Source of the DNA: Microbacterium schleiferi
GTDB taxonomy: Bacteria > Actinomycetota > Actinomycetes > Actinomycetales > Microbacteriaceae
NCBI RefSeq assembly: GCF_015565955.1
Contig: NZ_CP064760.1
Location: 2,666,001-2,730,000 of the forward strand
DNA length: 64,000 nt
Direction of reading: 5' to 3'
Made by a program: the position numbers and the translations under genes. The notes under the pieces were generated by a model. The model was not told the origin of the DNA. It did no database searches and worked only from the letters and a program-made list of their open reading frames with translations. Below, in pieces: positions 1 to 64,000 of the stretch (position 1 is the stretch's first letter; each line of letters opens with the position of its first letter).

Positions 1-937
1 GGGTGTTCTCGCTCTCGGAGCTCAGGAAGAAGCCCTGCACACCAGCGAACGGCTGTGCGTCCTGGCCACCGGCCGAGGGGATCGCGTCAACGGAGAAGTT
101 GATGCCCGCCTCTTCGATCGCCGGAACGTTCCACGGGCCGGTCAGGAAGAACGGAGACTTGCCCGACGTGAAGTTCTCGAGTGCCAGGTCACCGGTGATG
201 TTGGTGTTCAGGATGCCAGCGGCGCCCTGCTCACCCAGCCAGTTCGCGAACTCGATGCCACCCTCGTTGCCGATCTGGAGGTCGTCGGCGTTGTAGCTGC
301 CGTCGGCGTTCTGGCCGAAGACGGGGGCGCCGAACGACGTCTGGAAGGGGTAGAGGTGGTACGGGTCGGCAGCCTCAGGGTCGAGGCCCACGAGGAACGG
401 GTACTCGGTTCCTGCGGCCTGGCCCTTGGCGATCATGTCGTTGTAGTCGGTCGCAGCCTCGGAAACGAGGTCCGTGTTGCGGATGAGGGCGATGTTCTCG
501 ATCGCGTAGGGGACGGCGTAGGTCTGACCGTCATAGGCCCACGCGTTGATGGCGACATCCTCGAAGTCGCCCGACTTGTCACCGAGCTCGACCGGGGCGA
601 CGACGCCGTTGGTCACGAGGGTGCCGAGCCAGTCGTGAGCACCCACCGCGATGTCGGGGCCTTCGCCCGTGGGAACCTGCTGCACGAACTGGTCGCGGAT
701 CTCGCCGAACTCCTTCTGGACGAGCGTGACCTCGACACCGGTCTGCTCGGTGAAGTCGGCCGCGGCTGCCTCGAGGACGTCCGCACGGTCGGCGTCGACC
801 CACACGGTGATGGAGCCGGACATGTCCGGAGCCGTGGTCTCGCCACTGTCTGAGCTGCCCGCGCAACCGGCGAGGGTCAGAGATGAAATCGCAGCGATCG
901 CGCCAAGGGCGACGACGCTCCTCATGTTCACCTTCAT
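1..937 (-). CDS. Sugar ABC transporter substrate-binding lipoprotein (maltose-type), partial
   Basis: Binds a sugar, probably a maltodextrin-type oligosaccharide, at the outer membrane face and delivers it to an ABC permease. Reading from the ATG at 935-937 gives a lipoprotein signal: MKVNMRS, a hydrophobic stretch, then the lipobox LAGC with Cys near residue 24. The mature part has SITVWVD near the N terminus and an IEFANWL...FFLTGPWNV segment like the closed lobe of MalE proteins. A purine-rich ribosome site (AGAGAGG) lies 9 bases upstream of the ATG. The frame is open for 312 codons to the window edge, so the C terminus is missing. LacI-type operators upstream suggest sugar-responsive repression. 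Family assignment is firm, the exact sugar is not. Confidence 0.9.
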   Translation of the reverse strand, partial: MKVNMRSVVALGAIAAISSLTLAGCAGSSDSGETTAPDMSGSITVWVDADRADVLEAAAADFTEQTGVEVTLVQKEFGEIRDQFVQQVPTGEGPDIAVGAHDWLGTLVTNGVVAPVELGDKSGDFEDVAINAWAYDGQTYAVPYAIENIALIRNTDLVSEAATDYNDMIAKGQAAGTEYPFLVGLDPEAADPYHLYPFQTSFGAPVFGQNADGSYNADDLQIGNEGGIEFANWLGEQGAAGILNTNITGDLALENFTSGKSPFFLTGPWNVPAIEEAGINFSVDAIPSAGGQDAQPFAGVQGFFLSSESENT

Positions 938-1015
938 TGGTGTGTGCCTCTCTTGAGTGCTGATGTGATCGGCCGCCGCGAGTGTTCCGCGTCGAACCTG
1001 TGTGCTCGCGGGTTC

Positions 1016-1029
1016 TGCAAGCGCTTACA
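1016..1029. promoter_or_regulatory. LacI-family operator 1
   Basis: TGCAAGCGCTTACA matches the LacI/GalR-family consensus TGNAANCGNTTNCA at every fixed position. It lies about 80 bases upstream of the sugar-binding lipoprotein start, so a LacI-type repressor probably controls that transporter. Confidence 0.8.
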
Positions 1030-1102
1030 TTTGTAACACCCATCGATGATTGGCGCGAGTGCGAGCTCCCGGATCGATACCAGTTCGTGACTCTGAACAG
1101 TA

Positions 1103-1116
1103 TGGAAACGCTTCCA
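1103..1116. promoter_or_regulatory. LacI-family operator 2
   Basis: TGGAAACGCTTCCA also matches TGNAANCGNTTNCA fully. It is 87 bases from operator 1, about eight helical turns, which would allow looping. It lies only 27 bases upstream of the original yajQ start codon. Confidence 0.8.
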
Positions 1117-1142
1117 TCGCGGGCGGGTCGTAGAATTCCCCC

Positions 1143-1178
1143 ATGGCTGATTCATCGTTCGACAACGATGAAGGATAG
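1143..1178 (+). pseudogene. yajQ: Severed 5' end of yajQ
   Basis: An ATG at 1143 begins MADSSFD, the usual N terminus of YajQ (DUF520) proteins. Directly after those seven codons the reading continues N-D-E-G and stops at 1178 in phage DNA. The rest of yajQ, starting DIVSKVD, is at 42341 onward beyond the prophage. Joining the two halves at the shared GACA restores MADSSFDIVSKVD in frame. This is the host side of the left attachment junction. Confidence 0.85.
1151..1172. other. attL, left prophage attachment junction
   Basis: This stretch has a perfect 9-bp inverted repeat, TTCATCGTT and AACGATGAA, around CGAC. Two short identities with the right junction (42331-42344) exist: TTCATC at 1151-1156 and GACA at 1161-1164. 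Exchange at GACA restores the family-typical YajQ N terminus, so that is the preferred crossover. TTCATC cannot be excluded. A dyad centred on a very short core is what serine integrases use. Confidence 0.7.
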
Positions 1179-1220
1179 CCGTGGTGCGAGCGCGAAACGC
1201 CGCGCTGTGGGCGTGGCGCG

Positions 1221-2696
1221 CTAGGCAGGGTCGACTACATCGCCCCAGGACGTAACGATCGTCCAGCGGCGCGCACGGTCCCCACGATGCGCCGCGGGCC
1301 GGACGTCGATGCGTTCGATGAGCGGCCGGACGATGAGGTTGCGCTGATCGGGCGTTGCCGCGGGCCACACGGCGGCGAGATTGGCGGGAAGCGACTGCGG
1401 GGCTGCTGCCCGCACAGGGTTCGAGGTTGCGGCGCGACGTCGGCGCTCGGCGTCCTCGCGCTCGGCGTCGATCGCGGCGGCCGCCTGGCGATATGCCGTG
1501 TCGGTGATCGTGCCGTCGGCGAGGCGGAGGCTGAGGGTTAGCATCCGCTCCTCTGCGCGTTTGATCTGCTGCTCGGCGCGCCTCGCGGTCATGTCTGCCG
1601 CGGCGACTCTCTTGTCTGAGCGCTGCTGTGCCGCGAGGCGTGGGGCGAGGTCGGTGGCGAGGGCCAGGACCCACGCCTCGACTTCGGCCTCTACCCGGTG
1701 CGCGCGAACGCTGACGATGCGATGGTTGGTGGTCGTGCTCCCGCGTGAGCACAGGTAGACCCGCCCGTCTTTCGCCGCGTTGTGGTGCATCGGCCCGCCG
1801 CAGTCGACGCAACGCAGCAGTCCAGAGAGGAACGATGCCCCGGGCTGTACTCGTACGCGGCGGCGCTCTTCGCGTGCCGCGAGGTAGGCCTCCCACGTCG
1901 CACGGTCGATGACGGGCTCGTGTGCGCCCTGACGGAACTCGCGATCCCACACTGGCGCGTGCGGGCCGGACTTGACGAGAAGCCCTGCCCCGAACCCGGC
2001 GTCGAGGATCCGCAACACGTCCTGATAACGCCACGGGCCGCCCGTACGCCCGTGCGGGACGCCCAGGTCGTTCAGGTGGCGCGTGAGGTGCCCGCTCCCC
2101 TGCCCGCCGAGATATCGGCGGTAGAGGTCTGCGAGGAGGGGGCCGGTTTCAGGGTCCGGCAAGTACTGGCCGCCCACCTCTCTGTAGCCGAACCGCGGGC
2201 CGCCCGTGCTCGGGAGACCGCGTGCGACGCGGAACTCTCGAGCCTCCTTCCACTGCTCGCCGATGCGCTCGGACTCGAAGGCTGCGAGTTCCGTCATGAC
2301 TCCGCGGGCAAATCGACCGGCGGCGGTCTGATCGTTGGGCTCGGTGGCTGACTCGATACGGCCACCAGCGAGGTCCGCGCGGTCAGCGGCGAGCGCCCAG
2401 TCGCGGCGCGAGCGAGAGAGCCGGGACCAGCGCCAGAGAACGATCACGTCGGCGCGGTCGGTTTCGAGCGCGCCCATTGCTGCCTGAACGCCAGCGCGCG
2501 CCCATGTCCGTCCGCTGATGCCCGGGTCGCGCTCGATCGAAACGATCTCGTAGCCCTGCCGATCACAGTAGGCGCGGCAGGCCTGTTCCTGAACGTCGAG
2601 GCTGATCGACTCCTCGCGATAGGTCGACTGCCGAAGATACACGACGGCCCGCGCGCGCTCGGGCCGCGGCCGGAGATGCGCGAGCAGCGCACTCAC
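1221..2696 (-). CDS. Serine integrase (large serine recombinase)
   Basis: Catalyses integration between attP and attB in yajQ. The N-terminal resolvase domain starts AVVYLRQS, where the Ser is the expected nucleophile, followed by SLDVQEQ and the catalytic-domain segment VIVLWRWSRLSRS. A recombinase domain follows (GGPRFGYR...), then a zinc-ribbon segment (LLRCVDCGG...YLCSRG) and a coiled coil with many Arg and Glu. I chose the GTG at 2694-2696 because it overlaps the stop of the upstream gene as GTGA, although the frame is open further upstream. This gives 491 residues, normal for the family. It lies 50 bases from attL. Confidence 0.93.
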   Translation of the reverse strand: MSALLAHLRPRPERARAVVYLRQSTYREESISLDVQEQACRAYCDRQGYEIVSIERDPGISGRTWARAGVQAAMGALETDRADVIVLWRWSRLSRSRRDWALAADRADLAGGRIESATEPNDQTAAGRFARGVMTELAAFESERIGEQWKEAREFRVARGLPSTGGPRFGYREVGGQYLPDPETGPLLADLYRRYLGGQGSGHLTRHLNDLGVPHGRTGGPWRYQDVLRILDAGFGAGLLVKSGPHAPVWDREFRQGAHEPVIDRATWEAYLAAREERRRVRVQPGASFLSGLLRCVDCGGPMHHNAAKDGRVYLCSRGSTTTNHRIVSVRAHRVEAEVEAWVLALATDLAPRLAAQQRSDKRVAAADMTARRAEQQIKRAEERMLTLSLRLADGTITDTAYRQAAAAIDAEREDAERRRRAATSNPVRAAAPQSLPANLAAVWPAATPDQRNLIVRPLIERIDVRPAAHRGDRARRWTIVTSWGDVVDPA

Positions 2697-3112
2697 GCTG
2701 CTGCTCGCTCTGCGTAAATGCGGGAGGTGACACTCGCGAGGAACGCGAGGGGAACTTGAAGCGCGCGAGCCGCCAAGGGGAGGGGTGCTCCCGCGCCGAC
2801 AAGCGCGAGGAGGTCGCGCTGCGGAACGAGTCGGGATGCCACCCATTCGAACAACTCACCGTCGCTCATATCTGGGTGGAGCGCGGTTGCGAGAGTGCAC
2901 GTAACCACGAAGCGTTCGTCCGCTGGCGGCAGGTCGCGCTGGACGAGTATCTCGCGGGTCTCGGGCCGGTAGTGGGTCACGTAGGTGTCAGCGTGGCTGA
3001 CCACGATGCCGGCATCCGCGGCGACGCGGTGTGGATCGAAGTTTCGGCCGTCCATTTGGGTAAGTCCCCCCTGTGCTATGGCGGGCGACGGCGACATCTG
3101 TCCGGCCTCCAT
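2693..3112 (-). CDS. ImmA/IrrE-like protein without HEXXH motif
   Basis: Probable partner of the phage repressor. In ImmA-type proteases the protein is a metallopeptidase that cleaves the repressor. Here the pattern of a degenerate ImmA fold is visible (RVAADAGIVVSHAD, then YRPETREILVQRDL, then ADERFVVTCTLATALHP), but the place of HEXXH is occupied by TCTLATALH, so metal-dependent catalysis is unlikely. The ATG at 3110-3112 is preceded by a strong GGGGGGAG site with 5 bases spacing. 139 residues. It sits between repressor and integrase, co-directional with both. The family call is inference from context and residual similarity. Confidence 0.6.
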   Translation of the reverse strand: MEAGQMSPSPAIAQGGLTQMDGRNFDPHRVAADAGIVVSHADTYVTHYRPETREILVQRDLPPADERFVVTCTLATALHPDMSDGELFEWVASRLVPQRDLLALVGAGAPLPLAARALQVPLAFLASVTSRIYAERAAA

Positions 3113-3149
3113 ATTGCTCCCCCCGGAGGAATCAACGCGCCCGCAGTGA

Positions 3150-3472
3150 TTACTGGAGCGCGTCTCGGGCAAGCGTCCTACGAAGAAGCTCGTCGGCAAG
3201 TTCGACGTCGGAAACGTCTGACAGGCCGCCGGGCCGCAAGACGACCTGATCCGCAATCTCGTCGGGTTCGAGGTATCCCGCTCCGACGAGACCTTCCAGC
3301 GGGGGTCGCCCGAAGGCGCGTGCTACCTGAATGCACTCGGCAATCGAGGGCATCCTTGCACCCGATTTCCAGTAGGAAACCTTCGACTCCGGGACGCCGA
3401 CGCGACGGGCAATCTCGCGACCGGTGACCCCGCCCCTATATGGGCGAGGTACTCACCCCACTGGCTTGTCAT
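3150..3472 (-). pseudogene. CI-like immunity repressor (HTH), frameshifted as read
   Basis: Maintains lysogeny by binding the operator region to its right. From the ATG at 3470-3472 the frame gives MTSQWGEYLAHIGAG, then runs out of register. In the next frame the text continues VTGREIARRVGVPESKVSYW, a classic helix-turn-helix, and on to DVELADELLRRTLARDALQ. One extra base in a C run (3428-3431 or 3433-3436 on the plus strand) gives one 107-residue protein. No start codon exists in the second frame ahead of the helix-turn-helix, so the break would remove DNA binding if real. A lysogen normally needs this gene, which favours a sequence error. Confidence 0.75.
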
Positions 3473-3587
3473 AGCAAGAAAGATACTTGCGTTCGCGCAA
3501 ACCTGCAATCTGTGGCCGGGTGTGCGAAGCCGCAACCCGCCGAACCAAAGCTTGCGGTTTCCGTAAACCGCACTCTAGTGTGCAGAT
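3473..3587. promoter_or_regulatory. Divergent repressor/cro promoter-operator region
   Basis: Leftward promoter: TTGCAG (complement of 3503-3508), 17 bases, TATCTT (complement of 3480-3485), ending 7 bases before the repressor ATG, so that message is nearly leaderless. An inverted repeat TTGCG-TTCG-CGCAA (3487-3500) sits in its spacer. Rightward promoter: TTGCGG at 3552-3557 with a TCTAGT or TAGTGT box around 3574-3582. Its spacer holds a perfect inverted repeat GCGGTTT-CCGT-AAACCGC (3554-3571). These are the expected operators of a lambda-like switch. Confidence 0.75.
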
Positions 3588-3826
3588 ATGCAAGCCACCA
3601 CGAATGATTGCCTGCGCATCGACTGGGAGCGGGTGTCTGCGCTGATGGAAGCCGCGGGCATTGCCAACGACGCGGAGCTGACCCGGCGCGCCCGAGCCCC
3701 CACCAGTCGCTCTTCACGAGGGCGCGCCAGTCCCCGAAGGCGTCCGGGGCCGTGATCGTCGGGCTCATGCGCGCTCTCGGCGTCCATGCTGACGCGTTCC
3801 TCATCTATCCCGAGGACCTGCGGTGA
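3588..3826 (+). pseudogene. Cro-like HTH regulator, frameshifted as read
   Basis: First gene of the rightward early transcript. The ATG at 3588 gives MQATTNDCLRIDWERVSALM...DAELTRRARAP. The following text, HQSLFTRARQSPKASGAVIV and on to FLIYPEDLR, is in the next frame. Adding one C to the CCCCC at 3697-3701 fuses both into a 79-residue Cro/XRE-type protein. As read, the first frame stops early. The start is almost leaderless relative to the predicted promoter. The stop overlaps the next gene as GTGA. Confidence 0.7.
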
Positions 3827-3915
3827 CTCGCGACGAGGCGCTGGACCTGGCGGCCGCCGCGGTCCTCGACGTCATCGAACAGATCGACGCCCGCGCCGTC
3901 ACCGACGCGGCCTAA
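3823..3915 (+). CDS. Small phage protein of unknown function (30 aa)
   Basis: GTG at 3823 overlaps the cro stop as GTGA. The product is a short acidic, Ala-rich helix (MTRDEALDLAAAAVLDVIEQ...). It ends 17 bases before the next ATG. Supported only by tight packing and start overlap. No family recognised. Confidence 0.45.
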   Translation: MTRDEALDLAAAAVLDVIEQIDARAVTDAA

Positions 3916-3932
3916 CTGAAGGAGCTAGCGAG

Positions 3933-4244
3933 ATGACCACCACGAAACTTGCTCGCAGGACCGATCCGGCTACCAGCCACCGCGCGGTCCCGGCGCGAGA
4001 GAAGAGGGAGGCGCAGAAGAAAGCGATCCTCTGGATTCTCCAGAACGTCGGACCGCTCACTGATCAGCAGATCACGCACGAGTACTTCGCGCGGCACATC
4101 CGGAATGGCTGGCCCGCAACGCAGGTCGACGGCGTGCGCAAGCGCCGGTCCGAGCTGAAGAAGGAAGGCCGCGTTCGCTCGACGGGCCGGACGTCCGGCT
4201 GGGGAACCGGCCCGGCTTCGACCATCTGGGAGGCGGCCGAATGA
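3933..4244 (+). CDS. Phage protein with predicted winged-helix fold
   Basis: 103 residues beginning MTTTKLARRTDPATSHRAV. The pattern QKKAILWILQNVGPLTDQQI followed by VRKRRSELKKEGRVRSTGRTS looks like a small winged-helix DNA-binding domain of the kind found near phage replication modules. Start chosen at the ATG after GGAGCTAG (3921-3928), a motif that recurs before five other starts in this prophage. Stop overlaps the next start as ATGA. Function otherwise unknown. Confidence 0.7.
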   Translation: MTTTKLARRTDPATSHRAVPAREKREAQKKAILWILQNVGPLTDQQITHEYFARHIRNGWPATQVDGVRKRRSELKKEGRVRSTGRTSGWGTGPASTIWEAAE

Positions 4245-4414
4245 CGCTCCCCGCCATCCCCCGCGGCATCTTGCAGGCCGTCCTGCTCTTCGCCGCCTCC
4301 GTATTCGCCGGGGCAGCAGTCGCGTCCGGCAGTTGGAACGGTTTCGCGCTGCTCGCCCTGCTCTGCGCGCTCGCGTTCGTCGCCTCCTGCTACCGGCCGG
4401 GAGGTGACCGGTGA
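4241..4414 (+). CDS. Small membrane protein, two predicted helices
   Basis: 57 residues with two hydrophobic segments, AVLLFAASVFAGAAVA and ALLALLCALAFVASC, separated by GSWNG. ATG at 4241 overlaps the preceding stop and its own stop overlaps the rusA-like GTG, so it is embedded in the operon. No family recognised. Confidence 0.6.
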   Translation: MTLPAIPRGILQAVLLFAASVFAGAAVASGSWNGFALLALLCALAFVASCYRPGGDR

Positions 4415-4863
4415 GCCACCTGCATCACATCGACTCGGGCACGTACGTGCTCGACCTTCGGTGGGCCGTCCCGCCCCTGACGCTGAACCAGCGCCTGCAC
4501 AAGCAGGTGAAGGCGAAGGTCACTCGTCAGGTCCGCGATAAGGCGCGGACGCTCGCGGCGAACCTCGGGATGCCGGTCATGGACCGCCCTTGCGTGCAGC
4601 TTGTGTGGCTCGTGACGTCTCGGCACCGCCGAGACGCGGACAACGTGGTCCCGACGCTGAAGGCGCTCGCCGACGGGCTCGTGGATGCCGGGGTCGCGAG
4701 AGACGACACGCCGGAGTTCATGGAGAAGCCGATGCCGGTGATCGCATACGCGCGCGGCCACCACAAGGCACCGGGCATGTTCCTGGTCGTCTGGGATGCG
4801 GAGGCGCGCCCGACGGCGGAGCTGCGGGCGCTCGCCGAGCTGGATGTCGAGGTCGAGCTGTGA
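4411..4863 (+). CDS. RusA-like Holliday junction resolvase
   Basis: Resolves branched DNA during phage recombination or before packaging. The segment RRDADNVVPTLKALADGLVD holds the conserved Asp residues of RusA (R-D-x-D-N...K...D), followed by GVARDD. N-terminal PPLTLNQRLH is also typical. 150 residues, usual length. GTG start overlaps the previous stop, and its stop overlaps the exonuclease start. Confidence 0.88.
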   Translation: MSHLHHIDSGTYVLDLRWAVPPLTLNQRLHKQVKAKVTRQVRDKARTLAANLGMPVMDRPCVQLVWLVTSRHRRDADNVVPTLKALADGLVDAGVARDDTPEFMEKPMPVIAYARGHHKAPGMFLVVWDAEARPTAELRALAELDVEVEL

Positions 4864-5780
4864 GCGGCTATCTCGTCGTGCACGACGGCAAGGACCGGGC
4901 CGGATGGCTCGCTGCCCGCGGGCTGGGCGTGTCGGCCACCGACGCGGCCCGTATCGCCGGAGGCGGCGCTCAGGGCTGGGCATCGCTCCGCAAGGAGAAG
5001 GAGACCGGCTCGTCGTGGCGGGGGAACGCGAGCACGCAGCACGGCCGCGAGCGGGAGCCCGTGATCGCCGCGTGGGCGAAGGCCGAGTTCGGACTCGAAC
5101 CGTCGACTGCGCTCCTCGGCCGCGTCGAGAAGAACGACGGCGACTACGCGCTCGACCTCGCGACGCCTGACGCGCTCGGCGCGGTCACAGAGGCGGACGG
5201 CGAGGGCCTCGTGGCTCGCGAGTTCGGCGAGTTCAAGACGACCGTGAAGGACTGGGACGAGTGGCAGGACGTCCCGCGGCGCTACTTCTGGCAGGTCGTA
5301 TGGCAGTTCTTTGTCACGGGCGCTGAGCTGTGCCGGTTCGTGTTCGAGCCCCACGTCGACGGAGTGCCGCTCTACATGGAGCCGAAGGTGTTCACGATCG
5401 CCCGCTCCTCGGTCCTCGCCGACATCGAGAAGGCGCGCGAGCAGGTCGCGCTGTGGCGCGCCGGGTCGTTCGACGCGATCCCCGATCGACTCCTGCCCCT
5501 GGACCGGCTGCTGACCGAGAGGGTGCAGGCGAAGGCTGCCGCTGACTCGGCTGCGGCGACGCTGGCGGCCGCAGAGAGCAAGGTGCGCGAGTTCCTCGAA
5601 GGACTCGGCGAACCGGTGAAGTTCGAGGGCTCTGAGGCAAACGTGACCTGGACAGGGGAGCCGTCGACTTCCCGCCGGTTCGACAGTGCGGCGTTCAAGG
5701 CCCGATACCCCGCCGCGCACGCGCGGTTCATGACCACCACGAAGACGCGGCCCCGCGTCACCATCACCGAACGGAGCTAG
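4860..5780 (+). CDS. YqaJ-type viral recombinase/exonuclease
   Basis: A lambda-exonuclease-like nuclease that works with the annealing protein encoded next. Seen: GVSATDAARIAGG near the start, then TQHGREREPVIAAW, EADGEGLVAREFGEFKT (the E-x-K catalytic pair of the PD-(D/E)XK fold), and PRRYFWQVVWQFFVTG. 306 residues from the GTG at 4860, which overlaps the rusA-like stop as GTGA. The TAG stop at 5778-5780 lies inside the GGAGCTAG motif that serves the next gene. Confident on family. Confidence 0.88.
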   Translation: MSGYLVVHDGKDRAGWLAARGLGVSATDAARIAGGGAQGWASLRKEKETGSSWRGNASTQHGREREPVIAAWAKAEFGLEPSTALLGRVEKNDGDYALDLATPDALGAVTEADGEGLVAREFGEFKTTVKDWDEWQDVPRRYFWQVVWQFFVTGAELCRFVFEPHVDGVPLYMEPKVFTIARSSVLADIEKAREQVALWRAGSFDAIPDRLLPLDRLLTERVQAKAAADSAAATLAAAESKVREFLEGLGEPVKFEGSEANVTWTGEPSTSRRFDSAAFKARYPAAHARFMTTTKTRPRVTITERS

Positions 5781-5783
5781 AAC

Positions 5784-6482
5784 ATGGCTGACACCAAGGA
5801 GAACACGACCTCCGCCCCGGAGCTGGCGCGAGTCTCGCACCCGACGTTGATCGCGGCGCTCGCCGCGTTCCAGAGCGAACTGCCGAGCATCGGCAAGGGC
5901 CGGGAAGTCCACGTTCCTACTGCGGACGGCGGATTCCAGACGGTCGGTTACGCGGACCTCTCGGACGTGAACGGGGTGACGCTGCCGCTGCTCGGGCGGC
6001 ACGGCCTCACCTTCTCGTGCGGGACCGAGTACAGCGACGGGAAGTTCACGCTGCGCGCAGCGCTGGAGCACGAAGAGGGCGGCATCCGGGTCGCAGTTTG
6101 GCCTATCCAGGACCCGACTCAGGTCGGACCGCAGGACGCCGGGGGCGAGATTACGCTCGCGCGCCGCTACCTGATCGGGATGCTGACTGGCGTCGCTCCT
6201 GGCGGCTACGACGACGCCTCGGCGGCTGCTCAGGCCGCGGAAGCTCGGGCCAGCAAGACGCAGGCCGAGGAGGACGCGGAGAAAGGTCGCCACTTCGAGG
6301 AGGAGGCGAAGGCTGAGACGACTCGCGCGGGCGTCGAGCGTGTGTGGCAGGCGGCGCGCTCCGCTGGTGCCAGCAAGGCAGTGCTCGACGCCGTGGCGGC
6401 GATCGGGCACGAGCGGAAGCTCGCCGAAGAAGCCACCGCCACCGAATCGGCTCCCGCCGAGGACGAGGGAGCGGTGAAGTGA
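5784..6482 (+). CDS. ERF-family single-strand annealing protein
   Basis: Anneals complementary single strands exposed by the preceding exonuclease. Conserved ERF features are LIAALAAFQSELPSIGKG, then VGYADLSDVNGVTLPLLGRH, and GGEITLARRYLIGMLTGVA. The C-terminal third (from about residue 150) is charged and coiled-coil-like. 232 residues. ATG at 5784 follows GGAGCTAG with 3 bases spacing. Confidence 0.9.
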   Translation: MADTKENTTSAPELARVSHPTLIAALAAFQSELPSIGKGREVHVPTADGGFQTVGYADLSDVNGVTLPLLGRHGLTFSCGTEYSDGKFTLRAALEHEEGGIRVAVWPIQDPTQVGPQDAGGEITLARRYLIGMLTGVAPGGYDDASAAAQAAEARASKTQAEEDAEKGRHFEEEAKAETTRAGVERVWQAARSAGASKAVLDAVAAIGHERKLAEEATATESAPAEDEGAVK

Positions 6483-7162
6483 GCGCCCTGAACGAGCTGA
6501 AGATGCACGTCCCGGACCTTCTCTGGGCGTCGCGCGTCGCGCTCCTTGCCGCCTCCCGCGATGACGTGACACCCGTGCTCTGCGCCGTGCTGTGGACGGT
6601 CTCGAAGGGCTCTGTGCGGCTGACGGCGACCGACCGCTACCGCGTCCACGAGGCGAACGCCCCGGCCGAGACCAGCGCCGAGGGCGAGTTCCTGATGTCG
6701 CGCCGACAGTTGGACTGGGTGGCGGCCGCCGCCCGCCCGTACCGGAAGTCGGTCTACGCGCGGGTGACGATCGGGTGGACCGCGGCTGACCCGTCGGCCC
6801 CGCCTAGCTCGGTAGCGCACGCGGGACTGATCCGCGTGACGATCGCTGACGGCCTGGACGAGATGACCCGGCAGGGCTCGGCCGTGATGGGCAAGTTCCC
6901 GCCCGTCGGACGGCTGTTCGAGGGCACTGGCGCTGACGCGGAGGGCGAGCTGAACGAGGTCGTCGGGCTGAATCCCGAGTTCCTCGGCGACCTCGGCGCA
7001 CTGCGGTCGCACCGCTCCGAACCGCTGCGGTTCTGGACGCCTCGCGCAACCGAGGGGGAACGGCTGCGACCCGTGCTGGTCGAGAACAGGGACCGCACGG
7101 CCCGCGCGCTGGTGCAGCCGAACATCCTCTTCGATAGCCACTCCGAGGGACGTAACTCGTGA
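6479..7162 (+). CDS. DNA polymerase III sliding clamp-like phage protein
   Basis: Probably a diverged beta-clamp-like protein. The segment VLWTVSKGSVRLTATDRYRVHEA resembles the clamp motif in which LxATDxYRL closes a repeat. Later parts (FLMSRRQLDWV, GLIRVTIADGLDE) fit the same repeating beta fold. 227 residues, shorter than cellular DnaN (about 370), so it may hold two rather than three domains. GTG start overlaps the ERF stop. Role inferred from position in the replication arm. Confidence 0.65.
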   Translation: MSALNELKMHVPDLLWASRVALLAASRDDVTPVLCAVLWTVSKGSVRLTATDRYRVHEANAPAETSAEGEFLMSRRQLDWVAAAARPYRKSVYARVTIGWTAADPSAPPSSVAHAGLIRVTIADGLDEMTRQGSAVMGKFPPVGRLFEGTGADAEGELNEVVGLNPEFLGDLGALRSHRSEPLRFWTPRATEGERLRPVLVENRDRTARALVQPNILFDSHSEGRNS

Positions 7163-7563
7163 GCGCCGAGGACGCTTTCGCCGAACAGCGCGACCGCGCC
7201 GAGGCGCTGATCGAGCAGTCAGCGACAGACCCCCTCGCGATCGCGCGGCTCCTGCACCATCTGTCGATGCTGTCGCGCGAAATGAACGGCACGATCGCGA
7301 ACCTCTCGGAGGCGGCCGCGAATGCCCGGGTCGACGCCGATGCTCGCCGCGCTCGGCTGATAGATGAGTACCAGGAGCGCGGGATGTCTCTCTCTCGCGC
7401 CCGCGACCGGGCGACCTATGAGGCGCGCGAGGACCGCCGGAAGGCGGAGCAGGCCGAGGTCGTCGTGGACTACGCGAAGCGCACGCAGGCGTCCGTGAAT
7501 CGTCGGCACTTCGAGCTGATGAACGTCGGGAAGACCGTAGATCGCGAGGTGCGCGGTGGCTGA
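7159..7563 (+). CDS. Phage coiled-coil protein of unknown function
   Basis: 134 residues, nearly all helical and charged: EQRDRAEALIEQ, LSRARDRATYEAREDRRKAEQ. GTG at 7159 overlaps the preceding stop and its end overlaps the HNH-like gene by 8 bases. No catalytic motif seen. Confidence 0.65.
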   Translation: MSAEDAFAEQRDRAEALIEQSATDPLAIARLLHHLSMLSREMNGTIANLSEAAANARVDADARRARLIDEYQERGMSLSRARDRATYEAREDRRKAEQAEVVVDYAKRTQASVNRRHFELMNVGKTVDREVRGG

Positions 7564-7948
7564 CCCGACTCCGAAGGTGCGCCGCGGCGTCATCGAGCGG
7601 GATGGGGAGGCGTGCGTCTCATGCGGGGCGCAGGGGCCGCTGACGTTCCAGCATCGCCGCGCGTCGGGCATGGGCGGTAACCCCACCCGGCCGGGCTTCG
7701 CTGACGGCCTCGCCGCGTGCGCGATCTGCAATATGCGGTTCGAGGGCGACCTCCAGACGCTCGCGCTGCTGAACGGCTGGAAGGTGCCGCGGGGAGTCAA
7801 GGACCCCGCGCGGGTGCCCTACTACCACGCCGCCACAGATCGCTGGTACGTCATCACGGACGAGGGACCGTGGCGGGCCGAAATTCCGCGCGAGGTCGCG
7901 GTGGCAATGAAGCTCGCCGTCTACGGCCCGGATGGGAGCTACATCTGA
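7556..7948 (+). CDS. HNH-type zinc-binding nuclease-like protein
   Basis: 130 residues. The N-terminal half carries a zinc knuckle and HNH-like core: EACVSCGAQGPLTFQHRRASGMGG, followed by GLAACAICNMRFEGD. The second part (VPYYHAATDRWYVITDEGPW) is a beta-rich tail. GTG start at 7556. HNH proteins in phages often nick DNA or help packaging. Specific role unknown. Confidence 0.7.
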   Translation: MADPTPKVRRGVIERDGEACVSCGAQGPLTFQHRRASGMGGNPTRPGFADGLAACAICNMRFEGDLQTLALLNGWKVPRGVKDPARVPYYHAATDRWYVITDEGPWRAEIPREVAVAMKLAVYGPDGSYI

Positions 7949-8303
7949 TGGGCACTATGCCGCGGTATGCGATGACGTACGTCGTCTACTGGCCGGAGCA
8001 CGGCGTACTCAAAGTCGGTCGCGCGTGGAAGTTCAACCGCGTGCAGATGATGGCGCGATCCGGCGGACGGATCGTGATCCTCGCGCGTGGGACGGATGCG
8101 ACGTGGGAGCGGGAGGCGCTCGCCACGCTCGCGCGGTGGTTCCCGCGCGCATTCCGGCGGCCCGAGGAGGCGGAGGGCTTGCTCTTCATGGGGCGCGGGT
8201 TCTCTGAGTGCTTCCTCGTGGACGACTACCACTTACAGCTCGCGATCGACCTCTGCATCGAAGGATTCGCTCGCGGAAATGACCAGGGATGGAACGCCGA
8301 TGA
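7948..8303 (+). CDS. GIY-YIG/T5orf172-like nuclease domain protein, end uncertain
   Basis: The start MGTMPRYAMTYVVYWPEHG and LKVGRAWKFNRVQMM, then TWEREALATLARW, resemble the T5orf172 branch of GIY-YIG nucleases (Y-x-Y...K-V-G-R). As read, this frame has no stop until 8919, overlapping the entire next gene. One added G in GGG at 8286-8288 would give an end at TGA 8301-8303, overlapping the next ATG as elsewhere in the operon. I give that inferred end. ATG at 7948 overlaps the preceding stop. Confidence 0.55.
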
Positions 8304-8935
8304 GGAGAAGGCAGCGGGCGATTCGGCCCGATCAGTGGACGCACCCGGGCCTGCTGCGCGCGTCGAAGGAGGCGCGTTTGACCGGGATGGGTCTGTGGGG
8401 GATCGCGGACGACGAGGGGCGGCTGGAAATTCGGCCGGACCTGATCGCGGGCGCGCTGTACCCGGGCGACCCGACGATGACCTCGGACGTGATCGAGACG
8501 CATCTGCTGGAGCTGGACGAGGCGGGATTCGTGACGCTGTATCAGTCGGGCGGCCGCGGATGGATGGAACTGTCGTCCCCGCTCGTGACGCAGCGGCCCC
8601 GGCCGTCGACAGCGCCTCCTCCCCCGGATATGGAACATTCAGGAACTTTCGTGGCTGTGGGGGGCGCGCGGGAGCGGGAAGAGCGGGAGCGGGAAGAGCG
8701 GGCGAGCGCATGGGCCGCGTGGGAGGCGGAGCAGGAGCGTGGGCGCGTCCCGGCTCGGCCGCTGCTGATGGATGCACCCCCCATCGGATGCCCCGAGCAC
8801 CCGAACGGCCGATTCGCGGACTGCGGGCCGTGCGGGACCGCCCGTCGGCGTCACGACAGGTGGCTGGCAGAGCGGCGTTACTCGGAGCAGGTGGAGCGGT
8901 ACGAGGCGGCAGCGGATGACGACGAGCCGTTCTGA
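8300..8935 (+). CDS. DnaD-like/winged-helix replication protein with C-terminal zinc motif
   Basis: 211 residues. The N-terminal region (RPDQWTHPGLLRASKEARL, GLWGIADDEGRLEIRPDLIA, LLELDEAGFVTLY) is the winged-helix fold common in phage replication initiators or helicase loaders. The middle is a charged coiled coil (EREEREREERASAWAAWEAE). The C terminus has a Cys/His cluster (GCPEHPNGRFADCGPCGTARRR). It lies directly before ssb-linked genes, which supports a replication role. Start at the ATG 8300. Confidence 0.7.
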   Translation: MRRRQRAIRPDQWTHPGLLRASKEARLTGMGLWGIADDEGRLEIRPDLIAGALYPGDPTMTSDVIETHLLELDEAGFVTLYQSGGRGWMELSSPLVTQRPRPSTAPPPPDMEHSGTFVAVGGAREREEREREERASAWAAWEAEQERGRVPARPLLMDAPPIGCPEHPNGRFADCGPCGTARRRHDRWLAERRYSEQVERYEAAADDDEPF

Positions 8936-9155
8936 CATCCCCACAGGACGGCCGCTCGGGTGGAAGGCAAGCGACGAGGCATTCGCGGTGTGGCTTGCAG
9001 ACCTCCAGGGGAACCCGCGCCGCCGGGCGCGCGTGCAGCGAGAGGTGCTGATTGTCCCCGCCTGGGCCGCCGCGACACGCAGGTACATGGACCGAACCAA
9101 GAAGTACCGGCAGCTCATCCGAGAGCTACCGAAGAACGAAGAAGGGAAGGCCTGA
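8916..9155 (+). CDS. Small basic phage protein of unknown function
   Basis: 79 residues, rich in Arg and Lys ([26 protein letters not shown]). ATG at 8916 overlaps the preceding gene by 20 bases. It ends just before ssb. No recognised domain. Confidence 0.6.
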
Positions 9156-9156
9156 C

Positions 9157-9627
9157 ATGGCCGGAGAAACCATCATCACTGTCGTCGGCAACCTGACTGC
9201 TGATCCCGAGCTGCGGTACACGCAGAACGGGCTTCCGGTCGCGAACTTCACGATCGCATCGACGCCGCGCACTTTCGACCGTCAGGCGAACGAGTGGAAG
9301 GACGGCGATGCGCTGTTCCTCCGCGCGAGTGTCTGGCGTGACTTCGCCGAGCACGTCGCGGGCTCGCTGACCAAGGGCGCACGGGTCGTCGCGACCGGGC
9401 AGCTCAAGCAGCGCAGCTACCAGGACCGCGAGGGCAACAACCGCACCGCGATCGAGCTGGAGGTCCACGACATCGGCCCGTCGCTGCGGTACGCGACAGC
9501 TCAGGTAACCCGCGCAGCACGCAGCGGAGAGGGCGCGGGCGGCTCGGGGTCGTGGGATGCCAGCCAGCCGGGCTCAGATGACTCGTGGGCTCCGGCGTCC
9601 ACCTACGGCGACGAGACGCCGTTCTGA
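9157..9627 (+). CDS. ssb: Single-stranded DNA-binding protein
   Basis: Coats single-stranded DNA during phage replication and recombination. OB-fold signatures: [69 protein letters not shown]. The Gly-rich linker ends in the acidic tip DETPF, the usual partner-binding tail. 156 residues, normal length. ATG at 9157. Confidence 0.95.
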
Positions 9628-9773
9628 TGCGCCTGCTGACGCCGAACTTCGCGCCGGAGACATTGCCGCGTCTCCACGTCTCGCGGTGCTCCCGGACCTG
9701 CTGCTGGACGCCCTACGGGCACACGGACCGGAAGGGGTGCGTGTGCCACACGAACGACGGAGGTGCAGAATGA
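9627..9773 (+). CDS. Small Cys-rich phage protein
   Basis: 48 residues with the Cys cluster SRCSRTCCW and KGCVCH, suggesting a small zinc site. ATG overlaps the ssb stop, and its stop overlaps the next ATG. Supported by packing only. Confidence 0.55.
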   Translation: MRLLTPNFAPETLPRLHVSRCSRTCCWTPYGHTDRKGCVCHTNDGGAE

Positions 9774-10531
9774 TAGCACTCCCGTGTGTGACGACATGGA
9801 GCGGGCGGGGAGGGTGCCGCGTTCACGATGAGCATCTGTCGACATGCCGTGGCATCCAGATCACCGGGGGGCGCGCGACGGCGTGCACCGGCTGTCTGCC
9901 TCAGCCCGCGGCCGTAGGCCTGCTGTGCGCTTCGTGCGCCGAACGGTTCGAGGCGGCTGTCGGGCACGCGGTCGACCTCGTGACACATCTCCGGTCGGTG
10001 AAGCGAGGGCCGGTGGACGATGGGCCGAAGGTGCGCACGAAGCCGGGGCCGTCGATCCCGCTGCCCCCGTCATGGATGGAGGCGGATGTCGTGTGGGCCG
10101 CGCTCCGTGAGGTCGCGTTCCGCGCCGACGAGGCCGGGCCGGTCGACCGGCTCGACCCGTACCATCTCGGCGTGCACGACACCGTGGAGGGCGTCGCGGC
10201 GAAGGTAGAGACGTGCGTCGCGGCGATCCGGGCGGATGATCGGCTGCTCGCGCTGGAGCACACGGCGCGGCTCGCGGTCGCCTACTACCGGGCGGCGCAG
10301 GTCGCGCTGCGCAAGTTCCCGTTCGCGGAGGAGCGGCACGCGGTCGCCTACGCCGTGTGCCGTGACTGCGGGATGCGGTCGCTGGAGCGCCGCCCTCCGC
10401 TGACGTATCTGGAACCGATCACGGTGAAGTGCCGGAACCCCGCATGTGGGGCGGTGTTTCATCCGGCGCTCGTGGAGTACGACCTCCAGACGTACCGCGA
10501 GGAGATAGAGGCGAAGGCGGCTACCGCGTGA
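9770..10531 (+). CDS. Phage zinc-finger protein of unknown function
   Basis: 253 residues. The first 60 residues contain several Cys pairs (RGGCRVHDEHLSTC, ACTGC, LLCASCAERF), a helical middle follows, and the C terminus has a zinc-ribbon-like AVCRDCGMRSL...VKCRNPACGAVFHPA. It may bind DNA. No family name can be given with certainty. Start at ATG 9770. Confidence 0.65.
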   Translation: MIALPCVTTWSGRGGCRVHDEHLSTCRGIQITGGRATACTGCLPQPAAVGLLCASCAERFEAAVGHAVDLVTHLRSVKRGPVDDGPKVRTKPGPSIPLPPSWMEADVVWAALREVAFRADEAGPVDRLDPYHLGVHDTVEGVAAKVETCVAAIRADDRLLALEHTARLAVAYYRAAQVALRKFPFAEERHAVAYAVCRDCGMRSLERRPPLTYLEPITVKCRNPACGAVFHPALVEYDLQTYREEIEAKAATA

Positions 10532-10674
10532 ACGGCAATCGGCGCGGCCCGGCGCACAGGGCAAGGACGGAAACGGCTCTCATCGTCATCGTCGCAGCGA
10601 TCGCTGCATGGGCCGCGCTCGCGGTCGGCGTAGGCGCGTTTGTCGGGTGGCTGCTGCTGGGGGTGGTCGTGTGA
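10528..10674 (+). CDS. Small single-helix membrane protein
   Basis: 48 residues: basic N terminus (VNGNRRGPAHRART) and one long hydrophobic segment (ALIVIVAAIAAWAALAVGVG). GTG overlaps the preceding stop as GTGA. No recognised family. Confidence 0.5.
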   Translation: MNGNRRGPAHRARTETALIVIVAAIAAWAALAVGVGAFVGWLLLGVVV

Positions 10675-10844
10675 GCGAGCAGAGGCAGACAACGCCGTCG
10701 CCGCACTTTCCGCACACGGAGTTCCTGCCCGGCAATGTCGTGTACGCCGCATGCCCGTGCGGGTGGCGGCGGGTGGCGGCGAATCATGAACACTCGTGCA
10801 AGCTCGGCGAGCGGCACATCGAGGAGGAGGGCAAGAGGGCATGA
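10671..10844 (+). CDS. Small phage protein with Cys/His pairs
   Basis: 57 residues, containing YAACPCGWRRVAANHEHSC, a spacing that could bind zinc. GTG at 10671 overlaps the previous stop. Its stop overlaps the next start. Confidence 0.5.
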   Translation: MSEQRQTTPSPHFPHTEFLPGNVVYAACPCGWRRVAANHEHSCKLGERHIEEEGKRA

Positions 10845-11080
10845 CGGAGCTGGTCACGGTCGCGGTGGCGGCGGAACGCTCAGGGAAGTCGCAGCGGTCC
10901 GTGTGGCGCTACGCGCAGAAGCTGGAGGCAGAGGGGGTGACGGTGATTTACCGGATGCCCGGTGTCCGGCGGTCCCTGGTCGACATGGAGAAGATCGCCC
11001 CCGTCGCGATCGCGACCATGATGGGGAACCCGCGGCATCGGGAAGATGGCTCGACGGCGAGTCGGGTTGCGCCTAGTTGA
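10841..11080 (+). CDS. Small HTH DNA-binding protein
   Basis: 79 residues. VAVAAERSGKSQRSVWRYAQKL is a helix-turn-helix, followed by a short strand pair (VTVIYRMPGVRRSLVDMEKI). Last gene of the left-arm operon before a strong terminator. Could be an excisionase or transcription regulator. Confidence 0.6.
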   Translation: MTELVTVAVAAERSGKSQRSVWRYAQKLEAEGVTVIYRMPGVRRSLVDMEKIAPVAIATMMGNPRHREDGSTASRVAPS

Positions 11081-11126
11081 CGTAGATGGCACGATTCCTT
11101 TTATTGGATGGCGCAGTCTGTCCACG

Positions 11127-11164
11127 AAAGCCCCGCCACCACCTAGCTCCGGTGGCGGGGCTTT
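11127..11164 (+). terminator. Intrinsic terminator ending the left-arm operon
   Basis: Perfect 14-bp stem AAAGCCCCGCCACC / GGTGGCGGGGCTTT with a 10-base loop. The TTT is inside the stem, so it can work on both strands. Confidence 0.85.
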
Positions 11165-11292
11165 CATCATGTCTGCCGTGCGGCGTCGAGTATCGGTCCT
11201 GTGGTGGTGCCGTGGAACACTCCGCCTCGCGGCTCCGGGGCGGGCGGGGTTGGGTGCGCCCGCCCGCCCCCACCTCACCGCCGGGGGTGCCG
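11165..11292. other. Intergenic stretch with a second GC-rich hairpin
   Basis: Contains a perfect 12-bp stem, GGGGCGGGCGGG (11237-11248) and its complement (11259-11270), without a following T run. It lies 22 bases upstream of the HNH gene start, where it could affect translation. No gene seen here. Confidence 0.5.
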
Positions 11293-11577
11293 ATGAGCGA
11301 TCTGAGCACGGCCGCGTATCGCGCACTGCTGCGCGAGCTGCGCGAGGTCTGGCGGCGCAACAACGCGCCTTGCTGGATATGCGGGCAGCCGATCGACTAC
11401 TCCCTGCCGTTCGGAGACAAGGAAGCTCTCGAACTCGACCACGTAAAGCCCCGAAAGACCCACCCTCACCTACTCTTGGTCCCTTCGAACTGCCGACCGT
11501 CCCATTCGCGGTGCAACCGAGCGAAGGGCGCGTCAACAGTTGGCCCAGCGCTGGGGGATCACTCCGAAGAGTGGTGA
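11293..11577 (+). CDS. HNH endonuclease
   Basis: 94 residues. Zinc knuckle APCWICGQPIDYSL, then ELDHVKPRKTHPHLL (the His of HNH), NCRPSHSRCNRAKG (the N-x-R-x-x-H..CN signature). Start at the ATG 11293 with a GGGGGTG site nearby, instead of the longer upstream reading that runs through the terminator. Phage HNH enzymes of this size usually assist DNA packaging. Confidence 0.85.
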   Translation: MSDLSTAAYRALLRELREVWRRNNAPCWICGQPIDYSLPFGDKEALELDHVKPRKTHPHLLLVPSNCRPSHSRCNRAKGASTVGPALGDHSEEW

Positions 11578-11583
11578 GCCGGA

Positions 11584-11612
11584 TTGCAAGCTTCGAACAG
11601 GCCGCGTAACGT
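11584..11612 (+). promoter_or_regulatory. Predicted promoter of the LysM-like gene
   Basis: TTGCAA (11584-11589), exactly 17 bases, TAACGT (11607-11612). The same -10 and spacing occur in the three right-arm promoters at 37.5, 40.4 and 41.7 kb, but this copy lacks their GTACC-N7-GGTAC operator. It starts just after the HNH stop and would give a very short leader. Confidence 0.7.
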
Positions 11613-11619
11613 GCGCAGA

Positions 11620-12054
11620 ATGAACCGCTCCCAGAAGATCGCAGCCGCCGTATCCGGGGCCGTCGTCGTCGCTCTCGTCGCTCTTGCGGCACCTGCCGTG
11701 GCGAGCGCTATCGGCGAGGTAGCCTCACCGGAGACATCCGACGTCGCTGCTGTCGCCGCCGAGCCGGTCGTCGCCGCCGAGCCTGTCGTCACCCCCGAGC
11801 CTGTCGTCACCCCCGAGGCCGCCTGCCCGCGCATGGGCCTCGACGCCGTGCCGGTCGACCAGGGGTCGCGCTATGGCGCTGCTGGCGATGTCGTGCTCGC
11901 AGACGGCGTGCCGACGTCCTACGTCGTCGCGGCCAACGACCACCCGGTCGCGATCGGCGAAAGGCTCTGCATCGACTACGCCACGCTCGGCCCGCGCAAC
12001 GGCGGCGACCTCGCTGAGATTCATCCCGGCGACGTGCTCGACTTGCGCCCGTAA
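11620..12054 (+). CDS. Secreted LysM-like protein, candidate lysogeny-expressed cassette
   Basis: 144 residues. N-terminal signal segment: MNRSQKI followed by a long Ala/Val stretch ending PAVASA. A Val/Pro/Glu repeat region (AAEPVV, TPEPVV, four near-copies) forms a linker. The C-terminal 70 residues (SYVVAANDHPVAIGERLCIDY, then HPGDVLDLRP) match the LysM pattern that binds peptidoglycan or related glycans. Own promoter upstream and a strong terminator directly after suggest expression independent of the lytic operons. GTG at 11611 is an alternative start. Confidence 0.7.
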   Translation: MNRSQKIAAAVSGAVVVALVALAAPAVASAIGEVASPETSDVAAVAAEPVVAAEPVVTPEPVVTPEAACPRMGLDAVPVDQGSRYGAAGDVVLADGVPTSYVVAANDHPVAIGERLCIDYATLGPRNGGDLAEIHPGDVLDLRP

Positions 12055-12064
12055 CCAGCTTTCC

Positions 12065-12108
12065 TGACAAAGGCCCGCTCTCCCGCTAGGGAGGGCGGGC
12101 CTTTGTCA
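12065..12108 (+). terminator. Bidirectional intrinsic terminator
   Basis: 14-bp perfect arms TGACAAAGGCCCGC / GCGGGCCTTTGTCA, extended inward by a CTCCC/GGGAG stem. It closes the LysM-like cassette. Confidence 0.88.
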
Positions 12109-12179
12109 TTCCCTCGTCCTCGGATAGCGGCCGCGGCATCCTGCCTCGGAGCGCGCCGGGCAACCCGAAAGGAACCCCT

Positions 12180-12587
12180 ATGGGCTCTTACTCGCCGCTC
12201 TACCTGAACCAGAACCCGAACGTCCGGACGACGTACGGCACGCAGCGGTGGTTCACCGCGGGTCAGCTCCACGCCCGTTTCGAGGACATCACCCTCGACT
12301 ACTCCGACATGGCCGGTGGCCGCATCGAGCACCAGTTCGAGTGGGTGGAGATGTTCGTCGGTCTGTACGCGCGTTCCGGCGCTTCCGCGGGGCAGGTGAA
12401 GGCCGCGGGCATCGTCCGCAAGTACTGGGGGGTCGATACCGGCTACGTCGGCTGCGGCATGATCCCGTACGCGGGCAACTACAGCTTCACCACGGACGTC
12501 AGCCGGTGGCGGATCGCCGGGAGCACGCTGTCCGACGTCACCGGGTACTCGCCGTGGATGACGGCGAAGTTCCACGTCACGTTCTGA
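12180..12587 (+). CDS. Phage protein of unknown function, isolated between terminators
   Basis: 135 residues, beta-rich and aromatic (YSPLYLNQNPNVRTTYG, RIEHQFEWVEMFVGLYARSG, GYVGCGMIPYAGNYSF). No signal peptide or membrane segment. Start ATG at 12180 with GGAA upstream. Bounded by terminators on both sides, so it may be its own transcription unit. Not recognised. Confidence 0.65.
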   Translation: MGSYSPLYLNQNPNVRTTYGTQRWFTAGQLHARFEDITLDYSDMAGGRIEHQFEWVEMFVGLYARSGASAGQVKAAGIVRKYWGVDTGYVGCGMIPYAGNYSFTTDVSRWRIAGSTLSDVTGYSPWMTAKFHVTF

Positions 12588-12599
12588 CGTCGCACTCCA

Positions 12600-12636
12600 A
12601 GCGGCCCCGTCCCTCTACTTGCAGGGGCGGGGCCGC
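12600..12636 (+). terminator. Intrinsic terminator
   Basis: Stem AGCGGCCCCGTCCC / GGGGCGGGGCCGCT with one T-G wobble and a 9-base loop. No long T run follows. Confidence 0.7.
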
Positions 12637-12669
12637 TCCCGTTCCCCCACCACCCCAAGGAGACCTCTC

Positions 12670-13050
12670 ATGGTCATGCTCGCTATGAATTTCGAAACCG
12701 CCGAGTTGCAGTTCACGCTCGGCGAGCGCCCCTGCTCGGCCTGTCCCGGCACCGCCTATGACGTCGTCTCGGTCGGCATCCTCGGTGCCGAACCGCCCTA
12801 CTCGATCAGCTCCACCGACGTCATTATCTGCCCGTCGTGCGAGTCACAGTCGCGGGCCGAGCCGGTCGCGCACGCGACCCTCGCGGACGCGCTCGTGCGC
12901 CTCCCGGAGCCGACTGCGCCGGGCGAACTGAACGGGGCCGACCTCGCCGTGCAGGTGCTCAGCGATATCGCCGAATCCCGGACCCCCGAGTCCCGCGCTC
13001 GCTTCGAGGCGTGGATCGCGCAGCAGGAGGCCACCACAGCATCCCCGTAA
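12670..13050 (+). CDS. Phage zinc-knuckle protein of unknown function
   Basis: 126 residues. Two Cys pairs (RPCSACPGTAYD and IICPSCESQ) probably bind one zinc. The second half is helical and acidic (LADALVRLPEP, RARFEAWIAQQEA). Strong AAGGAGA ribosome site before ATG 12670. Third of the small terminator-bounded cassettes. Confidence 0.65.
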   Translation: MVMLAMNFETAELQFTLGERPCSACPGTAYDVVSVGILGAEPPYSISSTDVIICPSCESQSRAEPVAHATLADALVRLPEPTAPGELNGADLAVQVLSDIAESRTPESRARFEAWIAQQEATTASP

Positions 13051-13058
13051 GCCACACC

Positions 13059-13098
13059 GCAGCGGCCCTGCCCTCACTCCCGAGGGTGGGGCCGCTGC
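13059..13098 (+). terminator. Intrinsic terminator just before tRNA-Gln
   Basis: Stem GCAGCGGCCC...CCCTC / GAGGG...GGGCCGCTGC with a TG/TG internal bulge, followed by TCTTT. It is 4 bases upstream of the tRNA, so the tRNA either depends on read-through or this hairpin acts on processing. Confidence 0.75.
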
Positions 13099-13102
13099 TC
13101 TT

Positions 13103-13173
13103 TCCCCCGTCGTCTAACGGCAAGACTCCCGACTCTGGATCGGGCGATCGAGGTTCGAATCCTCGCGAGGGAG
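13103..13173 (+). tRNA. Phage-encoded tRNA-Gln (anticodon CTG)
   Basis: Cloverleaf: acceptor TCCCCCG pairs with CGAGGGA (13166-13172) with one C-A mismatch, D arm GTC...GAC, anticodon stem CCCGA/TCGGG with loop CTCTGGA (anticodon CTG, 13135-13137), T arm CGAGG-TTCGAAT-CCTCG, discriminator G. CCA is not encoded. It is inside the prophage, not at an attachment site. Confidence 0.88.
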
Positions 13174-13207
13174 CGCGCCAACCACCCACATTCGAAGGAG
13201 CTGCACC

Positions 13208-13735
13208 ATGCGCAAAGTCACGCTCAACGGAGGTCCGCTCGCTGGCAAGCGATACCTCATCCCCGACGACATGCGGAAGCTCAGCCGCAACGCCCACCCG
13301 GACGGCCACTACGTCATCGACGGAGATACCGGCACCTGGACGATCTCTGACGAAGCGCTCGGCGACGCCAGCGCCGCAATCGCTGGCCCCGCCGAGCCCG
13401 TCGGCCTGGCGCGCCTGGCCGCGAAGGCCAGCACCGGCTACCGCGCGCTCATCGTCGCGCGCACCCGCAAGCGTGCTGTCGAGTTGTGGAACGCGGCGCT
13501 CCCGCACGTTACCGACGCGGCGCGGATCACCCGCTCCAACGGCAACGAGCGCGTGCGCTTCCCCAATGGTGGGCTGCTCGTTCCCGTCGGCCTGAACAGC
13601 AAGGGCGGCCGCGGCATGTCCGCCGACGTCCTGTACGTCGACCGCGACGTCGCCGATGAGGACCTGACCGACATCCTGCCCGCGCTCGCCGCATCCGAGC
13701 ACGGCTCGATCGTCCACCACGAGGGGGCCGAGTGA
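13208..13735 (+). CDS. Phage protein with terminase-ATPase-like C-terminal segment
   Basis: 175 residues. The N terminus (VTLNGGPLAGKRYLIPDD, DGHYVID) is a small beta domain frequent in actinophages. The rest (GYRALIVARTRKRAVELW, RITRSNGNERVRFPNGGLLV, GGRGMSADVLYVDRDVADED) parallels the region of the large terminase encoded at 17290 (RTNGKKALRL, RGGRGLSGDLVLLDELRE), including the hydrophobic strand ending in Asp. It has no Walker A lysine motif and no catalytic Glu (VDRD instead of LDE), so it would not hydrolyse ATP. Role unknown. Confidence 0.55.
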   Translation: MRKVTLNGGPLAGKRYLIPDDMRKLSRNAHPDGHYVIDGDTGTWTISDEALGDASAAIAGPAEPVGLARLAAKASTGYRALIVARTRKRAVELWNAALPHVTDAARITRSNGNERVRFPNGGLLVPVGLNSKGGRGMSADVLYVDRDVADEDLTDILPALAASEHGSIVHHEGAE

Positions 13736-13821
13736 TGGCCGCCGTGCTCATGGAGGTCGGCGTGCTCCTCCGCGTCGGGGATGGCGAGCCGAAAGAGGTC
13801 GGGTCGTTCACCGACCCCTGA
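13735..13821 (+). CDS. Very small phage protein (28 aa)
   Basis: ATG overlaps the preceding stop (TGATG). Product MAAVLMEVGVLLRVGDGEPK... ends at 13821, 13 bases before the next start with an AGGAGG site between. Coding is plausible from packing only. Confidence 0.4.
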   Translation: MAAVLMEVGVLLRVGDGEPKEVGSFTDP

Positions 13822-13834
13822 GGAGGTTCCTGCG

Positions 13835-14137
13835 ATGGCTGACACACTGACCGACGTCGCCCGCTCCGCTGCCGAGGCTTGGGCGGAACGACTCGAAGCG
13901 GCATGCGAGGAGATGCTCACCGACCCGCGCGGCTGGGGTGTGCTCGTGCATGTCCATGAGCCGCAGCTCATCACCGAGGGTGGACGCTTCACCATGACGG
14001 AGACGCGCACCCTCGGCCTGTCGCCCGCTGTCCCGTTCGGCGAGGTGCATGAGCACCGCATCCCCAAGGACGGCACCTGCCGCGCCTGCATCCGCCACTG
14101 GAGCGCACCGGCCGGGGAGGGGCGTTCGGATCGCTAG
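13835..14137 (+). CDS. Phage protein of unknown function
   Basis: 100 residues. Helical first half (TDVARSAAEAWAERLEAACEE), then strands (GWGVLVHVHEPQLITEG), ending with a Cys/His pair (HEHRIPKDGTCRACIRH). AGGAGG ribosome site before ATG 13835. Not recognised. Confidence 0.65.
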   Translation: MADTLTDVARSAAEAWAERLEAACEEMLTDPRGWGVLVHVHEPQLITEGGRFTMTETRTLGLSPAVPFGEVHEHRIPKDGTCRACIRHWSAPAGEGRSDR

Positions 14138-14273
14138 AACCGAAACCCACGATCCCCTCGTCCGGCAGCTATTTGTCTCCCCCCGGCTGACTACCCCCCT
14201 CGCGCGCGCACGCACACGCGCACACGCGCGCGCGAGCCTTCAGCGGCTGCCGCTCCTGCCAGACGGGAGTCAA

Positions 14274-14297
14274 GGCGCTCACGCGGCCGCACGCGGC
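14274..14297 (+). repeat. 24-bp direct repeat, copy 1
   Basis: Identical over 24 bases to 14369-14392. Core GCGGCCGCACGCGGC. Copies are 95 bases apart in the non-coding region upstream of the terminase block. Confidence 0.85.
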
Positions 14298-14368
14298 TGC
14301 ACGATCCCGTTCCTTCACGATCGCCGAACGGCGGCGGGCCGGGATGGTCGTGTCGAAGTGGGGGGGTC

Positions 14369-14392
14369 GGCGCTCACGCGGCCGCACGCGGC
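14369..14392 (+). repeat. 24-bp direct repeat, copy 2
   Basis: Second copy of the repeat at 14274-14297, ending 42 bases before the start of the ParB-methyltransferase gene. Confidence 0.85.
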
Positions 14393-14434
14393 CGATTAGC
14401 GGTATTGCAACTCCCCCGATCTGATTGGACCCCC

Positions 14435-16749
14435 ATGTCTCTCGCAGTGTCGACGGTCCCTCTCGCGGACCTCACGCCCTACTACAAGAACCCTCGACGC
14501 GGGAACGTCGAGGCGATAGCCACGTCGTTGCAGGTGCGAGGGCAGTACAAGCCGCTCGTCGTGAACGCCGGAACATACACCGGACGAGCGATGGAAATCC
14601 TCGCTGGGAACCACACCTACCTCGCGGCGCGCACCCTCTCGTGGGAGGCGATCGACGTGGTGACGGTCGACGTCCCGGACGAGGAGGCGGCGCAGATCGT
14701 CCTCGCTGATAACCGCCTCGCGGACCTCGGCGACTACGACGACGACCTGCTGCGCGACGTGCTCGGCGACGCGGGTGACCTCACCGGCACCGGGTACTCA
14801 GAGGAGGACCTGGAGCGGATGTTCGCAGGCCCGGTGGACGCCGCTCCGAGGACGAGTCTCGCCTCAGAGTTCGGTACGCCTCCGCTGACCGTCCTGTCGG
14901 CCCGGGGAGGCGAATGGCAGGAGCGGAAGAAGGCGTGGATGGATGCGGGGCTGCGCTCCGAGGAGGGGCGCGAGGAGGCGCTGGTCTACGACTCGCCGCA
15001 GGCCCGATTCATCAACTGGTACAACGTGAAGAACGCGGCGGAGGCGGCAGCCGGTCGATCGCTGTCCGACGACGAAATCCTGAAGACCTGCAAGGAGCAG
15101 TTGCGCGATATCGGCGGGGGCACATCGGTATTCGACCCGGCGCTCGCGGAGGTGCTGCTCGCCTGGTACTCGGCCCCGGCTCTCGCGTCCTCGACCCGTG
15201 GGCGGGTGGCGCTGTTCGCGGCGTCGTGTCGGCGGCGATGGGGCGGGAGTACTTCGGGATCGAGTTGCGGGCGGAACAGATCGAGGCGAACGAGGCGATG
15301 ATGCCGGTTGTGCGTGACGCGGTGGCGGCGCAGCTCGCGGACGGTGACGGCTCGGCGACGTGGGTCGCTGGCCCGGTCGCTGAGGCGCTCGGAGCCCTGC
15401 CGGACGAGTCGTTCGATATCGCGTTCAGCGAGCCTCCGGCCTACCCGACGGACGAGTGGCATCTGACTCCCGTGGATCGCGTCGGCGCGCTGTACGTGAA
15501 GCGCGATGACACCTTCGTCGTCGGCGAGTCGCGCGGCGGCAAGGTCCGCTCCTGCCTCGATATCGCGATGCGCGCGAAGGAGGCGGGCGCTCGCGTACTC
15601 GTCACCGCTGGATCGCGGCAATCGCCGCAGGTCGCGATCGTCGCCGACGTCGCGGCTGCTCTCGGCCTTGAGGCGGAGGCGCATGTGCCGGAGGGCGCGT
15701 TCACCCCCGAGCTGTCGGCTGCGCAGGCGGCCGGGGCGCGGATCGTGCAACACAAGGCCGGACACAACAACGTCATCGTCGCACGCGCCCGCGAGGCGGC
15801 CGCGGAACGCGACGACGCCGTCGAGGTGCCGTTCGGCATGGAAACGCCCGTAGCGGTCGACCTGACGTCGCGACAGGTGGAGAACCTGCCTGCCGACGTC
15901 GAACGGATCGTGATCCCGGTCGGCTCGGGCATGTCGCTCGCGGGCGTGCTGTGGGGACTCCGGCGCTCGGGACGCGATGTGCCGGTCCTCGGCGTGATGG
16001 TCGGCGCGGACCCGGAGCAACGTCTCGACAAGTACGCGCCCGCCGACTGGCGGGAAATGGTGGAGCTGGTGCCGTCCGGCCTCGACTACCACGACCACGC
16101 GCCGGAGACGAAGCTCGGGCCGCTGTCGCTGGACCCGATCTACGAAGCTAAGACGCTGCCGTTCCTCCGCGACGGCGACCTGCTGTGGGTCGTCGGCATC
16201 CGTGGGTCCGCGGTGCGCTCGTCGGCGGAGTGGATCGACCCGACGTGGATCGAGGGTGACAGCACGATCGCGCTGGCCGACGTCGAGGGCGAGTCGTTCG
16301 ATATGGCGCTCGGTTGTCCTCCGTATTACGACCTCGAGTCGTACTCGGACGACCCGCGCGACCTGTCGAATCTGTCACCGGCCGAGTTCGATGCCGCTAT
16401 GGCGCGAACGGTCGCGCAGGTGGGGCGCGTGCTCCGCGACGACTCGTTCGCCGTGTTCGTTGTCGGCTCCGTCCGTGACAAGAAGGGCCACATTCTCGAT
16501 ATGCGGCGCTGCATGTCGCAGGCGTGCGAGGCGGCCGGCATGGCGCTCGTGAACGACGCCGTCCTGCTCACGCCGGTCGGCTCCGCTGCGATGCGCGCGG
16601 CCCGCGGATTCCGCGGCTCCCGCACGCTCGCCCGCGTCCACCAGGAGGTGCTCGTGTACGTCAAGGGCTCCCGCAAGGCCGCGGCCGACCGGCTCGGCCC
16701 TGTGTCGTTCGCCGCGGTCCGCGAGGTCGAGAAGGACGGCGAGGAATGA
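14435..16749 (+). pseudogene. ParB - DNA methyltransferase - PLP-enzyme fusion, frameshifted as read
   Basis: One gene of about 771 residues if a C is added to CCCC at 15174-15177. As read, two frames overlap there. Domains: ParB/Srx-like nuclease fold (about 1-125: VPLADLTPYYKNPRRGN, ILAGNHTYLAARTL). Methyltransferase N part with motif I RVLDPWAGG (about 250) and a degenerate motif IV SEPPAY (about 331). A PLP-dependent fold like ACC deaminase/cysteine desulfhydrase (about 340-590: LYVKRDDTFV, GGKVR with the expected PLP lysine, SRQSPQVAIVADVAAALGL, VGSGMSLAG). Then the true methyltransferase motif IV GCPPYYDLESYSDD (about 628) and its C part to 771. Probably modifies phage DNA bases. The PLP role is inference. 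Confidence 0.75.
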
Positions 16750-17360
16750 CGCCGGAGCAGGTGCAGCAGGCGCTCGAAGGCCGCCGACGCGGCCTGTCGT
16801 TCGCGTCGATCGCTGCGGCGGTGAAGGCCGAAGAGTCGGAGGTGCGCGAGGCGGTCGCTGAGGCGCTCGCCGAGGCACCGGCCGACATCGACCTGGAGCA
16901 GGAGCGCGCGCTCGCGTTCTCTCGGCTGGACCGGATGCTGTCAGGCGTGTGGCCCCGGGCTGTGAAAGGCGAGCCCGAGGCGATCGACCGGGTGCTGCGC
17001 CTGGAGGACGCCCGCGCACGCCTCCTGGGCGAGCCGGAGCGGGTGCGCGATGGCATCACGTCGGCCGTTGAGGAGACGCTCGCGGCCATCGAGACGGAGC
17101 CCGCCGATGCGGCGCTGATCGCGACGGTGCGCCAGGCGGCCCGACAGATTGACCACGCGGTCGCTTTCGGGACGTCTTTCGAGGCAACGAAGGCGATGTA
17201 CCTGCTCCCCCACCTCTGGAACGGCCTGGAGAAGCTGGGCGCGACTCCGGCGGCGCGGGAAGAACTGAAGAAACGGGCGGAGGAGGCGAGTGGCGACGGC
17301 AACAACAAGCGCGCGACGCTCCACGCGCTCCGCACGGCCGCGAAGACGGCTCGGGCATGA
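16746..17360 (+). CDS. Terminase small subunit-like protein
   Basis: 204 residues. N-terminal helix-turn-helix (QVQQALEGRRRGLSFASIAAAVKAEESEV), then a long helical region (LEQERALAFSRLDRMLSG, DRVLRLEDARARLLGEPERV). DNA-recognition subunit that brings the packaging site to the motor. ATG overlaps the methyltransferase stop. Directly upstream of the large subunit. Confidence 0.75.
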   Translation: MTPEQVQQALEGRRRGLSFASIAAAVKAEESEVREAVAEALAEAPADIDLEQERALAFSRLDRMLSGVWPRAVKGEPEAIDRVLRLEDARARLLGEPERVRDGITSAVEETLAAIETEPADAALIATVRQAARQIDHAVAFGTSFEATKAMYLLPHLWNGLEKLGATPAAREELKKRAEEASGDGNNKRATLHALRTAAKTARA

Positions 17361-18885
17361 GAAAGCTCGCGTATTCACGCCGCCCAAGCGGCGGCTGACG
17401 CGCCGCACGTCGCACGGGTATGCGGCGATCGAGTTCGCGGAAGTCGTGCTCTCGATCGTCCTGCTGCCGTGGCAGAAGTGGCTGCTGATACATGCGCTCG
17501 AACTGAACGAGGACGGGACCTACCGCTTCAAGACGGTGGTGCTCCTTGTCGCGCGACAGAACGGCAAGTCCACGCTGATGCAGGTGCTGACGCTATGGCG
17601 CATGTTCGTGGATGGTGCACCGCTCGTGATCGGGACGGCGCAGTCGCTCGACATCGCGGAGGAGCAGTGGCGCGGCGCGGTCGAACTAGCCGAGTCGGTG
17701 CCGGAGCTGGCCGAGTACATCGAGAGCGTGGACCGAACCAACGGGAAGAAGGCGCTGCGCCTGACGACCGGGGAGCGCTACAAGGTGGCGGCGGCATCCC
17801 GCCGCGGCGGCCGTGGCCTGTCCGGCGACCTCGTGCTGCTGGACGAGCTGCGCGAGCACCAGAACTGGCTCGCGTGGTCGGCGGTCACGAAGACAACGAT
17901 GGCGCGGCCGCAGTCGCAGGTGTGGGCGGCGTCGAACGCTGGAGACCTGTCGTCCGTAGTGCTGCGGCATCTCCGGTCGCTGGCCCATCGCGCGCTCGGG
18001 TATCCCGACGGCACCGATGGGATGGTGGACCTGCCGCCGCTGGGCGAGGACGCCGGAGAGGAATCGCTGGGCCTCTTCGAGTGGTCGGCGGCCCCCGGCC
18101 GCAGCGTGTGGGATCGCGATGGGTGGGCTGAGGCGAACCCGTCGCTCGGCCACACCGTCGATGAGCGCTCGATCGCCGCGGCGGCCTCCACGGACCCGGA
18201 GTGGGTATTCCGCACGGAGGTGATGTGCCAGTTCGTGAACATGGCCGGGCTCGGGCCGTTCCCCGCCGGGTCGTGGAGCGCGGCGCTCGACACGAAGGAG
18301 GACCGCGCTGCTCGCGGCGTGCGTCGAGACGAGTCGCGTCCCGCCTGCTACGGCGTCGACATGAGTCACGGGCGCGACATGGTGTATGTCGCTATCGCAT
18401 TCTGGGACACGGAGGGGCGGCCGCGCGTCGAAATCGCCGCGCAGCGCTCGGGACCCGACTGGGTGCTCCCCTGGCTGACGTCCTCGAAGCGGCGAATCCC
18501 GCCGACGCACATCGCCATGCAGCGCCGCGGCGCTCCCGTGTCCTCGCTGTGGGACTCGTTTCTGGAGGCCGGGCTCGACCCGACTGCCTGGGAAGGGCCG
18601 AACCTCGCGGGCTGGCACGGGACGTTCTACGACCTAATCCGCTCTGGGGTTGCCGACGACGGCGTGGTGAAGCTGACACACGGCGGTCAGCCCGTGCTCG
18701 ATATCGCGGCCACAACAGCGGACATTCGCCCGCTCGGCGACGGGTGGGTGATTGACCGCAAGGGCTCGCCTGCCGACGCCTCGCCGCTCATGGCCGCAAT
18801 CGCGGCTGTCGGGCTGCTGATGACGAACCCGGGGCCGACATTCGTGTCGGCCTACGAGCAAGGGGGACTGACGGTCCTCGACTAA
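17290..18885 (+). CDS. Terminase large subunit (packaging ATPase and nuclease)
   Basis: Motor that translocates DNA into the prohead. ATPase: Walker A VARQNGKST (about residue 95), Walker B LVLLDE, coupling segment SNAGD. Nuclease: YGVDMSHGRDMVYVAIAFW with catalytic Asp residues. 531 residues from the GTG at 17290, which has GGAGGAGG upstream but overlaps the small subunit by 71 bases. An ATG at 17357 that overlaps the small subunit stop is one base out of frame. An added base around 17378 would connect it, so the N terminus is uncertain. Confidence 0.93.
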   Translation: MATATTSARRSTRSARPRRRLGHEKARVFTPPKRRLTRRTSHGYAAIEFAEVVLSIVLLPWQKWLLIHALELNEDGTYRFKTVVLLVARQNGKSTLMQVLTLWRMFVDGAPLVIGTAQSLDIAEEQWRGAVELAESVPELAEYIESVDRTNGKKALRLTTGERYKVAAASRRGGRGLSGDLVLLDELREHQNWLAWSAVTKTTMARPQSQVWAASNAGDLSSVVLRHLRSLAHRALGYPDGTDGMVDLPPLGEDAGEESLGLFEWSAAPGRSVWDRDGWAEANPSLGHTVDERSIAAAASTDPEWVFRTEVMCQFVNMAGLGPFPAGSWSAALDTKEDRAARGVRRDESRPACYGVDMSHGRDMVYVAIAFWDTEGRPRVEIAAQRSGPDWVLPWLTSSKRRIPPTHIAMQRRGAPVSSLWDSFLEAGLDPTAWEGPNLAGWHGTFYDLIRSGVADDGVVKLTHGGQPVLDIAATTADIRPLGDGWVIDRKGSPADASPLMAAIAAVGLLMTNPGPTFVSAYEQGGLTVLD

Positions 18886-18900
18886 ACGAGAGGGGGCCGT

Positions 18901-20976
18901 ATGGCCATCCGTGACGCGATCGCTGCTCTGCTCGGGCGGGACAATGCTCGCGACGGCTACCCGGTCGGCGCTGATTGGCTCGGCCCGACATTCCGCGAGA
19001 TGATCCTTGGGCTCACGCCCGAGGAGCTATACCGCACGCAGCCGCATCTGCGGATCGTGCTGTCGTTCGTCGCGCGGAACGTCGCGCATCTCGGGCTCAA
19101 GGCGTACGAGCGCGTGAGCGATGCTGACCGTCGGCGACTCCAGGACGACCCGCTGGCGCTGCTCCTGAAGTACCCGAACGAGTCGATGACGCAATACGAG
19201 CTGATCGAGTCGCTCGCATCGGACCTCGGCCTCTACGACGTCGCGTACTGGTTCGTATACGAGGACGTCGACCGGCCGTCGGGCTGGGCTATTCAGCCGA
19301 TTCCGCCGTCCTGGGTGACGGGGCACTCCGGCGGGACGTCGTTCGCTCCGGCGAAGTATGTCGTCGTGTCCGCCGCGGGCGAGGAAACGCGGATCGCGGC
19401 GAAGGACATGGTGGTGTTCCACGGGTGGAACCCGGGCCGCCCGAAGCACGGGGCGTCGCCGATCCACACGCTGAAGCAAATACTCGCTGAGCAGGTGCAG
19501 GCGTGGTCCTACCGCGAGCAGGTCTGGCAGAACGGCGGCCGCGTCGGCTCCGTCATCACTCGGCCGAAGGATGCGGCGTGGTCTGATGCGGCGCGCGAAC
19601 GGTTCGCGCGCGACTGGAAGAACCGCTGGACCGGCCGCACCGGCAAGAAGGCGGGCGGCACGCCGATCCTCGAAGACGGCATGGAGCTGAAGCAGATGCG
19701 CTTCAACGCCCGCGAGGAGGAGTGGGCCGAGGTCGCGAAGCTCGCGCTCGCCACGGTCGCGGCGGTCTACCACGTAAACCCGGTCATGGTCGGCATCCTC
19801 GATAACGCGAACTTCTCGAACACGAAGGAGTTCCGCAAGATGCTGTACTCCGAGACGCTCGGCCCGCTGCTCGCGATGATCGAGGACCGGATCAACACGT
19901 TCCTGGTCCCGCGGATCGCGGAGAGCGCGTCGGCCTATGTGGAGTTCAACATCGAGGAGAAGCTTCAGGGCGACTTCGAGGAGCAGGCGGCGATCCTGTC
20001 GACGTCGGCGGGGGCTCCGTGGATGACGCGGAACGAGGTCCGGGCGCTGCGGAATCTCCCGGCGGTCGAAGGCGGGGACACGCTCGTCGTGCCACTGAAC
20101 GTGCTCACGGGCGGTCAGGCGTCCCCGCGGGACTCCGGCACTCAGAACGAGCGGTCGGGGCCTGCGATCACCAAGGGCGCGCTCGACATGCTGTTGAAGC
20201 TCTCCGAGTCGCATCCGGATCAGGTCGGCGACATCCTGCGGGAGTTGTCGTCCGGTAAAGCGGTCGAGGACATCGGCGAGCTGCGCGAGGTCCGAGAAGG
20301 TGAGCGCGTCACCGTCCGGGCGAAGGAGATGGCTCCGCCGACCTACGTGCAGAAGGCCGATGAGGTCGTGGCGGCGTTCTTCGCTCGGCAGCGCAAGTCC
20401 GTGCTCTCACGCCTGGGCGCGAAGTCGAGCGAGTGGTGGGACGAGGAGCGGTGGAACGACGAGCTGTCGGTTGATCTGCTCGCGCTCGCGCTGAACACGA
20501 CGGTCGAGGTAGCTCGGGCGGCGCTGGAGCGGGTGGGGCTGTCGGAGGACGACTACGACGTTTCTCGCACCGAGGCGTTCCTGTCCGAAGTCGCGAAGTC
20601 ACGGGCTGGGGCGATCAACGCGACGACGCGCGAACAGGTGCAGGCGATCCTCGACGGTGACGGGCCGGACGGCGTGACCGATCCGGGGCATGTGTTCGAT
20701 GTGGCTGAGGGGTCCCGGACGGCGACGATCGCAGCCACGCTCGTAACGACGTTCGCCACGTTCGCGACGGTCGAGGCCGGGAAGCAGAACGGCGGCGCGA
20801 CGAAAACGTGGATTGTGACATCCGGGAATCCCCGCCCGGAGCACGCCGCGATGGATGGCGAGACCGTCGGCGTTGACGACGTGTTCAGCAACGGAGCCAA
20901 GTGGCCGGGCGACCCGGTGCTCGGCGCAGATGGCGTCGCGGGGTGCACCTGCGACGTCGAAGTGACCTTCGGCTGA
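18901..20976 (+). CDS. Portal protein fused to MuF-like head morphogenesis domain
   Basis: 691 residues. Residues 1 to about 400 are an HK97-family portal (LRIVLSFVARNVAHLGLKAYERV, DPLALLLKYPNESMTQYELIE, AAVYHVNPVMVGILDNANFSN). The C-terminal part (about 480-691) ends NPRPEHAAMDGETVGVDDVF...GCTCDVEV, the MuF minor head protein signature, usually a separate gene. The portal forms the dodecameric entry channel. The MuF part would lie inside the capsid. GAGGGGG site before ATG 18901. Confidence 0.92.
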   Translation: MAIRDAIAALLGRDNARDGYPVGADWLGPTFREMILGLTPEELYRTQPHLRIVLSFVARNVAHLGLKAYERVSDADRRRLQDDPLALLLKYPNESMTQYELIESLASDLGLYDVAYWFVYEDVDRPSGWAIQPIPPSWVTGHSGGTSFAPAKYVVVSAAGEETRIAAKDMVVFHGWNPGRPKHGASPIHTLKQILAEQVQAWSYREQVWQNGGRVGSVITRPKDAAWSDAARERFARDWKNRWTGRTGKKAGGTPILEDGMELKQMRFNAREEEWAEVAKLALATVAAVYHVNPVMVGILDNANFSNTKEFRKMLYSETLGPLLAMIEDRINTFLVPRIAESASAYVEFNIEEKLQGDFEEQAAILSTSAGAPWMTRNEVRALRNLPAVEGGDTLVVPLNVLTGGQASPRDSGTQNERSGPAITKGALDMLLKLSESHPDQVGDILRELSSGKAVEDIGELREVREGERVTVRAKEMAPPTYVQKADEVVAAFFARQRKSVLSRLGAKSSEWWDEERWNDELSVDLLALALNTTVEVARAALERVGLSEDDYDVSRTEAFLSEVAKSRAGAINATTREQVQAILDGDGPDGVTDPGHVFDVAEGSRTATIAATLVTTFATFATVEAGKQNGGATKTWIVTSGNPRPEHAAMDGETVGVDDVFSNGAKWPGDPVLGADGVAGCTCDVEVTFG

Positions 20977-20988
20977 GAGGAGCCAAGC

Positions 20989-21756
20989 ATGAAGATCAAG
21001 AGCCTCCCCGTGCGGTTCAAGACCGGCGAGGCGGACGGGCTCGCGGAGGGCGAGTTCATCGTCTACCCGTCCACATTCACACGCACGCCGGATACGTACG
21101 GCGATGTGGTCGCGAAGGGCGCGTTCGCGTCGGGCATCGCGAAGCGCAAGGAGGCGGGCATCACCCTCTCCGGCCTGTACGGGCACCGGATGGATGACCC
21201 GCACCTCAACATCGCCGCGGCGATCGAGGAGAGCGAGGACGACCACGGCTGGCGCGTCAAGGGCGCGTTCGACATGGACGACCCGACGGCCGCGAAGGTC
21301 TACCGGCTCGTCAAGTCCGGCCGAATCCGGGAGCTGTCGTTCGCGTACGACGTGCTCGATGAAGGGCCGGTCGTGCTGGAGGACGGCACGAAGGCGAACG
21401 AACTGCGCGACCTCGACGTGTTCGAGTTCTCTTTCGTGCCGGTCGGCGCGAATCGGGACACATCGGTCGTCGCCGTCAAGTCCGCGGTCGACGCGCTCGC
21501 CGTCGGCCTGAAAGCTGGCCGAGTCCTCTCGGCCAAGAACGAGGAGACGCTACGGGAGGCCGTCGAGGCGCTCTCGGCATCCGTCGCCTCGATCAAGAGC
21601 GTCCTGTCCCAGACGGGGACGGGCAACGACCAGGAGAAGACCGGCGGTAACGCTCGGACCAACGACGAGGAGCCCGATAAGGCCAAGTCGGAGGAGTTCG
21701 CGCCCAACCCGACCCGTCAGGCACTGGCGAACCACTGGCTGACTCAGGCTCTCTGA
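20989..21756 (+). CDS. HK97-type prohead protease
   Basis: Matures the prohead by cutting the scaffold part of the capsid protein. Seen: EGEFIVYPSTFTRTPDTYGD, the catalytic His in GLYGHRMDDP, the catalytic Ser in RELSFAYDVL, and FEFSFVPVGANRDT. The last 70 residues are charged and flexible. 255 residues. AGAGGAG site before ATG 20989. Confidence 0.93.
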   Translation: MKIKSLPVRFKTGEADGLAEGEFIVYPSTFTRTPDTYGDVVAKGAFASGIAKRKEAGITLSGLYGHRMDDPHLNIAAAIEESEDDHGWRVKGAFDMDDPTAAKVYRLVKSGRIRELSFAYDVLDEGPVVLEDGTKANELRDLDVFEFSFVPVGANRDTSVVAVKSAVDALAVGLKAGRVLSAKNEETLREAVEALSASVASIKSVLSQTGTGNDQEKTGGNARTNDEEPDKAKSEEFAPNPTRQALANHWLTQAL

Positions 21757-21773
21757 GTCGGTCATCCATCAAC

Positions 21774-21803
21774 GCCTCTCCCCTATCGGGGAGGGGCTTT
21801 TTT
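21774..21803 (+). terminator. Intrinsic terminator between protease and capsid genes
   Basis: Stem GCCTCTCCCC / GGGGAGGGGC (one T-G pair), 4-base loop, then TTTTTT. It could reduce upstream transcripts relative to capsid message. Confidence 0.9.
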
Positions 21804-21836
21804 AGTGCCCGGGAACGGGCAGGAAGGGGTTCCGCC

Positions 21837-23060
21837 GTGAACCTGAAGGAGCGGCTCAAGCAGCTTCAGAAGTCCATGACCGCGATCGTGAACGGCGCGA
21901 AGGCGGCCGAGCGCGACCTGACCGACGAGGAGATGACCCTCCTCGAAGAGAAGGCGAATGAGGCGGCCGAAATCAAGAGCAAGATCGAGCGCTCGGAGAA
22001 GTCCGCGGCTCTCGTCGCCCGCATCGGTGGCCTGAAGTCGGAGGAGGAGTCGACCGACGACGACCCCGCGGATGTTCCCGCGAAGTCGCTCGGCGCGCAC
22101 TTCGTCAAGCACCTCGGCAAGCGGTCGCTGAAGGAGCCGGGCACGATCCACACGCCCGAGTTCAAGGCGGCCACCGACACGCAGGCCGTCGGCGGCCACG
22201 AAGGGGCATTCGGTCCGCTCGTGACCGACGTCGACCGTTCGTTCGTGCTCCCGAAGCGCGAGCGCCTGGTCGTCGCGGACCTCCTCGGCTCCGGCTCCGT
22301 GTCGGGCACCGCCATCACCTACCCGGTATACGGCGCGCTCGAAGGCGGCACCGGCACGGTCGGCGAGGGCGGCCAGAAGCCGCAGATGCACGTCGGCGAC
22401 CCGACGTGGAAGACCGACGCCCTCGGCGAGGTCGCGGGCTGGTTCAAGATGACCGACGACATGGCCGAGGACCTCGACTATGTGGTGTCGGAAATCAACT
22501 CGACCGCGCTGTACGACCTCGCGTCGAAGGAAGAGGCGCAGCTTCTCTCCGGCGACGGCACGGGGTCGAACCTCCTCGGCATCCGCAACCGCTCGGGCGT
22601 GCAGACGCTCGCGCGCGGCGAGGACGACAGCAAGGCCGACATCCTGTTCAAGGCCATCGGCCGGGTGAACACGGCGACCGGCTTCACCGCCGACGCGCTC
22701 GTGATCCACCCGCTCGACTACGAGGAGCTGCGCCTGAACAAGGACGGCAACGGGCAGTACTACGGCGGCGGCTACTTCTCCGGGCAGTACGGACCCGGCG
22801 GGATCGTCGTGCAGCCGCCCGTCTGGGGCCTCCGCACGGTGGTCACCTCCGCGGTCCCGCTGGGCGAGCCGGTGGTCGGCGCGTTCTCCGCGGCCGCGAA
22901 GGTGTTCCGCAAGGGCGGTGTCCGGGTCGAGTCGACCAACTCGCACGAGGACGACTTCACCAACGACAAGATCACCGTTCGCGTCCGCGAGCGCGTCGGT
23001 CTTCAGGTGAAGTACCCGGCCGCGTTCGTGAAGGTCGACCTGTCGGAGTACCAGCCCTGA
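21837..23060 (+). CDS. Major capsid protein, HK97 fold
   Basis: 407 residues. The N-terminal 100 form a coiled-coil scaffold (LKERLKQLQKSMTAIVNGAK, EEKANEAAEIKSKIER) that the protease would remove. The shell domain has VTDVDRSFVLPKRERLVVADLL, GWFKMTDDMAEDLDY, DALVIHPLDYEELRLNKD and the C-terminal VRVRERVGLQVKYPAAFVKV typical of the family. GTG at 21837. Confidence 0.95.
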   Translation: MNLKERLKQLQKSMTAIVNGAKAAERDLTDEEMTLLEEKANEAAEIKSKIERSEKSAALVARIGGLKSEEESTDDDPADVPAKSLGAHFVKHLGKRSLKEPGTIHTPEFKAATDTQAVGGHEGAFGPLVTDVDRSFVLPKRERLVVADLLGSGSVSGTAITYPVYGALEGGTGTVGEGGQKPQMHVGDPTWKTDALGEVAGWFKMTDDMAEDLDYVVSEINSTALYDLASKEEAQLLSGDGTGSNLLGIRNRSGVQTLARGEDDSKADILFKAIGRVNTATGFTADALVIHPLDYEELRLNKDGNGQYYGGGYFSGQYGPGGIVVQPPVWGLRTVVTSAVPLGEPVVGAFSAAAKVFRKGGVRVESTNSHEDDFTNDKITVRVRERVGLQVKYPAAFVKVDLSEYQP

Positions 23061-23132
23061 GCCACGCGAGTGCCCGGCCCGGGGTGACACCTCGGGCCGG
23101 GCTGCTCCCCAACAAATCGAGGAGGGCCTGAC

Positions 23133-23486
23133 ATGGCACTGAAGAACTACGCCGTCAACATCGGCGGCATCGAGCACCACATCCAGCTCGACAAGGCAGA
23201 TGCGGACCGGATGAGAAAGACCCACGAGCTGACCGAGGCAACGGCCAAGGCGGCGGCAAAGCCCGCGGCCAAGGCGGCGGCAAAGCCCGCGAACAAGGCG
23301 GCGGCAAAGCCCGCGAACAAAGCGGCCGCGAAGGCCGACGCCGAAGAATCGAAGGACACCGAAGCCGCGGACGAGACCGAGGAATCGAAGGACACCGAAG
23401 CCGCGGACGAGACCGAGGAGTCGAAGGACACCGAAGCCGCGGACGACACCGAGGACGCGACCGACCCGGACGCGTCGGACCTGTAA
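23133..23486 (+). CDS. Phage protein with Lys/Ala and acidic tandem repeats
   Basis: 117 residues between capsid and connector genes. A short ordered start (YAVNIGGIEHHIQLDKADADR) is followed by a basic repeat of 8 residues (KAAAKPAN-like, three copies) and an acidic repeat of 12 residues (ESKDTEAADETE, three copies). The position matches the small Lys-rich head protein of other siphoviruses, possibly a decoration or head-assembly protein. The charge split is striking. AGGAGGG site before ATG. Confidence 0.7.
   Translation: MALKNYAVNIGGIEHHIQLDKADADRMRKTHELTEATAKAAAKPAAKAAAKPANKAAAKPANKAAAKADAEESKDTEAADETEESKDTEAADETEESKDTEAADDTEDATDPDASDL
23247..23318 (+). repeat. 24-bp coding tandem repeat, three copies
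   Basis: Units begin AAGGCGGCGGCAAAGCCCGC and differ only in the last few bases. They encode the Lys/Ala/Pro repeat of the gene at 23133. Confidence 0.85.
23346..23453 (+). repeat. 36-bp coding tandem repeat, three copies
   Basis: Encodes ESKDTEAADETE twice and ESKDTEAADDTE once with almost identical codons, pointing to recent slippage or recombination. Confidence 0.88.
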
Positions 23487-23492
23487 GGGAGA

Positions 23493-24053
23493 GTGGCCGT
23501 GCCGATCAACGCAACAGAACCGTTCGCCTCGGTGGAGGACATGGAGAAACGCTCGCAGGGCGAAATCAGCGCGGCCACTCACCCGTACCTCGCGTCGGAG
23601 CTGCTCGCGGCGACGAACGACATCCGCTCCTTCTGCCGGTGGCACATCTCGCCGGTACTGGAGAAGGACTACGTGCGGTTCGGCGGGTTTGCCGACGACG
23701 TGTGGCTACCAGCGATGGAAATAACGGGGATCACAGAGGTGGTCATCGACGGCGAGGCGTGGACGCCGGAGCAGATCGAGGATGAGGTTGAGTTCGACCC
23801 GGCGACAGGGTGGACGAACCTCTACGGGCGCGCTGTCCGGGTGAAGTACACCGCCGGGTTTGCCGAGGTGCCGCAGTCGGTGAAGTCAGCAACGCTGGAA
23901 CTCGCCGCGGCCGCGCTCGGGACCGCACTCGGCCAGACGCGCGAACAGGCCGGGGCGGTTTCTATCCAGTTCGAGGGCGCGGGCGGCGGAATCGACCCGG
24001 AGTCGACACGCGGCCGCCGCCTGATCGAATACCGGATTGGGCGGCTCCCGTGA
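23493..24053 (+). CDS. Head-tail connector (adaptor) protein, gp6-like
   Basis: 186 residues. ATHPYLASELLAATNDIRSFCRWHI, then WLPAMEITGITEVVIDGEAW and AVRVKYTAGFAEVPQSVKSATLEL fit the adaptor that docks under the portal. The end RGRRLIEYRIGRLP is typical. GTG at 23493 with AAGGGAG upstream. Confidence 0.82.
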   Translation: MAVPINATEPFASVEDMEKRSQGEISAATHPYLASELLAATNDIRSFCRWHISPVLEKDYVRFGGFADDVWLPAMEITGITEVVIDGEAWTPEQIEDEVEFDPATGWTNLYGRAVRVKYTAGFAEVPQSVKSATLELAAAALGTALGQTREQAGAVSIQFEGAGGGIDPESTRGRRLIEYRIGRLP

Positions 24054-24391
24054 TCCGCGGGGCCGTAGCTCGGCACAAGATCGTGATCGTTCGCGCCCCG
24101 CGCGTGGATGACGGACGGGGCAACGAGGCGTGGGACTGGGCGAATGCTGTCGAGCGGGAGTCGGAGGGCTGGGCTGTCGACGTCGGCGCGGGCTCGAAGG
24201 ACACGCAGAACCGCGACGGCGACTCGATCGCGTACACGATCCGCGGCCCTCTCGACGCGGACCTGCGCGCCACCGACCGTGTGCGCCTCTATGGCGTGCT
24301 GCACGAGGTCACGGGCGGTGTGGGCCGCCAGATGGGCGCAACGGCCCGCACATCGCACACGGTGGCTGCTCTGGCGGCATGGGAGGGCTGA
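24050..24391 (+). CDS. Head closure (stopper) protein
   Basis: 113 residues, small beta barrel: KIVIVRAPRVDDGRGNEAWDW, GDSIAYTIRGPLDADLRATD, RVRLYGVLHEVTGG. GTG overlaps the adaptor stop as GTGA. Function from fold pattern and fixed gene order. Confidence 0.75.
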   Translation: MIRGAVARHKIVIVRAPRVDDGRGNEAWDWANAVERESEGWAVDVGAGSKDTQNRDGDSIAYTIRGPLDADLRATDRVRLYGVLHEVTGGVGRQMGATARTSHTVAALAAWEG

Positions 24392-24642
24392 TGGCGAAGC
24401 AATCTGTACGGGTCAAGATCAACTCGGCCGGTGTCGTGGCACTGCTGACCGATGCGAAGGTATCCGCGGACCTCGAACAGCGCGGGCAGCGGATCGCGGC
24501 GGCCGCGGGCGAGGGGTTCGAGGTCGACGTGACGCGCAACAGCGACCGCGCGGTGGCATTCGTACGTGCCGCTACAACGGAGGCGCGGCTCGCCGAGGCC
24601 GAGGATCGGGCACTGACGCGCGCGGTGGATGCGGGGAGGTGA
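24391..24642 (+). CDS. Small head-tail joining protein
   Basis: 83 residues: SVRVKINSAGVVALLTDAKV, RGQRIAAAAGEGFEVDV, RAVAFVRAATTEARLAEAEDRAL. Resembles the short minor tail or neck proteins of the HK97 gp10 position. ATG overlaps the preceding stop by one base. Confidence 0.68.
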   Translation: MAKQSVRVKINSAGVVALLTDAKVSADLEQRGQRIAAAAGEGFEVDVTRNSDRAVAFVRAATTEARLAEAEDRALTRAVDAGR

Positions 24643-24645
24643 CGG

Positions 24646-25041
24646 ATGGCTGAGGTACTGGTCCCCGCAGACGATGAGGCGGCGACTGTCACCGAACTGG
24701 CGGCGCGCCTCTCGGTGCATGTCGGGACACGCATCCCTCGGCCGCGCGGCGACGAGTTCGTGCGCGTACTCGCCGTCGGCGGCATCGGGCGCGACCTCGT
24801 GACCGACTCACCGACGCTCGTGGTCGAAGGGTTCGCGATCCGCGAGGGCCGGGCGCGGGAGCTGTGCGCGCTCGCGCTCGCTCATCTTCAGGCCGCCGGG
24901 CGCTCGGGGAGCATCGGCGGCGTCACTTGTTACGGCGTGCGCGTCGTCTCTCTCCCCACCAATCTTCCGATGCCGTCGGTGCCAGACATGTTCCGGTTCA
25001 CGGCGACGGTGACCGCGGACCTCCGAAGGGCTGCGGTCTAG
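24646..25041 (+). CDS. Tail terminator protein
   Basis: 131 residues: VTELAARLSVHVGTRIPRPRG, TDSPTLVVEGFAIREGRARELCALALAHL, PDMFRFTATVTADLR. The fold and position before the tail tube protein fit the terminator that ends tail polymerisation. Confidence 0.75.
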   Translation: MAEVLVPADDEAATVTELAARLSVHVGTRIPRPRGDEFVRVLAVGGIGRDLVTDSPTLVVEGFAIREGRARELCALALAHLQAAGRSGSIGGVTCYGVRVVSLPTNLPMPSVPDMFRFTATVTADLRRAAV

Positions 25042-25053
25042 TTCCCCCAATCG

Positions 25054-25078
25054 CACCGCCCCGGCCGGGGCGGTGTTT
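25054..25078 (+). terminator. Short palindromic terminator before the tail tube gene
   Basis: CACCGCCCCGG / CCGGGGCGGTG, a perfect 22-base palindrome followed by TTT. With no loop bases the apex must open a little. Confidence 0.75.
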
Positions 25079-25105
25079 CGTCACGCCTGAAAGGGGCAGA
25101 CACGC

Positions 25106-25693
25106 ATGAGCGTGAACAGCAAGAACGTATTCGTCGGGTCGCCGGATCAGGCGACCACCGGGGCGATCCTGACCGGGGAGGAGACCGACGTCATCCCCGA
25201 AACGATCGATGACTTCGACTTCACGGGCCTGGACGAGTCCGGGTACGTGAACGAGGACGGCGTGACCATCACGCCCACGGAGTCGACCGAGACAATCCGC
25301 GACTGGGCGCTGAACGTGATCCGGCGGATTCTCACCGAGTTCGACGGCACGATCGCGTGGACGCATCTTGAGCTGTCGGTCGGCGCGCTGAAGAACTACA
25401 TGGGCGACGACAACGTGGAGGTCAGTGAGGCGACCGCGGCGCACGGCACGCAGGTGCGCGCGGCCATCGCGGGCACGGTCCGGCCGATCAAGTCCTGGTA
25501 CTTCAAGGTCAAGGACGGAGACCGCCGCATCGTCGTGTTCGTTCCGCACGGCCAGATCACGGACCGGGGCGAGATTCCGCTGTCCGCATCTGGCGCGGTG
25601 ACGCTCCCCGTGACGCTCTCCTCGTACCCCGATTCCAGCGGCAAGTCGATCTACATCTACACGGACGACGGCGTGGTCTCGGCCGGGGCCTAA
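25106..25693 (+). CDS. Major tail tube protein
   Basis: 195 residues: NVFVGSPDQATTGAILTGEE, GLDESGYVNEDGVTITPTES, then IRDWALNVIRRILTEFDG and a beta-rich end. The pattern is the actinophage tail tube family. Flanked on both sides by hairpins, consistent with separate high expression. GAAAGGGG site upstream. Confidence 0.88.
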   Translation: MSVNSKNVFVGSPDQATTGAILTGEETDVIPETIDDFDFTGLDESGYVNEDGVTITPTESTETIRDWALNVIRRILTEFDGTIAWTHLELSVGALKNYMGDDNVEVSEATAAHGTQVRAAIAGTVRPIKSWYFKVKDGDRRIVVFVPHGQITDRGEIPLSASGAVTLPVTLSSYPDSSGKSIYIYTDDGVVSAGA

Positions 25694-25708
25694 CCCGGCC
25701 CACAAGCC

Positions 25709-25743
25709 AGCGGGCGGGCCGTCGGGGACCGTCCCCGCCCGCT
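25709..25743 (+). terminator. Hairpin after the tail tube gene
   Basis: AGCGGGCGGG (25709-25718) pairs with CCCGCCCGCT (25734-25743). The loop itself can form GGGGAC/GTCCCC. Short T content after it. Confidence 0.7.
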
Positions 25744-25793
25744 GTTCCCTACCTTCCCCCGACCCATCTCACATCACACAACGGAGGTCCCCT

Positions 25794-26096
25794 ATGGGCT
25801 ATCAGATTCCCGACTGGAAGAAGTCGATCGACCAGGACAAGTTCGACATCACGACGCCTGAAGGCAAGGTGTTCACGATCCCGAAGGCCGAATACCTGAC
25901 CGGCCGTCAGGTCGAAGCGTTCCAGACATCCGACTCCCGTGAGGGCGGCATCTACGCGGTACTCGATGACCTCGCGCCTGGGCTCGGCGAGGCGCTGATC
26001 GACGTGCCGGTGAAGTACGTGAAAGAGCTGGTCGCTGACTGGCAGAAGGACGCCGGGATCGCCCTGGGGGAATCTTCGGCCTCTGCGAACTCCTAG
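25794..26096 (+). CDS. Tail assembly chaperone, short form (gpG-like)
   Basis: 100 residues: IPDWKKSIDQDKFDITTPEGK, GRQVEAFQTSDSREGG, ALIDVPVKYVKELVADWQKDAG. Helps the tape measure protein adopt its tail-building form. Strong GGAGG before ATG 25794. A slippery site near its end makes the longer form. Confidence 0.85.
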   Translation: MGYQIPDWKKSIDQDKFDITTPEGKVFTIPKAEYLTGRQVEAFQTSDSREGGIYAVLDDLAPGLGEALIDVPVKYVKELVADWQKDAGIALGESSASANS

Positions 26097-26461
26097 ACCA
26101 GCACGCGGAGGCCATCGAGGCTGACCTGCTGGACCGCGGGTGGCGGCTCGCGGACGTGGGGGTCGTCTACTCCTGGCGCGATCTGTGGGTGATGGTGCGT
26201 CGGTTCCAGAGGGACGCGGATACGGCGACGTCGCGGGCGATACACGGCGAGCACTGGTCTGTGACGGACCAGTTGCTCGCCGTGCTCGTGGACACGCTTC
26301 AGTTCGCGAACTGGCAGAGGGCGGGCAAGAAGAGCGCGCCGAAGCCGAAGCGGTTCCCCCGCCCGTGGGAGAAGCCGAAGGGTCACCAGTTCGGGCGCGA
26401 CGCGATCCCGATCAGCAAGTTCAACGACTGGTGGAACTCGAAGAAAAGGAAGCGGAGGTGA
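25794..26461 (+). CDS. Tail assembly chaperone, frameshifted long form (gpGT-like)
   Basis: The -1 frame from about 26072 reads IFGLCELLDQHAEAIEADL, RGWRLADVGVVYSWRDLW and on to FNDWWNSKKRKRR without an initiation codon near its start. This second domain is typical of gpT. A GGGGGAA slippery heptamer at 26066-26072 precedes it in the right register, so a ribosomal -1 shift fuses the two. Ends 3 bases before the tape measure start. Confidence 0.85.
26066..26072 (+). promoter_or_regulatory. Programmed -1 ribosomal frameshift site
   Basis: GGGGGAA, read as CTG GGG GAA in the short-form frame. Slipping back one base places GGG and GGA in the decoding sites, then ATC, entering the long-form frame 24 bases before the short-form stop. 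Confidence 0.8.
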
Positions 26462-26464
26462 CTC

Positions 26465-28693
26465 GTGTCTACGAACGGTGTCGAACTCGCGACCGCGTGG
26501 GTGAAGCTTGTCCCCACGATGGAGGGCGCTACCGACTCCATCATGGAGGCGCTCACCCCAGGGGTCGCTGCGGCTGAGAAGAAGGGCACCGCTGCGGGGA
26601 CCGGCTTCGGGACGAAGTTCAAGGCCGCTGTCGGTGCGGTAGCTATCGGCGCGGCCCTGACGGGTGCCTTCGCTGGGCTCTACGACGTCGGCAAGACGTT
26701 CGACACCGTGACCGATACGGTGCGCGCCGGGACGGGCGCTCAGGGCGACGCGCTGGATGGGCTGCTCGACGTCGTGAAGGACGTCGGCGCTCAGGTGCCG
26801 CGCGAGTTCGAGGACATCGGTACGACGGTCGCCGACCTGAATACCCGGCTCGGCCTGACCGGGGATGACCTGACGACGGTCGCCTCTCAGGTGCTGGAAG
26901 CCGGGCGGCTTATGGGCACCGCTGTGGACGTGAACACCGCGTCGGCGGCGTTCAAGGCCTTCGGGCTGACGAACGAACAGGTAGCGGGCGGAATGGATGC
27001 GCTATTCCGCGCGAGCCAGGCTACGGGCGTCGGGATGAACGAACTCGCGAATGGCGTGCAGCTCGCGGCTCCGGCGCTGACGAACCTCGGCTTCAGCTTC
27101 GAGGACTCGATCGCGCTCATGGGCTCGCTCGACAAGGCGGGCCTGAACTCGCAGCAGGTCGCGGCTTCACTCACACGATCGCTGACGACCCTCGCCAAGT
27201 CCGGCGAGGAACCGTCCCAGACGTTCCGCCGCGTCGTGGACGAGATGCAGGGCTACATCGACGCCGGGGACACCGCGTCGGCCCTGAATCTGTCCGGCCA
27301 GATATTCGGCACGCGCGGCGCATCGCAGTTCGTGAAGGCAATCCAGGACGGGGTGCTGAACCTCGACAATCTGACCGCCGCTGCGGGCGTCTCGGGCGAC
27401 ACGATCCTCGGCGTCGGCGAGGAGACGATGAGCTTCTCGGAACGCTGGCAGGTCACGATGAACACGGCGATGACGGCCATCGAGCCGCTCGCGACATCCC
27501 TGTTCACAGCCATCTCGGACGGGCTGAAGACGGCTATGCCGACGCTTCAGGCGCTCGGCGATTGGGTGTCCGAGAACACTGTCGCGATCGGCATCATCGC
27601 GGGCGTTATCGGCGTGACGCTGGTGGCGGCAATGGTCGCGTGGACGGCATCTATCTGGGCCTCCACGATCGCGCTCCTGGCAAACCCCGTCACATGGATC
27701 ATCCTGGCGATCGTCGCGCTGATCGCAGCCGTCGTCGCGCTGGTCATGAACTGGGATGTCGTAGTCGCGTGGATATCCGATATCTGGTCGGGATTCATCG
27801 ACTGGATCAGCGGCGTCATCGACGGGTTCGTGTCCTGGTGGAACGACGCATGGGCCGCGGCGGGAGAGTTCTTCTCGTCCATGTGGGACGGGATCGTAGC
27901 GTTCGCGCAAGGCCTGTGGCAGTTCTATATCGGCTGGCTGATCGACATCATCGTGTTCCTGATCCAGAACTGGGACGCGATCTGGGCCGAGGCCGGCCGA
28001 ATCATCTCCGAGGCCTGGGGGAACATCGTCGGCTGGGTATCCGACGCGATAGCGAACGTGCGGGACACCATCATGGCGGTCGTCAACGCGATCGTCTCGT
28101 GGTGGACCGGCGTCTGGGAGGGGGTCGGGTCCTTCTTCCGGGGAATCTGGGACGGACTGGTCGGCGTCGTGCGGAATGTCGGGTCCGTTTTCGGCTCTGT
28201 CTTCACGGGCGTGCGCGACACAATCGCGAACGCCTTCAACGGAATCGTGTCGATCGTGAAGGCTCCGATCAACGGAATCATCGGCCTGGTAAACGGTGCC
28301 ATCGGGGCGCTGAATCGCCTGTCGGTCACCATCCCGGATTGGGTGCCTTTCGTGGGCGGCCAGACGTGGGGGCTCTCCCTCCCGCGGATTCCGATGCTCG
28401 CCGCTGGCGCAACGGTCCTCCCCCGTTCGGGCGGGACGCTCGCGGTGCTCGCGGAGGCTGGTCGGCCCGAATCTGTGGTCGACACGGGCCTGATGAATCG
28501 GGCGCTGGAGGAGGGCCTGGACGGCAGCGGCTCGCGCGGGATGACCGTGCAGGGGCCGCTCGTGCAGGTCGAGAACATGACGGTCGATTCCGACGACCGC
28601 GTGGAGGAAGTTGCTCAGGAGCTGTGGGAGCGCGCGCAGCGTGCGGAACGCGCGAAGGGCAACGTGAACCTTGAGGGAGCGGTGGTCGAGTGA
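26465..28693 (+). CDS. Tape measure protein
   Basis: 742 residues, sets tail length. It follows the chaperone, as always in siphoviruses. The first 300 residues match the phage tape-measure core (GKTFDTVTDTVRAGTGAQGD, VASQVLEAGRLMG, TRSLTTLAKSGEEP). Around 375-430 are two hydrophobic segments (AIGIIAGVIGVTLVAAMVAW, ILAIVALIAAVVALVMNW), then Trp-rich helical repeats (WNDAWAAAGEFFSSMWDG and similar). GTG start at 26465. Confidence 0.95.
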   Translation: MSTNGVELATAWVKLVPTMEGATDSIMEALTPGVAAAEKKGTAAGTGFGTKFKAAVGAVAIGAALTGAFAGLYDVGKTFDTVTDTVRAGTGAQGDALDGLLDVVKDVGAQVPREFEDIGTTVADLNTRLGLTGDDLTTVASQVLEAGRLMGTAVDVNTASAAFKAFGLTNEQVAGGMDALFRASQATGVGMNELANGVQLAAPALTNLGFSFEDSIALMGSLDKAGLNSQQVAASLTRSLTTLAKSGEEPSQTFRRVVDEMQGYIDAGDTASALNLSGQIFGTRGASQFVKAIQDGVLNLDNLTAAAGVSGDTILGVGEETMSFSERWQVTMNTAMTAIEPLATSLFTAISDGLKTAMPTLQALGDWVSENTVAIGIIAGVIGVTLVAAMVAWTASIWASTIALLANPVTWIILAIVALIAAVVALVMNWDVVVAWISDIWSGFIDWISGVIDGFVSWWNDAWAAAGEFFSSMWDGIVAFAQGLWQFYIGWLIDIIVFLIQNWDAIWAEAGRIISEAWGNIVGWVSDAIANVRDTIMAVVNAIVSWWTGVWEGVGSFFRGIWDGLVGVVRNVGSVFGSVFTGVRDTIANAFNGIVSIVKAPINGIIGLVNGAIGALNRLSVTIPDWVPFVGGQTWGLSLPRIPMLAAGATVLPRSGGTLAVLAEAGRPESVVDTGLMNRALEEGLDGSGSRGMTVQGPLVQVENMTVDSDDRVEEVAQELWERAQRAERAKGNVNLEGAVVE

Positions 28694-29466
28694 GTTTCGT
28701 ATTCGGTTCGTTCGACACGGACAGCCTCGGGCTGATCGCGACCCTCGTGTCCCTCCCGTCGGTGGACGGCCTGTCTCTGGAAACCCTGGAGGCGGTCGGC
28801 ACCGACGGTCGCATTCTCGGCGGGACGACCCGCTCCGGCGCGACGTTCGATTTCGACGTTGTGCTGGAGGGTTCGTCTCCCGACGATGCGGCGGGGAAGC
28901 GGGATGCGTTCGCGGCCGCGGTCGACCCGGCGAAGGGCGAGCAGTGGCTCACGTTCGATGCTGCGCCCGACTGGCGCTGGAAGGCGATCCTGGCGGCGCG
29001 TATCCCGTGGGCTCGGGTCACCTGGGATGCGGCGGCCGGGTTCAAGTTCCGTGCGACCGTGCGCTTCTCAGCGCTAGAGGCTTACGGGCGGCTGGCCGTC
29101 GATGAAAGTTGGGAGTACACATCCCCCGGCTCGCGCGTCATCTCCCGCACGAAGGGCAACGCGCGCTCGTACCCCACGGTCGAAATCGAGGGGGTGCTCG
29201 CGGAGGGCGACGACGTGACGGTCACGCTCGGCGACGTCGAGTGTGTCGTCGCTGGTCCTCTCGCGAGCGGGCAGGTACTCCGGCTCGATTGGGACCTGTT
29301 CGACTTCGGACTGTGGACGGGGGGCGCGAAAGACGCCTCTGTGGTCCGCGGGATGTCGACGCTGGATCGGCCCGAGCTGTGGCCGTCGGTGGCGACCCCA
29401 TTCAACGTCGCGACGACGGGCACCGTGAGTCGGTGCGCGCTGTTCGCCAACTCTCGGAGGCAGTAA
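28690..29466 (+). CDS. Distal tail protein (Dit-like)
   Basis: 258 residues. N-terminal ring-forming part (FDTDSLGLIATLVSLPSV, GRILGGTTRSGATFDFDVVL) and C-terminal galectin-like part (SYPTVEIEGVLAEGDDVTVT, ASGQVLRLDWDLFDFGLWTG). GTG overlaps the tape measure stop. Joins tail tube and baseplate. Confidence 0.82.
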   Translation: MSFVFGSFDTDSLGLIATLVSLPSVDGLSLETLEAVGTDGRILGGTTRSGATFDFDVVLEGSSPDDAAGKRDAFAAAVDPAKGEQWLTFDAAPDWRWKAILAARIPWARVTWDAAAGFKFRATVRFSALEAYGRLAVDESWEYTSPGSRVISRTKGNARSYPTVEIEGVLAEGDDVTVTLGDVECVVAGPLASGQVLRLDWDLFDFGLWTGGAKDASVVRGMSTLDRPELWPSVATPFNVATTGTVSRCALFANSRRQ

Positions 29467-29469
29467 CGC

Positions 29470-32106
29470 ATGTGGGACAACCGATTCCTGTGGTCGGGCG
29501 AGATTCCGCTGTCGTGGCCGGGCCTCGGGCCGGTCGCGTTGCAGCGGTTCGAGGAGCGCGACGCGAACAACAACTTCCCCGACTCGGTGGACCCAAGTCA
29601 TGTGTGGGAGAGCAACATCAACTGGGCGACCACATCGGCGCTCAATGAGCCGGGGCGGCACGGGAAGGACCTCGCGTTCAACCGGATCAATCCGGGGTCC
29701 GAACAGGAGCGGGTGACGCTCCCGTACTTCCCCGGGCTGTGGCCGTCGTCCGGGCGGCTGCTCGTCGGCCTGTGGGTGCAGCAGAACTACACGATGACCT
29801 TCAACCCGCTTCTGTCGACGCGGGGCGGATCGAACCCGCTGATCTACCTGTCCACATACACGAACGGCCGGTTCCGCCACGGTGTTTATGACGGCTCGGG
29901 GTCGTCCGTGCTTGACCAGTACGAGGACCCGGCATGGGTCGGCTCGACCGATCATGTGTGGCTTGGGCAGTACGTCGACATGGATGCGCAGACGTCGCAA
30001 CTCGTGTCGGTGGAGCGGTCGACCGGCCGGTACTTCATCGGCCCGGCCCGCGCCCTGTCGGGTGCGCCGAACGCGGCATGCGTGCGGGACCTTGACGTGT
30101 TCTCGCTCCAGACCGCGGGGTACTACACCGGCGGGTTTGCCGACGAGGTGCTCGTCGCGCACCCGTCGGCGTCGTTCGATCTGTCGGGGTTCGTGGAGGC
30201 GCTCGCGCGGGGCGTGTGGTCCCGCGGTGCCGACGTCGCGGCTGTGGGGAACCTAGCAGTCACGGACGGCGCGGTGACTGCCGGTGAGGACTACACGCTC
30301 GTGCTTGGCGCAGAGCAGGTGTCCTGGACCGAAGCGCCGGAGCCATCGGTGGCCGGTGCGATCCCGTTCTGGTCCGACGACGATGGCGAAACGTGGTCAA
30401 CGGGCGCGCTCCCGGCGACGTTCGCGGGCCTGCTGCGGTGGGACGTCCCACTGACGGCCGGGGATACGTTCACGGGGCTCGACCTGCTCCCGCCCTCGCC
30501 CACACTCGCGCCCATCGCGGCGCAGTCGGTGGAGCAGCAGGGGGAGGTCGATATTCCGCTGACGGCGACGTACCACGGGGCTCCCGAGTGGACGGTGGCC
30601 GCACCTGGCATTGCGGCGACGATCGCGGACGACGTGCTGACACTCGCGCCCGGGTGGGCTGCGGGGGAAATCACGGTCACGGTCACGCTGCGTGACGAGT
30701 ACGACCGGATCGCGTCGCGCTCGTTCGTGCTGACGGTTTCTCCGGCCCCGTGGTCGCCTCCGCCGCCGCCGCAGTATCCGCACACACCGATCGTGATGTG
30801 GGACGGCGATGGGCCGTCCGAGGCGATCATCGACCCCCTGTCGGCCGAGGTCGTGAAGGAGAACAACGGCGAGCACACGCTGGAGTTCAAGCTCCCGGCA
30901 TCCCACCGCAAGGTCGGCGCGGTGCAGTCCGAGAGGAGGGTGGAGCTCGCAGGCGAACGATACCGGGTGCGGCGTGTCACAACGTCGCGCGAGGGTCGAG
31001 CCCCGGCTGTGCGCGCGTACTGCGAGGCGGAGTTCTATGACCTCGCCTACGCGGGGCAGGTGCCCGCGAGCGACTACCTCCAGACAACGGCGGGTGCCGC
31101 GATGGAGGAGGCGCTCGAAGGCACGGGCTGGACGATCGGCGCGGTTACGGTGACGACGCGCCGCACCTACTCGGCGGAGCAGGCATCACCGCTCGCGCGC
31201 CTGCGGGCGATCCAGAGGAACCACGGCGGCGATCTGCTGTTTGATTCGGCGGCCAAGACGGTATCGCTCGTGGTGCAGTCCGGGCGGGATAACGGCGTCG
31301 CGTTCCTCTACGGGCGCGGACTCTCCGGGTCGAAGAGGGTAGAGGACACGACGTCGCTCGTGACGCGAATAACCGCGCGCAACGCGGACGGCGTGACGAT
31401 CGCGGACGTCAACGGCGGATCGCCATACGTCGAGGACTACACCTGGACGTCAGAGGTGCGGGAGGCGGTGTACGACTTCGCGTCGGGCACCTCGCCGTAC
31501 ACGATGCTGGCGATGGCTCAGGCAACGCTCGCGGCGCGGTCGAAGCCGTCGTTCTCGTACGAGTTCACGGTGGCGGACCTGTCTCACATCACGGGGCAGG
31601 AGGTAGATGCGTTCGACGTCGGCGACATTGTGACCGTCATTGATGCGGAACTCGGCATCCGGGAGACGCAGCGGATCGTGAAGGTTCGGCACGACGTCGC
31701 GCGCCCGTGGGCGTCGAAGATCACACTGTCGGGCAAGCTGCGGGAGCTGGGCTCTTCGGAGGCGGCTGCCGAGTCGGCGTTCACGACGGGGGCGGGGTTC
31801 TCCACGTTCGACCTCGTGCCTTACAACCTCCTGAAGAATGCCCGGTTTGACTCGGGGCTCGCTCACTGGGCGGCGTCGGGTGTGACGGTCGTGGACGGCA
31901 AGGGCACGGGCGACTACGCGGCCCGATTCGAGGGCTCCGGCGTCCGGTGGATCGAACAGACGGTCGCCCCGGACAACCGCGATACCTACGCGCTGTCGAT
32001 GCGGGTGGATGTGTCGGAGGCGGGGGTGGTGCCGAACATTCAGGCGATCGCGACGGTGTTCTACGAGGACGGATCATCCGACTCGATTCCGGTGGAACTC
32101 GCATAG
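29470..32106 (+). CDS. Large minor tail (tail tip) protein
   Basis: 878 residues. Residues 1-290 are beta-rich with a concanavalin/LamG-like look (RHGVYDGSGSSVLDQYEDP, YYTGGFADEVLVAHPSASF). A linker and Ig-like region follow (IPLTATYHGAPEWTVAAPG), then a Pro stretch (SPPPPPQYP). From about 440 the tail-tip hub/endopeptidase-type fold appears (AEVVKENNGEHTLEFKLPAS, AAGAAMEEALEGTGWTIG). The last 100 residues look carbohydrate-binding (NLLKNARFDSGLAHW). No clear catalytic residues seen. Confidence 0.82.
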   Translation: MWDNRFLWSGEIPLSWPGLGPVALQRFEERDANNNFPDSVDPSHVWESNINWATTSALNEPGRHGKDLAFNRINPGSEQERVTLPYFPGLWPSSGRLLVGLWVQQNYTMTFNPLLSTRGGSNPLIYLSTYTNGRFRHGVYDGSGSSVLDQYEDPAWVGSTDHVWLGQYVDMDAQTSQLVSVERSTGRYFIGPARALSGAPNAACVRDLDVFSLQTAGYYTGGFADEVLVAHPSASFDLSGFVEALARGVWSRGADVAAVGNLAVTDGAVTAGEDYTLVLGAEQVSWTEAPEPSVAGAIPFWSDDDGETWSTGALPATFAGLLRWDVPLTAGDTFTGLDLLPPSPTLAPIAAQSVEQQGEVDIPLTATYHGAPEWTVAAPGIAATIADDVLTLAPGWAAGEITVTVTLRDEYDRIASRSFVLTVSPAPWSPPPPPQYPHTPIVMWDGDGPSEAIIDPLSAEVVKENNGEHTLEFKLPASHRKVGAVQSERRVELAGERYRVRRVTTSREGRAPAVRAYCEAEFYDLAYAGQVPASDYLQTTAGAAMEEALEGTGWTIGAVTVTTRRTYSAEQASPLARLRAIQRNHGGDLLFDSAAKTVSLVVQSGRDNGVAFLYGRGLSGSKRVEDTTSLVTRITARNADGVTIADVNGGSPYVEDYTWTSEVREAVYDFASGTSPYTMLAMAQATLAARSKPSFSYEFTVADLSHITGQEVDAFDVGDIVTVIDAELGIRETQRIVKVRHDVARPWASKITLSGKLRELGSSEAAAESAFTTGAGFSTFDLVPYNLLKNARFDSGLAHWAASGVTVVDGKGTGDYAARFEGSGVRWIEQTVAPDNRDTYALSMRVDVSEAGVVPNIQAIATVFYEDGSSDSIPVELA

Positions 32107-32117
32107 GGGGTGGTGCT

Positions 32118-32291
32118 GTGCAGGGCACGTTTCGAGTACAGAAGCGGGTCGCGCGGGTAACACTCCGAGTCGAGGTGGCCGACCCGGCTGCGGCGGTGGA
32201 CGTTACGGACATCATGCTTCAGCCGGGCGGCTCGTCGTCGGGGTGGCTGCCGCACACCACGGAACTCCCGTGGTCGGCAGGTGTGACATGA
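32118..32291 (+). CDS. Small minor tail-related protein
   Basis: 57 residues: QGTFRVQKRVARVTLRVEVADP then AAVDVTDIMLQPGGSSSGWLPH. The VDVTDIxxQP motif is repeated in the next protein, so the two are related tail-tip pieces. GTG start, stop overlaps the next ATG. Confidence 0.6.
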   Translation: MQGTFRVQKRVARVTLRVEVADPAAAVDVTDIMLQPGGSSSGWLPHTTELPWSAGVT

Positions 32292-32758
32292 CTCGGGTCG
32301 TCGCGCGCATCCCGGCATTCGCCGGGCGCGTGGAGGCTATCGCGGTGCATATCCGCAGTGAGGACCTGCCGGAAGGGGTGGCGGTCGACGTCACCGACAT
32401 TCAGATTCAGCCGAAGGAGCCGACGGGCGTCGTCCCGCACCCGGCCGACATCATGACGCGGCCCGGCGCTCGGGAGTACCGAAACGGCGTGCTGCCGCGA
32501 TCCGACTCGATCATCGCGCTCGGCAACCCGGAACGGGCATCTCCTACTCGAGTGACGGTGACGGCCGAGGGGAACGTGCGGGTCGGATCGCTCCGGTTCG
32601 GCGCTGTCGCTGGCACGGCTGTAGCCGACGGCGAGGCCGGAACCACGACACAGGGCTGGGGGCGTGTGCCGGTCGTGGCTGAACGGTCCGACCTCCAGGC
32701 GCGCGTGGACGTCGAATCGCCTACTCACTTGACGGTCGAGTGGGCGGACAGGTACTAG
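32288..32758 (+). CDS. Minor tail protein
   Basis: 156 residues: VVARIPAFAGRVEAIAVHIR, VAVDVTDIQIQPKEPTGVV, then a beta-rich C-terminal part (NVRVGSLRFGAVAGTAVADG). Contains the same VDVTDI motif as its upstream neighbour. Likely part of the tail tip or fibre base. Confidence 0.65.
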   Translation: MTRVVARIPAFAGRVEAIAVHIRSEDLPEGVAVDVTDIQIQPKEPTGVVPHPADIMTRPGAREYRNGVLPRSDSIIALGNPERASPTRVTVTAEGNVRVGSLRFGAVAGTAVADGEAGTTTQGWGRVPVVAERSDLQARVDVESPTHLTVEWADRY

Positions 32759-32768
32759 GGGGTGCCCC

Positions 32769-34873
32769 GTGAGGGTATGGGTGTGGGTCGGGCTGCTCTG
32801 GACGGATCGCGTGCGGGCCGCGCTGGAGCACTACGGCGATCGGATCACCGACGTGTCGATCTTCGGCTGGCATGTCGACGCGACGGGAACCTTGAGTGAG
32901 GACTTCGACCCGGCGCTGCTCGATCCCTACCGGGAGAAGTGGCCGCATCTCCGGTTCTGGCTCGCGTTCCGTAACGACGGCGTGCAGTCGATCTTCCAGT
33001 CACTACTCGATAGCAGGTCGGCGCAGGATGCGCTGCTGGCGGGCCTCTCCGCCGCGCTGGATGAGTACCCGTGGCTGTCAGGAGTCGACATCGACTTGGA
33101 GCGCGGCGGCGAGGCGTACAACGCGCTACCGGCCGAGGACCTCTTTCGTCGCGTCGCCGGGCTCTGCCACGAGCGGGGGCTGGAGTGCGCGGCCGCTCTT
33201 CCGCCACTAACGGCGACGGGCTCGGTCGGCGGCGAGAACTGGGTGAGGTACAAGCAGCTCGGACAGATTCTCGACCACCTGACGATCATGTCCTACGACT
33301 TCGCGTGGTCCGGCTCCGCTCCCGGCCCGGTCTCCCCGGGCTACTGGATGGAGGACGTATACGACTGGGTGACGTCGCAGGTGGACCCGGCGAAGGTTCG
33401 GATGGGCGTCCCGCTCTATTCGTATTTCTGGGACATCCACAACTACCCGGCCGCGCTCGGCAAGACCTATCGAGGCGCGTCGGGGACCTATTACGCGGCT
33501 TGGCAGTTCTTCACCGGGTATCGAGCGATCGACGGCAACGACGCAAACCCGGAAGGGTCCGGGATGCACGACAGGATCGGTTGGCTCGCGTTCCGCGAGC
33601 CCGAGTCGGGGTCGGCATGGGGATTCCTGGGGGTCTATGACTGGCGGGATGCGCCGGACTGGGATGCCGGGTCCTCTGCCGGGGTGACGGCCGCAGAGTA
33701 TGCCGGGCGGCCCTACTGGGCGCGATACGGCCTCGCGGCGGGCGAGCCGTACTGGGCCGTGGTCGACAATTCGGCGGGCGGATCGGGGGCAACGTACACG
33801 CTGCATCCCCGGAAGGTGGTTGACCAGGACGGGAACCGGGTAGGGCCGAAGGTCGGGTTCACGATCACCGCGGAGATTCTGCGGCGCTATCCCGTGGCCG
33901 CGACCATCCTCGATGACTCGGCATCGACGGCGGGGACCCTGGCGCTGTTCTACGACGTCGCGTCCGGCTCCTGGGGGTACTGGGAGGACGCCGAGACGGG
34001 GTACTCGCAGTACCGCGGGGTGGGCCAGCTCGACCTCGCGCACGACTTCACCGACGATGCGCTCTACATGCAGGTGCGCGGCCAGTTCGTCGGCGGATAC
34101 GGCTGGTCGGGAGTGACCGTCCGAGGCATCACTGCCGAGGTGCATCCGTCGGGTGAGATTCGCCTGAAGGAGGGCGCGACGATCATCGCGTCGGGCTGGG
34201 CTACGGCCCGGCCGGTCGATGCGGCTGCGGGGACGGGCCGGTTCGTGCTCGGGCTCCGCGTGCGGGAGAACACCGCTCGCGTCTACTTCGCCCTGTACGA
34301 CACTTCGGAGCTGCCGCTGGTGCTGTCGGCGGCGGTGACGCCTTCGGGTGGCACCGCCGCGGTGGTATCGCAGTCGGGGCTCTGGGTCGATCGGGTCTAC
34401 GTCGGCGACGGCTGGTGGTATCAGCCGCGGGAAGCCGTGGAGGTCAGCGTGGGCGGCTCGTCTGCGCTCCTCGGCCGCGTCCCCCGGTCCGACGTGACGT
34501 GGGACGCGGCGAACAGGTTCCGGCCGAACGCAGACGTCGATGAGTGGGAGACACGCTCCGACGGCTACTCGCTCGACTGGGCGCACGAGCACTGGGTCGA
34601 CGCGCCGCTGTCCGCGGACGTACCGGCAGCGGTGCGGGTCACGGCGACGGATCACGACGTGTGGTTCGGCCGGGTGCTCGCGGTGAACCGGGACGGTGCG
34701 GTCGTCGCGTACTGGTCCGACGCCGAGACGGTCGCGCATTGGCGGGACCGGGCGCTCTTCGACTACGGCCTCCAAGGCCTCGGGCTGTGGACGCTCGGGC
34801 AAGAAGACATGCGGACCTGGGACCGGCTGGCCGGGGCGAGCTGTCGACGGAAACGAAACGCATCAACTCCTGA
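32769..34873 (+). CDS. Minor tail protein with GH18 chitinase-like domain
   Basis: About 701 residues. Residues 1-300 form a GH18-type TIM barrel: ITDVSIFGWHVDATGTL, then GVDIDLERGGEAY, which carries the DxDxE catalytic pattern, then YKQLGQILDHLTIMSYDF and MGVPLYSYFW. The rest is beta-rich (YWARYGLAAGEPYWAVVDN, RFVLGLRVRENTARVYFAL). Probably cleaves GlcNAc-containing wall glycans at the cell surface. As read, the frame runs on into the next gene. Adding a G to GGGG at 34833-34836 ends it with ELSTETKRINS at 34873. GTG at 32769. Confidence 0.78.
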
Positions 34874-34915
34874 CCCGACCGCCGGGTCACAAACCAACAG
34901 AAAGGGGAACTCATC

Positions 34916-35713
34916 ATGGGTTTCGAGTACGACATCATCGACGGCCAGCGGGTCGAGAAGAACGTCGCCGCCGCCTACCGGCAGGCCGCGGCGGCATTCA
35001 AGGAACGTACCGGCCTCGACGTCAAGGTCACGTCAGGCGTCCGAACGGAGGAAGAGCAGCGGGCGGGATACGAGGACATGCTCGCGGGGCGCACGAGCGT
35101 CAAGTGGGCAAAGCCCAGCGAGTCCTCGCACTGCGAAATCGGCCCCTCCGGCCCCCGCGCGCTCGACCTCCGCGACACCGGCCAGGACTACGGGCTGACC
35201 CGTAAGGGAACGGAGCGCTGGCACATCTGGCAGGAGGTCGCTGCGCCCTATGGGTTCACCTGGGGCGGGTGGGGCGTCCCCGACTCGGAGGGCTGGCACC
35301 ACGAGAACCACGCCGTCACCGTCGGCGCATACGGGGGCACGCCCGCCGCGGCGGTGCAGACATCCTCCCGCCCGGACCCTGGCGTCGTCGTGAAGGGCTG
35401 GAACTGGAACGGGATCGCGGCGATGCTCCGCCGGTACGACGGCTACCGGGGAAACAACACTCCCGGCCCCGTCATGATCGCGGCGCTTCAGCGGTTCCTG
35501 AATCGCCTCGGATACGCGCGCGAGGCGCTCGGTCACAACCTGAGGGTAGACGGCGACTTCGGCGACAACACGGCCGCAGCGACCCAGGAATGGCTTCGCC
35601 AGCGTTGGGGCTACACCGGGCAGATCGACTCGTGGTTCGGTGACGGCACACACGCCGCATGGAACCGGGCTGAGGCGGCGAACTGGATCGCGTCGCCTCA
35701 GTGGCGGGCGTAG
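34916..35713 (+). CDS. Endolysin: M15-type peptidase with peptidoglycan-binding domain
   Basis: 265 residues. N-terminal VanY/M15-like D,D-peptidase: KVTSGVRTEEEQRAGYEDML, SSHCEIGPSGPRALDLRD (zinc His and Asp) and GWHHENHAVTV (third ligand region). C-terminal binding domain: GPVMIAALQRFLNRLGYARE, LRVDGDFGDNTAAATQEWL. Cuts peptide cross-links to release phage. AAAGGGG site before ATG 34916. Confidence 0.9.
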   Translation: MGFEYDIIDGQRVEKNVAAAYRQAAAAFKERTGLDVKVTSGVRTEEEQRAGYEDMLAGRTSVKWAKPSESSHCEIGPSGPRALDLRDTGQDYGLTRKGTERWHIWQEVAAPYGFTWGGWGVPDSEGWHHENHAVTVGAYGGTPAAAVQTSSRPDPGVVVKGWNWNGIAAMLRRYDGYRGNNTPGPVMIAALQRFLNRLGYAREALGHNLRVDGDFGDNTAAATQEWLRQRWGYTGQIDSWFGDGTHAAWNRAEAANWIASPQWRA

Positions 35714-35716
35714 GCC

Positions 35717-36253
35717 GTGGTCGGGGAACGCAAAGGTCAGGACCGCCCCGCGTGGGCGGCCCTGACCGCGCTCCTCGTTCTAGGCGCGCTGCCCGGCGCG
35801 GTGATGCTGTTCACCGCCGCCGCCCCGGTCGACCCGAACGACATGCCCGATCCGCTGCGCGAGTGGCTGGAGTCGGTGTCGGTCTATCAGGCGATCGTGT
35901 GGCTCGCCGGTATCGCGTTCGCGCTCTGGTTCGTCTGGAAGAAGGGATGGCGGCTCTTCGTGCGAGGCGCGAAGTCCGTCGTGCGTGTCGCAGAGCTGGC
36001 GGAGAAGTTCTCCGGCCTGCCGGAGTTCATGGCCGAGCAGCGGACGGTGAACAAACGCCACGACGAGTACCACGAGCGCCTCAGCCGGACCGTCGATGAG
36101 GTGCTGAAAGAGACCCGGCCGAACTCCGGGTCGACGCTCCGGGACGACCTGAGCACGACCAACGCAACAACAAAACTGCTCGCGCATCGGATGGCGCGGA
36201 TAGAGACCGCGCTGGGGCTGGATCCCAGCGCAGATATGGAGGAGGACACATGA
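35717..36253 (+). CDS. Membrane protein of the lysis cassette
   Basis: 178 residues with two membrane helices (AALTALLVLGALPGAVMLFT and AIVWLAGIAFALWFVWKKG), then a long charged helix-rich cytoplasmic part (RVAELAEKFSGLPEFMAEQR, VNKRHDEYHERLSRTVDEVL). It lies between endolysin and holin candidates, so it may be a holin or lysis regulator. GTG at 35717. Confidence 0.68.
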   Translation: MVGERKGQDRPAWAALTALLVLGALPGAVMLFTAAAPVDPNDMPDPLREWLESVSVYQAIVWLAGIAFALWFVWKKGWRLFVRGAKSVVRVAELAEKFSGLPEFMAEQRTVNKRHDEYHERLSRTVDEVLKETRPNSGSTLRDDLSTTNATTKLLAHRMARIETALGLDPSADMEEDT

Positions 36254-36684
36254 TCGCAAATCTCCGCGCCTGGCTCACGGATGACCGTCGGCAGGCGCTT
36301 CATGCCGCACTCGGCACGCTGGCGGCCTTTGCCGTCGCTGCGGGGTGGCTGAACGGGAACCAGGAGGAGGTGGTTGTCGGGCTCATCGGGTCGCTGCTCG
36401 CCCTCGTGCAGGGCCTCCTGTCGCTGTCGCTCCTCTCGTCGTCCGGGAAGGCGCGATGGTTCTCGACTGTTGGGCGCGGCCTGATCTACGGCGCAGCGGC
36501 CGCTGCTGGCGCTGCTGGCGTCGGATTCGGGCTCTTCGGGGCCGACGTGGTGGAGTACTGGCTCGGCCTGCTCACGGTGGCGCTGACGGTCGTGTCGTCG
36601 TTCCTCGCGGTCGTGAATGTGCAGACCACGGATGCTGCGCCGAGCGACGCGCGCCAGACCCTGAACCCGCGCCTCGAACCCTGA
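36250..36684 (+). CDS. Holin candidate (four predicted membrane helices)
   Basis: 144 residues: ALHAALGTLAAFAVAAGWL, VVVGLIGSLLALVQGLLSLS, GLIYGAAAAAGAAGVGFGLF, YWLGLLTVALTVVSSFLAVV, ending in a short polar tail. Position directly after the endolysin and before a terminator fits a holin. ATG overlaps the preceding stop. Confidence 0.75.
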   Translation: MIANLRAWLTDDRRQALHAALGTLAAFAVAAGWLNGNQEEVVVGLIGSLLALVQGLLSLSLLSSSGKARWFSTVGRGLIYGAAAAAGAAGVGFGLFGADVVEYWLGLLTVALTVVSSFLAVVNVQTTDAAPSDARQTLNPRLEP

Positions 36685-36715
36685 ATGCCGACGTCCGGCA
36701 ATGCAAGAAACGAAT

Positions 36716-36764
36716 GCGCCCCGCGCACCCGCCCTTTCTCGGGCCGGTGCGCGGGGCGCTTTTT
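36716..36764. terminator. Strong terminator between convergent late genes and the HicA/HTH pair
   Basis: Perfect 14-bp stem GCGCCCCGCGCACC / GGTGCGCGGGGCGC with a 16-base loop and TTTTT. It stops the late operon from running into the minus-strand pair. Confidence 0.9.
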
Positions 36765-36771
36765 CGTCGTT

Positions 36772-37206
36772 CTACGCGCGTGACTTCGCGAGGACCTCAG
36801 ACTTGACGATCGCGTACGCGCGATCGCCGATGCGGTGCGCGGCGAGCTTTCCTTCTTCGATCATCTGCCGGATACGCTGCGGGGAGACGTCGAGAATCGC
36901 GGCGGCGGCGGTGACGCCGATAAGGTCGGGCACGCGCTGGTCGCCCTCCCGCGCGTCGGCCTCCTCCTCGGTCATGAGGTCGAGCCGGATGATGTCACCG
37001 AGCGCGTCCTCGGCGACGGCGAGCGCGGTCTGTGCGGCCTGCCTGATGCTGTCGGCGGGGATGGTGAGACGGGCGGCGAAGTTGCCGCGCGGCGTCTCGG
37101 CCAGGGTCGGAGAGTAGGCAGCGAGCGCGTCCATGTAGCGGTCGACCTGCTCGGGCGTCATGCGCCCGCGGCGCGCGGCCTCGACCTCAGCGGTGTAGTG
37201 CTCCAT
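36772..37206 (-). CDS. HTH protein, possible HicB-like antitoxin
   Basis: 144 residues. The middle (GNFAARLTIPADSIRQAAQTALAVAEDAL) resembles the small regulatory domain of HicB-type antitoxins. The C-terminal GVTAAAAILDVSPQRIRQMI is a helix-turn-helix. It follows a HicA-like gene in the same direction, on the strand opposite to the phage late genes, which suggests expression in the lysogen. ATG at 37204-37206 with AGAGGAG upstream. An excisionase or recombination directionality factor is the main alternative. Confidence 0.58.
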   Translation of the reverse strand: MEHYTAEVEAARRGRMTPEQVDRYMDALAAYSPTLAETPRGNFAARLTIPADSIRQAAQTALAVAEDALGDIIRLDLMTEEEADAREGDQRVPDLIGVTAAAAILDVSPQRIRQMIEEGKLAAHRIGDRAYAIVKSEVLAKSRA

Positions 37207-37253
37207 CGTGTCTCCTCTTATCTGGGGGCCGGTCCGCCCGGCCCCCGTCTTGC

Positions 37254-37451
37254 CTACCTCGGCCAAATGAACCCCGCGCGTCTCGCATAGGCGAGTGAGT
37301 TCTTCCAGGAGCGGCCGTCGCTCGGCGTGCCCGCGAAGGTAGTGATCTTCTGGCCGTCACGGCTGACGATGAGGTGCCCGCGGCTGGTCACCTCCAGGTC
37401 AAACCCTTGGGCCTCTAGTGCCTTCGCGATCTTCTTCAGTTCCTTGTGCAT
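37254..37451 (-). CDS. HicA-like toxin / dsRBD-fold protein
   Basis: 65 residues: ELKKIAKALEAQGFDLEVTS, RGHLIVSRDGQKITTFAGTP, SDGRSWKNSLAYARRAGF. The helix-strand-strand-strand-helix order and the His in the RGH strand follow HicA mRNA interferases. Such short proteins are common in actinophages and not all are toxins. GGGGA site before the ATG. First gene of a minus-strand pair. Confidence 0.6.
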   Translation of the reverse strand: MHKELKKIAKALEAQGFDLEVTSRGHLIVSRDGQKITTFAGTPSDGRSWKNSLAYARRAGFIWPR

Positions 37452-37527
37452 CGTATCCCCAATCGCTTGCGTCTCGGTAATTCGAAGCTAAGTGGATGCT
37501 TGCGCTAAAGAAAGGAGGCTTCTGGAG

Positions 37528-37596
37528 TTGCAACCTCACTCGAACACCCCTAACGTAAGTACCTATAACCGGTACTCACCACGAACGGAGCTAGAA
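37528..37596 (+). promoter_or_regulatory. Right-arm promoter-operator module 1
   Basis: TTGCAA (37528-37533), 17 bases, TAACGT (37551-37556). Immediately downstream is the dyad GTACC-TATAACC-GGTAC (37559-37575), placed over the expected transcription start, then GGAGCTAG (37587-37594) and ATG. Modules 2 and 3 have the same plan. Confidence 0.8.
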
Positions 37597-38565
37597 ATGT
37601 CCACCATCGAAATCGCCCCCGCCGCCACTCGCCGTCCTGCATGGGACGTGCTCGGGACTCGCCTCGAAGGCGTTCGCGGCAGCATCGACGCAATGAAGGA
37701 GTCCGACCTCGCGGGCTGGAATGTCCGCAAGGTGCCGCTCTTCTTCGAAGATGACTCCCCGGCGTGGGACGGCGCGCGGCGCGACGTCGCGGACCGCTAC
37801 GCGACCGTGCGGACGAACCCCCAGACCGGCGGGACCGAGTACATCGGCGTCGTCGGCGGAACCTACACCCCGATCCAGAACGAGGCTCACGCCGAGCTGC
37901 TCGACGCAGTGCTCGACACGGCCGACGCGAAGTGGGAGGCGGCCGGAGCATCGCACGGTGGAAAGCGCACGTTCATGACGATGCGGCTCCCCGAGGACAT
38001 CATGGTCGGCGGGAAAGATGCGGTCGGCCTGCACCTTGTCGCCTTCAACAGCCACGACGGATCGTCGTCGTTCAAGTTCGCCGTGACGCCCGTACGGGTG
38101 TCCTGCACGAACATGCAGTCAGCGGCGCTCCGCGGCGCGAAGTCGAAGTTCTCGATCCGTCACACGTCCGGCGCTGGCCGCGCACTCTCCGAGGCTCGCG
38201 AAGCGCTCGGGCTCACCTACAAGTACGTGGAGGCGTTCGAGCTGGAGGCGGAGCGGCTGCTCGCCACGCCGATGACTGTCGGCGCGTTCGACGCCTACGC
38301 GGCGGAGCTGTTCGGGGTCCGCGATGAGGACAAGGCGTCGAAGAAGGCGCTCGCGAACCGCGACGGGCTCATGGACCTCTATCGGTCGAGCGACACGCTC
38401 GACGGCATCCGCGGGACGAAGTGGGGGGCCTACCAGACCGTGACCGAGTTCATCGACCATGTTGCGCCGGTCCGCGGCCGCGACGTCGCGCGGGCTCGCG
38501 CCACGCGGTCGTTCGACGGCGCGGCCGAGCGGCTGAAGGCGGCAGCGTTCGCCCTCGTCGGCTGA
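37597..38565 (+). CDS. DUF932 phage/plasmid-like protein
   Basis: 322 residues from the ATG after GGAGCTAG. Family features: AWDVLGTRLEGVRGSIDAMKE, YIGVVGGTYTPIQNEAHAEL, GLHLVAFNSHDGSSSFKFAV, TPVRVSCTNMQSAALRG, SFDGAAERLKAAAFALV. Found in many phages and plasmids, with no settled biochemical role. First gene of the right-arm early operon. Confidence 0.85.
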   Translation: MSTIEIAPAATRRPAWDVLGTRLEGVRGSIDAMKESDLAGWNVRKVPLFFEDDSPAWDGARRDVADRYATVRTNPQTGGTEYIGVVGGTYTPIQNEAHAELLDAVLDTADAKWEAAGASHGGKRTFMTMRLPEDIMVGGKDAVGLHLVAFNSHDGSSSFKFAVTPVRVSCTNMQSAALRGAKSKFSIRHTSGAGRALSEAREALGLTYKYVEAFELEAERLLATPMTVGAFDAYAAELFGVRDEDKASKKALANRDGLMDLYRSSDTLDGIRGTKWGAYQTVTEFIDHVAPVRGRDVARARATRSFDGAAERLKAAAFALVG

Positions 38566-38579
38566 CGCGAACGACAAGC

Positions 38580-38607
38580 GAGCCCGGGGCGTCACCGCCC
38601 CGGGCTC
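38580..38607 (+). terminator. Hairpin after the DUF932 gene
   Basis: Perfect 12-bp stem GAGCCCGGGGCG / CGCCCCGGGCTC with TCAC loop. No T run, so it may attenuate or stabilise message. GAGAGGAGA ribosome site follows. Confidence 0.65.
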
Positions 38608-38623
38608 ACAGAGAGGAGACAGC

Positions 38624-38773
38624 ATGGCTGACGACACCGACTTCTGCTACGAGTGCGACCGCGTCACCAAGTGGGCGGGCGAAACCTGTCAGGGGTGTGG
38701 GCGCGAGTGGGGACATCCGGTCGGTCCGGTCTTCTACGGCGGCTGCGAAGCGCTCGCAGATGTGAGCGCGTGA
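38624..38773 (+). CDS. Small zinc-ribbon protein
   Basis: 49 residues with FCYECDRVTKW and GETCQGCGREW, two CxxC pairs making one zinc ribbon. ATG 38624 after GAGAGGAGA. Stop and next start share TGATG. Confidence 0.65.
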   Translation: MADDTDFCYECDRVTKWAGETCQGCGREWGHPVGPVFYGGCEALADVSA

Positions 38774-38988
38774 TGGACGCGGAGATGATCCTGGCCGAGA
38801 TCGCGGACCGCTTGCAGTGGGACGTCGAGGACGGCACTGCCAGCGACGAGCTACGCGACGTGTACCTCATTGCGATCCGCCGCATGTGCCCGAGGTGCGA
38901 GGGCAAGCCCGAGGACGGCCCTCGGTGCGTCGTCACGGGCGCACTGCATCCGTGGGTGCACACAGATCAAACGGACGGGAGTAGCTGA
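38773..38988 (+). CDS. Small phage protein with Cys pair
   Basis: 71 residues: helical start AEMILAEIADRLQWDVEDGT, then RRMCPRCEGKPEDGPRCVVTG. Member of the run of mini-genes with zinc-type Cys spacing. ATG overlaps the preceding stop. Confidence 0.6.
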   Translation: MDAEMILAEIADRLQWDVEDGTASDELRDVYLIAIRRMCPRCEGKPEDGPRCVVTGALHPWVHTDQTDGSS

Positions 38989-39110
38989 TGCGGTGCGAGC
39001 GGTGTGGGGCCTACATGCGTCCCGAAGAGCGCACGTCTTGGAACGGCTACATCCTGCATGCCGAGTGCGTGCCCAAGAACCAACCGAACCGTACCCAGGA
39101 GGAGAAATGA
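38988..39110 (+). CDS. Small zinc-binding-like protein (40 aa)
   Basis: MRCERCGAYMRPEERTSWNG, then ILHAECVPKN: a CxxC pair and an H-x-x-x-C pair. Start overlaps the previous stop by one base, stop overlaps the next start as ATGA. Confidence 0.55.
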   Translation: MRCERCGAYMRPEERTSWNGYILHAECVPKNQPNRTQEEK

Positions 39111-39313
39111 GCGCTGATATCGGCATGGAGGTTGTAGACGGGCGGGACGCGCTCGGCATCGTGATCTTCCGCGAGTCGCCTGATGGTCAGATCGTCAGCG
39201 AGATCAAGGGCATGAAGCTCGACAAGCTGACCGGGGCGAAGCTCTTCTACCAGATGGCCAAGCAACTGAAGGCGATGCACGACGCTGAGCAGGAATCGGG
39301 CGATCCGTCATGA
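39107..39313 (+). CDS. Small phage protein ending in ESGDPS
   Basis: 68 residues: GMEVVDGRDALGIVIFRESP, then GMKLDKLTGAKLFYQMAKQL. C-terminal ESGDPS is shared with its two downstream neighbours at DNA level. Not recognised. Confidence 0.6.
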   Translation: MSADIGMEVVDGRDALGIVIFRESPDGQIVSEIKGMKLDKLTGAKLFYQMAKQLKAMHDAEQESGDPS

Positions 39314-39477
39314 GGGACCGGTGCTACCGGCTCGGGTGGCCGCACGGCGAGGAGCAGGACGCCGACAACCCGTGCGTGTGCGGCGAGCCCGCGTTCCACA
39401 AGGGGCTGCACGTCTGCGACGACTGCGGCGAAAAGTGGGCCGGTGGCCGGGCACCCGAACCGGGTGATCCGTCATGA
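39310..39477 (+). CDS. Small zinc-binding-like protein ending in EPGDPS
   Basis: 55 residues with NPCVCGEPAFHKGLHVCDDC, a Cys/His cluster that could bind zinc. ATG lies inside the shared junction repeat. Unknown function. Confidence 0.55.
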   Translation: MRDRCYRLGWPHGEEQDADNPCVCGEPAFHKGLHVCDDCGEKWAGGRAPEPGDPS

Positions 39478-39632
39478 GCCGCACGCTGACCCGCATCGTC
39501 TCGATGCATGAGGGCTTCTGCGGATCGTGCGACGAGGTAGTGAGCGCCCAGCCCCGAGCGACCCAACGTGAGGCCTGGGCCGACATCGAGGCGCACGAGA
39601 GTATCGTCCACGAATCGGGTGATCCGTCATGA
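39474..39632 (+). CDS. Small phage protein ending in ESGDPS
   Basis: 52 residues: MSRTLTRIVSMHEGFCGSCD, then REAWADIEAHESIVHESGDP. One CxxC pair. Start and stop both lie in copies of the junction repeat. Confidence 0.55.
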   Translation: MSRTLTRIVSMHEGFCGSCDEVVSAQPRATQREAWADIEAHESIVHESGDPS

Positions 39633-39934
39633 ACCCGAGGGCTGCAAAGCGGGAAGGTAGGGTCGTCCGCGTGGGCGATGAGGATTTCCTGGACCTCGCG
39701 GCGATAGCCGAGTTGCTCGGCGTGCAGGTGAACTCTGCGCAGGTCTATCACAAGCGGGCGGTTCGGGCTCGACGCGAGGGGACGGCAAAGCCGTGGGACA
39801 TGCCGGAGCCGGACAACGTGTTCGGACGCTCGCCCGTGTGGCGCGAGGCGAAAATCCGGCAGTGGATCGAGTCGCGCCCCGGGCGGTCGACCGAGGCGGC
39901 GACGGAAGCGCGGCGGCAGGGGCGGGCCGAGTGA
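39629..39934 (+). CDS. HTH DNA-binding protein
   Basis: 101 residues: FLDLAAIAELLGVQVNSAQV is the helix-turn-helix, followed by YHKRAVRARREGTAKPWDMP and an Arg-rich tail. A regulator or excisionase-like protein within the right-arm operon. ATG starts in the third junction repeat. Confidence 0.68.
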   Translation: MNPRAAKREGRVVRVGDEDFLDLAAIAELLGVQVNSAQVYHKRAVRARREGTAKPWDMPEPDNVFGRSPVWREAKIRQWIESRPGRSTEAATEARRQGRAE

Positions 39935-40398
39935 TCGTTGACAAGGCGATCTGCGGTCGCGTCGCACTGTCGCTCGAATCGCTCGCCGCGGCGGCGGCGA
40001 GTGGCGACGTGACTGAGTATGCGGCGAGCGCGCTCACGGCCGCACTCGTGCAGAAGGCAGAAGACGAGTGCGAGGTGCACCCGGACGACGTGTTCGTGTG
40101 GCAGAGCGAGCTTGAGGGCCTCGGCGGGGTCGTGGTGAACGCCGTATGGTCGCCGGACCCGGGCCTCGGAGTCGAGTTCTGGGGCGGGCCGCAGGACGGC
40201 CTGGTTGCCGCTCTCCCGCGTCGAGACGGGCCGGGCGGCGCGTTTCCCCCGCTCCGGTGGAAGATGTTGCCGGAGGGCGCGATCGACGGACCTCCCGGGA
40301 CGGCGGAGGGCGCGATCGGCGGACCTCCCGGGACGGCGGAGTACGCGCGCGCGGGGATCGATCCGGCGCGTCGCCGGTTCGTCTATCGACTCGCGTAG
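39931..40398 (+). CDS. Phage protein with two GPPGTAE repeats
   Basis: 155 residues. Helical first half (ALSLESLAAAAASGDVTEYA), then FVWQSELEGLGGVVVNAVWS. Near the C terminus an 11-residue unit (EGAIDGPPGTA, then EGAIGGPPGTA) is repeated from a 33-bp DNA duplication at 40273-40338. GTG overlaps the preceding stop. Unknown function. Confidence 0.6.
   Translation: MIVDKAICGRVALSLESLAAAAASGDVTEYAASALTAALVQKAEDECEVHPDDVFVWQSELEGLGGVVVNAVWSPDPGLGVEFWGGPQDGLVAALPRRDGPGGAFPPLRWKMLPEGAIDGPPGTAEGAIGGPPGTAEYARAGIDPARRRFVYRLA
40273..40338 (+). repeat. 33-bp coding tandem repeat, two copies
   Basis: The two units differ by one base (GATCGACGGA versus GATCGGCGGA) and lie in frame inside the gene at 39931. 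Confidence 0.85.
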
Positions 40399-40417
40399 GC
40401 AGCGCGAAACACACGAG

Positions 40418-40486
40418 TTGCGACCCGTAGCCGACCCACGTAACGTAAGTACCTGTAAGCGGTACGTACGAATAGGAGCTAGGAAT
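40418..40486 (+). promoter_or_regulatory. Right-arm promoter-operator module 2
   Basis: TTGCGA (40418-40423), 17 bases, TAACGT (40441-40446), dyad GTACC-TGTAAGC-GGTAC (40449-40465), GGAGCTAG (40475-40482), ATG at 40487. Nearly identical over about 50 bases to module 3. Confidence 0.85.
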
Positions 40487-40708
40487 ATGGAGAACCTCTC
40501 GATCCCCGAGGCGCTGTACGCGCTCGCCGCGGAGTCTTCGGATGCGACGAACATCGTCGCTCGCGTGCGCCGGGCCGAGGCTCGCGTCCGCGAATGGCTG
40601 TCCTTCCCGATGGTCGACAGCGAGTGGCATCGGTCCCGGCCTGTCGATCAGGTCGACTCGATCATCATTGCCGTCAGCGAGAACGGCAACATCGACATCT
40701 TCGCCTGA
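40487..40708 (+). CDS. Small phage protein of unknown function
   Basis: 73 residues: SIPEALYALAAESSDATNIV, RRAEARVREWLSFPMVDSEW, SIIIAVSENGNIDIFA. First gene under promoter module 2. Not recognised. Confidence 0.65.
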   Translation: MENLSIPEALYALAAESSDATNIVARVRRAEARVREWLSFPMVDSEWHRSRPVDQVDSIIIAVSENGNIDIFA

Positions 40709-40722
40709 CCTGGAGGGTAGAC

Positions 40723-40914
40723 ATGGCACACAAGTTCTCGTTCACCGTCGAGGTGGAGGTCGAGCGCGAGAGCGGCAAGTTCGCATCGCGCGACGAAATG
40801 GCGGAGCAGATTCAGGAGTGGCTGGAAGGAGCCGACGAGGGCAGCGTGTCCGGCATCGGCGCTGACGGCGACAGCGAGTACGCGGTGACGTCGTGGGAGG
40901 TGTCGGAAGCGTGA
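40723..40914 (+). CDS. Small phage protein of unknown function
   Basis: 63 residues, acidic: KFSFTVEVEVERESGKFASR, EMAEQIQEWLEGADEGSV. A strand-helix layout ending WEVSEA. GGAGGG site upstream. Stop overlaps the next GTG. Confidence 0.6.
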   Translation: MAHKFSFTVEVEVERESGKFASRDEMAEQIQEWLEGADEGSVSGIGADGDSEYAVTSWEVSEA

Positions 40915-41639
40915 ACGACAGGAAGCTGGAAACGATCGCGCGTCTGCTCGCGAAGGCTGAGAGCACATCGACCGAGGAGGCGAAGGCACTCACGGAGCAC
41001 GCGCAGCGCCTCATGGTGAAGTACGGCATCGAGCAGGCCCACGTCGATGAGAGGATGCGCGCTCGCGGTGAGGCTGGAGAGCGGATCATCGAGTCGAGCG
41101 TCACGTTCAGGGGCACGTACGCTCGCGCGCTGTTCGAGATGGGCGCGGCGGTCGTGTGGGCACACGGCTCACTCCGACCGCTCCAGGCGCTCAACGAGGG
41201 CCGCGCGACGCTGTTCATCGTTGGATACGAGTCCGACGTGCGGAGCGTCGAGACGCTGGTCCGGTCGCTGGAGATTCAGGCGATGGTCGCGCTTGCGGTC
41301 TGGTGGAAGAGCGACGGCCGCAGCATCTACAACAGGGCAACCGACTGGGAGAAGAGGCAGGCCCGGCGCTCGATGATCGAAGGGTTCGGCGTCGGGGCCG
41401 CCGCGGTGATCCGTGAGGCGCGCGAGGAGGCCGTCAGCGCTGCGGGGTCGGGGACGGAGCTGGTGCTCTCCTCGCGCCGCTCGCGCGTGGATGCCGCGGT
41501 CGATGCTCAGGACGTGCCGCAGGCGCGCGAGCGCGGAAGGAAGCGTGATGACCGGGCGCTCGTGGACGGCTACCGGCGCGGCCGCGAGGCCCAGCTCGGC
41601 GGCCGGTCGCTGACGCAGGGGCGGGGGCTCACGGGCTGA
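40911..41639 (+). CDS. DUF2786-containing phage protein
   Basis: 242 residues. The first 45 (RKLETIARLLAKAESTSTEE, AKALTEHAQRLMVKYGIE) are the DUF2786 domain found in phage and some host proteins. Then YARALFEMGAAVVWAHGSLR and a basic C terminus (RERGRKRDDRALVDGYRRGR). Function unknown. GTG at 40911. Confidence 0.8.
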   Translation: MNDRKLETIARLLAKAESTSTEEAKALTEHAQRLMVKYGIEQAHVDERMRARGEAGERIIESSVTFRGTYARALFEMGAAVVWAHGSLRPLQALNEGRATLFIVGYESDVRSVETLVRSLEIQAMVALAVWWKSDGRSIYNRATDWEKRQARRSMIEGFGVGAAAVIREAREEAVSAAGSGTELVLSSRRSRVDAAVDAQDVPQARERGRKRDDRALVDGYRRGREAQLGGRSLTQGRGLTG

Positions 41640-41661
41640 CGAACTCGGGCGTCGGCGCGAG

Positions 41662-41728
41662 TTGCGACCCGTGGCTGACCCACGTAACGTAAGTACCTGT
41701 AAGCGGTACACACGTTAGGGAGCTAGAC
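41662..41728 (+). promoter_or_regulatory. Right-arm promoter-operator module 3
   Basis: TTGCGA (41662-41667), 17 bases, TAACGT (41685-41690), dyad GTACC-TGTAAGC-GGTAC (41693-41709), GGAGCTAG (41719-41726), ATG at 41729. Confidence 0.85.
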
Positions 41729-41977
41729 ATGAACATCTTCGACACCTTCAAAGAGGACTCGCGCTGGATTGGCTTCGGCTACATCGCGGGCCGCGACAAC
41801 CTCTCGCCGGAGAACCGTGCCGCCGCCGACGGAATGGTGCTCGCGCTCGGCCTGCCGGAGGTTGTGCTCTTCGAGTGGGCGAACAGCCGCGAAGGCCGCT
41901 GGTACGCCGACGCATGGGAAGACGGCGACAGCCGCGGATTCGCTGCCGACTACCTCCCGAACCCCGCCAACTACTGA
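41729..41977 (+). CDS. Small acidic phage protein
   Basis: 82 residues: IFDTFKEDSRWIGFGYIAGR, ADGMVLALGLPEVVLFEWAN, RWYADAWEDGDSRGFAADYL. Strongly acidic, which in phages can mean a DNA mimic or host-takeover factor, but nothing specific is seen. First gene under module 3. Confidence 0.6.
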   Translation: MNIFDTFKEDSRWIGFGYIAGRDNLSPENRAAADGMVLALGLPEVVLFEWANSREGRWYADAWEDGDSRGFAADYLPNPANY

Positions 41978-42029
41978 TGCCCACCGCGGCGGGTCCGTCC
42001 AGACCCGCCGCCCCCTGAAGGAGCTAGAG

Positions 42030-42242
42030 ATGAAGAACGCATTCGAGACCAACGCAGACCGTCTGCTCGACATCGTGAACACGCACCCCGCTGGCTTGAC
42101 CGGCTCGTACGACCCCCGGAATGACACAATCCGGATCGCGTACGCGGGATTCATATTCTCGCCCGAAACAGCGCTGCTCCGCGCATCAACGGCGACGGCC
42201 GACGACCTCACCGAGACGATCGAGCGCTTCACGTCGCTCTAG
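42030..42242 (+). CDS. Small phage protein, last gene before attR
   Basis: 70 residues: [61 protein letters not shown] (42020-42027) precedes the ATG. Not recognised. Confidence 0.62.
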
Positions 42243-42248
42243 CTCACG

Positions 42249-42289
42249 ACGGCAAACCGCCCCGGCGAACAGTCGGGGCGGTTTGCCGT
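42249..42289. terminator. Terminator at the right end of the prophage
   Basis: Perfect 15-bp stem ACGGCAAACCGCCCC / GGGGCGGTTTGCCGT with an 11-base loop, followed by a small CCCCC-GAT-GGGGG hairpin. It separates prophage transcription from yajQ. Confidence 0.85.
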
Positions 42290-42319
42290 GTCGGCCCCCG
42301 ATGGGGGACGATGTCAAAC

Positions 42320-42811
42320 ATGGGCGATCTTTCATCTATGGACATCGTGAGCAAGGTCGACCACCAGGAGGCCGACAACGCCCTCAATCAGGCGCGAAAA
42401 GAGGTCGAGCAGCGCTACGACTTCAAGGGGACTGACGCCTCGATTGCGTGGAGCGGTGAGCAGATCCTCATCAAGGCCAACTCCGAGGAGCGCGCCAAGG
42501 CCGTTCTTGACGTCTTCCAGACGAAGCTGATCAAGCGAGGCATCTCACTGAAGAGCCTCGAGACGGGCGAGCCCACGGCCAGCGGCAAGGAGTACCGCAT
42601 CGTCTCGAGCCTGAAGGACGGGATCTCGCAAGAGAACGCGAAGAAGATCGGCAAGATCATCCGCGACGAGGCACCGAAGTCGGTGAAGTCGCAGATCCAG
42701 GGCGACGAGCTTCGGGTGCAGTCCAAGAGCCGCGACGACCTGCAGGAAGTCATCCGGATCCTCAAGGCCGCAGACCTCGACGTCGACCTCCAGTTCGTCA
42801 ACTACCGGTAG
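42320..42811 (+). CDS. yajQ: YajQ family nucleotide-binding protein, 5' end replaced by prophage
   Basis: 163 residues from ATG 42320, or 166 from ATG 42311. YajQ (DUF520) proteins bind nucleic acid or cyclic-di-GMP in some species. Conserved text: [43 protein letters not shown]-like [11 protein letters not shown], and ending [12 protein letters not shown]. The first residues MGDLSS come from phage DNA in place of host MADSSF. GGGGGA at 42303-42308 is 11 bases before ATG 42320, only 2 before ATG 42311, so 42320 is preferred. The nearest upstream terminator leaves little room for a promoter. Confidence 0.9.
42331..42344. other. attR, right prophage attachment junction
   Basis: Holds TTCATC (42331-42336) and GACA (42341-42344), the same spacing as in attL. 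Left of GACA is phage DNA that supplies a new translation start. Right of it is yajQ codon D-I-V-S-K onward. Confidence 0.7.
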
Positions 42812-42837
42812 CCCGCCCAACGCCTCGGGGCGTCAGC

Positions 42838-45800
42838 TCAGGCGGTCGCCGAGTCGCGGGGTTCGGCTGATTCGTCGATCTGACGCAGACGCTCGATCAG
42901 GTCGGTGACTTGCGTGTCCGTGAACAGCGCATCCGGACCCTCCGGAGCGATTCCTGTGAACGGGTCTTCGTAGAGACGGCGCGGGTCGAGATATCCGGCG
43001 ATCGTCAGTTGCTCGACGATGAGGTCGACGAACACGTGCTGGCGATGCGTGAACCCGGATGCGGAGACGAAGTCGCCGAGCGCAGCTTCGGCAGCAGAGC
43101 GGTCGAGGCCGACGATCGAGCGGATGAGGCGGCCCAGTCCACGGGCCTCGTCGGCTTGCGAGCGCAGCTGTTCGGAATCCACTCCCCCGGCGCTGACAAG
43201 GATCGCCTCGAGTTCGGCGAGATCGACGGACGTGAGTTCGCGTCCCGTACGCAGCTTTCGCAGCGCGAGGTTGTCGCGATGCTCGTCGAGGAAGCCCAGG
43301 ATCTTCTCGCGGAATGCGCGGCGGTTCAGGCCCGGCATGACGCGCGCGATGTCGACGTCACGCCGTTGAACGATCGTGTCGATGAAGTCCGTGTAGATCG
43401 GGCGTTGGCCTTCGGCATCGATCAAGCGCACGAGGGTCCGAAGGTGAGTCCGCACGATCTCGAGTTGCGACAGGGTGGCAGCCGTCCACCACTCCGGTTC
43501 ACTGATTGCCGCGATGAGGCTCGCCTGTGCATCCACCGCCGGAATCCCGCGCCGGTCGCCGAGACTGCGCGCGAGGTCTATCGCGCGGCTCGCAATCGTC
43601 GTCGGTACGGGGTGCCCGGCAGCGACGGCCACTTGCGCGTCGAGCAGCAGCAGATCGAACCGTCTTGCTGCTTCGTCGGTGTCGGTCTCGGATGCCGTCG
43701 GCAGCCCCGCGAGCTCGGATGCGGCGTCCACGTCACTGACAGAGAAGTGATCCCAGGCCGTGACCGACGCGAAGCGGTCCACCGTGCGGAGGCGCCTGCG
43801 CACCAGGAAGTTCTCGCGGTTCATGCCGCCCACGGCGGTGTGTAGGCGCGAAGCGAGCGTCGCGCGAAGGGACTCCGCATCCGTGTCATCTCTCCCCGCG
43901 AGCAAGGCGAGCAGTTGCAAGCGCACGAGGAACGAGCGCTCGGAGACGGATGCCGTTCGGCGACCGGCGACCTCGGGGATGTCGGCGTTGAAGTACTCGA
44001 TGTTGCCGCACACGTCGAAGATGATGAAGTCGGTCTTCGGCTGCCCAGGGCCGTACAGGTCGGGGCGGAGGCGAGTGCCGCGTCCGACCATCTGCCAATA
44101 CTTGGTTTGCGAGTGGACGGGCTTGAAGAAGACGAGGTTGACCACGTCGGGGATGTCGATTCCGGTGTCGAGCATGTCGACCGAGATCGCGATGTCGGGC
44201 TTCGTCCCCGGCGTCGAGAACCTGTCGAGGAGGTCCTGGACGTATGGGCCGGAGGCGTGCGTGATGATCGCTGCCGTCTGGCCACGATGCTCGGGGAAGT
44301 TGGCGTCGAAGCGTTCTTGAATGAACTCGGCGTGCTTCTGGTTCTTCGCGAAGACGATCGTCTTGCCGAGCACATCGCCACCCTGAACGTAGCGCCCTTC
44401 GTCGAAGAGGATCTCGAGGACTTTGTCGACGGTGTCTTCGTTGAACAACCAGCGGTTCATCACGGCAGCGTCCACCTCATCGGGGATATCGCCGTCTTGC
44501 CATTCGAGTGCGTCCCACTGCTCACGTTCCTCGGCACTGAGGTCGGCGTACCGGATCCCGCGAGTCATGAATCCGAGATCGATGACGCGAGCTTTCGGGG
44601 GACGAGGAAGCCACCCGCGATCGCGTCGTCGAGCTCGTAGGCGTCGGTGGGTACGCCGTCGTCGAGTTCAAAGAGCCGATAGGTGTTGTGGTCGATGTCG
44701 GCTCGGGGTGTCGCGGTGAGACCGACGACAAGTGCGTCGAAGTACTCGAAGATCTCGCCATACCGGTTGTAGATCGACCGGTGTGCCTCGTCGACCACGA
44801 TGAGATCGAAGTAGCCGGGGCCGAAGCGGCGCAGATCGTCGTCTCCCGCATCGATGAGGTTCATCACCGTCGCATACGTAGAGACGAAGACGCGGCCCTC
44901 GCTGTCGCGGTCGGTGAGCAGGTTCACCGGGGCACTGTCGGGGAGGTGCGCCTTGAACGCACCGACGGCCTGGTTCACAAGGGCAGTGCGGTCGGCGAGA
45001 AAGAGCACGCGTTTGACCCAGTTCGCGCGCTGGAGCACGTCGACGAGAGCGATCACCGTTCGCGTCTTGCCCGTACCGGTGGCCATGACGAGCAGCGCCC
45101 GGCGGCGCTTGTTCTCAAAGGTGTCGCTCACAGCACGAATGGCGCGCAGTTGGTACGACCGCTCAACGATCCCTCGGTCAACCGCGATGGTGTCAAGTGG
45201 TTTGAGCGTCGTCCGCCGCTGGACGGCCAGCGTCAGTTCGTCTTTCGTGAGGAATCCTGCGGCCTTGCGCGGAGGATAGCGCCGGTCGTCCCAGTACCAG
45301 GTGTCGTACCCGTTCGTGTAGAAGATGAGGGGGCGCTGGCCGGTGTCGCGTTCGAGCGCATCTGCGTACAGGCGGGCTTGCTCACGCCCCTCCTTCGCGC
45401 TCTTCGAGGTGCGTTTCGCTTCGACGACCGCAAGCGGCTTGCCGTCATCGCCCCACAGCACGTAGTCGACTTTGCCTGCGCCCGAGGGGCTCGGGATACC
45501 TGTGACCGGCCATTCCCGGTCGCGGGCTTCATCCAGGGGCCATCCTGCTTCGTGGAGCAGCAGATCGATGAGCTGCTCGCGGGTCTGGGCCTCGGTCGCG
45601 TCGGTCGGGTCGGCGATGTTGTGGGCAATGTTGCGTTCGGAGTTCTCGGCCTTGAGCCTCGCGATTTCTGCGCGCAACTCCTCAATGTGGGCCTGCGCCG
45701 TCGCGCCGAGGGCCGCAGCTGCGCTCAGTTGCGCACGAGCGTCATCGAACTCGGCTTGGATCTTGAGGAGTTCGCTGCGTGCTTGTCGCACGACGGCCTC

Positions 45801-46226
45801 CGGTGCCGGCGGAACGCGGTCGAAGGTGAACGGCTCGGGTTGCGGTGCTGCCGGGTCGCCGTAGCAGTGCTGGAGCCAGAGGCACACCCGGTGAAGCTGT
45901 TCGAGTGATCCACGCGCCCGCGCGAGGGGCATTTCGTCATCCTTGTGGACGGCGTCATTGCCGACGAGACGGATGATCCTGAGGCTGCCGCAGATCGATT
46001 CGCCGACGGTGTCCCGGAACGACCTCTGCGCGGTCAGGTTGGCGAAGGTGTCGTCGTAGGGGCGATCGAGGTTCTCTGCGGAGTAGACCCAGGCAGTGAA
46101 GAGCTCGGCAGCGCGTCGAGCGTAGGTGGCGGAGGCTCTCGGGTCGGCCCGCAGATAGGCTTCGGCGCGCGCGGCAGCGTTGCCGACCTGCGGCCAGGCC
46201 TGCGCGACGAAGTCGAAGTTCCCCAC
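42838..46226 (-). pseudogene. hsdR: Type I restriction enzyme R subunit (HsdR), frameshifted as read
   Basis: About 1129 residues if one base is added to GGGGG at 44597-44601. As read it is two overlapping frames joined where GFLVP should continue PKARVIDLGF. Order: N-terminal DUF4145-like helical part, coiled coil, PD-(D/E)XK nuclease (VDYVLWGDDGKPLAVVEAKR), SF2 helicase (LVMATGTGKTRT, DLIVVDEAHR, GLTATPR), second RecA domain (TIVFAKNQKHAEFI-like VFAKNQKHAEFIQERF, QMVGRGTRLR) and the EcoEI-type C terminus. DNA translocase and cutter of the HsdRMS complex. Separated from hsdS by 3.8 kb. Confidence 0.88.
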
Positions 46227-46286
46227 CGAACGGCTCCTCTGTCAGGAGTCGCCGACCGACCCCTTGAGCCGATGCTACTGGGACCG

Positions 46287-47636
46287 TCAGGCGGCGGTGG
46301 GGTAGAAGGTGGGGAGGTGTCGTTCCGGTTTCACGACATACCGGCGCCCGTGCGGGGATACCCATTCGAGCGACCCGTCGTCGAGGTGGGTGATCTGCCA
46401 CCCGCCGTGATGTCTCACGGCGTGGTGGCCTTGGCATAACGGTGCCGTGTTGGTCACGGATGTCTCCCCGCCGTCAGCCCACGCAACGTTATGGTCGATC
46501 TGACACTGCGACGCCGGTTTCCCGCATCCTGGGCTCATGCACCGGTCAGCCCGCCACTTCACCAGTTTCGCCAGCTCCGGGGGTGGCCGATACCGTGTGC
46601 GCCCGACGCTGATGACGGCCCCGGTTTCGGGGTGGGTGAGCACCCGCATCCACCCCGACGCGTTACCGGCGAGTTCCCGGGCCCGTTCGATGGGGATCGG
46701 ACCGACGCCTTCGACTTCCGCAGGATCAGTAACCCCCTCCGTACCGAGGAGGGCCAGGGCGGGGACGGTCACCACCACGGTCGCGCGGATGCCCCGCGCC
46801 TGCTCCGGGTGTTGGGGAACGGTTCCGTCGATGAGGAGGTCGCAGAACACGTCAGCGCGGATCTCATCCAACGACCGTTCCGACCCATCCCCCGACTGCC
46901 CGCCGCGGGTGGTGCCGCGGTCGTGGTCACGGATCACCACCGCTTTCTGGGTGACCCGCCCGTAGATCGCGTGGGCTTCCACCGACGGGACCAACGCGTG
47001 CACCCACGACATCGAATCCCCCGCAGGTTCCACCATGATCCGACGGGTCCGCACCGCGGCTTCGTGGCGTTCCGTCAGGCTCGGGGCGGTTTCCCGGTCA
47101 ATCAACCGCCGCAGCGCCCGCCGGAATGACCCCACCGGCAACGATTCCGCGAGCTCCAACGCCCGCCCCACCAGGCCCGCCGCGACATCGGGTTGGAGCA
47201 CGTCGAGGTCATCGACGAGGATCTCCGCGTGACGAACCGTCACCCCCGCACGCGAGAGCGACTCCAACACGGCCGGGTAGGAGTGGACGAGGGATTCGGC
47301 GCGGGCGAGCATCATCCCCGCAGCGTTCTCCGTGACCCGCAACGCTGCAGCGAGCTCCAACCGCAGGGACCGCATCACCAGCTCCCGAGACCCGCCCCCA
47401 TACCGGGTGACATCATCCAGCGCTTCCAGACGCAGGTCATCGACCCGCGCAAACCGCTGCGCAGCGAACACCGCCTCAAGGTCAGCAGCCTCCAGCACCA
47501 GGGCAACAGCATCCGGACGCGGCGGAACCCACCCGACCTCGGCATCCCACTCACGCACATCGCTCTCATGCAGGAACGCGTCAGCATCCTGAGCCTCGGG
47601 CCACTGCCCCGACTCGCCCATGCCAACCTCATCCAT
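46287..47636 (-). CDS. DUF222 (13E12 repeat family) HNH endonuclease
   Basis: About 449 residues. DUF222 part: VFAAQRFARVDDLRLEALDD, VTENAAGMMLARAESLVHSY, VGSFRRALRRLIDR. HNH part near the C terminus: DRCMSPGCGKPASQCQIDHN, then TSVTNTAPLCQGHHAVRHHG. Very common, often multi-copy, in actinobacteria and usually considered a mobile or selfish nuclease. Its start is uncertain: ATG at 47634-47636, or one five codons downstream with a better GAGG site, or longer. It lies inside the restriction locus. Confidence 0.85.
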   Translation of the reverse strand: MDEVGMGESGQWPEAQDADAFLHESDVREWDAEVGWVPPRPDAVALVLEAADLEAVFAAQRFARVDDLRLEALDDVTRYGGGSRELVMRSLRLELAAALRVTENAAGMMLARAESLVHSYPAVLESLSRAGVTVRHAEILVDDLDVLQPDVAAGLVGRALELAESLPVGSFRRALRRLIDRETAPSLTERHEAAVRTRRIMVEPAGDSMSWVHALVPSVEAHAIYGRVTQKAVVIRDHDRGTTRGGQSGDGSERSLDEIRADVFCDLLIDGTVPQHPEQARGIRATVVVTVPALALLGTEGVTDPAEVEGVGPIPIERARELAGNASGWMRVLTHPETGAVISVGRTRYRPPPELAKLVKWRADRCMSPGCGKPASQCQIDHNVAWADGGETSVTNTAPLCQGHHAVRHHGGWQITHLDDGSLEWVSPHGRRYVVKPERHLPTFYPTAA

Positions 47637-47784
47637 ACCCCCGACACTACGAGGGGGTTCCGACATTGATCCGGCCGGTGTCGCCGCGCGCAATGTCGGA
47701 GGGGTGGTATGTCCTGTTCCACTGGCCACCGGCCGGTGGCGCGCGCCGGGGGTGCGCGCCTAATCCGACCCGAAGGGTGTTCTC

Positions 47785-48657
47785 ATGGATGAGAACAGCA
47801 ACACCACATCATCGTCCACTCCGGCAGGCTGGTACCCGCATCCGGGCGCCGAGGCCGCGCCCGGCGCCGAAATGTACTGGGATGGTTCCACCTGGCGCAC
47901 CGACCTGGTGCGCCAGCCCGGCGCAACAGATGCCGCCGCCCCTGTGGATGCCGCCGTCCCCGCCCCCTCGAAGCGGCCGTGGTACACACGCAAGGCGGTC
48001 ATCATCCCGGCCGCAGTCGTCGTCGGTCTGATCGTCATCGGTGGGATCGGCAGCGCGCTGGGAGGCGGGCGATCAACCTCGGATGCTGCACCCGCCGCAT
48101 CGGTGCGCACGACCGAGCAGGCGGCCGCCACCACCGAGGCCGAACAGGTGCTGATCATCGTGCCGAACGTCGTCGGCATGGATGGCGCGACAGCCCGCAC
48201 TGTTCTCGAGACCCTCGGCATCCGTGTCGCGACCGACGGCGACGAATCGATGCCGGTGATCGCGCAGGATGTCGCCGAGGGCACCGAGATCGAGGAAGGT
48301 GCGACGGTCGTCCTGACCCTGGAGGAGAAGCCGCAGCTGACGCTCGGTCAGCAGAACGCGATCAGGTCTGCGCAGTCGTACCTGGACTTCACAGCTTTCT
48401 CACGCGCGGGCCTGTTCGAGCAGCTCACGAGCGAGTACGGCGAGGGATTCGAGGCCGCGGATGCCGAGTTTGCCATCGCCCATCTCGAGCAGAACGGTCT
48501 GGTGGACTGGAACGCCGAGGCCGCCGAGTCCGCGCAGTCATACCTGGACTTCACGTCGTTCTCGCGACAGGGCCTGTACGAGCAGCTCACGAGCGAATAC
48601 GGCGAACAGTTCACGCCCGAGCAGGCCGAGTACGCCCTGACGGCCGTCGGCTACTGA
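47785..48657 (+). CDS. DUF2510-TM-PASTA protein with two Ltp-like repeats
   Basis: 290 residues. DUF2510 at the N terminus (AGWYPHPGAEAAPGAEMYWD), a membrane helix (IIPAAVVVGLIVIGGIGSAL), an extracellular PASTA unit (VPNVVGMDGATARTVLETLG, GTEIEEGATVVLTL), then two tandem Ltp-like domains (SAQSYLDFTAFSRAGLFEQL and SAQSYLDFTSFSRQGLYEQL). The Ltp domain is known from a phage-encoded lipoprotein that blocks superinfection. Here function is unproven. Opposite strand to the restriction genes. ATG 47785. Confidence 0.82.
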   Translation: MDENSNTTSSSTPAGWYPHPGAEAAPGAEMYWDGSTWRTDLVRQPGATDAAAPVDAAVPAPSKRPWYTRKAVIIPAAVVVGLIVIGGIGSALGGGRSTSDAAPAASVRTTEQAAATTEAEQVLIIVPNVVGMDGATARTVLETLGIRVATDGDESMPVIAQDVAEGTEIEEGATVVLTLEEKPQLTLGQQNAIRSAQSYLDFTAFSRAGLFEQLTSEYGEGFEAADAEFAIAHLEQNGLVDWNAEAAESAQSYLDFTSFSRQGLYEQLTSEYGEQFTPEQAEYALTAVGY

Positions 48658-48673
48658 GGGCTAGGGAGAACGC

Positions 48674-49195
48674 ATGTCGAACATCAACGAACAACCCTTG
48701 GCCCCGCCCGAGACACCGCCGCCAACCGCGGCAAGACCCGCACCTGCAGGCAGCAGGTGGGTGGTACCGATCGTGGTCGGTGTCGTCTCGCTGCTGGTCG
48801 GTGCCGCCGCCGGCTCCGCTGTGACGGCGGTTGTCATCGGTGCTGCGCAGCGCGCCGATGACGCTGCGATGGCCGAAGCCGCCGAGCAAGCGAAGAGCGA
48901 GTTCTTCTCGGATGCTGCCAACCAGTGCAACCTGGACGGCGTTGTCGAGATCGCCGATCAGGGTAGGACGATGATCGTCGACGGCGAAGGCGAGGACCTC
49001 GGCAGCGGCGACGTCTCGTTCAGCGACCTGGACTGCATCATCGACGCTGTCGGAGCGCCGGCATCGGTGAAGGAGCTCATGTATTCCACGCGATCGCTCG
49101 ATGGACGTCAATCGGGAGAGTGGGACGACATCTCGGCCAGCTGGAGCTATCACCCCGACGACGGGCTCGACATCATCTTCGAGATCGTCGAGTAA
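48674..49195 (+). CDS. Membrane-anchored protein of unknown function
   Basis: 173 residues. A Pro-rich start (PLAPPETPPPTAARPAPAG), one membrane helix (VVPIVVGVVSLLVGAAAGSA), and an acidic outer domain with two Cys residues (ANQCNLDGVVEIADQGRTMI, SFSDLDCIIDAVGAPASVK). It starts 17 bases after its neighbour, so the two are probably one transcript. Not recognised. Confidence 0.75.
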   Translation: MSNINEQPLAPPETPPPTAARPAPAGSRWVVPIVVGVVSLLVGAAAGSAVTAVVIGAAQRADDAAMAEAAEQAKSEFFSDAANQCNLDGVVEIADQGRTMIVDGEGEDLGSGDVSFSDLDCIIDAVGAPASVKELMYSTRSLDGRQSGEWDDISASWSYHPDDGLDIIFEIVE

Positions 49196-49268
49196 TGTCC
49201 GGGTGTGGATGTCGCGCGCCGGCATCCACACCCGTCCCACTGGATGCAGCTCGGCGGTCGAGCCACCG

Positions 49269-49652
49269 TCAGATGAGGTCGACCTCGAGGCCCTGGAATC
49301 TGGTGAAACCGCGGTCTGCGGTGACGAGCGTCTGGCCCGCAGCGATCGCGTGCGCTGCAATGATGGCATCTTTGGACTGCACGGCTTGCTCGCTCGAGGC
49401 GCGCAGCTGAGCATATGCGTCGGACTCCGCGGACCCGAAGGGTCGCCAGAACCCGTGTAGATCGTCCAGCGCCGCGATCAACTGCGCTCGCGCCGCCGCG
49501 CGCTGGCGCATGTTCGGCGACAACTCGAATCGGCGTTGACCGCGAAGAAGCTCGGCCCGCACGAGGTACGGCGCTACGTACCGTTCGATGCCCTCAATGA
49601 CGGCCGCGGGTATCGGACCGATGAGCACACTCGTGTCGAGAAGCCCCGTCAC
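49269..49652 (-). CDS. PIN-domain toxin (VapC-like)
   Basis: 127 residues. Acidic PIN residues: LLDTSVLIG (first Asp), YLVRAELLRG (Glu), SKDAIIAAHAIA (Asp) and LVTADRGF (Asp). A ribonuclease toxin that usually cleaves tRNA or other RNA. ATG overlaps the antitoxin stop as ATGA. Pairs with the gene on its right. Confidence 0.88.
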   Translation of the reverse strand: MTGLLDTSVLIGPIPAAVIEGIERYVAPYLVRAELLRGQRRFELSPNMRQRAAARAQLIAALDDLHGFWRPFGSAESDAYAQLRASSEQAVQSKDAIIAAHAIAAGQTLVTADRGFTRFQGLEVDLI

Positions 49653-49921
49653 TGCGCATCCTCAAGAATGTCAGCGTCACGCTCAGCCGCGAGCGCACGA
49701 CGCTCATCATCGGCATCCGCCTGGTCAATGAGGGCATTGAGCACGCGCAACCGCGCCTTGACCTCGGCGAGGGTCGCGTCAGGATCGGCAGCGATAGGCA
49801 CGACACGCAGCCGCGGCTTGTTATGCACCATCACCACAGCACCCGTCGTCGCGTACGCGATCGGGTTCGCCTTGAACACACTGATGGGAACCTGCGGCTC
49901 GTTCAGCTCTGAGTCAGACAT
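49649..49921 (-). CDS. Phd/YefM-type antitoxin
   Basis: About 90 residues from the ATG at 49919-49921: VPISVFKANPIAYATTGAVV, MVHNKPRLRVVPIA, then an acidic helix (ARLRVLNALIDQADADDERR). N-terminal DNA-binding Phd fold and C-terminal toxin-binding helix. The start is chosen next to AGAGCTGAA instead of a longer frame. An inverted repeat in front suggests autoregulation. Confidence 0.82.
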   Translation of the reverse strand: MSDSELNEPQVPISVFKANPIAYATTGAVVMVHNKPRLRVVPIAADPDATLAEVKARLRVLNALIDQADADDERRALAAERDADILEDAQ

Positions 49922-49924
49922 TTC

Positions 49925-49949
49925 AGCTCTATTTCTCTCGAACAGAGCT
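49925..49949. promoter_or_regulatory. Inverted repeat upstream of the toxin-antitoxin pair
   Basis: AGCTCT (49925-49930) and AGAGCT (49944-49949) with a 13-base spacer directly before the antitoxin start, typical for an autoregulatory operator. Confidence 0.5.
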
Positions 49950-50015
49950 ATTCTGCAAGACTGGGGCATCAGAATCAAGGGTCAGGCGACGACCCTCACA
50001 GCCCCGCGGAGCAGG

Positions 50016-51113
50016 TCACAGCTCGCCGCGGAACGCTCGGTGCTGGAGGGATGCGAAGAGTTCGTCAGTCCAGCGGCGACGCGTGCCGAGCCGCTCGCGC
50101 TCCGCCTCCACGCGCTGCCGGAGATCAAGAAGGCTCGTGAGGGTCGCCGAGTCGGGTTCGGGGAGTCGGATCGATAGAGCCTCGCGCGCGTTGATATTCG
50201 CCATACCGACAATGCTCTTTGCCATCTTCCTCAGCGTCAGTTTTCCGTGACGCGAGTTGAGGTAACCGGCGACATACTCGCCGAGTTCAAGGGACTTGGG
50301 TCGCAAGCGAACGAGATAGCCGGCGAATGCGCGAGGTTCGGCTTCGCGATATACCGCCGTCTTTCCGACGAGATCTGCACTGTTCGTGCGATTGAAGAGA
50401 AGATCGCCGCGGTGAACGAGGTAGCGGGCGTGATCGGACTCATCGATATCGATGAACTTCATGTTCGTAAGGTCTATGCGGCCATCGTTGGTGACGTTCC
50501 CCATGCGCAGGATCGGAAACTGACCAGACTCGCCCGCCTTCGCAGATGTTCCGTACTGGGAGGATTCGACGAGATCCCCGACCGTCACGGACCGCCGACC
50601 AGGTGCTCCGGCGACAGAGTCGAAGAACGAATCGAGAAGTTCACGCAGCTTGCTCTCCTGGGCTCCCGCCAGCACTCGGACAGCATCGGCCTCGTCGAGG
50701 ATTGCGGCGATGCGGCGCTGCTCGGGGAGAGGCGGGAGGGGGACGCGGTAATACTTGAGGAACTTGAAGTGACGCGAGTAGCCAGCGCTTGGCACCCGAA
50801 CCGAACACATCCAATGAAACGCGAAACGCGGATCCAGGCTCGGAGCAGGCTCCAGGACCTTGACCCCGTCAGCCCCGACAACGAAGTCCTGCTCGGCGTA
50901 CTTCACTCGCCTCGTGTGGTCGCCGAACAGAATCAGAGGACGCGTAACTCTTGTTGCGAACGATTCGTCGCTCCAATATCCAGCTACATCCTCTTCGCCT
51001 TGGTCACGAACAGGAAAGAGACCTGTGGCGGCGAACTCGCTCTGCTTAATGCGGGGACTGGCCGACGTGACATCAGCGAACGCTTCGTCGAAGGGCACGG
51101 TCTCCCACGTCAC
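50016..51113 (-). CDS. hsdS: Type I restriction enzyme specificity subunit (HsdS)
   Basis: 365 residues. Two target-recognition domains with spacer helices: YRVPLPPLPEQRRIAAILDE closes the first, TVGDLVESSQYGTSAKAGES opens the second, and LRQRVEAERERLGTRRRWTD is the final spacer helix. Determines the DNA sequence recognised by the complex. ATG overlaps the hsdM stop as ATGA. Intact as read. Confidence 0.92.
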   Translation of the reverse strand: MTWETVPFDEAFADVTSASPRIKQSEFAATGLFPVRDQGEEDVAGYWSDESFATRVTRPLILFGDHTRRVKYAEQDFVVGADGVKVLEPAPSLDPRFAFHWMCSVRVPSAGYSRHFKFLKYYRVPLPPLPEQRRIAAILDEADAVRVLAGAQESKLRELLDSFFDSVAGAPGRRSVTVGDLVESSQYGTSAKAGESGQFPILRMGNVTNDGRIDLTNMKFIDIDESDHARYLVHRGDLLFNRTNSADLVGKTAVYREAEPRAFAGYLVRLRPKSLELGEYVAGYLNSRHGKLTLRKMAKSIVGMANINAREALSIRLPEPDSATLTSLLDLRQRVEAERERLGTRRRWTDELFASLQHRAFRGEL

Positions 51114-52004
51114 GCGAGCATCTCCCGGAGGCGCTTGAGGCCGTCCTGAATCTCGACCTCAAGCGCATCGAGTTCGTCGAGGATCTCCACCGGTGACCGG
51201 TGCTCGACCTCCTCGATCTCGATCTCCTTATAGCGGTTGAGGCTCAGGTCGTAGCCGTTGTCGACGATCTCTTGCTTCGGTACGAAGAAGCTCTGGTCGG
51301 TGCGCACTCGCGCGGCCTCGGCATCCAGGTTCTGCCACCGGGCCAGCACGTCGGGAAGGTCGTTCGCCTCGATGGGGGTGCGCTTGTCGTCGAGGGTCAT
51401 GCCGTCGGCGCGCACGTCGTAGAACCACACCCGGTCGGTGCCGCCCGACGAGGTCTTCGTGAACAGCAGGATGGCGGTCGAGACCCCGTGTAGGGCTTGA
51501 AGGTGCCCGACGGGAGCTTGATGACGGCATCCAGTTTGTGGTCATCGATCAGCAGCTTGCGCACCGCCTTGTGCGCGTTGCTCGACCCGAACAGCACCCC
51601 TCGGGCACGATGACCGCGGCGCGCCCACCGTTGCGCAGCATCCGGATCATGAGCACGAGGAAGAGCAGTTCGGTCTTGCGGGTCTTGACGAGCTTCTGCA
51701 GATCCTTCGAGACGGTCTCTTGATCGAGCGACCCGGCAAACGGCGGGTTGGCGAGCACGAGCGTGTAGCGGTCATCGCCCGGATGCCCCTCAGAGAGCGC
51801 GTCGGCACGCTCGATCGTCGGGTTCTCGACGCCGTGCAGCAGCATGTTCATGCTCGCGATGCGGGCCATGGCGGCATCGGAGTCGTAGCCGGTGAACATC
51901 GGCCCGTTGAAGTGGGCGCGACTGCCGGCATCCGCCCACAGCTCGGGGTGATGCTTGCGCAGGTACTCCTCGGCAGCCACGAGGAACCCCGCGGTTCCGA
52001 CGGC
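51110..52004 (-). pseudogene. hsdM: Type I restriction methyltransferase (HsdM), 5' end lost to insertion, two frameshifts as read
   Basis: Only the part after SAM motif I remains: [34 protein letters not shown] (motif IV NPPF), [19 protein letters not shown], then [20 protein letters not shown]. Two breaks would be repaired by one extra base each in CCCC at 51597-51600 and 51484-51487. Upstream of the AVGTAGF codons the sequence changes abruptly near 52004 into the recombinase element. The first 150 or so residues are nowhere in this window. This loss is real even if the frameshifts are sequence errors. Confidence 0.85.
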
Positions 52005-52061
52005 AGTTATGTGTACGTTCGGTCAGTGTCTCAACGACCCACCCGACTGCACCCCCGGAGC

Positions 52062-53477
52062 ATGATGTATCTGCGTTTCGTCGACCACCAACTCGCCCCC
52101 TCAACCGACTTCGACGCGCGCGCCAGCGACATCTACTCGCGCACCCGTTCGCTCCCCGAGGGGATGCCGATCCTTCTTGACGATCGGTGGCGGCCGGTTG
52201 AGCCGTGGTTGACGTACTTCCGGATCGTCGCAGCGTCGACAGACCCGGCGACGCTGCGCGCGTACGCATACGACGCCAGGCGGTTTGCGTCGTTCCTCGC
52301 CACGCGACAGACCGACGTGATCCATGCGTCGAGCGACGACATCGTCGCGTTCCGCGAATGGCGGCTGAGCGGCTCCGAGCGCCCGGTGTCGCCGGCGACG
52401 TGGCGACGCGACGTGGTCGTGATACGCGGGATCTATCAGCTGCTCACTCAGACCGGGCAGATCCAGCGCGAACCGTGGATCACCATCGGAAGGTCGTCGC
52501 CGCTCCGGATGCGTTGGAGGAGCGAGCCCGACATTCGGCCGCTGACGCAGGCGCAGTGGCGCACGTTCCTCGACGTCGGTCTCGGCGGACGAACCGCCGC
52601 GGGCGATCTGGACGAGAGTTGGCGGGGCACAACGAGCCTGCGTTCAAAGGCGGGCGCGCAGCTGGCCGTGACGACGGGGATGCGCCTCGGTGAGTTCTCC
52701 ACACTGCTCGACGCTGAAGTCCCGCCGCCGACGGGCACCGGCATCTCCGTCTTGCTCGAGGCGTGCGCGAAGTACCAGAAGCGTCGACGCGTCCACGTCC
52801 CCCTCACGACGCTTCGGGCGGTCGATCTCTACCGGCAGACGGAGCGCCGAGCGGTCGTCCGCGCGTCAGCTGCCTCCCTCTGGCGACGCCGCTCCGAGCT
52901 GTTCGTCGTCGACGAGATCGACGTGTCGGCAGGCATCCTGCGAGGCCGGGTGAATGGGCGGCGATCGAGATGGCGGCTGCACCAGCTGCCTCCGCACCTG
53001 CGACGAATTGCCGTCATCGAGCGGGACCACGGGATGGAGGCGCTGGGGCTGTTCGTCGGTCGAGGCGGTTTGCCGATCAGCCGCAGGCAATGGCACGCGA
53101 CGTTCGAGGCTGCAAGCGGGCGTGCTCTGAGGCTCGCTCAGGACGAGATGGGCGGTCGCCGTGCACGGATCACTCCGCACGATCTGCGCCACACTTTCGC
53201 TGTCGTGCTCCTGAAATCGCTGACCGATGTGGCGCTGGCCCGCGAGGCGGAGCGACGGGCAGGCAACGTGGGACCAGCCACGATCTCCGAGCACATCGCC
53301 ATCAACCCGCGACTTACAGTGCAGCGGCTGCTGGGGCACTCGAACCCGGCGACGACCATGGTCTACCTGCGCTACATCGAGGACACCGATGCGCTCATCC
53401 AGGACGTATTCGAGAGCTGGAGCGACGAGGGCATGACATACGCGGACGCAGTCCTCGCTGATCGGAACGTCGCGTGA
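52062..53477 (+). CDS. Tyrosine recombinase 1 of a trio
   Basis: 471 residues. SAM-like N-terminal core-binding part (TLRAYAYDARRFASFLATRQ). Catalytic residues visible: Arg in TTGMRLGEFSTLL, HDLRHTFAVVLL (H-x-x-R), LLGHSNPATTMVYLRYIE with the His and the Tyr nucleophile. GGAG site before ATG 52062. The frame stays open upstream through hsdM but the homology begins here. Fully competent by motif. Confidence 0.88.
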   Translation: MMYLRFVDHQLAPSTDFDARASDIYSRTRSLPEGMPILLDDRWRPVEPWLTYFRIVAASTDPATLRAYAYDARRFASFLATRQTDVIHASSDDIVAFREWRLSGSERPVSPATWRRDVVVIRGIYQLLTQTGQIQREPWITIGRSSPLRMRWRSEPDIRPLTQAQWRTFLDVGLGGRTAAGDLDESWRGTTSLRSKAGAQLAVTTGMRLGEFSTLLDAEVPPPTGTGISVLLEACAKYQKRRRVHVPLTTLRAVDLYRQTERRAVVRASAASLWRRRSELFVVDEIDVSAGILRGRVNGRRSRWRLHQLPPHLRRIAVIERDHGMEALGLFVGRGGLPISRRQWHATFEAASGRALRLAQDEMGGRRARITPHDLRHTFAVVLLKSLTDVALAREAERRAGNVGPATISEHIAINPRLTVQRLLGHSNPATTMVYLRYIEDTDALIQDVFESWSDEGMTYADAVLADRNVA

Positions 53478-55288
53478 CGAACATCGACCTCACCCCGCGG
53501 CAGATGCTGTTCGTTCTTCCGACCGCGAACGTCGATGGAACACTCGCCCCGCTCGACTTCGCACACCCCGTCCTTGCGGCTGAGCTCGCGGACGCGCTGA
53601 TCGACATGCGTCGAGCCATGGGTCACACCGACGGCACCGCGTATCAGTACCGCCGGGCGCTGATGAGCCTTCTGCGCGGTCTACCTGACGCTTGCCCGCG
53701 AACTGTGAGTCTCGCAACGCCGGGACTCGCCCTCATCGACGCGTTGCACGCGTGGGAATCCGCGTTGGCCGGCAACTACCCGCCAGAGAGCGCGATCCCG
53801 TACAAGTACGGCAGACAGATCCGCGCTCTCGTCCGCGTCCACGCAGCGAACGGTCGTGACGTCAGCGACGCCACGCTCCGTTGGGCGCAGGCGCACGTGC
53901 TGCACCAGGGCGGCGACTCCACGCCGCTCGATGAGTTCTCGAACGCGGAGCGACTCGCGATTCGCAACGCCTGCCGCGCCCGAATCCGCGAATTGGAGGC
54001 TCGTCTGGCAGTCGGACGTCGGCTGCTCGCCAGCGCAGACGATCCCCGAAGCACAGGGTGGGAACGAAGCGCCGATGTCCTGTGGGGCATTCGCCATCTC
54101 GGACGACGTCCCGGAGCATCGATCGAGGCTGATGTCCTCCGCGCGTGCGCATCGGGTGTGCTCGACGACCTCCACGACGACTTCGCGCTCGAACAGTCAC
54201 CGGTCCGCGCCAATGCCGGCCGGATCACGCGACGACTACTGACCCACCTCTATCCGTCCAGCGAGGACCTCGTTGCGTTTCGCACACTCCTGCAGTTGGA
54301 GAGTGGTGCGGCGCCGGAAGAGTGGTCGGACGTTCGACTCACAGACATCGAGCACACGACAGACTCGGTCCGCGTACGGCTCCACAAGGCGCGAGCCCAC
54401 CGAACTCGAACCGTGCGATGCGCGATCACCGGGTCTCGCGATGGCACCGGGTGGAGAGCAGGGGATCTCATACTTCGCCTGATCGCTGTCACCGAGGCAG
54501 CTCGGGAGGAGGCAAAGGAGGTGGGCGGCTCCGACGCGGACGCCTTGTTCATCACCGTGCAGCGCACCGCGTCCAGGCATCTCGTCGCGCGCCAGGAGTC
54601 ATTCTCGCGCCGCCCCTTCACGTCGCTTCTGATGGCGATCTCGCCCGAGATATCAAAGCCATACGATTCCCGCCGGCTACGCAAGACAGTGAAGAGTGTT
54701 CGTGCAGCAGTGCTCCGCAGCGCTGACGCCGCGGCGGGAGACGACCACAGCATCGCTGTCTACCAACGCCATTACGCGCAGTCGACAACCGTGCATGTTC
54801 TGGCCGGCAACGCAGTCAACGCGGCGCAGAGTCAGGTGTTCGATCGAGTACGAGGGCCGGTCTTCGTTCGTGCTGCGGCCAGCACCGTCGACGACGCAGC
54901 AGGCGACCTGGGTGCTGCCGCAGCCGCCGAGTTGGCCTCGAGCGCCACTGACCAGGGAATCAACGTGACTCAGTGCACGTCACCGTACGAATCGCCCTTC
55001 ACGCCGGCGGGGCGGCTCTGCGAGCATCGGCCATCGATGTGCTTCGCGTGCCCGAACGCGATCGTGTTCGCAGATCACCTGCCGCGAGTCCTCGCGTACC
55101 GAGAGATTCTCCGCGGTCACGAGAACGAGATGCCCCCGGCCCAGTTCGCGGCGGTACACGGTCAGCAGTTGGTCAACGTCGAACGCATCCTCCACGAGTT
55201 CTCCCCGACGGAGATCGAGAACGCGCGGACGGCGTGCGAGACCGCCTCTGTCCATGTGCCGCTCACCCAGAGAGGAGTCCACCTGTGA
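53474..55288 (+). CDS. Tyrosine recombinase 2 of a trio (TnpB-like)
   Basis: 604 residues. A diverged integrase: DSRRLRKTVKSVRA stands at the HxxR box and YQRHYAQSTTVHVLAGNAV at the late active-site region. C-terminal Cys cluster (GRLCEHRPSMCFACPNAIVF) as in large Tn554-type recombinases. GTG overlaps the preceding stop. Whether it is active or a partner of the first protein cannot be told. Confidence 0.8.
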   Translation: MTNIDLTPRQMLFVLPTANVDGTLAPLDFAHPVLAAELADALIDMRRAMGHTDGTAYQYRRALMSLLRGLPDACPRTVSLATPGLALIDALHAWESALAGNYPPESAIPYKYGRQIRALVRVHAANGRDVSDATLRWAQAHVLHQGGDSTPLDEFSNAERLAIRNACRARIRELEARLAVGRRLLASADDPRSTGWERSADVLWGIRHLGRRPGASIEADVLRACASGVLDDLHDDFALEQSPVRANAGRITRRLLTHLYPSSEDLVAFRTLLQLESGAAPEEWSDVRLTDIEHTTDSVRVRLHKARAHRTRTVRCAITGSRDGTGWRAGDLILRLIAVTEAAREEAKEVGGSDADALFITVQRTASRHLVARQESFSRRPFTSLLMAISPEISKPYDSRRLRKTVKSVRAAVLRSADAAAGDDHSIAVYQRHYAQSTTVHVLAGNAVNAAQSQVFDRVRGPVFVRAAASTVDDAAGDLGAAAAAELASSATDQGINVTQCTSPYESPFTPAGRLCEHRPSMCFACPNAIVFADHLPRVLAYREILRGHENEMPPAQFAAVHGQQLVNVERILHEFSPTEIENARTACETASVHVPLTQRGVHL

Positions 55289-57390
55289 GCGTCGATCGCG
55301 AGTACTCTGCCGAGCCGGTGTCGCTGTTCGCGAGCGACTACTGGGCGAGCGACACGGCGGTCATCTCAGATCGACACCTCGAACATGACTTCCCCATCCC
55401 CTTCTTCGGAGATGAGGATCGCTGGGACCTCAGCGCCCTGGGGTGGAACCCTGCTGCGGGCCGCCATTCCGCGGTGCTGTTGTTCGACTCGTTCATCGGT
55501 GAGTGGAACCTTCGTGCTCGCGAACTCGCAATGGCACTTCTCAACCCTGTGCATCCCGTGCTGCGCGGGCAGATGATCTATCTGCGAGCAACGCCCGCCC
55601 ATGTGAAGACGATCCGTTCCAAGCTCGAGGGCCTGAAGCGGTTCGCCGCGTGGTACGCCGACAACCTCCCTGACACTCCACTCCGTGATCTCCATCAGTC
55701 GCACCTCGACGGCTTCCTCACTGAGGTCAAGACGATGGGGATCCCCTCCAGAACGCGACAAGCAGTCGATGCTGTTCGCGAACTGCACACCTACGCGGCA
55801 GTCCTCTCTGGCGGAGGCATCCCATTCCGTCCATGGGGAGATCTCCACACGATCGCGCTCAGCGGGCAGAAGTCCAGCGCCGAGCTGAGCACGCCGGTGA
55901 TTCCACCGCAGGTGTGGTGGCCGCTCCTGCGGGCGTGTTGGCAGTACATCAACGTGTTCTCGCACGACATCTTTGCGGCCGCCGCGGAATGGTCGGCGCT
56001 CGACCGCCCCAAAGCCGAGCGCGTGAAGGTACGACACCCCGAGGACACGCTCGCGCGATGGATCGTAACGCCCGGAAATCGGGTGCCCCTGCATCGGATG
56101 ACGTACGGCAGATTCCGCGAGGGCGAGATCCACTGGACACTTCTTTCCTTGCTCGTCTCCGATGGGCACAGCAAGCAGATGTTCTCCGAGTTGGACCGTC
56201 CTGACGTCCTCCGCCGACGTCAGGACATCGTCGACGCGATCGGCTCCGGCACGCTCGCGACCGCGCGCGGTGGGCTCGCCACAAAAGCGACGGCGATCGA
56301 ACGCGCCGATGGATCCGTCGGTCCGTGGATCGACGGATTCGACCCGGCGACGATCCGAGTCCAACTGAAGCTCCTCCGCAACGCGTGCTACGTCTTCTGC
56401 GCGGCTCTCACGATGATGCGCGACTCGGAACTGCTGAGCATCAAGAAGGGAGCGCTCACCACTTCGTACGGGGCGCCCGCCGTCACCTCCCAGCTCCGGA
56501 AGGGTCGGCGTGGGACCCAGCGACGCAACTGGTGGATCATCGAACCCGTTGCGCAAGCAATCGCCGTCGCGGAACGACTTGCTCTCGGCGACGACGTCTT
56601 CAGCTCTGTTCGACGTGAACATCGAGCGCACGACGGAGCAGGTCGGTTCGATCGTCACAGCGAGCTGAAGCAGTTCATCTCTCAGCTCAATGGTCAATCC
56701 GCGGATGCCGGTCTCGAACCGATCCCCGCGTTCCAGCTTGCACCGCACATGTTCCGGCGGACGATGGCCGTGATCACCGCGCAACAGCCAGACGGCGAGA
56801 TCGCCCTCGGCATCCAGCTCAAGCACGCAGCGCGACGCGCCGTCGCGAACGGCACGACCTCCGGGTACGCGAGCGAGACGCCGGAGTGGGCCGCGGAGTT
56901 CGAGCATGAGCTTCAGGAAGCTGTCGCGTCACGGTTGGTCGGCGCCTGGTCTTCTCACCAAGACCACGAGATGAGGCTCGCAGGCGCAGGCGCACAGCGC
57001 TTCCGAGACGAGCTCGAGAAGGTCGAGGCCGTCGCAAGCAACGAGGTCAAAGTCGGCGACGAGCGCACACTGCGCGCACTCCTGCGCGATCGCTTCAGCA
57101 CGCTCCGATGGGGAACCGTCAACCACTGCCTCGGCATCCCTGAGCAGGCGGCGTGCTTGAAGGGGCTGCCCGCCGAAGCGGCCGCAGGAGGCGTCATGCC
57201 TAATCGCTGCCAACCCACCGCCTGCGGCAATTCCGTCGTCACCGAGGAGCACGCGCCGATCTGGATCGCGGAGGAACGCGACCTCGTCGCGAAGCTGCGC
57301 GACCGAAAGATGGCACCACACAATCGCGAACAACTCGAGACAGAACTTGAAGACGTTCGCCGTATCACGAGGAAGTTCACGGATGCCTGA
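55285..57390 (+). CDS. Tyrosine recombinase 3 of a trio
   Basis: 701 residues. Core-binding part KRFAAWYADNLPDTPLRDLH. Catalytic segments: TMMRDSELLSIKKG (Arg I), LAPHMFRRTMAVITAQ (H-x-x-R), GIQLKHAARRAVANGTTSGY (late His and a candidate Tyr). C-terminal Cys/His residues (VNHCLGIPEQAACLKGL, NRCQPTACGN). GTG 55285 overlaps the second recombinase. Confidence 0.82.
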   Translation: MSVDREYSAEPVSLFASDYWASDTAVISDRHLEHDFPIPFFGDEDRWDLSALGWNPAAGRHSAVLLFDSFIGEWNLRARELAMALLNPVHPVLRGQMIYLRATPAHVKTIRSKLEGLKRFAAWYADNLPDTPLRDLHQSHLDGFLTEVKTMGIPSRTRQAVDAVRELHTYAAVLSGGGIPFRPWGDLHTIALSGQKSSAELSTPVIPPQVWWPLLRACWQYINVFSHDIFAAAAEWSALDRPKAERVKVRHPEDTLARWIVTPGNRVPLHRMTYGRFREGEIHWTLLSLLVSDGHSKQMFSELDRPDVLRRRQDIVDAIGSGTLATARGGLATKATAIERADGSVGPWIDGFDPATIRVQLKLLRNACYVFCAALTMMRDSELLSIKKGALTTSYGAPAVTSQLRKGRRGTQRRNWWIIEPVAQAIAVAERLALGDDVFSSVRREHRAHDGAGRFDRHSELKQFISQLNGQSADAGLEPIPAFQLAPHMFRRTMAVITAQQPDGEIALGIQLKHAARRAVANGTTSGYASETPEWAAEFEHELQEAVASRLVGAWSSHQDHEMRLAGAGAQRFRDELEKVEAVASNEVKVGDERTLRALLRDRFSTLRWGTVNHCLGIPEQAACLKGLPAEAAAGGVMPNRCQPTACGNSVVTEEHAPIWIAEERDLVAKLRDRKMAPHNREQLETELEDVRRITRKFTDA

Positions 57391-57799
57391 GATCTCTGCC
57401 GCGACCGAACGCCGACTGCGCGACGCGATGGAGCGCCTGCTCACCGGCGCGGCGATCCGCACCGACGGACGCCTCATCAAGGAGAACCTCTATCGCGAAG
57501 CTGGCGTCAGCCGCGCCACCATGAACCGTGCGACTGCGGTCATGGATGAGTGGGCACGTCGCGTCGACGGGTCCCAGCCGCGAGATCGTGAGATCGAGTC
57601 GTTGCGAAGCTCGCTGGCCGATCGTGCAGCCCAGATCAAACAGCTCCGCGAGCGAGTGAGCAGCCTCGAAGCACAGCTGACGATCGCCGCGACCGCCATC
57701 GCCGAGCTGCACGTCGAGAACCAGTTGCTGCGTGGCGATGACCCGAGCCACAACGTCACTCCGATGAAGCGCCCGAACGCGGACTCACGCCGGGGATGA
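57383..57799 (+). CDS. TnpC/KfrA-like coiled-coil DNA-binding protein
   Basis: 138 residues. N-terminal helix-turn-helix (GRLIKENLYREAGVSRATMN), C-terminal leucine-rich coiled coil (RDREIESLRSSLADRAAQIK, QLRERVSSLEAQLTIAATAI). In Tn554-type elements the third gene, tnpC, is a small accessory protein that affects orientation and frequency of transposition. Overlaps the last recombinase by 8 bases. Confidence 0.75.
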   Translation: MPEISAATERRLRDAMERLLTGAAIRTDGRLIKENLYREAGVSRATMNRATAVMDEWARRVDGSQPRDREIESLRSSLADRAAQIKQLRERVSSLEAQLTIAATAIAELHVENQLLRGDDPSHNVTPMKRPNADSRRG

Positions 57800-57820
57800 C
57801 GGGCGCTGCTGCTGCTCGTG

Positions 57821-58462
57821 TCATCGCCACTTCGGAGGTCGGGTGTACGTGGTCGCGCCGACGGTGAAGCTCTCGGGCAGAAGAGCCTGGCGGATCTTGT
57901 CGCGACCGATCTGCGACGACGCGGGCATCAGCTGCTTGAGTTCGCTCGAGAACCGCTTGGGTGGGAAGGCGGCGCCGATGAACATGTGCGGGCGGAATTG
58001 TTTGGCCGCCCTGACCGCGGGCGCAAGATCGCTGTCGGCGCTGATGATCAGTGCCGAGTCCATCGCGTTCGCAGCGGCGTCGCCCACAAGAGCAACGGCG
58101 ATGTTGACGTCGGTCTCCTTCTCCTCGTGCACCGTACGCGTTGCGCGACAGTTGAAGCACGTCACGGTCTTCGCTTGATATCGGCCCTGCGTGACGCTGA
58201 AGACGTTGGTGTGACGCGCAGCGACGGCTGCCTGATGGTAGGCCTGACGACTGGCCGCGCCCGCATCGCCCAGCACAGGTGCGGTGAAGTACTTCACCGC
58301 GACGATGTGGCTGCGTGGGCGCAGGCTCTGCGCGAGTGCGACGAAGTCGATCCAGAGCGTCGAGCGTCCGAACTTGTCGTGCATGCCGTGATAGAAGTTG
58401 AAGCCGTCGATGTAGACGATGAGGCGCTCGTGCGGCGGTCCAGGAACGGGTGAGGCTGACAA
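57821..58462 (-). CDS. NYN-domain (LabA/DUF88-type) nuclease
   Basis: 213 residues. PIN-like NYN fold: LIVYIDGFNFYHGMHDKFG (first Asp), EKETDVNIAVALVGDA (second Asp), ALIISADSDLAPAVRAAKQF (SxDSD). A CFNCR pair around residue 103 sits just before the second catalytic strand and could bind zinc. Likely an RNase or DNase. Convergent with the TnpC-like gene, 21 bases apart. Confidence 0.85.
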   Translation of the reverse strand: MSASPVPGPPHERLIVYIDGFNFYHGMHDKFGRSTLWIDFVALAQSLRPRSHIVAVKYFTAPVLGDAGAASRQAYHQAAVAARHTNVFSVTQGRYQAKTVTCFNCRATRTVHEEKETDVNIAVALVGDAAANAMDSALIISADSDLAPAVRAAKQFRPHMFIGAAFPPKRFSSELKQLMPASSQIGRDKIRQALLPESFTVGATTYTRPPKWR

Positions 58463-58564
58463 CAGACGACTCCAAATCGGTGCACGAGGTGATCACCTTC
58501 CTACCAGCGATCGTGTGTATAGTGTGGATACACCCCGCCCGGTTGTTCATCCCAACCGTGGCCC

Positions 58565-58592
58565 GACGCCCTCCCTCGTGGAGGGCGTCTTT
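58565..58592 (+). terminator. Hairpin-TTT in the leader of the XRE gene
   Basis: 10-bp perfect stem GACGCCCTCC / GGAGGGCGTC, 5-base loop, TTT. It lies between a likely promoter and the XRE start, with no plus-strand gene upstream to terminate. Confidence 0.6.
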
Positions 58593-58624
58593 GTGTCCGA
58601 GCCGGGTTGTCGAGCCATCGAGAT

Positions 58625-58643
58625 TGCCATACAGATTAGGCCT
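58625..58643 (+). repeat. 19-bp inverted repeat, left arm
   Basis: TGCCATACAGATTAGGCCT, the exact reverse complement of 59000-59018. Lies 32 bases before the XRE start. Confidence 0.88.
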
Positions 58644-58675
58644 TACTGCAGAGGCCTACTCGTGACGCTTGATGG

Positions 58676-58957
58676 GTGCCTTCCCCCGCGACCTCGCCTG
58701 ATGCGTGGGACCACTACGCTCGCGAGCTCGGCCAGAACATCCAGCGGGAACGAGCGCGTGTCGGATACAGCCAGGACCGTGTGGCGTACGAGTCCAACCT
58801 GAGCCGCTACACGTACCAGAAGCTCGAGAAGGGTGAGTCGAAGCCCGGAACTCCCGCGAATCCGACCGTCAAGACTCTGCTGGCGGTAGCTCAGGTGCTC
58901 GACGTTCAGCTCACCGACCTCTTGCCCAGCGTGACGCCCGACCTCACGATCCGCTGA
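58676..58957 (+). CDS. XRE-family HTH regulator
   Basis: 93 residues. HTH: LGQNIQRERARVGYSQDRVA, YESNLSRYTYQKLEKGESKP, then TVKTLLAVAQVLDVQLTDLL. Probably represses its own and a neighbouring promoter through the flanking inverted repeats. GTG at 58676. Confidence 0.85.
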   Translation: MPSPATSPDAWDHYARELGQNIQRERARVGYSQDRVAYESNLSRYTYQKLEKGESKPGTPANPTVKTLLAVAQVLDVQLTDLLPSVTPDLTIR

Positions 58958-58999
58958 GGCACTTCGGCGTTGCGGGTGACAGCCCGCGACTACCAGGAG

Positions 59000-59018
59000 A
59001 GGCCTAATCTGTATGGCA
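59000..59018 (-). repeat. 19-bp inverted repeat, right arm
   Basis: AGGCCTAATCTGTATGGCA, reverse complement of the left arm, ending 11 bases before the next gene's start. Confidence 0.88.
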
Positions 59019-59029
59019 TTCTGCACTGT

Positions 59030-59410
59030 ATGGGCGCTGCGGAACTCAACCAGGAGTCGTTCGTCATGGCGGTGGAAGATCCCTACCTCACCGCCCTGAT
59101 CGGAACGATCGAGGAGCCCGCCGGATCCAGCACCGCAGCCCAAGCCGGCAGGCTGACGATCGCATGGTGGGACACACATGGCACTGGGCCGTCGTGCGCC
59201 GAACTCTTGAACGCGATGTTCACGAGCATCGCGTGGGACGACGTCATCGAAGACCCGGGACGGACACTCCTCGAACGCCGTGAACAGACCGAGCTCATCC
59301 AGCGCTGGCTGATCAGCTACTGGACCCGACTGGGCGCGATCGCCTTCATCCCCGGACACGACGACGTCGTACGGCCGGGACGAATCTATCCCGAGCCGGA
59401 GACTGACTGA
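59030..59410 (+). CDS. Protein of unknown function, possible small HTH
   Basis: 126 residues from ATG 59030. A longer TTG start at 58970 would place the inverted repeat inside the gene. Visible: VEDPYLTALIGTIEEPAGSS, TIAWWDTHGTGPSCAELLNA, RREQTELIQRWLISYWTRLG. The GTGPSCAELLNAMF segment could be a winged helix. Not recognised. Confidence 0.62.
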   Translation: MGAAELNQESFVMAVEDPYLTALIGTIEEPAGSSTAAQAGRLTIAWWDTHGTGPSCAELLNAMFTSIAWDDVIEDPGRTLLERREQTELIQRWLISYWTRLGAIAFIPGHDDVVRPGRIYPEPETD

Positions 59411-59457
59411 TCCATCACCGCCTGATAGGTTGGCCGGTTCTACGTCGAGGAGGAAGC

Positions 59458-59865
59458 ATGCGCGAGATCTCAATCGCAGGCCGTACGGTCACGGTCTCGC
59501 TCGTCGCGACCACGCACGGCGAGGATGGCGATATCCAGCGCTACCTCGTCGAGGTGTCGGGCTCGGACGCCGCGACCCACCTCTCGATTCTCCGCATGAC
59601 CAGCGCAGTCGATGCACGCGCAATGGCGTCGGCGATCGAGACCGAGCTCCTGCTCGACTATCCGGGCAGTCGTGACGACGGAGTCCTCCGCGATCCGAGC
59701 GTTCGCGCCTGGCGCGACGAGCATCGGACCGCAATCGAGGCCGCTCTCGGTCAGCTGCGTGACGAGATCGCTGGGATGCCGCCGGAGCCGGTCAGCGACC
59801 TCGAACGAACGCTGCTTCGCGCCTTCGAGATGGATCCCGACGCCCCGGATCCTGGCGATGCGTGA
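59458..59865 (+). CDS. Protein of unknown function
   Basis: 135 residues: REISIAGRTVTVSLVATTHG, DIQRYLVEVSGSDAATHLSI, ALGQLRDEIAGMPPEPVSDL. Strand-rich first half, helical second half. Good GAGGAGGA site before ATG. Overlaps the phosphoesterase start by 8 bases, so they are one transcript. Confidence 0.68.
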   Translation: MREISIAGRTVTVSLVATTHGEDGDIQRYLVEVSGSDAATHLSILRMTSAVDARAMASAIETELLLDYPGSRDDGVLRDPSVRAWRDEHRTAIEAALGQLRDEIAGMPPEPVSDLERTLLRAFEMDPDAPDPGDA

Positions 59866-60667
59866 GTACCCCTGGTTCGACTTCGACCAAGTCGACTTCG
59901 TGACCTCTGACACCCACTTCAGTCATGCCCGCATCAGCGAGCTCGCCGACCGTCCCTTCTCAACCGTCGCGGAGATGGATGCCGCGCTGATTGGCCGGTG
60001 GAACGACGTTGTCGCTCCTGACTCCGTCGTGCTGCACCTGGGAGATCTCGCGCTCGGAGCGATCGCTGAATCCCTTCCGCTCACCGCACACCTGCACGGA
60101 CGCCGACTCCTCGTCCCCGGCAACCACGATCGTGTCTCGCCCGCGACGCAGTCGAAACGGGCGATCGAGCGATTCCTGCCCATGTACGAAGCGGCGGGCT
60201 GGGAGATCCTCCCAGAGGTCGTCGAGGGCACCCGCCGCGGGTACCGGATCATCGCTTCGCACTACCCCTACGCCGGCGACAGCCAGGAACAGGATCGACA
60301 CACTTCGCATCGCCCGCGCTGGGACGACGGCATCCCGCTCATCCACGGGCACACCCACGCACGGGACCATGGCCCGAATGGGCATCAGTTCCACGTCGGC
60401 GTCGACGCCCACGACTTCTCACCAGTCCCGTTCAGCGTGATCGACGGCTGGATCCTGAGCCTGCCGGGAATCGAGACTCGGCTGCAGACAGCGGTCCGCG
60501 AGGCTCGAGAGGTCCTCGCCGACCTGGACGATACGCCCCCACTCAACATGGACTTGATGTTCTTCATGCAGGCGTACGACGAAATTCACATGCACCTCGA
60601 AGAGCTGCTGGCGGCCGTTGACGAAGTCGGGCACCTTAATGGCGACGAGGGCAAGGGGTCCCGATAG
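59858..60667 (+). CDS. Metallophosphoesterase
   Basis: 269 residues of calcineurin-like fold. Motifs: TSDTHFSHARI (DxH), VLHLGDLALG (GDxxxG), VPGNHDRVSP (GNHD), RIIASHYPYAG (H) and LIHGHTHARDHG (GHxH), all five metal-site blocks present. Phosphodiesterase or phosphatase of unknown substrate. The last 70 residues form a helical tail. ATG 59858. Confidence 0.9.
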   Translation: MREYPWFDFDQVDFVTSDTHFSHARISELADRPFSTVAEMDAALIGRWNDVVAPDSVVLHLGDLALGAIAESLPLTAHLHGRRLLVPGNHDRVSPATQSKRAIERFLPMYEAAGWEILPEVVEGTRRGYRIIASHYPYAGDSQEQDRHTSHRPRWDDGIPLIHGHTHARDHGPNGHQFHVGVDAHDFSPVPFSVIDGWILSLPGIETRLQTAVREAREVLADLDDTPPLNMDLMFFMQAYDEIHMHLEELLAAVDEVGHLNGDEGKGSR

Positions 60668-60715
60668 GATCGGCCATACCCGGATAAATCCGGTTCAATC
60701 CGCATGGGGGCGTGA

Positions 60716-60898
60716 ATGTCCGAGCCGTGGCTCTCTGCCGACGACATCGCTGAGCACTTGGGCGTGACCAAGGACACGATCTACGCCTGGATCTCCGACA
60801 AGGGGATGCCGGCGCACAAGGTCGGGCGTCTGTGGAAGTTCCAGGCGAGCGAGGTCGACGACTGGGTACGCAGAGGGGACGCAGGATCTCCGGACTGA
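60716..60898 (+). CDS. Excisionase-family HTH protein
   Basis: 60 residues: LSADDIAEHLGVTKDTIYAW, ISDKGMPAHKVGRLWKFQAS. The MerR/excisionase-type winged helix. Genes like this often precede defence helicases. The ATG follows a CCGGATAAATCCGG palindrome region. Confidence 0.85.
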   Translation: MSEPWLSADDIAEHLGVTKDTIYAWISDKGMPAHKVGRLWKFQASEVDDWVRRGDAGSPD

Positions 60899-60968
60899 CC
60901 CAGTCGGCCGCGATGTCGGCGGCACGACGTATCCTGATCGACTTGCCATTTTCCAGGGGAGGAACCAC

Positions 60969-62605
60969 GTGGACGCACCTGCGGTGACGCTGGCATCGCT
61001 GCGCGCCGGGCAACGCCTGCGCGGTGTCCTGCCCGGGCAGCCGGTGACACTCGTCGGCGTGACACCGCTGGACGACGCGCTCGTCGAGATCTTCTTCCGC
61101 GATGACTCGGGTCGGACCGGCGAACGCACCATCACCGAGCTCGATGCCGGCAAGCTCGAACTAGTCACGGAGCTGGGTAACGCGCCCGCGTTCGACGGCG
61201 ACCCTGATGAGTTCCGCCTCGCGGCCGAGGCGCTCCGCATCAAGTACGCCGCGCTCTACGACCCGATGGCGGCGGTGAATAGCTCGGACGTCGATCCGTT
61301 GCCGCATCAGATCCGCGCAGTGTACGAGGAACTCCTCCCGCGAATCCCGCTGCGGTTCCTCCTCGCTGATGACCCCGGCGCGGGCAAGACGATCATGGCC
61401 GGCCTCTACCTCAAGGAGCTCATCCTCCGCGCCGACTGCGAACGAGCGCTCATCGTCGCGCCCGGCGGCCTCGTGGAGCAGTGGCGGGAAGAGCTGTCGC
61501 AGAAATTCGACCTCTCGTTCGAGATCTTCAACCGTCAGATGGTCGACGACGCGCAGGGCCGCAATGTGTTCGACGAGCACCCGTTCCTCATCGCACGGAT
61601 GGACCAACTCTCCCGCAGCGATGACCTGATCGAGCAGCTCTCCGACGTCACCTGGGACGCTGTCGTCGTCGATGAGGCGCATCGCATGTCCGCGCACTAC
61701 TCGTCATGGGCGGGTCAAGTCGACGAGACGAAGCGGTTCCGGTTGGGGCGGCTGCTCGCCGAGACCGCGCACAACTTCCTCCTCATGACCGCGACCCCGC
61801 ACGCAGGCAAGGAAGAAGACTTCCAGCTGTTCATGTCCTTGCTGGACCGCGACCGGTTCGAGGGCCAGTTCCGCGCCGGCGTGCACCGCACTGACACGCG
61901 CGGCCTGATGCGGCGCATGGTGAAGGAAGAGCTCCTCACCTTCGAGGGCAAGCCTCTGTTCCCCGAGCGTCGCGCGTACACGGTCGAGTACGAGCTGAGC
62001 GACCCCGAGCGTGAGCTATATGAGCTGGTGACCGGCTACGTGCGCACCGAGATGGGTCGTGCGGAACGGCTCGCGCAGGCGGGCGACAAGAAGCGCGGCA
62101 ACAACGTGGGGTTCGCGCTCACCGTGCTGCAGCGACGCCTCGCCTCAAGTCCGGAGGCGATCCTCCGATCGCTCGAGCGACGCCAAGTGCGACTCGAGAC
62201 CCGTCTGCGGGAATGGCAGCGCGCGACCGACGAGGCCCGCTACAGCACCTCCATGACTGCGTCTATTGACGAGTGGTCAACCGGCCGCGTCGCACTCGAC
62301 TTCGAGGACGCCTCCGCTTCGGCGCCAAGCTTCAACCCCGACGAGTTCGATGACCTCGATGAAGAAATCTCCGAAGAAGAACGAGCACAGTTCGAGGCCC
62401 GTGTCGACCAGGTGGTCGACCTTGCCACTGCGGCCGAGTCGATCGGTGAACTCCGCGCTGAGATCGCGATCCTCGAAGACCTCATCCGCGTCGCGCGCCG
62501 CGTCCGGTTGCTGGATGACGACAAGAAGTGGGTGGAGCTGCGCACGATCCTCGACGACCAGCTAGCCGAGGTTCTGCAAACGCACTCGCCTGTGAACATG
62601 CGCGT
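60969..62605 (+). pseudogene. DrmD-like SNF2 helicase, truncated
   Basis: About 545 recognisable residues. Start GTG 60969 after AGGGGAGGA. N-terminal part, then SF2 motif I LLADDPGAGKTIMAGLYLKE, Ia LIVAPGGLVEQW, motif II VVVDEAHRMS (DEAH), motif III MTATPHAGKEEDF. Homology runs to KKWVELRTILDDQLAEVL and then changes. The second RecA domain with motifs IV-VI is absent. The frame stays open to 62750 but reads antisense through the dehydrogenase gene. DrmD is the helicase of DISARM-type defence. No other DISARM gene is in the window. Confidence 0.75.
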
Positions 62606-62620
62606 GCGCGCGGTTTCAGT

Positions 62621-63628
62621 CTACTCCCATCTGTGGACGGTGACCTTGCCGACTGTGCGGCCGTTCTCGACCAACTCGTGCGCCTCGCGGAGTGTGGTCG
62701 GTGAGATCGGCGCGAGTGTCGTTGTGGCCGTGGTGCGGATGCGGCCCTGATCTACAAGGTCAGCGACAGTGTTCAGGAGCTGGTGCTGTTCAATCATGTC
62801 CGGGGTCTGCCTGAGCGGGCGGGTGAACATCAGTTCCCAGTGCCAAGCGATGCTCTTGCCCTTGAGCGGGAACACGTCGCGCGGACCGTCGTCAATGGCG
62901 ACAATATGCCCGAACGCTCGAACGATCCGCGCATAGGTTTCGATCTGCCCCGCGGAATGCGCGGTGAACAGCCAGTCCACGCCATCCTGCGCGACGGCGA
63001 GCACCTGCTCAGCCAGGTCGTCGCGGTGGTTCACCACATGCTCCGCGCCCAGGTTGCGCACCCAGGCGGAGCGTTCATCGTCGGAGGCGGTGGCGATCAC
63101 GGTGACGTTCGGCAGGAGCGCGTCGGCCAGTGCCAGCATGATCGATCCGACTCCGCCGGTCGCGCCGATCACCAGCAGGGTGCCGGTCGAGTCCTCGGTA
63201 AGGGCGAGCCGCTCGAACAGGGTCTCCCAGGCGGTGATCGCCGTCAGCGGCAGCGCAGCAGCGTCGGCAAACGACAGCACCTGCGGCTTGCGCCCCGTAA
63301 TCCGCTCATCCACAACATGCAGGCGCTGGTTCGTACCTGGCCGGTCGATGCTGCCCGCGTAGTACACCTCGTCACCCGGAGCGAACAGCGTCACCGCTGA
63401 GCCGACCTCGCGCACCGTACCGGCGGCGTCGAAGCCGAGCACCTTGAACCCGTTCGCAGGAGCGCCTTCCCGCAGTTTCACATCGACCGGGTTCACCGAG
63501 ACCGCCTCGACCTCGACCAACAAGTCATGCGGTCCAAGTTCGGGCACCTCGACCTCGCGGGCGGTCAGCGCCTCGGGGTCGGTGGCGGGGAGGTTCTTCT
63601 CGTATCCGATCGCAGTCGTAGCCGTCAT
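62621..63628 (-). CDS. Zinc-type alcohol dehydrogenase / quinone oxidoreductase family protein
   Basis: 335 residues. GroES-like part (PHDLLVEVEAVSVNPVDVKL, VLGFDAAGTVREVGSAVTLF), NAD(P)-binding fold (GTLLVIGATGGVGSIMLALA) and AEHVVNHRDDLAEQV. Probably an NADPH-dependent reductase for reactive carbonyls or quinones. Divergent from an HxlR regulator, the usual arrangement for redox-controlled genes. Its 3' end is only about 15 bases from the truncated helicase. Confidence 0.92.
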   Translation of the reverse strand: MTATTAIGYEKNLPATDPEALTAREVEVPELGPHDLLVEVEAVSVNPVDVKLREGAPANGFKVLGFDAAGTVREVGSAVTLFAPGDEVYYAGSIDRPGTNQRLHVVDERITGRKPQVLSFADAAALPLTAITAWETLFERLALTEDSTGTLLVIGATGGVGSIMLALADALLPNVTVIATASDDERSAWVRNLGAEHVVNHRDDLAEQVLAVAQDGVDWLFTAHSAGQIETYARIVRAFGHIVAIDDGPRDVFPLKGKSIAWHWELMFTRPLRQTPDMIEQHQLLNTVADLVDQGRIRTTATTTLAPISPTTLREAHELVENGRTVGKVTVHRWE

Positions 63629-63699
63629 GCCAATTATGGTTCCCCAGACCTACTGGTTACCGTCAAGGCAACCTAGTACCCATCGGATACCATGAACGT
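63629..63699. promoter_or_regulatory. Divergent promoter and HxlR operator region
   Basis: 71 bases between the dehydrogenase and HxlR starts. TACTGGTTACC and GGCAACCTAGTA around 63651-63677 form an imperfect dyad that is a likely HxlR-binding site for both promoters. Confidence 0.55.
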
Positions 63700-64000
63700 A
63701 TGAGTCAGACCGTGGATGAGTGCGACCGGAACGACGTGTACGCGGCCATGTGTCCGTGCCGCGACATGCTCGACCTGCTCGCCAACAAGTGGAGCGCCCT
63801 GGCCATCGGTGCGCTCGAAGACGGGCCGCAACGCAACGGGCAACTCAAACGACGCTTGGAAGGCGTCAGCCCCAAGGTGCTGTCCCAGACCCTCAAGCGT
63901 CTCGAAGACCACGGCCTGCTCACTCGCACCGTCTACCCCGAGGTTCCCGCTCGCGTGGAGTACGAACTTACTGACCTCGGACACAGCGCAGCCGCCCCGT
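63700..64000 (+). CDS. HxlR-family transcriptional regulator, partial
   Basis: 100 residues to the window edge. CPCRDMLDLLANKWSALAIG, RRLEGVSPKVLSQTLKRLED, HGLLTRTVYPEVPARVEYEL are the HxlR winged helix. Cys residues near the N terminus (ECDRNDVYAAMCPC) suggest redox sensing. Start ATG 63700. Confidence 0.92.
   Translation, partial: MSQTVDECDRNDVYAAMCPCRDMLDLLANKWSALAIGALEDGPQRNGQLKRRLEGVSPKVLSQTLKRLEDHGLLTRTVYPEVPARVEYELTDLGHSAAAP

Follow-up and report, generated by a model that had tools for sequence, protein, structure and literature searches.

The gene at positions 14435-16749 of the window (the whole 64,000-nucleotide stretch analysed here, positions 2666001-2730000 of the contig in a single-contig genome of 3.3 Mb) codes for a ParB domain joined to a DNA methyltransferase (MTase), in which a fold-type II PLP (PALP) domain is inserted between motif I and motif IV. 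We put the chances at about even that such proteins are phage-encoded DNA base hypermodification enzymes, in which the PLP domain tailors a base that the MTase has prepared, independently of the hmdU route. The copy of the gene in the window is frame-broken. Its parts, and the phage genes that mark its setting, are as follows.

1221..2846, minus strand: serine integrase of the prophage (phrog_95, E=6.6e-93; PF00239 and PF07508)
14435..15178, plus strand: ParB-like N-terminal domain and linker to the frame break (phrog_723, E=7.1e-47; PF02195, 25.8 bits, slightly below the cut-off of 26.3)
15172..15351, plus strand: MTase N half, with motif I LDPWAGG (15190-15210) and the GREYFGIEL strand (C-terminal part of PF01555)
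15175..15178, plus strand: frame change site (tblastn of intact P0073)
15352..15444, plus strand: degenerate copy of the motif IV neighbourhood (WxxG...ESFD...PP), reading SEPPAY (29-residue alignment to the second copy)
15460..16203, plus strand: PLP fold-type II (PALP) domain (PF00291, E=5.8e-15; phrog_3650, E=5.5e-35)
15541-15543 and 15622-15624, plus strand, within the PALP domain: codons of the PLP lysine and of the second serine of SRQSPQ
16237..16746, plus strand: MTase C half with intact motif IV, GCPPYY (phrog_12517, E=2.5e-67; phrog_498, E=6.6e-53)
17290..18885, plus strand: terminase large subunit (phrog_9, E=3.5e-84)

The window carries a prophage with a serine integrase and recombination, terminase, head, tail and holin genes, and the ParB-MTase-PALP gene lies directly upstream of the terminase genes. 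To judge by its profile match, the terminase downstream of the gene shows a phage packaging context. None of the 30 other window ORFs scanned with PHROGs matched a base-modification family. A small ORF at 13208-13735 (plus strand), upstream of the true terminase, gives a weak match to terminase large subunit families. Further along, two adjoining ORFs at 42838-46226 (minus strand) together resemble one type I restriction R subunit split in two, with HSDR_N and ResIII followed by Helicase_C and EcoEI_R_C. A tyrosine-type phage integrase is encoded at 51720-53477 (plus strand) and suggests that another mobile element follows the prophage on its right.

The frame break was located with the close relative P0073 from Microbacterium caowuchunii, which is intact. 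In tblastn, its residues 1-248 map to 14435-15178 and its residues 248-340 to 15175-15453 in another frame, so that the ParB part is read from 14435 in one frame and the remainder lies in the ORF 14914-16749 in another. Identity to P0073 is 81.9% over the ParB part (residues 1-248) and 88.9% over the MTase C half (residues 354-524). The break at ∼15175-15178 is either a sequencing error or a true break. In L017 and L018, two viral sequences of this lineage, the gene reads through in one open frame (532 and 530 codons), and in another viral relative, L020, it is split over several frames as in the window, but at a different place. The layout put forward in the original prediction, a ParB domain, MTase motif I, a PLP domain and an intact motif IV, is confirmed by the profile matches, the ParB assignment being carried by phrog_723.

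The MTase matches PF01555 (N6/N4 amino-MTases) at 30.7 bits against a cut-off of 26.7, in two stretches, and motif I is present. The N half covers profile positions 181-218 of 221, and its predicted structure has strands at model residues 5-8 and 26-31. Residues 86-133 match CcrM residues 214-261, and residues 448-521 match residues 27-101 of 2zie, both weakly. The order of the motifs is not that of the beta class, where motif IV comes before motif I; the same crossed order is seen in the relatives P0002 and P0068. On the order of its motifs and profile segments, the MTase module is a putative circular permutant of an amino-MTase.

Two copies of the motif IV neighbourhood had been seen as duplicates flanking the PLP domain. 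In the window they are, on alignment, true duplicates, with a score of 64 against a maximum of 45 from 2000 shuffles, but the arrangement is not general, since the first copy (SEPPAY) occurs in only 15 of 124 aligned rows (the window being counted twice). The region of the first copy is mostly of low confidence in the structure models, with pLDDT below 50 in segments 56-66 and 76-94. The duplication was therefore rejected as a key to the fold, being confined to a small clade and mostly modelled with low confidence. Three relatives that lack PALP (P0071-P0073) group with the window protein with a support of 0.998, and the wider clade around these four is weakly supported (0.76). P0071 and P0073, the two of these that were read, both retain the first copy, and the simplest story is that it is a vestige left after loss or exchange of PALP. 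The second motif IV, by comparison, is close to invariant: CPPY is found in 85/85 loci and, in the 124-row alignment, in 121 of 122 rows, with CPPC in the other. We also sought positions in the MTase C part that separate PALP-bearing from PALP-less loci, and found none among the 85.

The PALP domain of the window scores 55.8 bits against PF00291 (gathering cut-off 35), as an HMM search of the middle region had been expected to show, and it has both the fold and the Schiff-base lysine of PLP fold-type II. With Foldseek, its model matches D-cysteine desulfhydrase at E=2.6e-13, and the matches listed by VIA-align all fall in the PALP region, so that they bear on this domain and not on the MTase fold. 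The 124-row alignment comprises the 120 listed relatives, including the window's own protein, together with the window, Pam4, ZS04 and GD43A79. The PLP lysine is kept in all 120 PALP-bearing rows (the window again counted twice) and the SRxSPQ serine in 119 of them, which bears out both the complete-looking PLP domain of the original prediction and its conserved lysine. In 42 viral pairs, which are not independent, PALP has a median dN/dS of 0.08 and the MTase C part one of 0.10; PALP is under purifying selection in the viral relatives. Curated equivalog cut-offs are far from being reached: the best is D-cysteate sulfo-lyase, at 41.3 against 450 bits, followed by D-cysteine desulfhydrase (32.2 against 429) and ACC deaminase (27.5 against 392).

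The profile of phrog_3650 is matched by the window PALP, by gp2 of phage Vincenzo (E=2.7e-106) and by Vi01_182 (E=2.5e-241). Aligning the PALP alignment A3 with Vi01_182 by hhalign gives E=2.7e-14, end motif included, and Vi01_182 itself scores 30.7 bits for PF00291, below the cut-off. It is annotated only as an uncharacterised protein. On the family match, Vi01_182 (note orf00226) is probably the published Ackermannviridae PLP enzyme. Salmonella phages account for 158 of the 335 phage records found in a search with Vincenzo gp2, of which Vi01 was the one examined here. Separate PALP genes adjoining the MTase were seen in L075, L086, L089, L091 and L092; the two of these that were aligned, L075 and L089, are of a second PALP subtype, with GGTKAR and without SRxSPQ.

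The next point concerns how widely PALP and the MTase occur together. Of 7996 candidates scored in a database search, 524 were relatives at E<=0.001, and PF00291 was present in 117 of the 120 listed relatives (window protein included), a count that leans towards PALP because the query itself contains it. In the named phages Pam4 and ZS04, PALP is inserted in the MTase, and in Vincenzo the ParB-MTase and PALP are two overlapping genes. The hosts of the named phages in which the two are tied are actinobacteria, cyanobacteria and alphaproteobacteria, and many unnamed viral contigs show the same tie. Within the order of the host, 3 of 297 genomes were matched at E<=1e-20, two of them over the ParB part only, and none of the 297 held a full-length relative besides the window's own.

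We then asked the converse question, starting from PALP. Keeping the best 80 of 146 relatives in a PALP-anchored search of viral contigs, PALP is fused to the MTase in 50 loci (42 inserted, 4 C-terminal, 1 N-terminal and 3 truncated fusions) and the MTase is another ORF of the locus in 19, within 1.5 kb in 16 of these. For the other 11 no such MTase was recorded in the vicinity; L161, where ParB and a DNA methylase match fall on the same ORF, was kept among them. In a control anchored on the window's terminase, the MTase was found in 3/80 loci and PALP in 1/80; all three MTase-positive loci are among the 27 control loci of at least 16 kb, those with full flanks (3/27). The MTase threshold was >=40 bits in the PALP-anchored set and >100 bits in the control, which had no further match at E<=0.001. 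Fisher tests of the PALP-anchored set against the control give p=4e-29 (3/80) and p=1.6e-12 (3/27), values that serve as guides only because the contigs are not independent. PALP and the MTase are thus recurrently linked, in several arrangements, and the attachment of a PLP enzyme to a DNA MTase first noticed in the window is a repeated feature of viral loci.

All of the inserted, C-terminal, N-terminal and separate forms of PALP fall on one MTase tree. Its 201 sequences (188 without duplicates) have PALP inserted in 135, C-terminal in 4, N-terminal in 3, as a separate gene in 13 and absent in 46. Presence of PALP requires at least 31 changes on the collapsed tree, where shuffled labels give a mean of 38 and a minimum, over 100 shuffles, of 34. 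Such frequent gain and loss is as expected of arms-race turnover, or of a dispensable part.

PALP is also not the only partner of the MTase. Another is a Cys-cluster domain with weak matches to PF03692 or DUF3109, which in L097 occupies the MTase insertion site, no PALP having been detected there. It shares one protein with PALP in L038, L048, L159, L130, L138, L140, P0068 and P0116, and in L059, L061 and L150 it is encoded by its own gene close to the MTase; the window has no match to it. Overall, the one MTase seems to be surrounded by a set of interchangeable parts.

Phage PLP enzymes of a related kind have been placed in hypermodification pathways. As described in PMC6336734, the genes of 5-hmdU transformation conserved in Ackermannviridae include a PLP enzyme (ORF169 in PP35), a dUMP hydroxymethyltransferase, kinases and thymidine pyrophosphorylases; 5-NeOmdU is reported in Vi01 and CBA120 (PMC11721090), and the M6-type cassette includes a PLP-dependent enzyme (PMC9476957). 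The window PALP and Vi01_182 belong to the same PHROG, 3650, but Vi01_182 is a stand-alone protein, and its phage also has matches to PF00303 and phrog_3271, which stand for the hmdU synthase and the pyrophosphorylase of the 5-hmdU pathway. Neither profile matched in any of 37 selected phage records, many of which are fragments, whereas both were found in both positive controls (Vi01 and Montesquieu). The records were hand-picked mainly for length, 16 from 41 PALP-bearing loci and 23 from the 80, with two shared; 33 have the ParB-MTase with PALP, and four (L131, L137, L148 and L173) were classed as PALP-only. The genome that contains the window has a single PF00303 match, located elsewhere than in the window, and none to phrog_3271. 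One of the PALP-only records, L131, encodes a thymidylate synthase of another kind, ThyX-like, and its PALP gene without MTase (L131:6585-8747) lies directly downstream of ThyX-like and NUDIX genes.

Other known systems are similar in part. Fusions of ParB with N6_N4 MTases are frequent in phages according to a survey of ParB-CTPases (PMC12704722; phrog_498), and the PLP enzyme is what is additional here; the main text of that survey contains no mention of pyridoxal, PLP or PALP. Nor does the main text of the Pam4 genome paper mention pyridoxal, PLP, methyltransferase or ParB. Among the papers listed in a search of openly available literature, covered mostly by title and the beginning of the abstract, none describes a ParB-MTase-PALP fusion. 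In the CmoX/CmoA/CmoY carboxymethylcytosine system, as outlined in PMC12783734, one enzyme, a transferase, attaches a handle and another builds on it, and ParB genes are often near; CmoX, however, is overlaid on the HhaI MTase and has an SPPC motif, where the MTase of the window family has CPPY. CmoA (TIGR00740) was absent from all 18 records searched, 16 of them of the ParB-MTase family, while the profile does match in the E. coli control. We rejected a CmoX-like carboxymethyl system on the absence of CmoA and on the motif. The amidoligase profile phrog_2443 gave no match in any record, nor in any control. The PALP ORF of L049 (4866-5741) runs on into a weakly amidoligase-like domain (phrog_2443, E=0.046), a tail that has no Pfam match at E<=1.

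How might the parts work together? The likely task of the ParB domain is to place the protein on DNA. The circularly permuted amino-MTase module would bind SAM and a flipped-out base and put a handle on that base, and the PLP domain would then tailor the base adduct, by analogy with its Ackermannviridae relative, which is listed in the 5-hmdU route. What we infer here is DNA as the substrate of the PLP domain, the MTase as the first to act, and the nature of the group. Addition or removal of an amino group, the chemistry first suggested for the PLP domain, is one of several that are possible. The likeness of the MTase residues with and without PALP limits any specific scheme: the MTase may make the handle in every case, with tailoring in only some of them; the PLP domain may install a group of its own; or it may not act on DNA. 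One specific form of the hypermodification scheme, for which we see only a slender chance, is a one-protein route without hmdU, where the MTase transfers an amino-acid group of SAM (e.g. 3-amino-3-carboxypropyl) and the PLP domain processes it on DNA, perhaps by decarboxylation or elimination. The Cys-cluster domain could then be an alternative or additional tailoring part. A handle derived from SAM would explain how one protein makes up the system.

The most serious competitor is an enzyme that works on a free amino acid, as an auxiliary metabolic enzyme of D-cysteine or ACC deaminase type, fused to the MTase for joint expression, with the MTase making N4- or N6-methyl anti-restriction marks. 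Several points weigh against tailoring. If the MTase only methylates, there is nothing there for the PLP domain to tailor, and the repeated gain and loss of PALP marks it as dispensable. The 11 PALP loci classed without the MTase, the low PF00291 score and bare annotation of Vi01_182, and the broken gene of the window also count against it. The PALP profile has relatives among enzymes that act on free amino acids: D-cysteine desulfhydrase and ACC deaminase share the fold type, and their lysine and serine regions align with PALP. Moreover, PALP-less ParB-MTases are common (44/85 loci, an upper bound as some loci are cut or have a weak PALP), and the Montesquieu relative MONT_41 was described in PMC9331655 as an ACC deaminase auxiliary metabolic gene. 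However, the window PALP stays far under the curated cut-offs of these enzymes, and positions at the N-end, at the C-end, inside and next to one DNA MTase are not expected of a metabolic passenger. MONT_41 (L006:3940-5876) is homologous to the window family (hhalign E=1.2e-19) and, unlike it, has no MTase fusion. It adjoins an annotated alpha-glutamyl/putrescinyl thymine pyrophosphorylase, with an annotated pyrimidine hydroxymethylase nearby, and the adjoining pyrophosphorylase suggests a role for MONT_41 in DNA modification. Taken together, we regard action on a free amino acid as rather unlikely.

It is also conceivable, though improbable, that the PLP domain installs the group itself, forming an aminoacrylate from free serine or cysteine to which the base held by the MTase adds, a beta-replacement of the kind catalysed by cysteine or tryptophan synthase; the MTase module would then mainly bind and flip the base, or methylate nearby. 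That the PLP domain has no catalytic activity and is a mere spacer or a selfish insertion, as its frequent absence and the broken gene of the window might suggest, is scarcely credible and was rejected, given the invariant lysine, a serine kept in 119/120 PALP-bearing rows and a dN/dS of ∼0.08.

We return to the reading of base preparation by the MTase followed by tailoring by the PLP domain. In the accounts of PMC6336734 and PMC9476957, the phage PLP enzymes of DNA modification otherwise stand in hmdU thymidine routes. What differs here is that a relative of the PLP enzyme of the hmdU route is tied to a SAM-type DNA MTase, with neither of the two tested hmdU families found alongside. The relatives currently bear the names cysteine synthase, ACC deaminase, nucleoside deaminase and methylase, annotations that would need correction if the PLP domain acts on DNA. 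In that case the family would also represent a second, independent entry to amino-acid-like decorations of DNA, a route that is open to test because intact copies exist in named phages.
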